Part shown: positions 1-40,102 of the stretch, piece by piece | Numbering within the stretch: position 1 is the first letter of the stretch | Layout: each line of letters opens with the position of its first letter | From: Treponema sp. | GTDB taxonomy: Bacteria; Spirochaetota; Spirochaetia; Treponematales; Breznakiellaceae | Assembly (NCBI GenBank): GCA_009784975.1 | Contig: WQXG01000028.1 | Span: 1 to 40,102, forward strand | DNA length: 40,102 nucleotides | Reading direction: 5' to 3' | Translations under genes and position numbers: made by a program | Notes under the pieces: generated by a model | What the model was told of the DNA's origin: nothing | The model's input: the letters and a program-made list of their open reading frames with translations, nothing else | The model's database searches: none

Positions 1-2520
1 GATCCCGTTAAACGCCATGACCTCGATACGGTTGTTTCCTTTTTCTACAAGGGTAACGGGTACAGAAAACCGCACATCACTAACATTGCCGCGAAGCGAA
101 AGACCTCCCTCTTGCGGAACAATACCTCTTGTGCCTGTTACGGCATTTAATTCGTCTTTGCCGATTCTCACCCCGTTAACAAGGATTCTTATATCCTGAA
201 TAGGACGGTTTTTATCCGTGACGCTTACTTCGATATTAACAACACCGCTTCCTGTAATTGTTGTTCCCTGTCTTGGGGAATGAATTGTTATAGACGGCGG
301 AGAAAATTCCGCGGCATTTTGTATCGTAAAGCGCGGCATATTGGGAGGATCGCTTTGCCCTGACAATCTTGCTATTACGACATCAGGTCTGTGAAAAAAA
401 TCGCTGAAAGAGTCCATCGCGTGAAGATCATAATTGTTAATTAAGACGTTAATAAATCTATCTGCTCTTGGAGAGCCGCGATAGAACCCGTCATGAGTAA
501 TGGTGAGCCAGTCGCCGTCAATTTGAGAAATAGCCTGTGTTGCTTCTGCGGAAAGAACTGCACCTTTAGCCGCCGCCTGTTTATCTTCGCCGGAAAAGTA
601 AGCAAAACACGCAATTTCGCTGAGATCATCGATGTTGTAGAGACGGGCAGTTCCGTCACCAAGACCGGCGAGTATTCGTTTGCCATCGGGGGTGGGGGAG
701 AGGGAGAAAGGAAGACCTAAAAGGTTTTCTTTTCTTGAAACTAGTTTTATTGAATCATCTGTTGCGATTTCCCATTTAAAAATTATCCGGTTTGCTGAAC
801 CTGCTATTATATATTTATCGTCATTGCAAAAAGCAACAGACCAAATTTCATTTAAAAAAATGTCTGTTCCAAGTATGTCAGGCTGGCGACCTATTTCAAT
901 ATCCCAGTAACGAACAGTTCTATCTCTTGAACCTGATATAACCCTTTTGCCGTCAGAACTGATAGCAACAGAAAGCACATCGCTGTTGTGTCCTATTAAA
1001 GTATGCTGCAAAGTGTAACTCCCTGCTCCAGAAGACTTCCAAACACGTAATGTTCTGTCTCTTGAGCCGGAAACTAAAAAATTACCGTCAGCATTGAATT
1101 TAAGCGTTTGTACAACAGCAGTATGTCCATAAAGAATGTCATTTACAGTACCTGTTTCTATATTCCATATCCTGATTGTATTATCGGCTGAAGCTGACGC
1201 GAGATATTTACCGTTGGGATGGAAAGCCAGATCGAATACGGCATCAAAATGCCCTCTTAAAGTCAATATTTCGTTTCCATTTTCAATGTCCCATAAATTT
1301 ATATCACTGTGTGCTCCTCCAATTGCGAGTATATTGCTGTCTGGATGAATAACTACTGAATATACTTGAGCAATATTTTCTATACTGCGTTCCAGAATGC
1401 CTGTTTTAGCATCCCAGATATTTATTTTTTTTTCTAGTGAACCTGTTACAAGCCAATTTTCATCCTCGCTTAACACCGCCTGACGGAGAGGCTCGGCATT
1501 TTCTGTAAAAGTTGTTAAACGTTTACCGGTTTCAACATTGTATATCCCGGCGGTTGTGTCGTAGGAAGCAGTAAGTATACGTTTGCCTTCTTTGTCCCAA
1601 TTAACGGATCTTACTGTTTGTGAATGGTTGGAAAAACGGGATAATACGGAACCTGTTTCCGCATTCCAAATATTAATGTCGGGATTACGACGATTACGTT
1701 GATTTCCTCCTGCCGTAACAATTTTAGTGCCGTCTGGACTGAATTTTGCGTTACCAACTTCACTGTCAAAAACCCCTATTCCAATAATTCGAATTGTTTC
1801 GCCGGTTTCAACGTCCCATATCCTGACAGTCCCGTCCCATGAGGCGGATACAATTTGATTTCCGTCAGGACTCCATGCGACAGAGTGAACTATATCTGTA
1901 TGCCCGGTTAAAGTAATTAATCTTTCACTTGAATCAATGTCCCAGATAATAATTGTATTATCGGCGGAAGCAGAAGCAATATGTTTTCCATTTAAATTAA
2001 TGGCTACCGAAGCAACAGTGCTTACGTGTCCTTTTAGAATGTTTAATTCTTTACCGTTTGATACATCCCATATACGGACGGTTGAATCAGTAGAGCCGGA
2101 AACCAATAAGCTGCTGTTTGGACAGAAAGCTACAGAATAGACCTCATCTTCGTGTTTTAAGGTATAAAGCTCTTGCGGGCTGGAAGAAAAATCAGCATTC
2201 CATATTTTTATTGTATTGTCCCATGAACCGGATGCGATTAGTTTTCCATCAGGGCTCCATGTTACGGACATTACAGATGCTACATGACCGTAAAAAGACC
2301 TTACAAGAATGCCTGTTTCGGCTTCCCATATTTTGACAGTTCCGTTGGAATCCCCCGTAAGTACATAACGTTCGCATGGGCTGAACACAGCGTATTGAAC
2401 GAACCCCGACACCTGCGGAAACACCTTAACATCAGAAGTTATATGCGCATCCCGCGCCTTAGGCACAGTGCTGCAAGTACAAATCAAAACCGCAGCAAGT
2501 AACAGCAAACATTTCTTCAA
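1..2520 (-). CDS. WD40-repeat lipoprotein, probably caspase-type (3' end beyond window)
   Basis: Only the first 840 codons are in the window; the frame is open to base 1. A TTG start at 2520 is chosen because a GAGGGGG Shine-Dalgarno lies about 8 nt upstream and the next residues form a lipoprotein signal (MKKCLLLLAAVLICTC). From about residue 30 to 640 there are about 14 repeats ending in WD-type signatures such as TVRIWDVE, TIRIWNIE and RTVRYWDIE, so a pair of seven-bladed beta-propellers is likely. After the propellers comes a segment reading GDWLTITHDGFYRGSP and FFHRPDVV, then an Ig-like stretch with ITIHSPRQGTTITGSG and ILVNGVRIG. In spirochaete and cyanobacterial proteins this linker commonly precedes a peptidase C14 (caspase-like) domain; that domain would lie off the left edge, so its presence is an inference. 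The protein is probably anchored to a membrane and acts as a scaffold outside the cytoplasm. Confidence 0.85.
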   Translation of the reverse strand, partial: MKKCLLLLAAVLICTCSTVPKARDAHITSDVKVFPQVSGFVQYAVFSPCERYVLTGDSNGTVKIWEAETGILVRSFYGHVASVMSVTWSPDGKLIASGSWDNTIKIWNADFSSSPQELYTLKHEDEVYSVAFCPNSSLLVSGSTDSTVRIWDVSNGKELNILKGHVSTVASVAINLNGKHIASASADNTIIIWDIDSSERLITLTGHTDIVHSVAWSPDGNQIVSASWDGTVRIWDVETGETIRIIGIGVFDSEVGNAKFSPDGTKIVTAGGNQRNRRNPDINIWNAETGSVLSRFSNHSQTVRSVNWDKEGKRILTASYDTTAGIYNVETGKRLTTFTENAEPLRQAVLSEDENWLVTGSLEKKINIWDAKTGILERSIENIAQVYSVVIHPDSNILAIGGAHSDINLWDIENGNEILTLRGHFDAVFDLAFHPNGKYLASASADNTIRIWNIETGTVNDILYGHTAVVQTLKFNADGNFLVSGSRDRTLRVWKSSGAGSYTLQHTLIGHNSDVLSVAISSDGKRVISGSRDRTVRYWDIEIGRQPDILGTDIFLNEIWSVAFCNDDKYIIAGSANRIIFKWEIATDDSIKLVSRKENLLGLPFSLSPTPDGKRILAGLGDGTARLYNIDDLSEIACFAYFSGEDKQAAAKGAVLSAEATQAISQIDGDWLTITHDGFYRGSPRADRFINVLINNYDLHAMDSFSDFFHRPDVVIARLSGQSDPPNMPRFTIQNAAEFSPPSITIHSPRQGTTITGSGVVNIEVSVTDKNRPIQDIRILVNGVRIGKDELNAVTGTRGIVPQEGGLSLRGNVSDVRFSVPVTLVEKGNNRIEVMAFNGI

Positions 2521-2539
2521 AACTCTTCCCCCTCTTCCT

Positions 2540-2671
2540 CCGCGTCCTCCTTCAAACCTTCGGTTTGCAGTCCGCGCCTCTGCGAGAGTCTTAGCAAATC
2601 CGCGTCCTCCGCGCCTCCGCGTCTCCGCGTGAGTCCTGGCAAATCTGCGTCTCCGCGTGAGTCCTGGCAAA
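2540..2671. repeat. Degenerate ACGCGGAG tandem repeats upstream of the WD40 gene
   Basis: Read on the minus strand this stretch is a run of ACGCGGAG-type octamers. A 23-bp stretch (starting at 2621 and at 2649 on the plus strand, ending GAGTCCTGGCAAA) is repeated exactly at a 28-bp period, with further degraded copies toward 2540. It is GC-rich between AT-rich neighbours and occupies the whole leader of the WD40 gene. Similar short CGCGGAG-type repeats are scattered in many environmental bacterial genomes; a function is unknown. Confidence 0.75.
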
Positions 2672-2721
2672 CCATACAATTTATATGCGAAAACCCACCC
2701 TGTTTTTTCCCAGTATATCCC

Positions 2722-2742
2722 AAAAAAAAGGCAGCTGCTACC
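2722..2742 (-). terminator. Short palindrome plus T-run ending the AT-rich gene (palindrome copy 1)
   Basis: On the minus strand GGTAGCAGCTGCC is followed at once by eight T. The stop codon TAG of the 2738-3289 gene lies inside the palindrome. A 5-bp stem with a CAG loop plus the U-run could act as a weak intrinsic terminator. The same palindrome with the same downstream GACTA sequence recurs at 3317, on the other side of this gene. Confidence 0.45.
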
Positions 2743-3289
2743 CCCGACTAAATATATCCTTTATAATAATTTCATTTTTATTTTTTGGATTAATCAGTAT
2801 ATTAATTTTACTTCCATTTTTTATATACATTGTTTCATTATTTATTCTATAATTATATGTATTTTCTCTTTCCTCGTTATCAACTAAATATTTTATAATA
2901 ACTCCTATTTTTTTATCTAACCTTATAAATTGTCCTGTTGATACTTCCTGTATATTCCATGGAGATAATATTTTATAAAACAAATATTGAGAACTTCTTG
3001 AATATTTATTTTCAATATCATAATTATCATCAATAACAATACCATTACTCTCAATCCCATATTTAAAATAATAATTTATTTTAATGATATTATAGATTGA
3101 ATATGTAAAAACAATTAAAAATAATATTGATAAAGTAATTGAAGGAAATGTTAATATTATAAATAATAAAGTATTATTTCCAAAAATAATTAATGCCAAT
3201 ACAGTAACTATTATAAATATAATTAAGGGAATAATTATTATATAACCTATTTTGTTTTTTAATATTTTTTTTATTGAATATTTACACAT
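2738..3289 (-). CDS. Small AT-rich membrane protein, DUF3592-like
   Basis: A 183-residue protein. Two hydrophobic segments span about residues 14-35 and 39-65, followed by a polar C-terminal domain of mixed strands. The order of two membrane segments, a sequence like YFKYGIESNGIVID, then a strand-rich tail ending in NILINPKNKNEIII resembles the DUF3592 family; this is a weak match by eye. The start ATG at 3289 has only a poor Shine-Dalgarno (GGCGG). Codon use is extremely AT-rich (Ile, Asn, Lys and Tyr dominate), unlike the EamA and ATPase genes to the right. Two near-identical palindromic direct repeats (2730 and 3317) flank the gene, which together suggest acquisition as a cassette. Function unknown. 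Confidence 0.6.
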   Translation of the reverse strand: MCKYSIKKILKNKIGYIIIIPLIIFIIVTVLALIIFGNNTLLFIILTFPSITLSILFLIVFTYSIYNIIKINYYFKYGIESNGIVIDDNYDIENKYSRSSQYLFYKILSPWNIQEVSTGQFIRLDKKIGVIIKYLVDNEERENTYNYRINNETMYIKNGSKINILINPKNKNEIIIKDIFSRG

Positions 3290-3316
3290 ATTTAACCGCC
3301 AAAATAATAATAAAAA

Positions 3317-3329
3317 GGTAGCTGCTACC
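3317..3329. repeat. GGTAGC-T-GCTACC palindrome, copy 2
   Basis: A perfect 13-nt odd-centred palindrome, preceded by five A and followed by CCCGACTA. The same arrangement occurs at 2730-2748, so the two form a direct repeat around the AT-rich gene. Read on the minus strand it is followed by TTTTTATTATT and could terminate transcription coming from the right. Confidence 0.6.
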
Positions 3330-3340
3330 CCGACTATAAT

Positions 3341-3616
3341 ATAATAACATTAGCAGTATAAACCATAACAAACTTTTGCAACATGCGTACTTCCTTTGCA
3401 TCAGAACAAAACTTTCCAGCAGCCTTATTAAAATTGCTAATCAAAACCCCCACATCGTACAGGCACTCACAGCAGCGGGATCAGAAAAAACATCTTACGA
3501 AATTCCTCGCTGAAGAGACTTCAAAGAAGGCTCGTAAGCGAATTCCTGAGTAGTTTTTTCTGAGCCCGCTGCCGTGAGCGCCTGTACGGAGAGCGAGTTA
3601 AGCTTATCACTTTTAA
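3341..3616 (-). repeat. Dispersed inverted-repeat element, copy A
   Basis: The core is an inverted repeat at 3457-3587 with 34-nt arms (3457-3490 and 3554-3587) differing at three positions; the outer ends read GTACAGGC and GCCTGTAC. The reverse complement of the core and of both flanks matches 37095-37403 along almost its whole length, including GTGATAAGCTTAACTCGCTC on one side and TTTGTTATGGTTTAT on the other. The core also matches 13880-14017. Orientation is opposite to copies B and C. It is intergenic and has no intact ORF. Confidence 0.85.
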
Positions 3617-3629
3617 CTTACTCCTGGAA

Positions 3630-3660
3630 AAAAGTCTTTATCTGGCGACTTTTGTTTTTT
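3630..3660 (+). terminator. Possible intrinsic terminator or attenuator upstream of the EamA gene
   Basis: AAAAGTC at 3630 pairs with GACTTTT at 3647-3653 and is followed by G and six T. It lies about 70 nt before the EamA start. The stem is AT-rich and short, so this may be chance. The remaining spacer to 3726 shows no clear promoter. Confidence 0.3.
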
Positions 3661-3726
3661 GGGGCAAGGATCTACCTGCTATTCCGGTGCTAGTAACAAT
3701 TTAAATAATACATCAATATAAAAACA

Positions 3727-4632
3727 ATGAACGAAAAAACTGCCGGGGCAGCAGCGCCCAGATTAGCCGGACAGGGGGCTATTTTTCTTTGCGCCTTGCT
3801 GTGGAGTACAAGCGGGCTTTTTATTAAACTGGTTGACTGGCACCCCATGGTTATTTCCGGCGGCAGAAGTATTCTGGCGGCAGCGGTGCTGATCGGGCTG
3901 CGTTTTATAACTGAAAAGCCGCAAAAAATCAAACTTGACAAAGATACATTTAAAAACACATTGATACTTGCCGGTTTCGGCGCGTTCTATGCAGCCACCA
4001 TGATCCTTTTTGTTATTGCCAATAAACTTACTACTTCCGCAAATGCCATTTTGCTGCAATATACGGCTCCCGCATGGACGGCTCTTATAGGCTGGTTTGT
4101 GCTGCGTGAGCGGCTGCGCTGGGAACAATGGTTCACCTTAGGACTTGTTACAGCGGGAATGTTTCTGGTATTTTCCAACGGGCTTGCCAGGGGGTCAATG
4201 TTAGGTGACATAATTGCCCTTCTTTCCGGCATTGCCTTTGCCGCAAACGCCGTTGTATTGCGCCTGAGCAAAGACGGTAATCCTGCGGATATTTTAATCT
4301 TTTCTCATATTATCTGCGCTCTTTTTTCATTGCCGTTTTTCTTTTTATATCCCCCAACTATGAACACGGGCAATACATTAAGTATTTTGTTCATGGGGCT
4401 TTTTCAAATCGGCGCAGCCTCGGCATTATTTGCCTACGGTATTAAACGCATCACTGCAATTCAGGCAATGCTTATCGCTACGATAGAACCTGTTTTAAAT
4501 CCTCTTTGGGTATTCATCGTAACCGGCGAAAAACCAGCTCTTTCCGCAGTTGCTGGCGGCTGCATAATCGTTGCGGCGATAATATTTTCTGCTCTTATGT
4601 CAGCATCGCGCTTTAAATCTTCTGCTGCTTAA
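3727..4632 (+). CDS. EamA/DMT-family transporter
   Basis: A 301-residue inner-membrane protein with about ten hydrophobic segments arranged as two homologous halves, the usual length and layout of drug/metabolite transporters. The first half begins LCALLWSTSGLFIKL with the GG-R motif (VISGGRSILAAAVLIG). The second half starts near residue 155 (DIIALLSGIAFAANAVVLR) and ends with the conserved P-V at IEPVLNPLWVF. It probably exports a small metabolite or amino acid; the substrate cannot be told from the sequence. ATG at 3727 has no good Shine-Dalgarno. The 3' end overlaps the P-type ATPase gene tail-to-tail by 20 bp, so there is no room for a terminator between the two. Confidence 0.9.
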   Translation: MNEKTAGAAAPRLAGQGAIFLCALLWSTSGLFIKLVDWHPMVISGGRSILAAAVLIGLRFITEKPQKIKLDKDTFKNTLILAGFGAFYAATMILFVIANKLTTSANAILLQYTAPAWTALIGWFVLRERLRWEQWFTLGLVTAGMFLVFSNGLARGSMLGDIIALLSGIAFAANAVVLRLSKDGNPADILIFSHIICALFSLPFFFLYPPTMNTGNTLSILFMGLFQIGAASALFAYGIKRITAIQAMLIATIEPVLNPLWVFIVTGEKPALSAVAGGCIIVAAIIFSALMSASRFKSSAA

Positions 4633-7294
4633 CGCGCTGCCTTTCCGCTTCATAATATTTATAGTTATCCCAGAACTTGCCGTATTCAGCGACCATCAGC
4701 GGCAGCAAAGAAATACCCAATGCTATCAGCCAGTGGTACAGGTTCATGGCGGCAAGATTCAGTGCAGAAGCAACAAACGGGATTCCAGCCATGCCTGCCA
4801 GCACAAGGAACATAATTGCCGCGCTTATCACAAGCTGCGGATTATCTTTCATTGTGCGCTTAAAAACAGAAGCTCTGCTCCTTACAACAAAGATATGTAT
4901 AATCGATGTCCAGCCCAAAACCAAAAATGCCATTGTTTGCCCCAGCTCATGAGACGGCAGATAGGAACCTGGAATAATTATGAACTTGCCGATATAAAAT
5001 GCCGCAAGAACTACAATACTGCACATAACGGTCTGCTGAATAATAACTTCCATCAGTCCGCCGGAGAAAAAACTTTCATTGCGGTCAATCGGCTTTCTTG
5101 CCATAATGCGCGTATCAGATAATTCTTTTGCCAAAGCCATACCCGGAATTCCGTCCGCCAATACGTTGATAATTAACAGCATTATTGGAGTTACAGGAAT
5201 ACCCCATCCTGACACCTGGCCAAAAATCATAATAACGATTTCGGAAATATTACACACAATCAGGAAGTAGACAAGTTTTTTGATATTTGCAAAAACCTGC
5301 CGCCCTTCGCTTACAGCCTCAACAATCGTGGAAAAATTGTCGTCTGTCAGAATCATATCCGATGCGCTCTTTGAAACCTCCGTACCATTGATGCCCATTG
5401 CAATACCAACATCGGCGGCTTTAAGAGCAGGCGCGTCATTAACGCCGTCACCTGTCATGGAAACAACAGCGCCTTTCTGCTGCCACGCCTGCACTATGCG
5501 GATTTTGTCAGACGGCGACACTCTTGCGTAAACGGAATAAAAATCAATACTGTCAAAAAATTCCTCATCAGAAAGTTTTTCCAGTTCCTCCCCGGTAATA
5601 ATGCCTTCCTTCGCGGCAATAATACCAAGTTCTCTCGCGATTGCAGCCGCTGTCATGGCATGATCGCCTGTTATCATTATCGTGCGCACACCTGCTTTTT
5701 TAGCGCGGGCAATGGCGGCTGCCGCTTCTGGACGCGGCGGATCGATCAACCCGATAAAACCTTCAAAGTTAAGATCTTTTTCCAGAGTTTGCAAATCTGC
5801 CGGCAGCGAATCAATTTCTTTGGAAGCAAGCGTAATTACGCGCAATGCATCCTGCGCGAAAGAATTATGCATATCATCCAGTTCTTTTGCATAGTTAAGG
5901 TCTTTTTTAATAAACGGAATTTTATCAAACGCGCCTTTTGTTAATACCAAAAATTTACCGTTTGGTTTTTTTAAAATTATCGTCATCATTTTTCTTGCAG
6001 AAGAGAAAGGTATTTCCGCAGCTCTTTCATATTCTGCATTCAGCTCTTCCCTGTTAAATCCTTTGTTCATAAAAAGACGCATAATGGCTGACTCTGTCGG
6101 GTCGCCGATTATTTTTGATTCGCCGCTGCTGTCTTTCTCTAAAGTTACATTGCTCGCCAGCAAAAATCTTTTTATAAATTCACTGTGTTTGTCTGAATTG
6201 GCGTCCGCATCGCTAACGGGAGAATTTCCGTAGACCCAAAGTCTTTTAATAGCCATTTTATTTTGGGTCAGCGTTCCGGTTTTATCAGAGCAAATAACAG
6301 ATGTGCTGCCCAATGTTTCAACTGCCTGTAATTTGCGGACAAGCGCATTTTTGCTCACCATTTTTTTAACGCCGTGGGTCAGCATAAGCGTTACAATAAG
6401 CGACAATGTTTCGGGAACTGCTGCAACTGCAAGCGTTACTGCCAGCAGAACAAGATCCCAGGTATCCTGTCCGTTTAAAAACCCGATAATAAAAATTGTA
6501 AAAGCGGCAATAATCGCAATTGTACTTATTAATTTGCCGAGTTTATCAAGCCGGAGCTGAAGAGGCGTTTTATTTTTCTTTGTATAATTCAGGTAACCCG
6601 CAATTTTTCCAATTTGCGTATTCATTCCAGTAGATGTAACAACAGCGGTTGCATGGCCGCTAACAACAAGACAGCCGGAAAAAACCATATTAACACGATC
6701 GCCCAAAGGAGCATTTTCTTTCGTCAGTATTTCCTGATTTTTTTCGGAAGGTTCGCTTTCACCCGTCAGGGAAGCTTCGTCTACGGAAAAACTTTCACAA
6801 TCCAAAATCCGCGCATCTGCCGGCACAAGATTGCCGGTCTTCATCACAATAATGTCACCCGGAACAACCAACGAGGTATCAATTTCCTGTTTATTGCCGT
6901 CTCTGATTACATAGCAGGACGGACTATTCAATACAGCCAGTGCATCCAGGGCTTTTTCGGCGCCGCGTTCCTGGGTAACAGCCAAAATCACGTTCATGAT
7001 AACGATGGAAAGAATCACAAGCGGTTCAATAAAAGTTACGCTGTGGCCGTCCAGAAGCTCCTTAAATTCCAGCACAAAAGAGAGAGCCGCCGCGATAAGC
7101 AGAATGATGGCAGCAACATCTTTAAGCTGGCGGAGGATTTGCGTTAAAAGAGATTCTTTCTTTTTTTCGGCAAACTTGTTAAGGCCGAATTCCGACGTTC
7201 TTTTTTCAACTTCAGCAGAAGTTAAACCTTTCTGTCCATCAGCTTTTAGCTCTTTCAAGACAGCATCTTTGTCTAAATTATACCAATTATCCAT
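4613..7294 (-). CDS. P-type cation ATPase, Ca2+-transporting type (P2)
   Basis: An 893-residue ATP-driven cation pump. The start is set at the ATG at 7294 (MDNWYNLDKD), because the reading frame upstream lies within the tRNA-Gly gene and this N-terminus matches the family. Motifs: TGES at 177-180 (actuator), DKTGT with phospho-acceptor Asp337, KGAF in the nucleotide-binding domain, TGDGVND in the hinge. Ca2+ site residues are visible: M4 VPE (Glu295), M5 CNISE, and M6 NVLADG. The M4 signature is PETL instead of the usual PEGL. Ten membrane helices are expected in the inner membrane. The ATG lies only 3 nt after the tRNA 3' end and no Shine-Dalgarno fits between, so the mRNA is probably made by cleavage of a tRNA-mRNA transcript. 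It probably exports Ca2+; Mn2+ is an alternative. Confidence 0.95.
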   Translation of the reverse strand: MDNWYNLDKDAVLKELKADGQKGLTSAEVEKRTSEFGLNKFAEKKKESLLTQILRQLKDVAAIILLIAAALSFVLEFKELLDGHSVTFIEPLVILSIVIMNVILAVTQERGAEKALDALAVLNSPSCYVIRDGNKQEIDTSLVVPGDIIVMKTGNLVPADARILDCESFSVDEASLTGESEPSEKNQEILTKENAPLGDRVNMVFSGCLVVSGHATAVVTSTGMNTQIGKIAGYLNYTKKNKTPLQLRLDKLGKLISTIAIIAAFTIFIIGFLNGQDTWDLVLLAVTLAVAAVPETLSLIVTLMLTHGVKKMVSKNALVRKLQAVETLGSTSVICSDKTGTLTQNKMAIKRLWVYGNSPVSDADANSDKHSEFIKRFLLASNVTLEKDSSGESKIIGDPTESAIMRLFMNKGFNREELNAEYERAAEIPFSSARKMMTIILKKPNGKFLVLTKGAFDKIPFIKKDLNYAKELDDMHNSFAQDALRVITLASKEIDSLPADLQTLEKDLNFEGFIGLIDPPRPEAAAAIARAKKAGVRTIMITGDHAMTAAAIARELGIIAAKEGIITGEELEKLSDEEFFDSIDFYSVYARVSPSDKIRIVQAWQQKGAVVSMTGDGVNDAPALKAADVGIAMGINGTEVSKSASDMILTDDNFSTIVEAVSEGRQVFANIKKLVYFLIVCNISEIVIMIFGQVSGWGIPVTPIMLLIINVLADGIPGMALAKELSDTRIMARKPIDRNESFFSGGLMEVIIQQTVMCSIVVLAAFYIGKFIIIPGSYLPSHELGQTMAFLVLGWTSIIHIFVVRSRASVFKRTMKDNPQLVISAAIMFLVLAGMAGIPFVASALNLAAMNLYHWLIALGISLLPLMVAEYGKFWDNYKYYEAERQRVKQQKI

Positions 7295-7297
7295 AAA

Positions 7298-7368
7298 AGC
7301 AGCCAACGGGAGTCGAACCCGCGTCACGAGCTTGGGAAGCTAGGGTAATGCCGTTATACGATGGCTGC
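7298..7368 (-). tRNA. tRNA-Gly, anticodon CCC
   Basis: On the minus strand the molecule begins GCAGCCA, pairing perfectly with TGGCTGC at the 3' end. The T-arm loop is GTTCGACTC and the anticodon loop is TTCCCAA, giving anticodon CCC. The anticodon stem has one T-C mismatch. The 3' CCA is not encoded. It is 27 nt downstream of tRNA-Arg and 3 nt upstream of the ATPase start codon. Confidence 0.93.
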
Positions 7369-7371
7369 CAA

Positions 7372-7394
7372 GCTAAAAACCTTGGCTTTTTAGC
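7372..7394. other. Hairpin between tRNA-Arg and tRNA-Gly
   Basis: GCTAAAAA at 7372 and TTTTTAGC at 7387-7394 are perfect 8-nt arms around a 7-nt centre in the 27-nt spacer between the two tRNAs. It may be a processing site or a partial terminator. It carries A/T runs on both sides and so reads alike in both directions. Confidence 0.5.
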
Positions 7395-7396
7395 AA

Positions 7397-7469
7397 TGAT
7401 CCAGGGCTGACTCGAACAGCCGACCTGCCGCTTAGGAGGCGGCCGCTCTATCCCCTGAGCTACTGGACC
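7397..7469 (-). tRNA. tRNA-Arg, anticodon CCT
   Basis: On the minus strand GGTCCAG pairs with CTGGATC (one G-U) and the discriminator base is A. The D-arm reads AGCTCAGGGGATAGAGC, the anticodon loop is CTCCTAA with anticodon CCT, and the T-loop is TTCGAGT. CCA is not encoded. It is the first gene of the tRNA-Arg / tRNA-Gly / ATPase transcription unit. Confidence 0.95.
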
Positions 7470-7494
7470 GACAAACAGGGTTATACAATCTCAG

Positions 7495-7522
7495 ATTATC
7501 ACCCGTAAAGGGGTATTGTCAA
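7495..7522 (-). promoter_or_regulatory. Promoter of the tRNA-Arg/tRNA-Gly/ATPase unit
   Basis: On the minus strand a perfect TTGACA (7522-7517) is followed by a 16-nt spacer and GATAAT (7500-7495, five of six matches). Transcription would start near 7488, giving a leader of about 18 nt before tRNA-Arg. Confidence 0.65.
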
Positions 7523-7544
7523 CAACCGCATTTTTTACTAAAAT
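7516..7544 (+). promoter_or_regulatory. Promoter of the lolA-like operon
   Basis: TTGTCA at 7516-7521, spacer of 17 nt, TAAAAT at 7539-7544, then about 30 nt to the GTG start at 7575. The -35 box is the same DNA as the -35 box of the divergent tRNA promoter, since TTGTCAA read backward gives TTGACAA. Confidence 0.55.
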
Positions 7545-7574
7545 TATAGGATAAAACCAATATCGAGGTAGATC

Positions 7575-8234
7575 GTGATAAAGCGAGGAATCCCCCTGTT
7601 TGCATTGATATTTCTTTTCACAAATCTTTACGGGCAGGAAATAGTTACCGCAGAAGCATATATGGGAATGGTATCGGATCGATTCACCGGAGTCAGAGAC
7701 TTTGAAGCAAATTTAAGTATCCGTTCAGGCAACGCTGAAATGGCTGGAAGAGTAAGTTATTTATCGCCTTCTTTTTTCCGGGTTGATTTTACCCGGCCTT
7801 CCGGACAGGTAATCAATTTTAACGGAGAAACGCTGACTATTTTTATTCCGGATATCAGGGCTAACCTAATCCAGACCATCAGCCGGAGAACAAGCGGAAA
7901 CACAGGTCTTTCCATGTTAAGACGCAATTATACCCCGTCATTTTTGACAGGTCCCCATCCTGTACCGCTGGATGAAGGATCCAGAGAAAGAGTGATGAAA
8001 CTGCGTCTTACAAGACGTACTGTTTCCGAAGGCTTCAGGGAAATAATATTAAGCATAGATCCCGACACCAGATTGATCCGCCGTATGGAAGGACGAACCA
8101 TAGCGGAAACAGAAGTGCGCTTTGACTTTACCGGTATCAGAGTAAACCAGGGAGTTCCGGAAATACGGTTTGTATACGAATCGCAGCCTTCGGCAAATAC
8201 GTACTATAATTTCTTGTTCAGAGATAATGATTAA
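7575..8234 (+). CDS. LolA-like periplasmic lipoprotein carrier (COG2834-type)
   Basis: A 219-residue exported protein. The GTG start has GAGGT about 8 nt upstream and gives a clean signal peptide (MIKRGIPLFALIFLFTNLYG, residues 1-20). The mature part is strand-rich with LolA-like features: an initial ITAEAYMGMVSDRFTGVRDFEANL-type helix and strand, SPSFFRVDFTRPSGQVINF-like, a segment on how the molecule is loaded (GETLTIFIP), and a C-terminal LDP-type strand (IILSIDPDTRLIRRMEG). LolA carries lipoproteins across the periplasm to the outer membrane. It is the first gene of the operon, 15 nt before rodZ. The family match is by general layout, so the exact client is unsure. Confidence 0.75.
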   Translation: MIKRGIPLFALIFLFTNLYGQEIVTAEAYMGMVSDRFTGVRDFEANLSIRSGNAEMAGRVSYLSPSFFRVDFTRPSGQVINFNGETLTIFIPDIRANLIQTISRRTSGNTGLSMLRRNYTPSFLTGPHPVPLDEGSRERVMKLRLTRRTVSEGFREIILSIDPDTRLIRRMEGRTIAETEVRFDFTGIRVNQGVPEIRFVYESQPSANTYYNFLFRDND

Positions 8235-8249
8235 AATAAGGGGTACTGG

Positions 8250-9347
8250 ATGGAATCTCTGGGGGAAAAACTAAAAAACACACGCGTCGAAAAAGGGCTT
8301 AGCATAGATCAGATAAGCCGGGAAACCAATATTTCTATCCGTTTTCTTGAAGCCCTTGAATCTGAAAATTTCAGCGTCTTTCCCGGAGAACCTTACTTAA
8401 TCGGATTTTTAAAAAATTACAGCGCCTTTCTTGATCTGGATGTTCAAAAAATAATTTCTCTTTACAGAGCGCTTCGTATTCAGGAACAGCCTGTCCCGGT
8501 AGAACAGCTGTTAAAAAATTCTCCCAGGATTCCGGCATTTCTTCTTCCGGCTTTAATAGTATTAATTCTGCTTGGCGCAAGCGTATGGGGCATATACACA
8601 CTGATAATAAACAAACAAAATTCTTCCAGCCAAAATGCGCAGGTTGCCCGCGCTCCTGTTGAGTACATAATGGAAGGCAATTCCATAGAGCGGCGTTTGT
8701 ATAAAAACGATTCTGTTTTGGTTACTTTAGATTCAGAAACATACAAAGTAGAACTTTTTAACCTGAGCGAAGCTGTCACAATTCGCACTCCAAGAGGCAC
8801 GGAAATTCTGGATTTAAGCCAGGAAGTCAACATAGACCTGAACAGCGACGGCATTCCCGAGCTTCGCATAACTGTGGCAGATTTTGCAAAAAACAATCCC
8901 GATATGGGGGCTTTGCTCCATTTTTATCTGATGGATGTATCGGTATTAACAGGCGCTGATGTTGAACCGGTAACAACTCAAGCTGTGCCTGCCGCAACAG
9001 TAACAAGCACAACGATTATTCCTTCTTCACCTAACGCATATCCTTTTACTTTGCAGGTTAATTTTCAGGGTTTCTGCATGTTCCGCTGGGAAATACTGCA
9101 TGAGCGGGATCGCACAGGCACAAATCAGCGTTATTTTCAGCGCAATGAAGCGCTCGATATCCAGGCACAAAACGGAATTCGCATTTGGGTATCCAATGCT
9201 GCTGCCGCAAGATTTCAGGTAATCGGGGGGGGAAGAACATTCCCGGTTGAAATCGGTACTGCCGGAGAAGTTGTTGTAGCCAACATCCTCTGGGTCAGAG
9301 ATGAGGACGGCCGCTACCGCGTCGTACTCACACGATTGGAAACCTAG
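8250..9347 (+). CDS. rodZ: RodZ-like helix-turn-helix membrane protein
   Basis: A 365-residue protein. Residues 4-66 form a Cro/CI-type helix-turn-helix (EKLKNTRVEKGLSIDQIS, then SIRFLEALESENF and PYLIGFLKNYSAFL), typical of the MreB-binding domain of RodZ. A single membrane segment spans about 94-120, and the rest is a strand-rich periplasmic domain like DUF4115. RodZ links MreB filaments to the cell wall synthesis machinery. ATG at 8250 has AAGGGG 7 nt upstream. A run of eight G (9225-9232) lies in codons 326-328; slippage there would change the last 40 residues. It ends 20 nt before rimO, and the gap holds the small inverted repeat GGCGC-AGGA-GCGCC over the rimO Shine-Dalgarno. Confidence 0.85.
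   Translation: MESLGEKLKNTRVEKGLSIDQISRETNISIRFLEALESENFSVFPGEPYLIGFLKNYSAFLDLDVQKIISLYRALRIQEQPVPVEQLLKNSPRIPAFLLPALIVLILLGASVWGIYTLIINKQNSSSQNAQVARAPVEYIMEGNSIERRLYKNDSVLVTLDSETYKVELFNLSEAVTIRTPRGTEILDLSQEVNIDLNSDGIPELRITVADFAKNNPDMGALLHFYLMDVSVLTGADVEPVTTQAVPAATVTSTTIIPSSPNAYPFTLQVNFQGFCMFRWEILHERDRTGTNQRYFQRNEALDIQAQNGIRIWVSNAAAARFQVIGGGRTFPVEIGTAGEVVVANILWVRDEDGRYRVVLTRLET
9225..9232. repeat. G8 homopolymer inside rodZ
   Basis: Eight consecutive G encode Gly-Gly-Gly (codons 326-328). It is one of three G tracts of 8 or more in the window, and the only one in a coding region. Confidence 0.9.
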
Positions 9348-9367
9348 GCGCAGGAGCGCCAACGCTA

Positions 9368-10705
9368 TTGAAAGATATATCTAACCGGCGCTATTTTATA
9401 GACCCATTCGGTTGTGTAAAAAACCAGGTTGATGCAGAAAACATGATGTCTCTTTTAAACAAAGCGGGATATGAAAACACAACTGATGCCGAAACAGCAG
9501 ATTTAATAATCGTTAATTCCTGCGGATTTATAGAAAGCGCAAAACAAGAATCCATTAATGCGGTTCTTGAATGGCGCAAGCATTATCCGGAAAAAAAAAT
9601 ACTTCTTGCAGGCTGTCTTGCACAACGTTATGCGAAAGATCTCCCGGAAATTTTAACAGAAGCCGATGCTTTTATGGGTGTAGAAGATATAACGCAAATT
9701 GTAAAAAAATCGGCAGGTTTATTAAAACAGCCAGATATCGGATCTGTCTCTGAAATTTCCTCCGGTGAACGCCCGTTGTTATCTTTGCCGGGATCTGCTT
9801 ATGTAAAAATCAGCGAAGGCTGCAGCAATTGCTGCTCTTACTGCGCTATCCCGCTGATTCGGGGCAGCCTTGTCTGCCGCACAATTCCGGATATCACAGA
9901 AGAATGCCGCATGCTTCTTAAACGCGGTATAGCAGAACTAAATATTATCGGGCAGGACATCGGGGCATTTTGTTCAGAAGAAGACGGAGGCTCCGGACTG
10001 CCGGAATTATTAAATGCAATTTCTGCGCTCGAAGGAGATTTTTGGGTTCGCTTGCTTTATATTCACCCCGATCATTTTCCTTTAAAGATACTTGATGTTT
10101 TGGAAAGAGATAAACGTTTTCTGCCGTACTTTGATATTCCTTTCCAGCATTCATCATCCAAAATACTAACTGCCATGAACAGAAAAAATTCAGCGCAAGC
10201 AAACCTTGCGCTGCTGGAAACTATCCGCAGCCGCCTGCCGAATGCGGTTATCCGTTCAACTTTTATGCTTGGCTTCCCCGGAGAAACAGAGGAAGATTTT
10301 GCAGAGCTGCTTGATTTTCAGCAAAAAGCAAACCTGGACTGGCTGGGCTGCTTTGTATATTCACGGGAAGAAGGCACATCAGCGTATTCAATGAAAGGCC
10401 GTGTACCGGCAAAAATTGCAGAAGCGCGCAAACAAAAAATAGAGGAAAAACAACTCGTAATTACAGAAAAAAACATGAAGAGGTTTGTCGGCAGCGCATC
10501 AGAACCGGTATTAATCGAAGAACAGTTCACAGAAGATACCGCTGCTGATACAGAAAAACTTTGGCTGGGACGCGTCTACTGCCAGGCGCCGGACATTGAC
10601 GGCTCAACGGTAATTATCAGCACTGAAGATTTGCAGATTGGCAAATTTGCAAAGTGCAAAATTGTTGCGCGGCGCGGATTTGATTTGGAAGCACACGCTT
10701 TATAA
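9368..10705 (+). CDS. rimO: Ribosomal protein S12 methylthiotransferase RimO
   Basis: A 445-residue radical-SAM enzyme that adds a methylthio group to an Asp of ribosomal protein S12. The N-terminal UPF0004 domain holds the three cluster cysteines (Cys16 in DPFGCVKNQVDAE, Cys52 in NSCGFI, Cys83 in AGCLAQRY). The radical-SAM CX3CX2C is Cys152, Cys156 and Cys159 (GCSNCCSYCAIPLIRG); the IPLIRG context is typical of RimO rather than MiaB. HSSSKILTAMNRK and FMLGFPGETEEDF follow, then a C-terminal TRAM domain from about residue 370. The start is TTG at 9368 with AGGAG about 10 nt upstream. The gene is 28 nt upstream of the helicase gene in a five-gene operon. Confidence 0.95.
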   Translation: MKDISNRRYFIDPFGCVKNQVDAENMMSLLNKAGYENTTDAETADLIIVNSCGFIESAKQESINAVLEWRKHYPEKKILLAGCLAQRYAKDLPEILTEADAFMGVEDITQIVKKSAGLLKQPDIGSVSEISSGERPLLSLPGSAYVKISEGCSNCCSYCAIPLIRGSLVCRTIPDITEECRMLLKRGIAELNIIGQDIGAFCSEEDGGSGLPELLNAISALEGDFWVRLLYIHPDHFPLKILDVLERDKRFLPYFDIPFQHSSSKILTAMNRKNSAQANLALLETIRSRLPNAVIRSTFMLGFPGETEEDFAELLDFQQKANLDWLGCFVYSREEGTSAYSMKGRVPAKIAEARKQKIEEKQLVITEKNMKRFVGSASEPVLIEEQFTEDTAADTEKLWLGRVYCQAPDIDGSTVIISTEDLQIGKFAKCKIVARRGFDLEAHAL

Positions 10706-10733
10706 TCGCACCTTATTCTGTTACAATTTAAAA

Positions 10734-13085
10734 ATGAGCGAAGTTTATGCGCTTCCTGAGCGTCCCCTTCCTGAGCGTGCGCTTCCTGAGCGGCCCCACT
10801 ACCTTGAACCTCTTAACAGCGAGCAGCGGCGGGCTGTCCTTCACACCGGCAAACCCCTGCTGATACTGGCTGGCGCAGGCTCCGGCAAAACAAGAGTAAT
10901 CACCACAAAGATAGCCTGGCTCATCAGGGAGCAGGGATACGATCCGCGTTCAATTTTAGCGGTAACCTTTACCAATAAAGCAGCGAGGGAAATGGCTGAA
11001 CGCGCACGGCAAATCGATGAACGTGCAGGGGATGCAATGCTAAGAACATTCCACTCCTTTGGAGCGTGGTTTCTAAGACGCAACGGAAAACTCGCCGGTC
11101 TTGATTCCGGATTTATCATTTACGATGACAGTGATGTCATTTCGCTGCTTTCCGGCATAATGGAAAACACTCCCAAACCGGAAATAAAACATTTTGCGCA
11201 CAATATTTCACGCGCAAAAGATTATTTTCTCTCCCCGAATGATCCTGAGCTTGCCCTGATTGATCATCAAAAAAAATTCCGCGATGTTTACGCGCGTTAC
11301 GAAGAGCGCATGCTGCAAATCGGCAATGTCGATTTTGGCGATTTAATTAAAAAACCTGTGGAGATTCTCCGCAGTCAGCCGGAAATTGCGCAGCGTTTCA
11401 GGGATCGGTTTTCTGTTATCATGGTAGACGAGTATCAGGATGCAAATGTTGCGCAATTCCACCTGCTCAAGGAATTGTGCGGAGAAAATACCTATGTCTG
11501 CGTAGTAGGCGATGACGATCAATCCATTTATCGTTTTCGCGGCGCAGAAGTAAAAAATATTCTGGAGTTCCCTCATCGTTTTTCCGATGCGGACATTATC
11601 CGCCTGGAACAAAATTACCGTTCCACTTCCCCTATTTTAAAAGCTGCGTCTTCTGTTGTTGACTGCAACCGCGGACGGCTTGGAAAAACCCTTCGCGCCG
11701 AAAAGGGAGACGGTCCTCTTCCCGAACTGGTTTTTCTTGACGATCATAACGCAGAAGCGGTTTATTGCGCAGATAAAATAGAAAAATCTGTAAAGAGCAA
11801 AATAACAGCATGGTCGGACTGGGCAATCCTTTACCGCACCAATGCGCAATCGGCAGTATTTGAAGCATTATTTGTACGCCGGGGAATTCCCTATCGTGTT
11901 GTCGGCTCCTTAAAATTTTATGAACGCGAAGAAATAAAAGATGCGCTTGCGCTTTTATCGATACTTGTAAACCCGCGTGACGAAGTTGCTTTCCGCCGCG
12001 TGGTGAACAAACCGTCAAGAAGCGTAGGACAGGTAACGGTTCACAAAATAATAGAAGCGTCTGTCATTAGCGGAAAAAATCTGCTGGAAACAAGCCGCAC
12101 TCTGGAATGTTCGCAAAAAGCCCGCGCTGGTTTAAACGAGTTTATCAGAGTGATAGAAAATGCCAAATCATTACTGGGCAGCGATATCGCTCCGCTTCCT
12201 GAGCGGGCGCTTCCTGAGCGGGCGCTTCCTGAGCGGGCGCTTCCTGAGCGGGCGCTTCCTGAGCGGGCGAAAGAAAAAAAATCATCTGCAAAAAAAAGCA
12301 CCGGCTTAAAATCCGGCAAAGGACTTTCTATCTGCGCAAAAAAACTTTTAATTGACTCTGGGATTGCCGAATACCATGAAATGCAGGATGAAATATCAGG
12401 CAATTCAAAAACAGGCAATTTACAGGAATTGTTAAACGCAGCAACAGATTATCCCAACACTCAGGAAGGATTGCTTGATTTTCTGGAACACATCGAACTG
12501 GATCGTTCCATGAAAGATGATATAAAAAACAATAATGACAGCACCGTCACATTAATAACTTTTCACAACACCAAAGGTTTGGAATTCAAACGTGTAATAA
12601 TGACAGGTCTTGAACAAGGTGTCTTTCCAAGAGAAGATAAAAAAGACGAAGAACTTGAAGAGGAACGCCGTTTGTTTTACGTCGGCGCAACCCGCGCTAT
12701 GGATGAGCTTTACTTTACATCATGCAAGCAACGGCTGATGTTCGGAAGGATCATGCCAATGGAACCGTCTTTGTTTATGCAAGAAATAGACAAGGAATGT
12801 TTAAGCGGAAACCGCCCAAAAAAAGCGCCGTCAGTGCAGCCAAAAACATTCAATTCGTTTAATTTACAAAGTTCTTCTTTGGAAAGAGCAAGACTTGAAG
12901 AAAGATCCGGATGGCGCAGAGGACAGCGGGTTTTCAATGACGCTCACGGTTACGGCGCAGTAATGGAAGTAAAAGACAGCGAAGACGGTCCTGTAGTACA
13001 CGTTCGTTTTGAAAACGGGCACGAAAAACTTTTTTTAAGCGACTATCAGGGCGGCGCTTATGAAAAAATAGGAGACGATGCATGA
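10734..13085 (+). CDS. pcrA: UvrD/PcrA-type superfamily 1 DNA helicase with LPER repeat insertions
   Basis: A 783-residue ATP-dependent 3'-5' helicase for repair and replication restart. The start is the ATG at 10734; the upstream extension overlaps rimO and is not conserved in type. Motifs in order: Q-motif LNSEQRRAV, Walker A AGAGSGKT (46-53), Ia TFTNKAAREM, II VDEYQDAN, III GDDDQSIYRFRGA, IV EQNYRST, V TFHNTKGLEFKRV, VI RRLFYVGATRAMD, and a C-terminal PcrA-type beta domain (GYGAVMEVKDSEDG). Two arrays of the pentapeptide ALPER are inserted: three at residues 7-21 before the Q-motif and five from residue 488 in subdomain 2B. Both keep the frame and avoid the motifs. No clear Shine-Dalgarno. 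The stop overlaps the next start (ATGA). Confidence 0.95.
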   Translation: MSEVYALPERPLPERALPERPHYLEPLNSEQRRAVLHTGKPLLILAGAGSGKTRVITTKIAWLIREQGYDPRSILAVTFTNKAAREMAERARQIDERAGDAMLRTFHSFGAWFLRRNGKLAGLDSGFIIYDDSDVISLLSGIMENTPKPEIKHFAHNISRAKDYFLSPNDPELALIDHQKKFRDVYARYEERMLQIGNVDFGDLIKKPVEILRSQPEIAQRFRDRFSVIMVDEYQDANVAQFHLLKELCGENTYVCVVGDDDQSIYRFRGAEVKNILEFPHRFSDADIIRLEQNYRSTSPILKAASSVVDCNRGRLGKTLRAEKGDGPLPELVFLDDHNAEAVYCADKIEKSVKSKITAWSDWAILYRTNAQSAVFEALFVRRGIPYRVVGSLKFYEREEIKDALALLSILVNPRDEVAFRRVVNKPSRSVGQVTVHKIIEASVISGKNLLETSRTLECSQKARAGLNEFIRVIENAKSLLGSDIAPLPERALPERALPERALPERALPERAKEKKSSAKKSTGLKSGKGLSICAKKLLIDSGIAEYHEMQDEISGNSKTGNLQELLNAATDYPNTQEGLLDFLEHIELDRSMKDDIKNNNDSTVTLITFHNTKGLEFKRVIMTGLEQGVFPREDKKDEELEEERRLFYVGATRAMDELYFTSCKQRLMFGRIMPMEPSLFMQEIDKECLSGNRPKKAPSVQPKTFNSFNLQSSSLERARLEERSGWRRGQRVFNDAHGYGAVMEVKDSEDGPVVHVRFENGHEKLFLSDYQGGAYEKIGDDA
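10752..10796 (+). repeat. 15-bp LPER repeat array 1 (3 units)
   Basis: Three units of CTTCCTGAGCG plus four variable bases at 10752, 10767 and 10782, in frame as LPERP, LPERA and LPERP at the helicase N-terminus. Confidence 0.9.
12195..12269 (+). repeat. 15-bp LPER repeat array 2 (5 perfect units)
   Basis: Five identical copies of CTTCCTGAGCGGGCG in frame, encoding five LPERA. Their identity, compared with the divergent first array, indicates a recent expansion. The site is in the 2B region of the helicase, just before a Lys/Ser-rich linker. Confidence 0.95.
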
Positions 13086-13870
13086 AACTGCAAATACCAT
13101 CAGTGTTACGCGCAAGAGGTTACCGGCTTTATCTAGCCAACGGCAAACGTTTAATCGATCTTTGGCTTAACGGCGGCGCTGCAATCATGGGGCACACTCC
13201 GCCTAATCTTCTGCGGGAACTTAAAAACACCGCCAGCCGCGGTCTCTATGCACCCTTCCCTCATTTTACAGAAGCCCGTTTTTTAAAAGCCCTTTCCAAA
13301 CTTTTACCCGGCTGCAACTTCCGCCTCTACGCTTCGCCGCCCCCTGAACTTGTCTCGCTCTTTAACAGCGGCAAAGCCAAAATCTGGCGGCCTTTCACAA
13401 CCCCTGACAGCAATTCAATTATAATACCCGTGCTGCCCGGCATCAGCCTATGGCGTAATGAATTACCTTTTGGGCTATGTATAGCATGCGCGCCTGAAAC
13501 ACTGCTTCAGCCTCTGTTTGAACAATTACCGGAAAGCGACCGTCTTCCTCCAATTCTGCTCGCTGTTGCGGCACGCGGTGTGCACGACATCCTCGCCGCG
13601 CCGGAACGTTTTGCGCCGGCAAGCGCTTTCCCGCGCATTGCCAAAGTGCTGAAACAAGCGGATAATCCCTGGCATCAAAACGGCATTTACCTTGAATTAA
13701 AAAACAAACCTTCCGGAGAAACGGCGATGCAGCTTGCAACGTGGGACAATCTCTTTCAAAAATTCCTTAACGCGGGGTTTTTACTGCCGCCTGCTCCGGC
13801 ACATCCGTTGATTTTGCCGGGGGAGCTTTCTGTGGGAGAAGAGACGAAGTTGGCAGAATTGCTAAAATAG
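13082..13870 (+). CDS. Degenerate class-III-aminotransferase-like protein
   Basis: A 262-residue protein. Residues 8-50 look like the N-terminus of class III PLP aminotransferases (RARGYRLYLANGKRLIDLW, then GGAAIMGHTPPNLL). The central PLP-binding core and the catalytic Lys segment are absent; typical family members have about 400-450 residues. The C-terminal third (NPWHQNGIYLELKN) looks like the small domain. It therefore probably has a structural or ligand-binding role rather than transaminase activity; a heavily shortened enzyme is possible. The start ATG overlaps the helicase stop (ATGA), so translation is likely coupled. The last codons (from 13853) are also the left end of inverted-repeat element B. 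Confidence 0.6.
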   Translation: MKLQIPSVLRARGYRLYLANGKRLIDLWLNGGAAIMGHTPPNLLRELKNTASRGLYAPFPHFTEARFLKALSKLLPGCNFRLYASPPPELVSLFNSGKAKIWRPFTTPDSNSIIIPVLPGISLWRNELPFGLCIACAPETLLQPLFEQLPESDRLPPILLAVAARGVHDILAAPERFAPASAFPRIAKVLKQADNPWHQNGIYLELKNKPSGETAMQLATWDNLFQKFLNAGFLLPPAPAHPLILPGELSVGEETKLAELLK

Positions 13871-14044
13871 ACTGCACTTCGCACAGGCGCTCACGGCAGC
13901 GGGCTCAGAAAAAACTCCTCAGGAACTCGCTTACGAGCCTCTCGCTACGCTCGGTCTCTACAGCGAAGAATTTCGGAAGATGTTTTTTCTGAGCCCGCTG
14001 CCGTGAGCGCCTGTGCGGAATGGACTATAATTTAGCAATTCTGC
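13853..14044 (+). repeat. Dispersed inverted-repeat element, copy B
   Basis: The core has perfect 36-nt arms (13880-13915 and 13982-14017). The symmetry continues outward to GCAGAATTGCTAAA at 13853-13866 and its complement at 14031-14044, so the arm takes in the last codons of the preceding gene. The interior matches copies A and C but carries a different central block (CTCGCTACGCTCGGTCTC). In RNA it would fold into a hairpin of almost 200 nt directly after the operon. Confidence 0.88.
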
Positions 14045-14078
14045 GTAAAATAATAAAATTTTGTTGGGTGGTATGGAT

Positions 14079-14117
14079 GGGTTATTTGCGATCACAATTT
14101 GTGATCGCAAATAGCCC
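14079..14117. repeat. 39-bp near-perfect palindrome
   Basis: Arms of 19 nt around a single central T; the only mismatch is a G/A that would be a G-U pair in RNA. The inner part reads TTTGCGATCACAA. It is followed by CCCTTTTCC, so it could be an intrinsic terminator for either direction or a dimeric protein-binding site. The rest of 14118-14264 is AT-rich and ends in the ORF6N gene's AGGAG. Confidence 0.8.
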
Positions 14118-14264
14118 TTTTCCAAAAATAATCATTAATTTTTCGCTTTTTTTCATTTTCGGTCAAGCACCACGCATTTGTGCGCCATATATATAGTATC
14201 ACTTTTTGTAAGTGGTACCTGCCTTAATTTTTTTGGGCAGATATTCAATTTTTAGGAGAAAAAG

Positions 14265-14792
14265 ATGAATGAAGACAAATTAATGCCTATTCAGGACTTA
14301 ATTTACGAGATTCGGGGGCAAAAGGTTATGCTAGACAGTGATTTAGCCAGACTGTATGAAATTGAAACAAAATTACTTAACAAAGCAGTAAAAAGGAACA
14401 TCGAGCGTTTTCCTGGAATATTTATGTTTCAGTTAACAGAAGATGAATTCGACACTTTGAGGTTCCAAATTGGAACCTCAAACAAAGGAAAAGGCGGAAG
14501 ACGTTATTTACCTTATGTTTTTACAGAGCATGGCGTTCTTATGTTATCAAGCGTTTTAAATAGCAAAAGAGCTATAAGTGTAAACGTAGAAATAATGGTT
14601 ACTTTTATCAATTTGCGTCAATTTGTACTTTCTCAAAGCGGGACAAGTGAGCAAATTGCTGAATTGCGGAAACTTCTTATGCTTTACATTGAAACAAACG
14701 ACAAGCGCGTGAACGACATCATTATTGCTTTAAATAATTTGATAGAAAAGCCTAAAGAGCCAAGACGTATCGGATTTTATACCGGGGATTGA
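14265..14792 (+). CDS. ORF6N-domain DNA-binding protein (phage type)
   Basis: A 175-residue protein. Residues 7-95 form the ORF6N domain (LIYEIRGQKVMLDSDLARLYEIETKLLNKAV in overlapping parts, RNIERFPGIFMFQLTEDEF, YVFTEHGVLMLSSVLNS), a module known from phage and accessory regulators. The C-terminal part (VNVEIMVTFINLRQFV, then a helical tail) is usual for the family. ATG at 14265 has AGGAG 7 nt upstream. No phage neighbours are present, so it is an isolated accessory gene. The DNA target is unknown. Confidence 0.88.
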   Translation: MNEDKLMPIQDLIYEIRGQKVMLDSDLARLYEIETKLLNKAVKRNIERFPGIFMFQLTEDEFDTLRFQIGTSNKGKGGRRYLPYVFTEHGVLMLSSVLNSKRAISVNVEIMVTFINLRQFVLSQSGTSEQIAELRKLLMLYIETNDKRVNDIIIALNNLIEKPKEPRRIGFYTGD

Positions 14793-14802
14793 TTGGAATT
14801 TT

Positions 14803-14851
14803 TACCACGAACCATCACGAACGGAATAATCTGTTCGTATGGTCCATGGTA
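14803..14851. repeat. Imperfect inverted repeat between two convergent genes
   Basis: TACCACGAACCATCACGAAC at 14803 pairs with GTTCGTATGGTCCATGGTA up to 14851, with a 1-nt bulge and a few mismatches around a short AT loop. It sits in the 70-nt gap between the ORF6N gene and a converging lipoprotein gene, where a shared terminator would be expected, though there is no clear U-run. Confidence 0.6.
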
Positions 14852-14862
14852 ATTCTTCTGCG

Positions 14863-15306
14863 TTATTCCCCAGCCGGTCTGCTGTTACTGGTTGTAACTG
14901 CTACCCTAAACATGGTACCCATCATTGTAAAGACAGAATCATGATATACCCTAAGATGCACTGTACCGCTTTGATTTGCGGTAAACGATGCCGGAGAATT
15001 ATTGGCTCCAGCATCACTATACGTAAAGATAACCGTTCCCGTTTGGCTTCCGTATCTTGCGTCAAGTCTAACATCTGCGTAGTTATCATATGCGCTTACC
15101 GAATTAGACCAGTATTCTTTTACCCAAATGTAGTAGGTGGTACCCGATGTAACACTAAATGTATACCATTGCTGGCTGCCTGAGCTGGGAAGAGTGCCCG
15201 AAGTCCAGTTCATAATAAATTGGTCACCCTCATCGCAACCCATCGCAAAAAACCCGATTACTGCACACAGTGCAACAATCCCAAGAAGTTTAAACTTGTT
15301 CTTCAT
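14863..15306 (-). CDS. Small surface lipoprotein with a pre-peptidase-like beta domain
   Basis: A 147-residue protein. The signal peptide MKNKFKLLGIVALCAVIGFF with lipobox AMGC (Cys24) is of the type repeated in many treponemal lipoproteins. The mature part is a beta sandwich rich in Ser, Thr and Tyr: GSQQWYTFSVTSGTTYYIWV, then TVHLRVYH, resembling bacterial pre-peptidase C-terminal domains. ATG at 15306 has AAGGAG 7 nt upstream. A run of 16 AATTG units starts 129 nt upstream of the start codon, in the likely promoter region. Role unknown; probably exposed on the surface. Confidence 0.8.
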   Translation of the reverse strand: MKNKFKLLGIVALCAVIGFFAMGCDEGDQFIMNWTSGTLPSSGSQQWYTFSVTSGTTYYIWVKEYWSNSVSAYDNYADVRLDARYGSQTGTVIFTYSDAGANNSPASFTANQSGTVHLRVYHDSVFTMMGTMFRVAVTTSNSRPAGE

Positions 15307-15434
15307 AAAGAACTCCTTTGGACTTTAATGTCCATGTGATACCTGCCAATTCGGCAAGTTATCACTTAAAATGATAAACCTGCCCAACGGACAGAAATAC
15401 ATGCGTATAGTTGACAAGATTGGTTTTTAGATAA

Positions 15435-15514
15435 AATTGAATTGAATTGAATTGAATTGAATTGAATTGAATTGAATTGAATTGAATTGAATTGAATTGA
15501 ATTGAATTGAATTG
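15435..15514. repeat. Pentanucleotide microsatellite (AATTG)16
   Basis: Sixteen perfect AATTG units without interruption, 129-208 nt upstream of the lipoprotein start at 15306. The unit length is not a multiple of three and the repeat is perfect, so the length is probably variable between cells. Confidence 0.97.
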
Positions 15515-15722
15515 GGTTGCCGGTTGCTGTGATGGGGTGTTTTGTCTGGTGTTGGCTATGGCTTCAATCATTGTTAGTATATTATTGCATATTTTGGGTG
15601 GCTAATCAAGAGAGATTTTTTGAATTTGAAGCTTTAAGGTCGAATCCTCAAGTATTGCGCACCTAGCTCAATTCGTATCTGCAATTCTCCTGTGCAAGCC
15701 GGTAACTAGATAAGTTAAATCA
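15515..15722. other. Gene-free spacer with a possible coding remnant
   Basis: Apart from the repeat to its left, 15515-15722 has no gene with a start signal. On the plus strand 15605-15658 reads as a short peptide-like stretch (RFFEFEALRSNPQVLRT) that ends in a stop. It resembles the C-terminal helical part of SPFH/stomatin-type proteins, but it is too short to claim. Confidence 0.25.
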
Positions 15723-15992
15723 TCAGGCAGGTATGGCACAATTTCTGAAAATATTATCTGCATTAAAACGGAGCTTGCACGATAATAATCTTATTAGAGA
15801 ACATGAAACATAATAGTTTCCCGATCTTTTTATAAAGTTAATGCCTACATCACTTGTTAAACCGGTTGGACGATTAAAATAAACATTATAACTCTGGTCG
15901 TTTGGATGCTCTCTTTTCCATTCAACCAATGAAATAATATTAATTTCCAACAAGTGCTGCATAACACAATCTGCATTTAATAAATCATTCAT
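15723..15992 (-). CDS. Unrecognised 89-residue protein
   Basis: An 89-residue cytoplasmic protein with no signal or membrane segment. It contains a strand-rich centre (NVYFNRPTGLTSDVGINFI) and Cys residues at 9, 77 and 85. Its ATG overlaps the stop of the 176-residue gene upstream by 4 nt (15989-15992), so the two are translated together. I do not recognise a family. The tight pairing of two small cytoplasmic genes would fit a toxin-antitoxin or regulator pair, but nothing in the sequence proves it. Confidence 0.6.
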   Translation of the reverse strand: MNDLLNADCVMQHLLEINIISLVEWKREHPNDQSYNVYFNRPTGLTSDVGINFIKRSGNYYVSCSLIRLLSCKLRFNADNIFRNCAIPA

Positions 15993-16519
15993 GCAGCAGC
16001 CTTAATTTCATTGTATGTAATATGAGGATTTAATTTATATAACCTGTCTACTTCGGATTTTAATTTTTCGGCATTATGCTTTGCAATTTCCAATAAAATA
16101 TTCTTGGTTTCTTCGGAAAGCATTTCTTTGATTGCTTGAACAATATGCCTATCAATCTCATGGCTTAAATCTCTGCCGTCTTTTGCTAAAGTAAATTCTA
16201 TTTTACGGTATTGGCGCCAGTAATCGTCCATTAAATAGCTATCTACTTCTTTAATAAACTCATCAAAACCTGTTTTCTCCATTATGTTGAATATATAGGA
16301 GTGGGTCTGGATTATTAAACTCTTGATAGCTTCGTCTCTTTTTTCAGCCCACGATATCAATCCAAATTCCAGTAAAGTAGCTTCATAATTTCCAGCATTA
16401 GTTTTATCTACCATAAAGTGAAGATGTGGAATATTCCACTCTGCGTCTTTATCAAAAACAATCTTTCCTATACCGACAAAATTCTTGTCGTTAGCGGGAA
16501 CTCTTTCTATTTCCGTCAT
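15989..16519 (-). CDS. Unrecognised 176-residue protein, possibly HicB-like at its N-terminus
   Basis: The ATG at 16519 has TAGGGG about 8 nt upstream. Residues 20-70 (HLHFMVDKTNAGNYEATLLE, FGLISWAEKRDEAIKSLI) follow the order of a HicB-type fold: strands, then an E-GL-S-W turn, then a helix with EAI. The remainder is helical and charged with no hydrophobic segment (EVDSYLMDDYWRQYRKIEF; SEETKNILLEIAKHNAEKL). The HicB resemblance is weak. It is followed by a 4-nt-overlapping small gene. Function unknown. Confidence 0.65.
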   Translation of the reverse strand: MTEIERVPANDKNFVGIGKIVFDKDAEWNIPHLHFMVDKTNAGNYEATLLEFGLISWAEKRDEAIKSLIIQTHSYIFNIMEKTGFDEFIKEVDSYLMDDYWRQYRKIEFTLAKDGRDLSHEIDRHIVQAIKEMLSEETKNILLEIAKHNAEKLKSEVDRLYKLNPHITYNEIKAAA

Positions 16520-16731
16520 TTTTTAACCCCTAAAGGCAATATTTGTGTTTTAAGACACAAAAAACCAGATACGCAGGTCTGCTGCTGGCTGCTAACAAAT
16601 TACTCTCGGCAAAAATCGCCGCTTACCTATATTATCGCATATATTCGGCAATAAGCCAAGTGAATTTCAATGATTTCGAGACTGAGTATCATCCTAAAAA
16701 ATCATATTCGTACTTTCATACTGGAAATTTC

Positions 16732-16760
16732 TTGAAGAAAAGTCCAAAATACACTATAAT
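16732..16760 (+). promoter_or_regulatory. Promoter of the repeat-lipoprotein gene
   Basis: TTGAAG at 16732-16737, spacer of 17 nt, perfect TATAAT at 16755-16760. Transcription would start near 16767, leaving a leader of about 55 nt that contains a GTCCAG...CTGGAC hairpin and a G9 tract. A possible TTG start at 16760 lies inside the -10 box and cannot be translated from this promoter. No other feature is seen between 16520 and 16731. Confidence 0.75.
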
Positions 16761-16797
16761 TGTGTAGAAGGTCCAGCCTGCGGATAGTCTGGACTGC

Positions 16798-16806
16798 GGG
16801 GGGGGG
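16798..16806. repeat. G9 homopolymer in the leader of the repeat-lipoprotein gene
   Basis: Nine G lie 16 nt before the ATG at 16823, between a leader hairpin and the AAGG Shine-Dalgarno, and are followed by ACCCCAAGG, which could pair with the G run and hide the ribosome site. Confidence 0.9.
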
Positions 16807-16822
16807 ACCCCAAGGCGGCTTG

Positions 16823-18790
16823 ATGAAAAATAAAAATATTAAATTATTTTTATTACTATTAGTTTTAATTTCCTCGCTTACCTGCAAAGGCTCTCCGCCT
16901 GTGCAGGAGGAGCAAATTGATACAGCCGTCAGCAGGGAGAGTGAACCTCCCGATCCCTTTGCCCTTAGCGAACTGGATGCGGCTGCCGCCCGCGCCAGAG
17001 CCGCACAGCAGCAGGCTGCGGACTTAAACAGCCAGCTCTTGTTTCCTGTGGATTATCAAATTATTACCTCTTATTTTCTTGTGACAGAAAGGCAGGTTAT
17101 GACTTCCACACTTAGGGAGACTCAGGAAACAACAGCGCGTTATTATGCGATGGCTGCGGCTTTTGAAGCGCTTAATATTAAAACCCTGATTACGTATTCA
17201 ACTGCGGAGCAGGAAGAATCTGTTATGTGGAATACTGCATCCAGATACCGAGCCGAGATTCAGCAGGCTGTAGAAGTTACCGCTTCTTACTCTGTTCCGG
17301 AAACTCACGAAGTGAAAGAAGTGGCAACTCTGGAAGCAATCGAAGAGGACGAAATCGCCTATCAGGAAGCCCTGGCATTGGCGCCCACACCCCGTCAACG
17401 GACTGAGACGGCTGCTACCACGCAACAACAACAACGTACTGAAACTGCCGCCACCACGCAACAACAGCAACGAACTGAGACCGCTGCCACCACGCAACAA
17501 CAACAACGAACCGAGACCGCCGCCACCACGCAGCAACAACAACGTACTGAAACTGCCGCCACCACGCAGCAACAGCAACGGACTGAGACAGCCGCCACCA
17601 CGCAACAACAGCAACGTACTGAAACAGCTGCCACTACGCAGCAACAGCAACAAACTGAAACTGCTGCCACCACGCAACAACAGCAACGTACTGAAACAGC
17701 TGCCACCACGCAACAACAGCAGCGGACTGAAACAGCCACCACAACGCAACAACAGCAGCGGACTGAGACGGCTGCCACCACGCAGCAACAGCAGCGGACT
17801 GAGACGGTTGCCGCCACGCAACAACAACAACGTACTGAAACTGCTGCCGCTACGCAGCAACAGCAACAAACTGAGACAGCTGCCGCCACCACGCAACAAC
17901 CTCAGCGGACTGAGACAGCCGCCACCACGCAACAACAGCAACGGACTGAAACCGCCGCCGCCACGCAGCAACAGCAACAAACTGAAACTGCCGCCACTAC
18001 GCAGCAACAGCAGCAGACTGAAACTGCCGCCACCACGCAGCAACAGCAGCGGACTGAAACCGCGGCTACCACGCAACAACAACAACGGACTGAAACTGCT
18101 GCCACTACGCAGCAACAGCAACAAACTGAGACTGCTGCCGCCACCACACAACAACAGCAGCGGACTGAGACGGCTGCCACCACGCAGCAACAACAACGTA
18201 CTGAAACAGCTGCCACTACGCAGCAACAGCAGCGGACTGAGACTGCTGCCGCCACGCAACAACAACAACGTACTGAAACTGCTGCCGCCACGCAGCAACA
18301 GCAACAAACTGAAACTGCCGCCACCACGCAGCAACAGCAACGGACTGAGACCGTTGCCACAACGCAACAACAACAGCAAACTGAAACGGCTGCCTCTACG
18401 CAACAGCAACAGCGAACTGAGACGGCTGCCACTACGCAGCAACAGCAGCGGACTGAGACTGCTGCCGCCACGCAGCAACAGCAGCGGACTGAGACAGCTG
18501 CCACCACGCAGCAACAGCAGTGGACGGAGACTTTTCCCATGCAGCAACCTCAGCGAATTGAGGCGGCTGCCGTTACGCAGCAATTTCAGCGAATTGAAGC
18601 TGTTTCCGTAACACAACAGCCTTTGCAGATTGAAGCATCTCCCATAACAGTTGAAACTGCTGCCGAAATTGAAGCTGCTATCATTACAGATAAGCCCGTG
18701 AGCAGAATTTTAATTGTTTCGATAATTGGTCTTGTTACAGCAGCAGGCGCCGCATCAATCGTATTAATGAGAAGAAAAAAATCTACCTGA
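16823..18790 (+). CDS. Gln/Thr-rich repeat lipoprotein with C-terminal membrane anchor
   Basis: A 655-residue protein. The ATG at 16823 (AAGG 9 nt upstream) gives a lipoprotein signal MKNKNIKLFLLLLVLISSLT with Cys21. Residues 30-190 are a helical, Ala/Gln-rich domain (AAAARARAAQQQAADLNSQL; AMAAAFEALNIKTLITYST). Residues about 193-570 consist of about 32 copies of a 12-residue unit, consensus RTETAATTQQQQ, with three diverged units after them (QRIEAAAVTQQF). A single membrane helix (ILIVSIIGLVTAAGAASIVL) and a basic RRKKST tail close the protein. A lipid at the N-terminus plus a C-terminal helix with a cytoplasmic basic tail would fix both ends to the inner membrane, leaving a periplasmic loop. 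The 3' end overlaps the converging gene by 8 bp. Function unknown; structural or adhesive roles are guesses. Confidence 0.85.
   Translation: MKNKNIKLFLLLLVLISSLTCKGSPPVQEEQIDTAVSRESEPPDPFALSELDAAAARARAAQQQAADLNSQLLFPVDYQIITSYFLVTERQVMTSTLRETQETTARYYAMAAAFEALNIKTLITYSTAEQEESVMWNTASRYRAEIQQAVEVTASYSVPETHEVKEVATLEAIEEDEIAYQEALALAPTPRQRTETAATTQQQQRTETAATTQQQQRTETAATTQQQQRTETAATTQQQQRTETAATTQQQQRTETAATTQQQQRTETAATTQQQQQTETAATTQQQQRTETAATTQQQQRTETATTTQQQQRTETAATTQQQQRTETVAATQQQQRTETAAATQQQQQTETAAATTQQPQRTETAATTQQQQRTETAAATQQQQQTETAATTQQQQQTETAATTQQQQRTETAATTQQQQRTETAATTQQQQQTETAAATTQQQQRTETAATTQQQQRTETAATTQQQQRTETAAATQQQQRTETAAATQQQQQTETAATTQQQQRTETVATTQQQQQTETAASTQQQQRTETAATTQQQQRTETAAATQQQQRTETAATTQQQQWTETFPMQQPQRIEAAAVTQQFQRIEAVSVTQQPLQIEASPITVETAAEIEAAIITDKPVSRILIVSIIGLVTAAGAASIVLMRRKKST
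17398..18529 (+). repeat. 36-bp coding tandem repeat, about 32 units
   Basis: Units of ACTGAGACNGCTGCCAC and ACGCAGCAACAGCAG type, 36 bp each; two units carry 39 bp (an extra Ala codon). Changes in copy number keep the frame. Because the unit lacks stops in several frames, long but meaningless reading frames occur on both strands here. Confidence 0.95.
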
Positions 18791-20381
18791 TATTGCGGAT
18801 TTCTCTTTCCATTGCTTCCACAATGTCTTCGGCATACGGCATCTCGGGAGGATAATCTATGGAAACGGTAACCGTTACAGCAGGGTAAACTTCCCAGCAT
18901 TCACGGATAGGAAATAATTCAGCCTCTTCGCCGGCGTTTCTCCATTGACGCGCTCCAATGCGCCATGCGCGGAAGAAACCTTCTTCGGGGACGGTGATTT
19001 CTACGGGGAGCCAGCGCTTGCCGTTCAGTTCGATAATTTCGCGGCTGCCTGCAAGCCAGTTATTGTCGCCGACTTCAAATGCCATATACAGGTGACCCGG
19101 TATCGTGATGAACGCGGTTTCGATATTCAAGGCTTCCAGCAAAGAGCAGAATAAAATTGAAATGTAGGTGCAGTCGCCGCCGCGGAAGTAGAGCGTTTCG
19201 TACGGGTAGGAAACATTGTCAAGAGCGGATTCATCAGCACGCATGTTTACAAAGGATAGGGTGGGTACAACTACGTAGGAAATGCCGTAAAGACGGAGAG
19301 CCTCAAACATTGCGGCGGCATAGCGGACATTGGCGGGAGCGTTTCTAAAAGAGGGAACGTTGCTGCTGGAACGATAGTATAAATCAACGGCGTTTTGCAC
19401 ATAACGGGCGAATATGCGGGCAGAACCGTCACGGGGAGAAACAAAAGCTGCGGCGCGGCGGTCGTCGTCCCAGGAAAGCGTGTTGCGGTGAAAAATAGGC
19501 ATTTGTATCGGCAGAATTGTTTCTTTTAAGGAGCCGAGACTGCGGTATTGCAATTGAATTATTCCGTTTGCATTAACATTTTCTGTAAGACTAAGCATAA
19601 CTTCGTTGAACAAAGCGGTGACAGGCACCTCGACGCTTGAGCCGGGCGCAAGACGCGGCAGATGCGCGAATGTCCATGGCTGCCCCATGTAACTGTCCAG
19701 AAAAAACGAAAGTCTTACATCGGTTATGGTATTTGGTTCTTCGTTGGTGATTGTCACCTCTGCAACAGGATTATTTTCATACCATGCCCATGAAACAGGA
19801 AATATTCTGTACTGTTTTGATTTTTCAACATTTACCCTGATCCTGCTGTTCATTAATTCAGAAAGATTTAAAACAATGCCGACAGTTGCGCTAAGGGATG
19901 CCATGGGAGAACCTTCTGTAAAAACACGGAATGAATAGGCGCCGCCTGCAAATATCGATATAAACGGAAATAAATGATATTCAAAACCAATTGAAGCAGA
20001 TGCTGTTAATTTTAAACCGGTAACATCACCCCATGTAAATTGATATATCCCGGCATTAATACCGGCGCGGATGCTAAAACGATCAAAAGGCCTGAAACGA
20101 AGAAAGGGACCGGCATTGCCTTCATATAAAATAAGAGGTTCGCCAACCTGTACAGGAACAATCGCAACTGTGCCACCGGCAGAAAGACCTATGTTGAACT
20201 TGTTAAAGTTGATAAAAGCCCAGTCAAGAGAAGCGTTTATTCCCATTATGGTGCTGAACTGCGGCAGTTCAAAAGGCAATTCCAAAGCGGGAGCAAGGCG
20301 CAAAGATACAGATGTTTCAGAAAAACACGGAGCAGCGGAAAAAAAGCAAATAACAATTATACAAACTATGCTCTTTTTCAT
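18783..20381 (-). CDS. Exported protein with beta-barrel-like N-terminus and transglutaminase-like domain
   Basis: A 532-residue protein with a signal peptide (residues 1-21, ending APCFS). Residues 25-180 are alternating strands with aromatic ends, like a small outer-membrane barrel or porin-like domain (GLSAGGTVAIVP, FLRFRPFDRFSIRAG, ASASIGFEYHLFPFISIF). Residues 190-300 look like an Ig-like module. Residues 310-500 form a transglutaminase/papain-like domain with Cys404 (FRGGDCTYISILF), His430 (PGHLYMAF) and Glu461 (WLPVEIT) as the probable triad. It may cross-link, cleave or bind amide substrates at the cell envelope. It is the last gene of the fecR-cyclase operon, 13 nt after the cyclase. 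The paralogue at 23577 lacks the triad. Confidence 0.75.
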   Translation of the reverse strand: MKKSIVCIIVICFFSAAPCFSETSVSLRLAPALELPFELPQFSTIMGINASLDWAFINFNKFNIGLSAGGTVAIVPVQVGEPLILYEGNAGPFLRFRPFDRFSIRAGINAGIYQFTWGDVTGLKLTASASIGFEYHLFPFISIFAGGAYSFRVFTEGSPMASLSATVGIVLNLSELMNSRIRVNVEKSKQYRIFPVSWAWYENNPVAEVTITNEEPNTITDVRLSFFLDSYMGQPWTFAHLPRLAPGSSVEVPVTALFNEVMLSLTENVNANGIIQLQYRSLGSLKETILPIQMPIFHRNTLSWDDDRRAAAFVSPRDGSARIFARYVQNAVDLYYRSSSNVPSFRNAPANVRYAAAMFEALRLYGISYVVVPTLSFVNMRADESALDNVSYPYETLYFRGGDCTYISILFCSLLEALNIETAFITIPGHLYMAFEVGDNNWLAGSREIIELNGKRWLPVEITVPEEGFFRAWRIGARQWRNAGEEAELFPIRECWEVYPAVTVTVSIDYPPEMPYAEDIVEAMEREIRNIR

Positions 20382-20394
20382 TTTATTTTCTCTT

Positions 20395-22950
20395 TTATTT
20401 TTCTGTTAAATTATTGATCGCATTCCAGCTGTCGGGCGGCGGATTTTCCGTCAGTTTTTTGCAGCGTTCGATATATAATTCAGCTACCCTGTCCTCATTA
20501 TTATTTTCATATACTGCTTTAAATGTTAATAATGCTTCCCTGAATCTCTTTTCTTCGTAAAAATCTATTGCCTGTTCCCATTGTTCTACCGCTTTCTTTT
20601 CGCTGTCCTGCAAATGTTCATTGTTCAGCGCAAGAACTTCATACAAACGAAGAGGAGTATTTATTCCCACCACGCGTACTCTGTCAAGCCTGCGAAGCAG
20701 AAATTCATCGCCTATTTTTTCTCTTGTATATTCGCTTATCAGAATACCGCCTGTACGGTACTGTTTGTTTACGCCTTCAAGCCTGGCTGCAAGATTAACA
20801 GCATTGCCCATAATGGTATAATCCATTTTGTTTTCTGCGCCCATGTTTCCTACTACCATTTCGCCGGTATTTATTCCAATACGGGTAAAAAGCGGCACAG
20901 GGCTTAAACCTTCTTCCACGACGGTTTTATTCAGTTCTTTTTCCGCTTCCTTCATTGCAATGGCGCTGCGGCATGCAAGAGCAGGATGGTCAGGAGCATG
21001 CAAAGGCGCTCCCCAGAAAGCAATAATCGCATCGCCTTCGTATTTATCGATTGTCCCCTGATTATTCATTATTATGTTACTCATCAATGTCAGGTATTTG
21101 TTAAGGAGCTGAACCAGATGAGTAGGGTCTAGCTGTTCAGAAATTGTAGAAAAACCCTGAACGTCGGTAAATATAGCCGTCATTTCCCGTTTTTCGCCGC
21201 CAAGATTTAATTTATCGGGGTCGTCGATAATCTGGGAAATAACTTCCGGCGCAAGGTAACGGGAGAATGCATTATGAATAAAAGCTTTTTCGCGGCTTGC
21301 GGTAAGAAATTTATTTATCATTATGGTAATAAACGTAACAAGAGTTGCGGCTAACGGAACGGCAAAACCTATATAAATTTTGGTAATTATAAAGAATAAT
21401 AAAAAAGAGCCCGTTAACAAAAGCAATCCTGATACGCCGGTTATAATTGATTTATATGTATCAAAGCGGCGGATTAATAATCCAATTGCAAATGAATATA
21501 AAAGCGCGATTATCGCGGAGACATACCAGGGCGAATCGTCCAGAAATTCTCCGGACAGCAGCATATTTGCGGCTACCGCATAAGTTCCTACATTGGGATA
21601 AAATTCCTGAAATGTATTAAGACCAATATCAGTCATTGATGTTGCGTCAGATCCTATGACGCAGAAGCTGCCCCGTAAACCTTCGGTACTTTTGCGGATA
21701 TCAGAAAGCCTGTTATACTCGCTGCGGCATGTATCAAAAAGATCCTGTACAAAATGAATCAGGTCTTCGTCGTAGCTCACGTCATAAAGAATTTCTTCTT
21801 CATAAAACGGATTGTTTAAAAATTCGCCCAAAGAATCAAAGAATTTCTGCCTCAATAAAAACCATTCATCACTTGCGCTTTCGTTATTTTCAAAAGCAGT
21901 TTGTTTTATTTCTTCTGCCATTTGATAATAATCATAAGGCGACGTTTCATCCAAATAATAGAAAAAACCTGAATTGTGCATTACAGAAATATTATTTGCA
22001 AGAGACGGTTCAATCATTGTGTATTGAATTAATTCAATCAATGATAAATACCGGTAATCAAGAAATTGTTTTTTGGGCCATTTAAGGAGAATACTGCCGT
22101 CCTTTGAACGGGGAATACGCAGATCTTTTCCGTCTTCGTATTTTAAAATAACTGCTCTATTTGAAATTTCAATTGATGACCATTCCGTCTTCTTCTGAAT
22201 CCCGTTCAGCGTTAAATGCCCGTAATAGTCGCCATTGTATTTAAGCAGCAAATTTATCCGCCTGCGCAAACCATCCTGGTCAATAGGCGCATTTACGAAT
22301 CCTGCGCCTTTTGCACGGCTTAAAAGTTTTTGGATAGCAGGCATTACACCTGCCATTTCGCGGGTTTTGGTATCCCCTGCATTAACTACATTTTTAAGCG
22401 CAATATGCTCTGCAAGGTAATTGTCGGTTTCTTCGTTTTTAAAAGTTAATTCACCTTCGGTAATAACACCTTCAGGACTAATAAATGTAAGCGTGAGCCA
22501 TGAACAATCGCTAAAAGCAAGAGTCTGCGCAAAATATTCATCTACATCCCTGCCTAAAAGCGGAATGATGGAAGAAATATCATCTATACTGGTATAGCCC
22601 AAATCAAGATAATGGTAGAATTTTTCCTTTGCATAAGCCGGATCGAACCGCTGGGCGCTTTCATCCAGGTAGCTTAAGTCGAATGCGATTGTATCTACTC
22701 CAAGCTCTTTTAACAAGACTACAACATCACCCATTACTTCACGGCGGAACGGAAAACCGCCCGCATAATCGATGGAGTCATCATCAAGAGTAAGGACGTA
22801 TACTTTTTCATTTTCCTGGAGAGAGGGAAGAACCCTTAAAAAAAGATCGAATAATTTATTATCCAGTGAGGTAAAAAACAAAAGCATTGATACAGAGAAT
22901 GCTGTCAATACTACAAAAATAAAAGACTTGCTTAGTTTAAAATTTTTCAT
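20395..22950 (-). CDS. CHASE2-domain adenylate cyclase
   Basis: An 851-residue membrane-bound class III cyclase that makes cAMP from ATP. The ATG at 22950 is chosen since AAAGGTG lies 11 nt upstream; an ATG at 22992 has no Shine-Dalgarno. A first membrane helix (residues 9-27) is followed by a periplasmic CHASE2 sensor to about residue 470 (VYVLTLDDDSIDYAGGFPF; IAFDLSYLDE), three membrane helices (475-546) and the cyclase domain (about 585-780). Metal residues are Asp596 (FTDVQGFS) and Asp640 (KYEGDAIIAF). Lys636 and Asp710 (MDYTIMG) indicate ATP rather than GTP; Asn719 and Arg723 (NLAAR) are the transition-state residues. A short helical TPR-like tail follows. The FecR-like gene is 73 nt upstream and the transglutaminase gene follows after 13 nt. 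Confidence 0.95.
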   Translation of the reverse strand: MKNFKLSKSFIFVVLTAFSVSMLLFFTSLDNKLFDLFLRVLPSLQENEKVYVLTLDDDSIDYAGGFPFRREVMGDVVVLLKELGVDTIAFDLSYLDESAQRFDPAYAKEKFYHYLDLGYTSIDDISSIIPLLGRDVDEYFAQTLAFSDCSWLTLTFISPEGVITEGELTFKNEETDNYLAEHIALKNVVNAGDTKTREMAGVMPAIQKLLSRAKGAGFVNAPIDQDGLRRRINLLLKYNGDYYGHLTLNGIQKKTEWSSIEISNRAVILKYEDGKDLRIPRSKDGSILLKWPKKQFLDYRYLSLIELIQYTMIEPSLANNISVMHNSGFFYYLDETSPYDYYQMAEEIKQTAFENNESASDEWFLLRQKFFDSLGEFLNNPFYEEEILYDVSYDEDLIHFVQDLFDTCRSEYNRLSDIRKSTEGLRGSFCVIGSDATSMTDIGLNTFQEFYPNVGTYAVAANMLLSGEFLDDSPWYVSAIIALLYSFAIGLLIRRFDTYKSIITGVSGLLLLTGSFLLFFIITKIYIGFAVPLAATLVTFITIMINKFLTASREKAFIHNAFSRYLAPEVISQIIDDPDKLNLGGEKREMTAIFTDVQGFSTISEQLDPTHLVQLLNKYLTLMSNIIMNNQGTIDKYEGDAIIAFWGAPLHAPDHPALACRSAIAMKEAEKELNKTVVEEGLSPVPLFTRIGINTGEMVVGNMGAENKMDYTIMGNAVNLAARLEGVNKQYRTGGILISEYTREKIGDEFLLRRLDRVRVVGINTPLRLYEVLALNNEHLQDSEKKAVEQWEQAIDFYEEKRFREALLTFKAVYENNNEDRVAELYIERCKKLTENPPPDSWNAINNLTEK

Positions 22951-23023
22951 TACTGCAGATACACCTTTACCATGAGTTTTATTCAAACCCATGGCAGAGA
23001 ACTAGATGCGAATAATTTCTAAA

Positions 23024-23419
23024 TTATTCAGCGGCGATATCATCAGCACCGGCTGCATCGCTTGCGCGAGCCGAAGCCGTTCCGGCTTGTGTAGTTGTCC
23101 GGCTGACTGCATCAGTATTGGTCCGGGATACATTCCCCGAAATACTAATACCAGGTCTTGCCAATTCTGCAATAGTTCCGCTTCTTTCGGCAGAAACAGT
23201 AATGTCTCTTCCTCTTGCGTCCCTAAGAACAATTGATGCACCTGCAGCAGTGTGGATAACAACATTATTTGCGAGAGTTTCGCCCGCTTTAATTTCTACC
23301 CTTTGATTGCCAGCTTCCCGGACGACATTTCCGGTTACAGACCTAACTGTAAAATCATTGGCAAAAACAAAAGCCGTTACTGCGCACAAAAGAATAGCAA
23401 AAATAATAACCTTTCTCAT
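23024..23419 (-). CDS. Exported FecR-like small protein
   Basis: A 131-residue protein. The ATG at 23419 has a strong GGAGGT 7 nt upstream; a start five codons earlier has none. The signal peptide is MRKVIIFAILLCAVTAFVFA. Residues 20-85 form a FecR-type strand-rich domain (VRSVTGNVVREAGNQ, KAGETLANNVVIHTAAGASI, VLRDARGRDITV). The tail from 90 on is low-complexity Ala/Thr/Ser. FecR domains sense periplasmic signals or bind ligands, and FecR-like genes are often found beside CHASE2 cyclases in spirochaetes. It heads the operon and has its own promoter at 23447-23474. It is probably a periplasmic partner of the cyclase; this is an inference. Confidence 0.8.
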   Translation of the reverse strand: MRKVIIFAILLCAVTAFVFANDFTVRSVTGNVVREAGNQRVEIKAGETLANNVVIHTAAGASIVLRDARGRDITVSAERSGTIAELARPGISISGNVSRTNTDAVSRTTTQAGTASARASDAAGADDIAAE

Positions 23420-23446
23420 CTCGATTACCTCCATCGTAATACTTCC

Positions 23447-23474
23447 ATTATATCATCGTATATAATAATAACAA
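23447..23474 (-). promoter_or_regulatory. Promoter of the fecR/cyclase/transglutaminase operon
   Basis: On the minus strand TTGTTA (23474-23469), 16-nt spacer, TATAAT (23452-23447), 27 nt before the fecR-like start. It separates the operon from the paralogous gene at 23577-25523. Confidence 0.65.
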
Positions 23475-23517
23475 GCTATACATAAAAATGTTACAAAAAA
23501 AAGTGCAAAAGTTAAAT

Positions 23518-23530
23518 GGTAGCAGCTACC
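23518..23530. repeat. GGTAGC-A-GCTACC palindrome, copy 3
   Basis: A perfect 13-nt palindrome in the gap between two minus-strand genes, followed by CATATATAGC and GCTATATG, a second inverted pair up to 23572. The same palindrome is at 2730, 3317 and 38120-38152. Confidence 0.6.
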
Positions 23531-23576
23531 TACACCATATATAGCATATACAGGTTTTTGTACGCTATATGTAGCG

Positions 23577-25523
23577 TTATCTGCGGCCTTCTACCCTTTC
23601 CATGCCCCGCAGAGCCGTAACATTCCGGCTATCCGCAGCAAGAACCCGCCTAAACCAAAATTCTGCCGTATTATAGTCCCTTTCGGTCAACGCAAGGCTT
23701 CCCCGGTTAGACATGGCAGCGACCAGCCCCATATTTGCCGCCCGCTCATAATTGACTTTTGCATCGTTCATGCGCCCGGCGCGAGCAAGCAGAATACCAA
23801 GCCTGTTGTAAAGGGCTGCCGAAGGACCTCTGCTTATTTGAGCCTCTACCATCCATATTATCGGCATAATATCCTGTGCAATATATTGATCGATAACCTG
23901 ATTTGCTTCCGCCAGAATAACCTCCGAATTGGAACGGCCGGCGCGGGTACCCAGTTCAGGAATAGGAGCGGGCGGATAAACAGCCCATGCATCACTTGTA
24001 ATGATAAATTCGACATTATCACCCTGATTAAAAGCATGATTCAGCGTCACAACGCCGCGCATCCATGAGGGCATAAAACCGTCATCAAAGGAACTCATGG
24101 CAACGGGGAGCCAGCAGTTATTATCGATAACAAGCACCCTGTCTGAATTACTGAACATCGTTTCCGCCGCAGCCTGCGTCATATTAAGATCAATAGCTAC
24201 TATATAATCAGTTCCCACTTTGATAAATGCAGAGGAAATACCGACACTTTCCAGTGAAGCGGCAAAGAGCAAAGCGACATCCCGGCTTGAACCTCTTCCA
24301 AAAATAAGAGTTTCGGCGGGAAACTGCGCTTCATTTTCCAGATTATGGGTTTCTCCGATTCTGATACCCAAAGCCCGCAATCCTTCGTAAAGCCAAATGG
24401 CATACTGCATATTTTGATTATGCCCCGTACGACGGCTGGAACGCGCAAGCCCGATTACATATTTTGAGAACTCCAGAATTTCCGGAGACGTGGGAGAAAT
24501 AAGCGCTGCAAGCGACTCGGTATCATAATCTGTAACCGTATTACGGCTGTAAGATGCAACAGTTACTACCGTTATGGTTTCACGCTGCTGTCCCAAGAAA
24601 GTATAACGGACAATTAGTTCGCCCAGAATTCGGCTGTTATCTGTAAATCTAAGAACAGCGGGAGAAAAGTCCGCCAAAAGCGGCAATTCAATTTCTCTTC
24701 CTCTTGGAACAATAAGCGCCGATCCGCAGAAAAATTCCGATGACGTATAACCTGCCGCGCGGAAACTAAGCCTTACATTTCTAATTTCCGCATTTTCCCT
24801 GTTACGAATTTTAACAGTCCCCACAGGGATTGTCTGATACAACTGCAAAAACGCCGGGTAAATAGGCGTTGGCTGAACAAGAACCGCTTCTGCTCCCCTT
24901 CGGTTTGAACTGCTGCCGACAGACAAAGTTATCTGCGCAGTTAACCCGCCGTAAAAGCCGGAATTGGCAGGCTGAACACCCGGTCTTGGATCCTCATACT
25001 GCCTCCATCCGGAATTAAGAGCCAGCAAAAACGCGGGCGAAAACCTAAATCCTATTTCGCCGCCTCCGCGCCAGTACAATCCTGCAGGAGTAAGATATTT
25101 TTCCAGCACACCAACATAAACGCCGACTGATCCGTCTATACGCATAAAAAGACGCGAGAAGGGATAGAAGTAAAGACCGAGCGTGCCCCCCGCAGAATAA
25201 ATCATAAAACTTTTGGGATCATTTCCCAGCATTGGATTTGTCGTAATGCCGCCTTCAATACCGATTGTATAACCAATGCCGAGGGGATTTGGCAAGATGG
25301 AAGATAAATCAAATTCAAAACCGATATCCGCCCCTCCTCCCATTTCATAACGCGGATTCCCGTGTATGTTAAAGTTTCCTTCGCCCATTGGCAGAAAAAC
25401 AAATGCCTTTGGGCGGAAGAGCAAATCAAGGGAATGGGCAGCAACGGGCAGTACGGCAAACAGAAGGAGAGCGAGGAGGTATATGTGATAACAACCAGCA
25501 GCCTTACATTTTTTTTTGCTCAT
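23577..25523 (-). CDS. Exported paralogue with dead transglutaminase-like domain and TPR tail
   Basis: A 648-residue protein with a signal peptide (about residues 1-31). Residues 35-205 are barrel-like strands, 215-325 Ig-like, 340-530 transglutaminase-like, and 560-645 hold two to three TPR units (ALYNRLGILLARAGRMNDAK; AMSNRGSLALTERDYNTAEF). The order is the same as in the 18783-20381 protein, but at the aligned positions catalytic Cys becomes Ser413, His becomes Asp439 and Glu becomes Ala (WLPVAMSS). It is therefore probably a binding or scaffold version. The ATG at 25523 has AAGGA 10 nt upstream, and 16 nt separate it from the stop of the giant lipoprotein gene, so the two are probably one transcript. 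The first codons include nine A in a row, a possible slippage point. Confidence 0.75.
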   Translation of the reverse strand: MSKKKCKAAGCYHIYLLALLLFAVLPVAAHSLDLLFRPKAFVFLPMGEGNFNIHGNPRYEMGGGADIGFEFDLSSILPNPLGIGYTIGIEGGITTNPMLGNDPKSFMIYSAGGTLGLYFYPFSRLFMRIDGSVGVYVGVLEKYLTPAGLYWRGGGEIGFRFSPAFLLALNSGWRQYEDPRPGVQPANSGFYGGLTAQITLSVGSSSNRRGAEAVLVQPTPIYPAFLQLYQTIPVGTVKIRNRENAEIRNVRLSFRAAGYTSSEFFCGSALIVPRGREIELPLLADFSPAVLRFTDNSRILGELIVRYTFLGQQRETITVVTVASYSRNTVTDYDTESLAALISPTSPEILEFSKYVIGLARSSRRTGHNQNMQYAIWLYEGLRALGIRIGETHNLENEAQFPAETLIFGRGSSRDVALLFAASLESVGISSAFIKVGTDYIVAIDLNMTQAAAETMFSNSDRVLVIDNNCWLPVAMSSFDDGFMPSWMRGVVTLNHAFNQGDNVEFIITSDAWAVYPPAPIPELGTRAGRSNSEVILAEANQVIDQYIAQDIMPIIWMVEAQISRGPSAALYNRLGILLARAGRMNDAKVNYERAANMGLVAAMSNRGSLALTERDYNTAEFWFRRVLAADSRNVTALRGMERVEGRR

Positions 25524-25539
25524 TCCCTAATAATCCTTG

Positions 25540-28500
25540 TTATGGCGCAGCATCATAAGACATTGTTACCGTTATATCGGAAGCAGGCATAGTAAAAGAG
25601 TAACCTCGATTCACCGCCTGACCAGTAGATGTCGCCGTAATTGTTGGCACAGGAGCAAAACCTGTTATTGTCACAACACCCTGAGCTATAGCTTTTACAA
25701 CAAAACCAGTATTTACTGTAATTCCTTCATTTTGAATGAAGATTGTATCACCAACCTGTGCCGTTACATCAGTTAAATCTGCATCATTATTTTGAGCAGT
25801 ACCTCCCGCAGGAGTAACACGCATTGGGAAAGCGCCTGCGCCATCAGGATCTACTGCTCTGTAAATTGTGTAGGTAATTTTTTCGACAGTTACGCTCACT
25901 GTTATTTGTGTACCCTGAGGCGCGCTTAGAGGAATTGTAAATTTACCATCAATAATTTCTATTGCACCTACGCCATTATTTCCGGTTGCTGTCATACCTG
26001 TTACCTGATAACCAGCTGTAACGTTTGTTGTTATAGTTACTTCTTCGCCAAAGTTATAAATCGTTCCGCCCGCTGCCGGAGCTGATGCTGTGAATGTACC
26101 AACGTTTGTAGTGTTATACATTAAATTGCCACTAGGGACAGTAAATGTTTTAAGTGCGAATTCTGCTGTTACTGTAATGTCAGCAGGAGGCATTATAAAG
26201 GTATGTGGATATGAAGTAACCGTTGTTGGTGTACCATTTACCGTTACTGTGCTTAATCTGTAGCCAGTAGCAGGATCTCCTGTTACAGTTATTGTATTTC
26301 CCACTTGCGGTGTTCCGGTAACTGTAAATGAGCCATTAGTCGTTGAGGTTGATTGTCCAAACGCAGGTGAATTGTTGTTGTAGGTTATTTTTTCAAATTC
26401 AACATTTACGGTTATTGTTTCGGTTGCATGAGGAACTCTGAATGTTCCTGTTTTATTTTCTGTGCCATCAGTAATATCTGCATCTACAGTATTTCCATCA
26501 TACGAGTAGGTCATTTCTGTTACTTGCCAGCCTGCTGCGGTTGTTGCATTTATTGTTACCATAGAATTGTACGAATATGGTCCTGCTGGAGGTGTTAGCG
26601 TAAATGAATTTCCATTTCCATCATTGCCGCCGCCATACCTGTTTATTGTGTAAGTTCCATCAATAAGCGCTAATGTCACAGTTATATCAGAAGCAGGCAT
26701 TGTGAAAGTATACCCATGATTATTTTGATTACCGCCAGCAGTCGATGCAGTTATATTCGGCGGAGGTGTAAAACCTGTAATAGTTACAACACCCTGAGCG
26801 ATTGCTCTTGTCTGATAACCTGCTGCTGCAACAATTAGATTGTTTTGTATGAAGATAGTATCCCCTACCTGCGCTGTTACACTGGTTAAACTTGCACCAT
26901 TATTTTGAGCAGTACCTCCCGCAGGAGTAACACGCATTGGGAAAGTGCCTGAACCAACAGGATTTACTGCTCTGGTAATTGTGTAGTTAATTTTTTCGAC
27001 AGTAACGCTCACTGTTACTTGTGTTCCCTGTGGCGCACTAAGAGGTATTGTAAATTTACCGTCAGTAACATCTATTGTACCTACGCCATTATTTCCGGTT
27101 GCTGTTATGTTTGTTATCTGATAACCAGCCGCTGTAACATTTGTTGTTACAGTTACTTCTTCGTTAAAGTTATAATTAGATCCGCCTAATGCTGGCGCCG
27201 ATACACTGAATGTTCCTACATTTGTAGTGTTAAACATTAAGTTGCCGCCATTTTCACGTGCTACGGTAAATGTTTTATGCACAAAGCTAATACTCACGGT
27301 TACCCCGCCCGCCGGCATTGTAAAGGTACGAGAATTTCCATCTCCACTGAAACTAACAGGCTGATTATCAGAGTTTCTCAATACGGAAATTACACCTATC
27401 GCATAACCTTCACTTGGGTTAATAGCGCCTATCGTTACAGTTGCATCCGTCGCTGCTGTTTCTGGTACTTCAAACGCACCATTACTGGGAGGTGTCTTCG
27501 TAATGGTTTGCGATTGTGCTGTGAAAGTTACTGTTATCGTTATCGGGTAGCCAGGCATACTGGCGATTGTGTATGTATTACCAACTTGCGTCACATTTGG
27601 AACTGGTGTTGTTGTTGATGTTCTTAGAATCGTTACTGTATTCACTGTATCTAGTGCATAACCTGGTGCCGGTTCAAATACAACTGTTACATTCGCCTGA
27701 CCGGAAAGTATATCTGTTATATCATTATTTATTTCTGTTCCCGCAGTAGTTGATTCAAATGTAGCGCCGTTTATCGTAAACTTACCCTTGCCGGTTATTG
27801 AACCGCCTACCTTTTGCGGCAGTGGGGAAAATCCAACAGTCACAGTTACATCAGAAGCAGGCATGGCAAAGGTATGGGTGTTTCCGCTTGCTATTGTTGT
27901 TGTATTGCCATTAACAGTCACTGTGCTTAATCTATAACCTGCGTCAGGATTTCCCGTTACAATAATTGTTTCTCCTACTTGCACATCTTTATCATCTTGA
28001 ACGGTAACTGTAAATGTACCATTTGCTACCGGGGTTGATTGATCGATGGTGTAGGTGATTTTTCCGAATATTACATTTACAGTTATATCTCCGGCTGCAT
28101 TGGGTACATTAAATGTTCCTGTATTGCCTGTATTACCCGGTCTGTTTGCATTATCAGTTCTTTCAGGCAACCCTACTGGAACATACGTATATGTCATTCC
28201 TGTTACTTGCCAGCCTGCTGAAGGAGATGCATTTATTGTGATCTCTGAATTAAACTGATATGGTCCTGCTGCAGGTACTAACACAAACGAATTGCCGTTT
28301 CCTGCATCGCCGTTATTATATCTGCTTATTGTGTATGTTCTCTCTATAAATGTAACAGTCACAGTTACCCCGCCTGCAGGCATGGTAAAGATACGATCAT
28401 TTCCGTCTACAGCGACATCAACTGGTTGATTATCAGTTTTTCTTATAACAGAAACTGTGCCTATCGAAAAACCAGTAGCTGGATTAATGTTACTAATCCT

Positions 28501-28850
28501 TACAGTTGCATCCGTCACTGCTGTTTCCGGTACTTCAAACTCACCATTATCCGGAGCCGTCTTCGTAATTGTCTGCGGCTGCGCTACAAATGTTGCGGTT
28601 ATCGTAATCGGAAAATTCGGCATTGTAAAGGTACGGGTATTCCCGGAACCAGTTATGTTAGTAGTAGCTAATGGATCATCTGTTCTATGATACCTTACAG
28701 CAGTGTTAGCCGTGCTAAGCAAATACCCTGCATCTGGACCAAGCGTAACTGAAACCGTAGTTCCCTCTATTGCGGATGAAGCAACAGTTATTGTACCTTC
28801 GCCGATTTTATTTGTAGCAATAGCATAACTCGGCGTCACCAACCCGCGGC
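25540..28850 (-). repeat. InlB-B-type repeat array with a large recent duplication
   Basis: About 13-14 beta-grasp-like units ending in FTMPA(S/G)(D/G)(I/V)TVTV. The units of 25540-26150 and 26660-27290 are nearly identical in DNA; for example the 19-mer ACCTCCCGCAGGAGTAACA occurs at about 25801 and again at about 26922. Confidence 0.85.
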
Positions 28851-31800
28851 CTTCACGCGCTGCCCGCTGAGCTTCTTCACCAACACCGGACAGCATGGGG
28901 AAGCCAAATTCCGTAATTGAGCTGTTGCTCCATATGCTCCCTGTAAAGGATGCCGTCCAACCATTTTGTGTTTTTAACCGGCTAATAAGTCTGGCTTCAC
29001 CATCAGCCATAGAATCGGCTGGTATATTTGCAGCAATATCGCCGACACCTGCTCCTCCTGAAGATATTCCAGTTCTCATATTTGCCCGGGCATAATTAGT
29101 ACTTGAAATACTAGCATCGTTACCACTCATGCGGTTCGCAGACTGTACACCAGCACTGCCTGATGTGGCGGTAACAGTGTCCCCAAGTGCAAAATTGTTT
29201 CCAGGTCTAGAACCATCATTTGCAAATCCTACAATGCCGCCAGCTCTGGCAATAGCGGCATTACTTCTCAATTTAACTTCACCGCGTGCAAAGTTATTAT
29301 TTATATTACAGTTGTTGCTATACCCTACAAGACCGCCGACATAATAATTTGTTGTATTCCCTATTACAGATACATCTCCTAATGCATAACAATTTTCTAC
29401 TGTAGGATTTACTCCAGGATTTACTCCCAATTGTGGTCCAGAAGCATACCCAATAAGACCACCTATATTACCATCCCCATTTGTACCCGATCTTTTTTCA
29501 ACAATTACATTATTCCTTGCCCAGGATCGAGACACACTGTGTGTTGTATAACCAACAAGACCACCTGCATTAAGTTCTCCGCTGCTATCCGCTATCTTTA
29601 CTTCAGATCCGGCAGCATAGGAGTCAGAAATTCCTCCAGTAGCCAGTCCAACAAGTCCGCCGGCATTAATTGCACCTGTACTTTTGGCTTCTGCAGTTAC
29701 AGTACCTGATGCACTGTTATGTGACGAGAGATTGGATGATGTAGTACGCCCAATAAGTCCGCCGGCATTAATTGCACCAGAGCCGGTAGCTGTTGCAGTC
29801 ACAGTACCTGATGCGCTGCCGCTTGCTATGGTTGAGGTTGTAAGCCCGACAAGTCCGCCAATATTAAGAGCGCCGGTGCCGCTTGTCGTTGCAGTTACCG
29901 CACCTGTTGCATTGTTTCCGGCTTCAGTTCCAATGGCAAAAGTTGTATGACCTACAAGTCCGCCGATATTAAGATCGCCTGCGGCGCCTTCACCGTCGAG
30001 AGCCGAATGAACACCATTAGATGTACCTGTTACAGTTCCTGTGGCGCTGCTCCCGCTTATGAGATTATTCTGAGTACGACCTACAAGACCGCCAACATTA
30101 AGATCATAGCTAGAACCATGTGTAGCTGTAGCAGTAACATTACCGGTTGATGTAACATTTCTTATTGCGCCATATATACGCCCCGCAAAACCGCCGACGC
30201 TGGTGAATGACGCGCTGGTAACATTTATATTACTGCTGCTGCTGTTGGTGCCTTCAAAGGATACGTATGCATTATTCGGGAATTCACCAATAAAGCCGCC
30301 TACCCTAAGTTCGATATCTCCAGTTTTATTTACAGAAATCAATGCTGCACTAGCTTTACAGTCTCTGAAAAATACATTCTGCGCATAACCAACAAAACCG
30401 CCAATCCTGTTAACAGGATCAGTTCCGGTAGAGGTAGAACTATAAATGGTGATATTTCCTGTTTTATATTCACAATCTTCAAATGTTGTTCTAGCTGATT
30501 GTGAAGCGCCAACCGTAGAACCGGCAATTCCGCCTACCCTGATATGTGCAGGGCTGCGAACAGAAGCGGTTCCAATGTTTATATTTCCCTGAGCTATACT
30601 ATTTTTTACAGTGCCGCCGTTAGTATGTAAATCTCCGGCTATACCGCCAACAAATAAAATTGTTGAATTATTACTTGTTGCGCCTATTGTTATATTTCCT
30701 GTAACAGTACAGTTTTCAAAATCGGGGCGTATGCTTGTTCCAGCAATACCGCCGACATAGTGCGTTCCGGCTCCATTGTTGTCCAGAGTTATGTTCCCGC
30801 TATAAGTGATATTCAGCAATTTACCGGCATTGGATTTATTGCCTATTATACCGCCGGTAAAAATTTCACTGCCGTTGCCGTTTACTGTTATACTGCGTGA
30901 AACATTAAGATTTGATATTTCGTTTGTGTTTGCTGATGTTGATACATCTGTACCTATTACACCGCCAACGTATTTATTGCCGCCGCCTGTAACGCTTATA
31001 TTGCCGGAAATCTCAACAGGAGAAGTACCGGTAATTGATACCGCGCCTGTGCTGTGTCCGATTACGCCGCCTGTATAAACTTTCCCGGTGCCGGCATACG
31101 TTACACCAATGCTGCCTGTAGATTTAGTACCGGTAATGGTATGAGAGCTTGAACTTAACCCAATCAAACCGCCGGCATAAATATCAGCAGTGCCTGTACC
31201 TGTATTGTTTAATGTAAGTTTGCGGGAAACATCAAGATTTGTAAATGTAACGGATGCAGTTGATTCCTGATGCCCGATTACGCCGCCGACATACATTGCG
31301 CCTTTACCTTCAACATCAATATCACCGGAAATAGCAACAGGAGAAGTACCGGTAATTGAAGCCGAACCACTGCTGTACCCGATCATACCGCCGGAATAAA
31401 TTGCGCCTGTACCGGCGTGGGTTGCGCTTATAGTGCCCGTAGCTGCAGAACTGACAATTGGCCGTGAACTTGTGCTGTATCCTATCATGCCGCCTGCAAA
31501 AATTTCATTGCTGCTGGCGCTCTCATTATTGGTTACTGTAATGTTACGTACAGCATTAAGATTAGTAATTCTATGATTATCCTCAACAGTGGAATCCCAA
31601 TACCCTATTGCGCCGCCTGCATACATTGCACCGGGACCGGTAATACTAATAATACCGGATGTTGCAATAGAAAAGCTGCCTGTTATTCCTGCAAAACCTG
31701 TACTGCGTCCAATCACGCCGCCTGAATAAATTGGGGCATTTCCGGAACGGGTTACTGTAATATTGCCTGTAGAAACATTTGCAGATGTGCTGTTAATAAC

Positions 31801-33801
31801 CAGTGAACCTTCGCATTGTCCGATTAAACCGCTGGAATAAATAGCGCCGGCGCCGCCGGTATGAGCAATAGTAACATTTCCTGCAGCAAAAGCGGCAGCA
31901 TCGCCGTAAATTCTAAGTGTACCTGTGTTTTGCCCAATCAAACCGCCTGCAAAAATTTCTCCGTTATTCGATTTTTCTATATTAATATTTATGGCAGACG
32001 AGCTGTTTCTAATTGTTGTTTGATCATCTAAACATCCAATAAGACCGCCCATATACACATTGCGGTTTGCGGCTGAATTTAAATTCTGTAAAAGGATATT
32101 GTTTCCGCTTCGCACAATACAGTTATTTATAACAGCTTGACCTTTTGAATAACCAATAAGACCGCCAAAATAAATATCACTATTAGACATAAATCCTGCT
32201 TGAGTACGCTGATATTCTACAGTGAGATCGTATATTTTAGCGCCGTCAATAAAACCAAAAACACCCATGTATTGATTATTATTAATTTCGTTATTAATAG
32301 TTAATGTCTTTCCCAATCCGTAGAATTCACCTTTAAATGGCAAGGTTTCTGTTCCTATTGGAGTCAATGTACTTGTTAAATTAATATTATCCGCCAGAAC
32401 ATAAATCACATCGGGATTATTTAATATAATTCCGTTAATATCTTCGTGAGAACGTATAGCGCGGGCAGGACGGCCCATTTCAACAACCATGCCGGGAATA
32501 TTCCAAACCATAATTGATTCGTTGTCTTCCATTTCCATTACTTCGCCTTCACGGCTTATGGGTTCTATCCAGATTTGATAACCCTCTCCGTTGCTGCCGT
32601 TAAAGGATGCTGAGTTAATATAGAAATTCATGGTTTCGTTTTCATCACCGCTTATCTCTGTATATTGACCTCTGCCGCCTCCCGAACCTATCCTTCTGTG
32701 GTATACTCTGGCTCTGGTTCCGCCTACCTGTGTCCATTCAACATGGATTCTGTTACCATCATGTTGCGCCTTCCAGTCAGCAACAAAACAGTTATTTGCT
32801 CTTGTTCGCCAGACAAAAGTAACAGGGGATTTCCAGCTTGCACCCCTTGCTGTTTTTACTCCTGTACCCAGAACTAGAGTTACCTGTACATTCGCCGGTG
32901 GTCCGCCATAAGTTGCCAGCTCACCTTGATAATTGATTTTTTTTTCGTCTACATCTACTGGTAAAGAATCCATATCTTCTTCAAGAATCGGCTCTATAAT
33001 AATTGTACGGTTATCAGCAAGCAGTCTTGGATTTTTATAATATCTAATTACGCCGCCTCTGCCGTCTATTGCTCTTTCATCATTATTAACAACACCATCT
33101 GCAGCAATTGTTCTTCTACTGAGGCTGAGATTGTCTCCGTGAAAAACTTCCGCTGTTAATCGATCAAGCGGTGCAGCAAAAGTAATTGATATAGGAGTCA
33201 GACGTCCATGAAATCTTACGCCGGAATGAATTCTTGTATCCGCATTGGGAGCAGATGATAAAATACGCGGCTGTGCGCGGGAAAAAGGAATAAGGGTTAC
33301 AGGCTCTGTGCTATAAATTATTACTTTCCCCCTGCCTCCGCTTTCAGTAATAGTATTTTCAATAGCTGATACAGTTCTACCAATACCCGGCAAATCTACT
33401 GTGTCGATAGGTTGTATTGCTCTTAGCTTTACCTCGTCTTCTGTTTCACCCAAATAAGCGGCAGGATTATCAATCCATCTATCATCTTCATCAAGTTCGG
33501 CTGTCAAGTAAGCGCGCCATTCAAGTATCGAAAAATCCGGAAAAGGAGAAAAATCAAGATCAAAAGCAAATCCTACACGAACATCACCGCAGTTATTCAC
33601 CCCTGCCTGCGTACTGGTTCCCCAGTCAGCCGGATACATCACCGATACGGAAACAGGCTCAGCGTTCGCCCATCTAATTTCGTCGTCAATCACATCAAGC
33701 AAATCATCCCTGGGGATTCCGGTTATCAAGTCACAGGAAGCGGCAAATAAAGAAAAAGCCAAAATTATAGCCAGAGGAGCTAATTTTATATTCCTATTCA
33801 T
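25540..33801 (-). CDS. Giant GLUG / InlB-B-repeat surface lipoprotein (2753 residues)
   Basis: The ATG at 33801 gives a lipoprotein signal peptide MNRNIKLAPLAIILAFSLFA with lipobox AASC (Cys23). Residues 24-450 are a unique N-terminal region with Ig-like and beta-strand segments. Residues about 480-1620 are a long series of GLUG-type units (YAGGLIGLSS, YVGGVIGT, NIGGLVGHT), expected to form a right-handed beta-helix as in adhesins. Residues about 1650-2750 are divergent InlB-B-type repeats, each with G-Y/W and a closing FTMPASDITVTV-like strand. The last ~1.7 kb contains a duplicated block of about 630 bp at 1.12-kb spacing. It is most likely a surface adhesin or filament. The -10 box ends 7 nt before the ATG and no Shine-Dalgarno is present, which implies a leaderless mRNA. 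Confidence 0.85.
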   Translation of the reverse strand: MNRNIKLAPLAIILAFSLFAASCDLITGIPRDDLLDVIDDEIRWANAEPVSVSVMYPADWGTSTQAGVNNCGDVRVGFAFDLDFSPFPDFSILEWRAYLTAELDEDDRWIDNPAAYLGETEDEVKLRAIQPIDTVDLPGIGRTVSAIENTITESGGRGKVIIYSTEPVTLIPFSRAQPRILSSAPNADTRIHSGVRFHGRLTPISITFAAPLDRLTAEVFHGDNLSLSRRTIAADGVVNNDERAIDGRGGVIRYYKNPRLLADNRTIIIEPILEEDMDSLPVDVDEKKINYQGELATYGGPPANVQVTLVLGTGVKTARGASWKSPVTFVWRTRANNCFVADWKAQHDGNRIHVEWTQVGGTRARVYHRRIGSGGGRGQYTEISGDENETMNFYINSASFNGSNGEGYQIWIEPISREGEVMEMEDNESIMVWNIPGMVVEMGRPARAIRSHEDINGIILNNPDVIYVLADNINLTSTLTPIGTETLPFKGEFYGLGKTLTINNEINNNQYMGVFGFIDGAKIYDLTVEYQRTQAGFMSNSDIYFGGLIGYSKGQAVINNCIVRSGNNILLQNLNSAANRNVYMGGLIGCLDDQTTIRNSSSAININIEKSNNGEIFAGGLIGQNTGTLRIYGDAAAFAAGNVTIAHTGGAGAIYSSGLIGQCEGSLVINSTSANVSTGNITVTRSGNAPIYSGGVIGRSTGFAGITGSFSIATSGIISITGPGAMYAGGAIGYWDSTVEDNHRITNLNAVRNITVTNNESASSNEIFAGGMIGYSTSSRPIVSSAATGTISATHAGTGAIYSGGMIGYSSGSASITGTSPVAISGDIDVEGKGAMYVGGVIGHQESTASVTFTNLDVSRKLTLNNTGTGTADIYAGGLIGLSSSSHTITGTKSTGSIGVTYAGTGKVYTGGVIGHSTGAVSITGTSPVEISGNISVTGGGNKYVGGVIGTDVSTSANTNEISNLNVSRSITVNGNGSEIFTGGIIGNKSNAGKLLNITYSGNITLDNNGAGTHYVGGIAGTSIRPDFENCTVTGNITIGATSNNSTILFVGGIAGDLHTNGGTVKNSIAQGNINIGTASVRSPAHIRVGGIAGSTVGASQSARTTFEDCEYKTGNITIYSSTSTGTDPVNRIGGFVGYAQNVFFRDCKASAALISVNKTGDIELRVGGFIGEFPNNAYVSFEGTNSSSSNINVTSASFTSVGGFAGRIYGAIRNVTSTGNVTATATHGSSYDLNVGGLVGRTQNNLISGSSATGTVTGTSNGVHSALDGEGAAGDLNIGGLVGHTTFAIGTEAGNNATGAVTATTSGTGALNIGGLVGLTTSTIASGSASGTVTATATGSGAINAGGLIGRTTSSNLSSHNSASGTVTAEAKSTGAINAGGLVGLATGGISDSYAAGSEVKIADSSGELNAGGLVGYTTHSVSRSWARNNVIVEKRSGTNGDGNIGGLIGYASGPQLGVNPGVNPTVENCYALGDVSVIGNTTNYYVGGLVGYSNNCNINNNFARGEVKLRSNAAIARAGGIVGFANDGSRPGNNFALGDTVTATSGSAGVQSANRMSGNDASISSTNYARANMRTGISSGGAGVGDIAANIPADSMADGEARLISRLKTQNGWTASFTGSIWSNSSITEFGFPMLSGVGEEAQRAAREGRGLVTPSYAIATNKIGEGTITVASSAIEGTTVSVTLGPDAGYLLSTANTAVRYHRTDDPLATTNITGSGNTRTFTMPNFPITITATFVAQPQTITKTAPDNGEFEVPETAVTDATVRISNINPATGFSIGTVSVIRKTDNQPVDVAVDGNDRIFTMPAGGVTVTVTFIERTYTISRYNNGDAGNGNSFVLVPAAGPYQFNSEITINASPSAGWQVTGMTYTYVPVGLPERTDNANRPGNTGNTGTFNVPNAAGDITVNVIFGKITYTIDQSTPVANGTFTVTVQDDKDVQVGETIIVTGNPDAGYRLSTVTVNGNTTTIASGNTHTFAMPASDVTVTVGFSPLPQKVGGSITGKGKFTINGATFESTTAGTEINNDITDILSGQANVTVVFEPAPGYALDTVNTVTILRTSTTTPVPNVTQVGNTYTIASMPGYPITITVTFTAQSQTITKTPPSNGAFEVPETAATDATVTIGAINPSEGYAIGVISVLRNSDNQPVSFSGDGNSRTFTMPAGGVTVSISFVHKTFTVARENGGNLMFNTTNVGTFSVSAPALGGSNYNFNEEVTVTTNVTAAGYQITNITATGNNGVGTIDVTDGKFTIPLSAPQGTQVTVSVTVEKINYTITRAVNPVGSGTFPMRVTPAGGTAQNNGASLTSVTAQVGDTIFIQNNLIVAAAGYQTRAIAQGVVTITGFTPPPNITASTAGGNQNNHGYTFTMPASDITVTLALIDGTYTINRYGGGNDGNGNSFTLTPPAGPYSYNSMVTINATTAAGWQVTEMTYSYDGNTVDADITDGTENKTGTFRVPHATETITVNVEFEKITYNNNSPAFGQSTSTTNGSFTVTGTPQVGNTITVTGDPATGYRLSTVTVNGTPTTVTSYPHTFIMPPADITVTAEFALKTFTVPSGNLMYNTTNVGTFTASAPAAGGTIYNFGEEVTITTNVTAGYQVTGMTATGNNGVGAIEIIDGKFTIPLSAPQGTQITVSVTVEKITYTIYRAVDPDGAGAFPMRVTPAGGTAQNNDADLTDVTAQVGDTIFIQNEGITVNTGFVVKAIAQGVVTITGFAPVPTITATSTGQAVNRGYSFTMPASDITVTMSYDAAP
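28900..32250 (-). repeat. GLUG-type repeat array in the giant lipoprotein
   Basis: About 35-40 units with the core GG(L/V/I)(I/V)G followed by a turn, spaced roughly 25-45 residues. Some units share long near-identical DNA (for example ACCGGTAATTGA... blocks near 31025 and 31330, and CCAACAAGTCCGCC-like blocks near 29570-29900). Confidence 0.8.
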
Positions 33802-33808
33802 ATTACTT

Positions 33809-33837
33809 ATAATATGATATAACAAGAAAAAAGACAA
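33809..33837 (-). promoter_or_regulatory. Promoter of the giant lipoprotein, leaderless type
   Basis: On the minus strand TTGTCT (33837-33832), a 17-nt spacer and TATTAT (33814-33809), ending 7 nt before the ATG at 33801. The expected transcription start coincides with the start codon. Confidence 0.55.
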
Positions 33838-33883
33838 TGCTACACTATTGAAGTAAACGTTATAACATATTCGCTAAATTTGT

Positions 33884-34420
33884 CTAATTGCTGGCTGGAA
33901 TGGCGCGGCCTGTGCCGGCGTAGGCGTTAGCCCAGTATCGTTCGTTAAGGCTTGAATAAATTACCCCCGTTTTTGCGCCCGCAGAGGCGGAATGAATAAA
34001 ACGGCGGTTGCCAAGATACAGGGCAACATGGGTTATGGCGCGCGTACTTCCTGTTCTGAAAAACAATAAATCTCCGGGCTGGGCATTATCAAAAGTTATT
34101 CTTTCTACCCATGAAAAAAGCGCGGAAGCCGAACGCGGCAGGTTTACCCCAAGCGCATCTTTAAAGCTGATGTAAATTAACCCCGAACAATCAAGACCTC
34201 TGGAGGATATTCCCGTGTAAAGATAAGGCGTACCTTCGTATTTTCTTGAAGCTTCGATAACCCTTTGACGCGCCTGCGTGTAGGCAAGGTCTTTTTCCTG
34301 CTGCGAAGCAGATAAAACCGGTGCAAGCGCAAAACCGCTTTTTAAAGGGGCGGCAAAAAGCCCGGGAACCAGAAAAACCAGAATGGCAAAAAAGACCGAT
34401 TTTTTAAGCATTTTGGGCAT
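33884..34420 (-). CDS. NlpC/P60-family cell wall hydrolase
   Basis: A 178-residue exported cysteine peptidase (from the ATG at 34420, which has GAGGGGG 6 nt upstream; the longer frame overlaps the gene before). Signal peptide to about residue 24. The catalytic domain covers residues 45-175 with Cys78 (GLDCSGLIYISF), His131 (ITHVALYLG) and the third polar residue His143 (FIHSAS). Such enzymes cut D-gamma-glutamyl-diaminopimelate type bonds in peptidoglycan peptides. The length is normal for a single-domain member. It lies 10 nt after the DUF2259 gene, in the same operon. Confidence 0.92.
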   Translation of the reverse strand: MPKMLKKSVFFAILVFLVPGLFAAPLKSGFALAPVLSASQQEKDLAYTQARQRVIEASRKYEGTPYLYTGISSRGLDCSGLIYISFKDALGVNLPRSASALFSWVERITFDNAQPGDLLFFRTGSTRAITHVALYLGNRRFIHSASAGAKTGVIYSSLNERYWANAYAGTGRAIPASN

Positions 34421-34430
34421 CTTTCCCCCT

Positions 34431-35129
34431 CTATAACCGAACAGCCTCAATCATATAGCGAATATCAAACCCGTTTGCGGCAGCTTTTTTCATTTCTATA
34501 ACAAAAATGATGGATCCGCCGCCGGCATCTATGATAACTCTTTTTATGTTATATTGAGCGATCCCCGGACGGGTAATTGGAGTGCCGATGGTATACCTTT
34601 TAACCTGCCGGTTGGAAGAAGTCGCCTCAAGATTTATATAAAAACTGGATCTTACATTCTGGCCGCTGCCGCTTACCGTAGGAACAAGCTGCGCTATGTA
34701 TTCGCTTCCGGCAAGAAAATCACGAAAGGTGATTCTTTCGCCGCGAGGCGGCGGATTTTCATCACGGGAGATGTAGAGAGGCAGCCCCTGATTTTGGAAA
34801 TTGATGCCGTAACGGGCTGCAAGGCTTGAATTATTGGAAACAAGCTGATGAAAAACGCCGGAGCCGTCCTGACCTGCATTTATCTTTGTACCTGGATATA
34901 AAGATGCCCTGCCGTTTTGAACAAAGTTGTTCCGGGCTACATCAACAACAAAAATTTCAGCCCAGGGACGCAGAGAAGGCGATAGTACCCCGTACTGGCC
35001 AAACATATATGTCCTGCCGTCCGGCGAAAAGCCCAAATCAACAAAAACAGCGGTATCCCCTGCCCACAAAACGGAAACACCTGTCAAAAGGATTACCGAG
35101 ATAATAAATATTGTTTTTTTGAACAACAT
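34431..35129 (-). CDS. DUF2259 predicted secreted protein
   Basis: A 232-residue protein with a signal peptide (MLFKKTIFIISVILLTGVSV and then LWA). The N-terminus of the mature part, VFVDLGFSPDGRTYMFGQYG, followed by WAEIFVVDVARNNFV, is the signature of DUF2259 proteins. A beta-rich C-terminal half ends RYMIEAVRL. The ATG at 35129 has GGGGGAA 5 nt upstream. It is the first gene of a two-gene operon with the NlpC/P60 hydrolase, so a role in the cell envelope is likely. Function unknown. Confidence 0.85.
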   Translation of the reverse strand: MLFKKTIFIISVILLTGVSVLWAGDTAVFVDLGFSPDGRTYMFGQYGVLSPSLRPWAEIFVVDVARNNFVQNGRASLYPGTKINAGQDGSGVFHQLVSNNSSLAARYGINFQNQGLPLYISRDENPPPRGERITFRDFLAGSEYIAQLVPTVSGSGQNVRSSFYINLEATSSNRQVKRYTIGTPITRPGIAQYNIKRVIIDAGGGSIIFVIEMKKAAANGFDIRYMIEAVRL

Positions 35130-35172
35130 AGAGTTCCCCCTAATTCTAATTATCGGTTTAAAAATATCCGTC

Positions 35173-35201
35173 TTGAGGAAATTAGCTCATCAAGATACAC
35201 T
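35173..35201 (+). promoter_or_regulatory. Candidate leaderless promoter of the 8-TM protein gene
   Basis: TTGAGG at 35173-35178, 17-nt spacer, TACACT at 35196-35201, ATG at 35208. The distance puts the transcription start at or beside the start codon, and no Shine-Dalgarno is visible. The -10 box matches only four of six positions. Confidence 0.4.
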
Positions 35202-35207
35202 ATAAAT

Positions 35208-36044
35208 ATGACACTTTCCGAGAGAAATATCTTCTTTAAAACCGGGATTTTTTTCTGCGCCGCCATTATTCTCCTGATACTCGCCGCTTCATTTTTTACT
35301 GTCCTAAGTCCGGCATATCCCCAGCCCGAAGAAGGCACCCTCCGTCCTGCCTATATTTTTAATGTTATAACCGGCAAGTTTCTGAAAAGCAGCTATTATG
35401 CCGTCTATGCCGGTCTTGCGCTTGCGGCATTATTTTCATTTGCCGGAATACTGTTAATTCACTCTTTTTTTGAAAGAACTCCCGCCCCGGAAATCCTGTA
35501 TATCGCATTTTTTACAATATCTTTTTCCTTCGAGGCTTTGCGGCTTTTTTTACCCCTTCATTTAATTTATCATTTTCCTTCGTTTTACCTGCGAATTGCA
35601 GCGCGGGTGCTGTTTTTTGCGCGATTTTTCGGCATTTTCGCCCTTTTTACCGCCGGTTTATACGCAGCCGGACTGGATGTACAAAAGACCAGAAACGCAA
35701 TTTTTACGATTACAATCGCCACGTTAGCCATCACGCTGAGTGTCCCCATCGATGTTCATTCCTGGGACACCAGTTTTAATTATACAAGCGGTTACAAAAC
35801 GATGTTTAAAATGATAGAGATACTTGTTTTTCTCACCGCCATGATCAGTTTTTTCATAGCCGCAAAAGTACGCGATTCAAGGGAATACGTAAATGCTGCA
35901 GTTGGAGTCATATTTATCATGGTTGGAAGAAATATCCTTTTGGGCACAGATAACTGGATAGGCGCCGTTCAGGGGGTTATATTGCTGTCTCTCGGAACAT
36001 GGTATCTCTGTTCAAAAATACACAAGATACATCTTTGGTTATAG
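35208..36044 (+). CDS. Unrecognised 8-TM membrane protein
   Basis: A 278-residue protein with eight hydrophobic segments at roughly residues 9-31, 58-82, 91-112, 122-150, 158-180, 198-218, 228-246 and 252-270. No catalytic domain follows, and loops are short. The layout is like the membrane sensor regions of spirochaete histidine kinases, but no kinase part is present. The start at 35208 has no Shine-Dalgarno. A secreted protein gene follows after 32 nt on the same strand, so the two are probably cotranscribed. Function unknown. Confidence 0.7.
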   Translation: MTLSERNIFFKTGIFFCAAIILLILAASFFTVLSPAYPQPEEGTLRPAYIFNVITGKFLKSSYYAVYAGLALAALFSFAGILLIHSFFERTPAPEILYIAFFTISFSFEALRLFLPLHLIYHFPSFYLRIAARVLFFARFFGIFALFTAGLYAAGLDVQKTRNAIFTITIATLAITLSVPIDVHSWDTSFNYTSGYKTMFKMIEILVFLTAMISFFIAAKVRDSREYVNAAVGVIFIMVGRNILLGTDNWIGAVQGVILLSLGTWYLCSKIHKIHLWL

Positions 36045-36076
36045 AAAAGCCCTTTTTTTGCCGAAAATAAACAACC

Positions 36077-37090
36077 ATGTTATCAAATAAAAAATCTGTC
36101 TTTTTTGCCGTATTAATCGTTTTATTTTTCTGCCCTGTTATGAATTATGCTTCTTCCATGCCGGATACAGAAATAATTTTAAGAAACGCGCCTCTTTTTC
36201 CGCATATGTTTTTTACAGACACGATCAACAACTGGAAAAAAGCCGAAACATCCAAACCTTACTGGGTATATTCCGCAGAAGAGCTGGAAGAAATTGATAA
36301 ACAGAAAGTGAATCAAATTTCGATATTGTTAAACAACGATGTTCTTGCCTATTACGGGCATCCGTCTTCGCGTAACATGGGTATTCTGGGACGTCATTCG
36401 ATAGAAGAGCTGGATCGCATGCTGACCGTTCTTGCCGCAGAGTACGAGGCTCTCAGCGGAGGACGGAAAATAATAAAAGCCTTTTATTTAATCTACGGAA
36501 CTGTCTGGCCGGAAGGGCAAATCGGCATCCTAAGGCACGACATCCTCATGCGCTATATCGAATACGGTTTAAAAAACGACATCCTAATCTTTATCGATCA
36601 TCAAATCGGGCGCTATGACCCGATAGACTCTCTTAAAAAAATGTTCCCTTACCTGCATTACCCTAATGTTCATCTTGCTCTTGATCCGGAATGGCGCACA
36701 GATCAGCCCATGGTAGTTTTCGGCCACGTCACAGGTGAAGAGATCAACCGCGCCCAGCAAGTGATGGAAGACTATCTTATCCAGAACAATCTCCCCGGCG
36801 AACGAATGCTGGTTATTCATCAATTCAACCACGTAATGATCAGAAACCGCGATGCCGCAAGAAGCAACTTTAACAGAATAAGACTGGTTCACTGCGCCGA
36901 CGGCATCGGCTCCCCGTCAATGAAACGCGCATCTTACGCCGCCAACGCCCGCGCTACCAACATGCCTATTAAATCATTTAAGTTGTTCTATAACCTTGGC
37001 ATACCCGGCGCCGGGTTTGACGAACCGCTTATGACGCCTAGGGAAGTTTATCAGCTTAATCCGCGGCCTTATGTGATTATGTATCAGTAG
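36077..37090 (+). CDS. Unrecognised exported protein, possibly a TIM-barrel enzyme
   Basis: A 337-residue protein with a signal peptide (MLSNKKSVFFAVLIVLFFCP, cut near YASS). The mature part contains alternating strands and helices: IIKAFYLIYGTVWPEG, LKNDILIFIDHQIGRYDPID, YPNVHLALDPEWRTDQ, MLVIHQFNH. Acidic residues at strand ends (FIDHQ, LALDPEW) fit a glycosidase-like TIM barrel, but no family is recognised. No good Shine-Dalgarno precedes the ATG. It probably acts in the periplasm or outside the cell. The 3' end is 35 nt before the start of element C. Confidence 0.75.
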   Translation: MLSNKKSVFFAVLIVLFFCPVMNYASSMPDTEIILRNAPLFPHMFFTDTINNWKKAETSKPYWVYSAEELEEIDKQKVNQISILLNNDVLAYYGHPSSRNMGILGRHSIEELDRMLTVLAAEYEALSGGRKIIKAFYLIYGTVWPEGQIGILRHDILMRYIEYGLKNDILIFIDHQIGRYDPIDSLKKMFPYLHYPNVHLALDPEWRTDQPMVVFGHVTGEEINRAQQVMEDYLIQNNLPGERMLVIHQFNHVMIRNRDAARSNFNRIRLVHCADGIGSPSMKRASYAANARATNMPIKSFKLFYNLGIPGAGFDEPLMTPREVYQLNPRPYVIMYQ

Positions 37091-37094
37091 GATC

Positions 37095-37403
37095 TTTTAA
37101 AGTGATAAGCTTAACTCGCTCTCCGTACAGGCACTCACGGCAGCGGGCTCAGAAAAAACTACAAGCATCCTTTGGATGCAGGAATTCGCTTACGAGCCTT
37201 CTTCGAAGTCTCTTCAGCGAGGAATTTCGTAAGATGTTTTTTCTGACAGAGTTTACTCTGAGCCCGCTTTCGTGAGCGCCTGTACGATGAGGGGGGTAAT
37301 ATTAACAATCATAATAAAATTACTGGAAAGTTGTTTTCTGATGCAAAGGAACTTCGCACATTTTGCCAAAATTTGTTATGGTTTATGCTGCTAATGTTAT
37401 TAT
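37095..37403 (+). repeat. Dispersed inverted-repeat element, copy C
   Basis: The longest copy. The inverted core runs 37125-37285 and shared flanks reach 37095 and 37403. Compared with copy A it has two extra small palindromes: GCATCC-TTT-GGATGC near 37155-37169, and CAGAG-TTTA-CTCTG at 37247-37260. Same orientation as copy B, opposite to copy A. The left flank GTGATAAGCTTAACTCGCTC is also present as a fragment at 38088. Confidence 0.85.
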
Positions 37404-37486
37404 TTTTTTTATTAGAGCGAAATTCGTACAATGTACATTTTTGATGGGTTAGATGAATTTTGTTTACAGGTAGTTAGTGCTATGCC

Positions 37487-37500
37487 GGGGGGGGTTGACA
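37487..37500 (+). promoter_or_regulatory. G8 tract abutting a consensus -35 box
   Basis: Eight G at 37487-37494 directly precede a perfect TTGACA (37495-37500). A -10 box is not clear in the A/T-rich following bases (TAAAAA at 37516, 15-nt spacer, is the nearest). The gene served would be the lipocalin-like lipoprotein at 37592. From 37404 to 37486 nothing else is evident. Confidence 0.5.
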
Positions 37501-37591
37501 AATAATTAAATAAAATAAAAAATAAATATATATTTCTGTATGGAAATAATAAAAATGTTAGCGGTAACAATAAAACCGTAAAGGAGTTATT

Positions 37592-37951
37592 ATGAATAAT
37601 AAAATTATTCTTCTCTCATTAATGCTAGTTTGTATATTTGCGTTAAACTTTGTTTCATGTGGTAATAGCGGTGCGTCTTTGTTAGGTATGTGGGATCTAG
37701 AAAGAGTTGAGAATGGTCCATCAAGTAATATGATAACAACATTTCATTTAGGCGAAAATGGAGAAGGAATGTTTAGTGATGGCTCAGGAGGTATGCCTAT
37801 GACATGGAAAGTTGAAAAAGACCGCATTACAATCACAGCTTATGGGCAATCGCAAACGATTGATTATATAATATCTGGAGATACATTTACTCTAGTTTAT
37901 GATAAATCCACTAATTATAGATCAATTTATAAAAGAATAAACAATAATTAA
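37592..37951 (+). CDS. Lipocalin-like small lipoprotein
   Basis: A 119-residue protein with a lipoprotein signal peptide ending in VSC (Cys23). The mature domain has the pattern of lipocalin-like proteins: LLGMWDLERVENG, FHLGENGEGMFSDG, MTWKVEKDRITITA, TIDYIISGDTFTLV, YRSIYKRI, an eight-strand barrel with a W-x-L start. ATG at 37592 has AAGGAG 8 nt upstream. The G8/TTGACA promoter region lies about 90 nt upstream. It is probably an outer-membrane or periplasmic lipid- or ligand-binding protein; the ligand is unknown. Confidence 0.85.
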   Translation: MNNKIILLSLMLVCIFALNFVSCGNSGASLLGMWDLERVENGPSSNMITTFHLGENGEGMFSDGSGGMPMTWKVEKDRITITAYGQSQTIDYIISGDTFTLVYDKSTNYRSIYKRINNN

Positions 37952-37980
37952 AAAAATTATTACTGGGTAGAAAGTGCCTA

Positions 37981-38085
37981 TCACCAATATTTGATGTCTG
38001 GCATTAATTCTATTTGATCAGCAGGAATGGAATATGTACCATTATCTTTTCTGCCGATCATGTTTCTACAATTGATAATGTATAC
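37981..38085 (-). pseudogene. 3' fragment of an unidentified gene
   Basis: On the minus strand 35 codons without start signal read VYIINCRNMIGRKDNGTYSI and end DIKYW then TGA. The composition looks coding, and the open stretch ends where it meets the fragment of the dispersed element at 38088. It appears to be a gene truncated by that junction. Low certainty. Confidence 0.35.
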
Positions 38086-38087
38086 AA

Positions 38088-38115
38088 AGAGCGAGTTGAG
38101 CTTATCACTTTAAAA
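38088..38115 (-). repeat. Solo flank fragment of the dispersed element
   Basis: AGAGCGAGTT then GAGCTTATCACTTTAAAA, matching the outer flank of copies A (3590-3616) and C (reverse complement of 37095-37122) with one change, but without the inverted core. Confidence 0.7.
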
Positions 38116-38118
38116 TAA

Positions 38119-38158
38119 CGGCAGCGGCTACCGAAATGCAGTAGCAGCTACCGTTTTT
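38119..38158 (+). terminator. Intrinsic terminator made of two palindrome copies
   Basis: CGGCAGCGGCTAC (38119-38131) and GTAGCAGCTACCG (38141-38153) form a 13-position stem with two mismatches, a 9-nt loop, then five T. Each arm resembles the 13-nt GGTAGC palindrome found at 2730, 3317 and 23518. Confidence 0.6.
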
Positions 38159-38311
38159 ACATCAGTTTTGGTTTTAATTCTTTTTTCCCATGCATATCTT
38201 TTATTATAACATTCATTTATTATTTGCAATACTTTTTTATAGTTGTGCAACAGGCACATTTGTTAGGCGATACATTACCGCACACCCATACCTGTTCCAG
38301 AGTCTGCCTTT

Positions 38312-38486
38312 TTATTTTGATAATTTTTTGATTATACCTTTTGCCGTATACTCATTTATTTCTACATGTCGAGGTATTGAAGTAAATTCATGGGTTCGAG
38401 GATTTTCATAAATATCATTTTTTTCCATGTCTAATAAAAATGGCACCTGATTCATTTACCTTTTCGAGCAGTTTTTCTCTTTTCAT
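38312..38486 (-). pseudogene. hicA: hicA toxin gene, frameshifted
   Basis: The ATG at 38486 overlaps the hicB stop (ATGA). It reads MKREKLLEKVNESGAIFIRH then GKK and stops. In another frame the typical HicA remainder follows: NDIYENPRTHEFTSIPRHVE, INEYTAKGIIKKLSK, stop at 38312. The break is at a seven-base A run (T7 at 38418-38424 on the plus strand). HicA toxins are small mRNA-cutting proteins with a double-stranded-RNA-binding fold and a catalytic His near this point, in the context G-x-x-H-D-I-Y. Here the His codon is missing: GGAAAAAAA followed by CATGAT, less two bases, would give exactly the present sequence. Toxin activity is probably lost. Confidence 0.8.
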
Positions 38487-38680
38487 GCAGGTATTTTTAC
38501 CATGCCAGTTTTTCGAATTGCGGCGAGATGTTTTTTTTCTTCCTGTTTTACTTCATAAATTTCAATTAGGGCTTCTTCTAATTCGAGTAATGTAACGCCT
38601 TGAGTTGAATCCTCAGGGTAATCATTCAGAAACCCCACAAAAAAGGTCCCATCTTGCCAATAAGTATATTGCAATTCCAT
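38483..38680 (-). CDS. hicB: HicB-type antitoxin
   Basis: A 65-residue protein reading MELQYTYWQDGTFFVGFLND, then EELEEAL-like EALIEIYEV. The start strand with W-x-D-G-x-F, the YPE turn, the TQG and the helix with E-A are typical of short HicB antitoxins that neutralise HicA. It has no C-terminal DNA-binding helix-turn-helix that I can see. ATG at 38680 has GAGGAG about 8 nt upstream and a promoter at 38703-38731. hicB is the first gene, and hicA overlaps by 4 nt. Confidence 0.8.
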   Translation of the reverse strand: MELQYTYWQDGTFFVGFLNDYPEDSTQGVTLLELEEALIEIYEVKQEEKKHLAAIRKTGMVKIPA

Positions 38681-38702
38681 TGTATTTCTCCTCTATGAAT
38701 TA

Positions 38703-38731
38703 ATAATAATACAGAAAAATGGAAAATTCAA
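38703..38731 (-). promoter_or_regulatory. Promoter of the hicBA locus
   Basis: On the minus strand TTGAAT (38731-38726), a 17-nt spacer and TATTAT (38708-38703), 22 nt before the hicB start codon. Confidence 0.5.
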
Positions 38732-38806
38732 GTCCTATCAACCATGGAAATAACGAATAAAGCCCGTAATATAACCGGTACGACCCAATAACATCGGTAA
38801 CACTTT

Positions 38807-38955
38807 TTAGGATTTGAATACAACTTTTTCACCGTTAAACTCCGGTTCAATTAACCAATTATCATGATTTAATTTGCCTATTGTCGAATACGCTTAAATC
38901 ACTTTTATTGTCCAATAATTCGTTTAATGCATATTCAAATGTTATGTGACATTTT
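38807..38955 (-). pseudogene. Frameshifted remnant, possibly of a transposase
   Basis: On the minus strand KCHITFEYALNELLDNKSDL continues SVFDNRQIKS and stops; in another frame NHDNWLIEPEFNGEKVVFKS follows up to a stop at 38807. The first part resembles the N-terminus of IS1182/IS4-type transposases (ALN-LIDN-IDLSIFD). Neither end has start or Shine-Dalgarno signals. The rest of 38732-39045 shows no gene. Confidence 0.35.
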
Positions 38956-39045
38956 GTACTTTTTATGCAAACTCGGTTATGCGATGTGTGGGCGTACTAT
39001 ATTAGTTTTAATATTTTTAATTTATGGTTTCCTGCTTATTACCTT

Positions 39046-39537
39046 TTATTGTTCCAATTTTATTATATCCTCAATGGTAATACCATTAATATAAAGCCCT
39101 GAAATGACTAACACTCCATTTTTTACACGGACAGTAACATATGCTTCCTGCCCCCCTTGCCGTGTAAGATTTTCTGCTTTCGGAGCCAATTTTTCATCCA
39201 TGTAGTATCTGCTAATAGGTAATGAAAAATTATTACTGCTATTGCTTTTTATATACACTCCAGAGACTGGTTTTTCATCGGATATAGAAGCAATTCTGGC
39301 AAAACCTTCCGAATCAACAATTACAATGCCATACTTTCCATTACCGCTCACTTCTTGTCTTGAGAAAATGGACACATATCTTCCGCGAAATGCGTCGTAC
39401 GGATCTACAGGGTTTACCCTGAACTTTAATTCTTCGCCAACTTTAAGAATATAATATTTATTAATAGTTCTGCAAATTGGTACGAATAATTGAATAACAA
39501 TTATGGCAATAAGAGCCGGCATTAAGAGCTTTTTCAT
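39046..39537 (-). CDS. GDYXXLXY-type membrane-anchored protein
   Basis: A 163-residue protein with one N-terminal membrane segment (residues 5-22). The signature PVDPYDAFRGRYVSIFSRQE is the GDYXXLXY family motif (PxDPxDxxRGxYVxL), with the first D as R in this copy. Strand-rich remainder, ending NGITIEDIIKLEQ. In other bacteria this gene stands next to a DUF2157/DUF4401 multi-TM protein, as here: the start overlaps the stop of the upstream gene by 4 nt. The pair probably works together at the membrane; function unknown. Confidence 0.85.
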   Translation of the reverse strand: MKKLLMPALIAIIVIQLFVPICRTINKYYILKVGEELKFRVNPVDPYDAFRGRYVSIFSRQEVSGNGKYGIVIVDSEGFARIASISDEKPVSGVYIKSNSSNNFSLPISRYYMDEKLAPKAENLTRQGGQEAYVTVRVKNGVLVISGLYINGITIEDIIKLEQ

Positions 39538-40102
39538 ATTTGCTCCTCCTGTTTTATTTGCTTTTTCACGCGCAGAATCTTCAGATTAACAAATAAAAAC
39601 CCGGCACCAAGTAACAAGAAAACGATTCCACGCCAGAATAAATCCAAATCACTGTCGAAAAATCTCATAACAATCAAAGCACAAACTGCCGCCATTCCGG
39701 TGTTTATATGCGATAAGGCTGTACTCTTTGCACCGGAAATAATAAACCCCACACCGATTAACAGCAGAATCAGATTTGAAGCGCCCGTCAGCATTAAAGC
39801 AAAAAACGTGCTGTTGAGATCGAATATTATCCAGATGAAACGTGCAAAGCTTAAAAATATTAGTGTTATTACGAATAGAAATTTTAATTTGTCGCGTTTA
39901 AATATTCTAACAGTAAAAAACAACGCTGAAATTAACATTACGCCAATCATTATGCCACTTCCGGTACTTACAAAAGATTCTTTATACGACCACATCCTTT
40001 CATAAGTCAAAATTGCAACTGTTATAAGACTGCTTAAAGTACCTATAATCTTAACAGGTGCAAGCAGTTGTTCAGGTAATTCTTCAAACGACAACAATAA
40101 AA
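39534..40102 (-). CDS. DUF2157-like membrane protein (5' part beyond window)
   Basis: At least 189 codons; the frame is open to the right edge, so the start is not seen (a TTG at 40097 without support is unlikely to be the real one). Six hydrophobic segments are visible, ending FFDSDLDLFWRGIVFLLLGA and GFLFVNLKIL, which is the usual C-terminus of DUF2157 proteins. It is co-translated with the GDYXXLXY gene, as expected for this pair. Confidence 0.75.
   Translation of the reverse strand, partial: LLLSFEELPEQLLAPVKIIGTLSSLITVAILTYERMWSYKESFVSTGSGIMIGVMLISALFFTVRIFKRDKLKFLFVITLIFLSFARFIWIIFDLNSTFFALMLTGASNLILLLIGVGFIISGAKSTALSHINTGMAAVCALIVMRFFDSDLDLFWRGIVFLLLGAGFLFVNLKILRVKKQIKQEEQI

Follow-up and report, generated by a model that had tools for sequence, protein, structure and literature searches.

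The attC sites of integrons are folded single-strand hairpins in which structure is conserved and sequence is variable; they have a variable terminal hairpin and often lie past a stop codon. MITEs of the ERIC, Correia (NEMIS) and BOX type are modular intergenic palindromes of 100–300 bp that contain no ORF and occur in tens of copies (review PMC10969869). REPs measure 20–50 nt and carry an unpaired GTAG or CGTC tag (PMC8266576, PMC3733652); they are recognized as folded single-stranded DNA, and conserved mismatches are needed for this recognition (PMC8266576).

The repeat family described here was examined starting from a single window, meaning the whole 40,102-nt stretch of a Treponema sp. 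contig (WQXG01000028.1) that was analysed. In common with REPs and REPtrons (TnpA-REP), its members are high-copy intergenic palindromes, but they are 140–250 nt long, with a conserved apex and free arms, and show no association with Y1 genes. Integron attC sites resemble the element in their folded strand, the conservation of structure over sequence, the variable terminal hairpin and the position after stop codons. Unlike those sites, the element has no R-box and no IntI-type integrase, and is mostly dispersed instead of forming one cassette array. ERIC, Correia (NEMIS) and BOX-type repeats keep their terminal repeats, whereas this element replaces its arms and keeps its centre, and neither a target-site duplication nor a parent IS was found for it. 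The telomeric hairpins of Streptomyces, which bear GNA or CTTG caps (PMC7205883), are alike in structure only; they belong to the ends of chromosomes, where telomere proteins bind, and are not dispersed. By analogy, the element most likely works like REP or attC hairpins, yet it lacks the features that would assign it to either class.

Copies in the window and beyond

Three copies (A, B and C) of an inverted-repeat element had been proposed in the window, and sequence comparison within it confirmed all three positions. Copy C was said to lie in the opposite orientation to copy A, which is borne out by four complementary blocks between A (3338–3616) and C (37096–37406), of 68 nt (99 % complementarity), 67 nt (97 %), 108 nt (79 %) and 48 nt (90 %). 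Covariance models were built from 27 copies (model R1) and, for the core only, from 82 sequences (model R2). The features are listed below in window coordinates.

3338..3455, + strand: copy A, AT-rich 5′ module, matched by copy C and by others on contigs 61, 1 and 39
3456..3491, + strand: copy A, 5′ arm of outer stem P1 (CGTACAGGC...CAGAAAAAAC), partner 3553–3589
3485..3558, + strand: copy A, conserved apical core, from alignment A4 of cores and pair counts
3483–3565, + strand: copy A, core match to model R2, 91.5 bits
3553..3589, + strand: copy A, 3′ arm of outer stem P1, from the folding of copy A
3590..3616, + strand: copy A, 3′ tail AGAGCGAGTTAAGCTTATCACTTTTAA, kept in many copies
13853..14044, − strand: copy B, whole palindrome with 63-nt arms, from the inverted-repeat pair
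13874–14017, − strand: copy B, hairpin, from the inverted-repeat pair
13875–14019, − strand: copy B, hairpin, covariance-model match of 171.9 bits
37096..37406, − strand: copy C, full-length with two small hairpin inserts (CAGAGTAAACTCTG, CATCCAAAGGATG), from sequence comparison and alignment
37119–37288, − strand: copy C, match to model R1, 116.9 bits
37962..38117, + strand: fourth, hairpin-less copy, 5′ module joined straight to 3′ tail (GTATAC followed directly by AAAGAGCGAG)

As had been noted, copy A is free of coding sequence, in that no ORF of at least 90 aa overlaps it. Its folding energy lies far below that of dinucleotide shuffles, both as RNA (z −10.9) and as DNA (z −9.2). The inverted arms, originally given as 34 nt, are real, but their length is ~36 nt in copy A and reaches 63 nt in copy B. 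Copy B shares its central hairpin with copies A and C, its arms are 90 % complementary, and its outer arm overlaps the end of the gene at 13082–13870. The 5′ module of copy A is common to only some copies, the 5′ modules of others being different, whilst the 3′ tail is tandemly repeated together with the 3′ arm in some copies; this unit of ~65 nt follows the hairpin one to three times in L005, L008, L002, L009 (contigs 36, 61, 6) and L035. The 5′ module of the hairpin-less copy is 92 % identical to that of a hairpin-bearing copy (contig 64:12060–12184) and its tail matches the tails of hairpin-bearing copies, implying that loss or gain of the whole hairpin has been exact at least once.

Other repeats are present in the window. 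A short palindrome, GGTAGCTGCTACC / GGTAGCAGCTACC, recurs around copies of the element (3319–3330, 38141–38152 and the flanks of many copies) and is a second small repeat family. A tandem repeat of ~36 nt with more than 30 units occupies 17303–18652, inside the ORF at 16760–18790; a run of AATTG pentamers, possibly a phase-variable tract, lies at 15435–15514; and a 15-nt repeat, CGCTTCCTGAGCGGG, occurs twice in the ORF at 10638–13085 (10737–10793 and 12180–12266).

Copies are indeed numerous in the genome, as had been expected. Dozens of additional matches came from searching the assembly to which the window belongs at the DNA level, and a covariance-model search with R1 located the element in at least 64 distinct places in the 2.6-Mb genome. 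Model R2 was positive in 20 of 40 congeneric genomes (termite-gut Treponema genus), with 76 matches here, 46 in G060, 42 in G027 and 15 each in G008 and G001, and also in several further genera of the family to which this genus belongs. Outside that family no element was detected in the order sample (294 genomes) or the phylum sample (393 genomes), both scanned with stricter filters, and one pattern scan of IMG/VR gave no match to the core. A core 21-mer was present in public MAG contigs of Treponema sp. Emb289P3bin117, where the sequences correspond to the two best copies found in G034, a congener of the genome analysed here; on this evidence the window probably derives from a Treponema of the termite-gut group. 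Matches to the 21-mer in Lachnospiraceae, Ignavibacteria and Prolixibacteraceae were taken as chance; the Lachnospiraceae match, the only one inspected, had no hairpin arms. In the searches made, the family is confined to one family of termite-gut spirochaetes. Rfam yielded no gathering-score match in the window except two tRNAs, and five copies of the element gave only sub-threshold microRNA matches. This non-coding hairpin family is therefore apparently undescribed in the libraries searched, and with its many copies, compensatory changes and lack of an Rfam match the original prediction of an undescribed non-autonomous element or structured family stands.

A conserved hairpin tip with free arms

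Elements are 140–330 nt long and contain a palindrome of 140–250 nt with long inverted arms. Read from base to tip, variable AT-rich outer arms lead to a variable GC-rich arm of ~30 bp and often to an A-tract/T-tract pair. The core then comprises a 5′ bulge of 3–4 nt, helix P2, a RYUCY/RYUCY internal loop, helix P3, a GNA/GNA internal loop (both loops being symmetric) and P4 (GAG/CUC); above P4 come an A·G mismatch that never varies and, at the tip, a hairpin that can have any sequence and a length from <10 to ~80 nt. In copy A, the 5′ bulge reads AUCU and is followed by P2, the RYUCY/RYUCY loop, P3 (3507–3511 with 3537–3541), the GNA/GNA loop (3512–3514 / 3534–3536), P4 (3515–3517 with 3531–3533), the mismatch A3518·G3530 and the apical hairpin (3519–3529). 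In other genera the core is retained, but the arms differ and the A-tract is missing.

Compensatory changes, proposed earlier as a check, were abundant. Across 82 distinct cores, two-sided changes were counted in 193 cells compared to 69 in shuffles, and 88.2 % of paired cells were complementary as opposed to 75.9 % in shuffles; relatedness inflates two-sided counts, but when the partner was slid by 1–3 columns, a control that retains relatedness, pairing fell to 25–46 %. In P3 alone, changes were two-sided in 100 cases and one-sided in two. The A37/G54 mismatch and the G27–C63 pair (alignment positions) were invariant in 82/82 cores. The outer arms (30–60 bp) have a median within-copy complementarity of 0.89, whilst the 5′ arm identity between this genome and other species has a median of just 0.50, against 0.43 for shuffled arms. 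About 25 arm types were distinguished at a 70 % cut by average linkage, single linkage having merged most GC-rich arms. Arm sequence is thus free whilst pairing is required, and the conserved part is the structured hairpin tip. The arms had been put forward as the unit with which to search genomes; the unit conserved across the family is instead the hairpin apex (3485–3558 in copy A).

Several copies carry additional sequence. An apical insert with CTGACCAC/GTGGTCAG-like arms and differing AT-rich interiors was seen in L111:1549, L120, L138 and L140, at one and the same position in the apex in three species (G000, G034, G027). Small extra hairpins (CAGAGTAAACTCTG, CATCCAAAGGATG) are inserted in the stem itself in L006, L111, L014, L016 and L060. 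In L196 and L197 (G001), one inner hairpin is found in two outer palindromic contexts, as if the arms had been replaced en bloc.

The folded strand: DNA or RNA

Isolated mismatches in the arms with paired neighbours were counted once per sequence context, a correction that deals only partly with the non-independence of related copies. In these unique contexts, G·U exceeded A·C (66 vs 31), and G·A or A·G greatly exceeded C·T or T·C (63 vs 8). With wide flanks included the G·U excess was weak (90:65), becoming clear only after restriction to the arms. Since each mismatch type becomes its counterpart on the other strand, a duplex or cruciform would show no such preference, and the asymmetry shows, as judged from mismatch types, that selection acts on one folded strand. 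This suggests that the hairpin works as a folded single strand, and it probably moves as one.

The apical hairpins have similar caps though their stem sequences differ. Among 40 distinct short apical hairpins there were 25 GNA triloops, five AAA loops, two CTTG loops and one clear GNRA. GNA and CTTG also cap the telomeric hairpins of Streptomyces, where single-stranded DNA is exposed (PMC7205883), and DNA mini-hairpins closed by GNA loops are described as being of unusual stability (Yoshizawa et al. 1997, as cited in PMC6479982). G·U occurred in just 2/738 cells of P3–P5. Strand-asymmetric mismatches, loop types and scarce G·U together lean towards single-stranded DNA over RNA, with the qualification that G·T and G·A are the better mismatches in RNA too. 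DNA hairpins formed on the lagging strand would be expected to display an orientation bias relative to GC skew; this genome shows such a bias (p 0.002), whereas its relatives do not (p 0.81), a point against the DNA reading.

The main rival to a single-stranded DNA hairpin is that the + strand is transcribed and acts as a structured RNA, either a 3′-UTR or terminator-like element or a reverse-transcribed mobile non-coding RNA. We regard this as a possibility to be taken seriously but well short of probable. The extensive covariation and strong RNA folds are compatible with it, the asymmetric mismatches fit RNA too, and for many copies a stop codon is found no more than 40 nt away. However, in this range 26 stop codons point at the element's 3′ end and 8 at its 5′ end (p 0.003; mechanically called ORFs), so that the mRNA of the adjoining gene would mostly carry the − strand and not the selected + strand. 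RNA-type tetraloops are almost absent, G·U is very rare in P3–P5 and Rfam holds no match. Nor do reverse transcriptase genes track the element, with RVT_1 present in 7/20 element-bearing and 5/20 element-free congeners.

Probable mobility, candidate enzymes and significance

The gene preceding copy B (13082–13870) has a C-terminus that could be aligned in 20 congeners, and in 18 of these no element follows the homologue. In G060, an element of another arm type is present ~12 nt past the stop codon in the same orientation, whilst the G018 sequence breaks off ~100 nt beyond the stop codon, too soon for a full judgement. Six copies in G124 are near-identical for ~250 nt, past which the sequence gives way sharply to unrelated flanks; a check for target-site duplications at these copies found none, this being the only sharply bounded subfamily, as the ends of other subfamilies are vague. 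Insertion is for this reason inferred from presence and absence. The description of the element as MITE-like holds in that it is multi-copy, non-coding and shorter than 500 bp with terminal inverted repeats, but not in other respects, since the arms (TIRs) are variable and the centre conserved, and neither a target-site duplication at the sharp-ended copies nor a parent transposase among Y1_Tnp, RVT_1 and neighbouring genes was found.

With middling confidence, and by analogy with known systems, we favour a reading in which the family is a mobile but non-autonomous element that would function as a folded single-stranded DNA hairpin, like REP/IS200-type ends or integron attC sites. A putative trans-acting enzyme would recognize the shape of the apical core, with the stem merely holding the core in place. 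New copies would settle in intergenic spacers, preferably right behind a stop codon and in antisense orientation to the gene that it ends, and subfamilies with new arms would amplify separately in each species.

The search for an autonomous relative, as envisaged in the original prediction, did not recover a parent transposase amongst Y1_Tnp, RVT_1 or neighbouring genes. Y1_Tnp does not track the element (10/20 element-bearing vs 7/20 element-free congeners) and is absent in G008 and G001 despite 15 element matches in each. A survey of 119 flanking proteins found no protein family in more than four; the neighbours are ordinary, mostly single-copy host genes. A tyrosine recombinase of ~400 aa (Phage_integrase and Phage_int_SAM_4, with an uncharacterized N-terminal extension of ~120 aa) is a possible partner of the element. 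It was present in 14/20 element-bearing vs 8/20 element-free congeners (p 0.11) and, among genomes at least 76 % complete, in 14/16 vs 7/15 (p 0.02, uncorrected for relatedness and for three tests). The gene lies at G000:C23:2145–3347 (L221), with homologues in 21 congeners, usually close to a contig end.

In a further alternative, the element is an attC-like site on which this recombinase acts, within an integron-like system of an unusual kind. Such a system would agree with the folded strand, with the variability of the terminal hairpin, with the location of copies antisense to genes and past their stop codons, and with the distribution of the recombinase; in addition, some copies lie ~1.1 kb apart with toxin–antitoxin or acetyltransferase-like genes between them (L192, L194). 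We nevertheless consider it improbable. No integron integrase scored above the TIGR02249 cut-off in any of the 40 genomes; the recombinase matched the IntI profile below the cut-off in two pieces, with ~55 profile positions skipped where the protein has ~14 residues, and is without ~40 aa of the profile, the IntI-specific stretch. No copy adjoins the recombinase gene, most neighbours are single-copy host genes, and the RYYYAAC and GTTRRRY boxes are missing from the hairpin base, where the bases vary and AT-rich ends, if present, read by eye as GTTAA..TTAAC, in reversed order. Termite-gut treponemes have been reported to be without integrons (PMC3607928). Membership of the integrons was rejected on account of the missing IntI-specific stretch, adjoining element and attC boxes.

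It is very unlikely that the element is a passive palindrome, such as a bidirectional terminator, spread by ordinary duplication with its arms kept alike by template-switch correction. Long arms with U-tracts would suit a terminator, and arm copying would explain the pairing of unrelated arms, but such correction would erase mismatches, yet the internal loops, 5′ bulge and A·G mismatch persist across genera and the mismatches are strand-biased; the conserved unpaired positions led us to disfavour this explanation. Likewise very unlikely is an identity as a REP-type element that a REP-associated transposase of the Y1 (HUH) kind would mobilize. REPs share the single-stranded hairpin logic, high intergenic copy number and post-stop-codon position (PMC8266576), but this reading is contradicted by palindromes of 140–250 nt against 20–50 nt, by ends that differ between copies and show by eye no conserved GTAG/CGTC tag at the base, and by the absence of Y1_Tnp from 10/20 element-bearing congeners.

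Taking the favoured reading of a mobile single-stranded DNA hairpin further, the family could represent a new class in which an enzyme reads the shape of the apical core only and the arms are replaceable, possibly driven by the extended tyrosine recombinase as an independent analogue of attC recombination; we advance this as a tentative and on balance doubtful proposal. In any case, this is a bacterial repeat family that reverses the usual rule, its centre being conserved and its arms free. With more than 100 natural variants of one shape, a shape-reading enzyme, whether of DNA or RNA, could be sought directly. If the functional form is single-stranded DNA, the family would extend the theme of REPs and attC sites to an unrelated structure, and would account for part of the intergenic DNA in uncultured termite symbionts.
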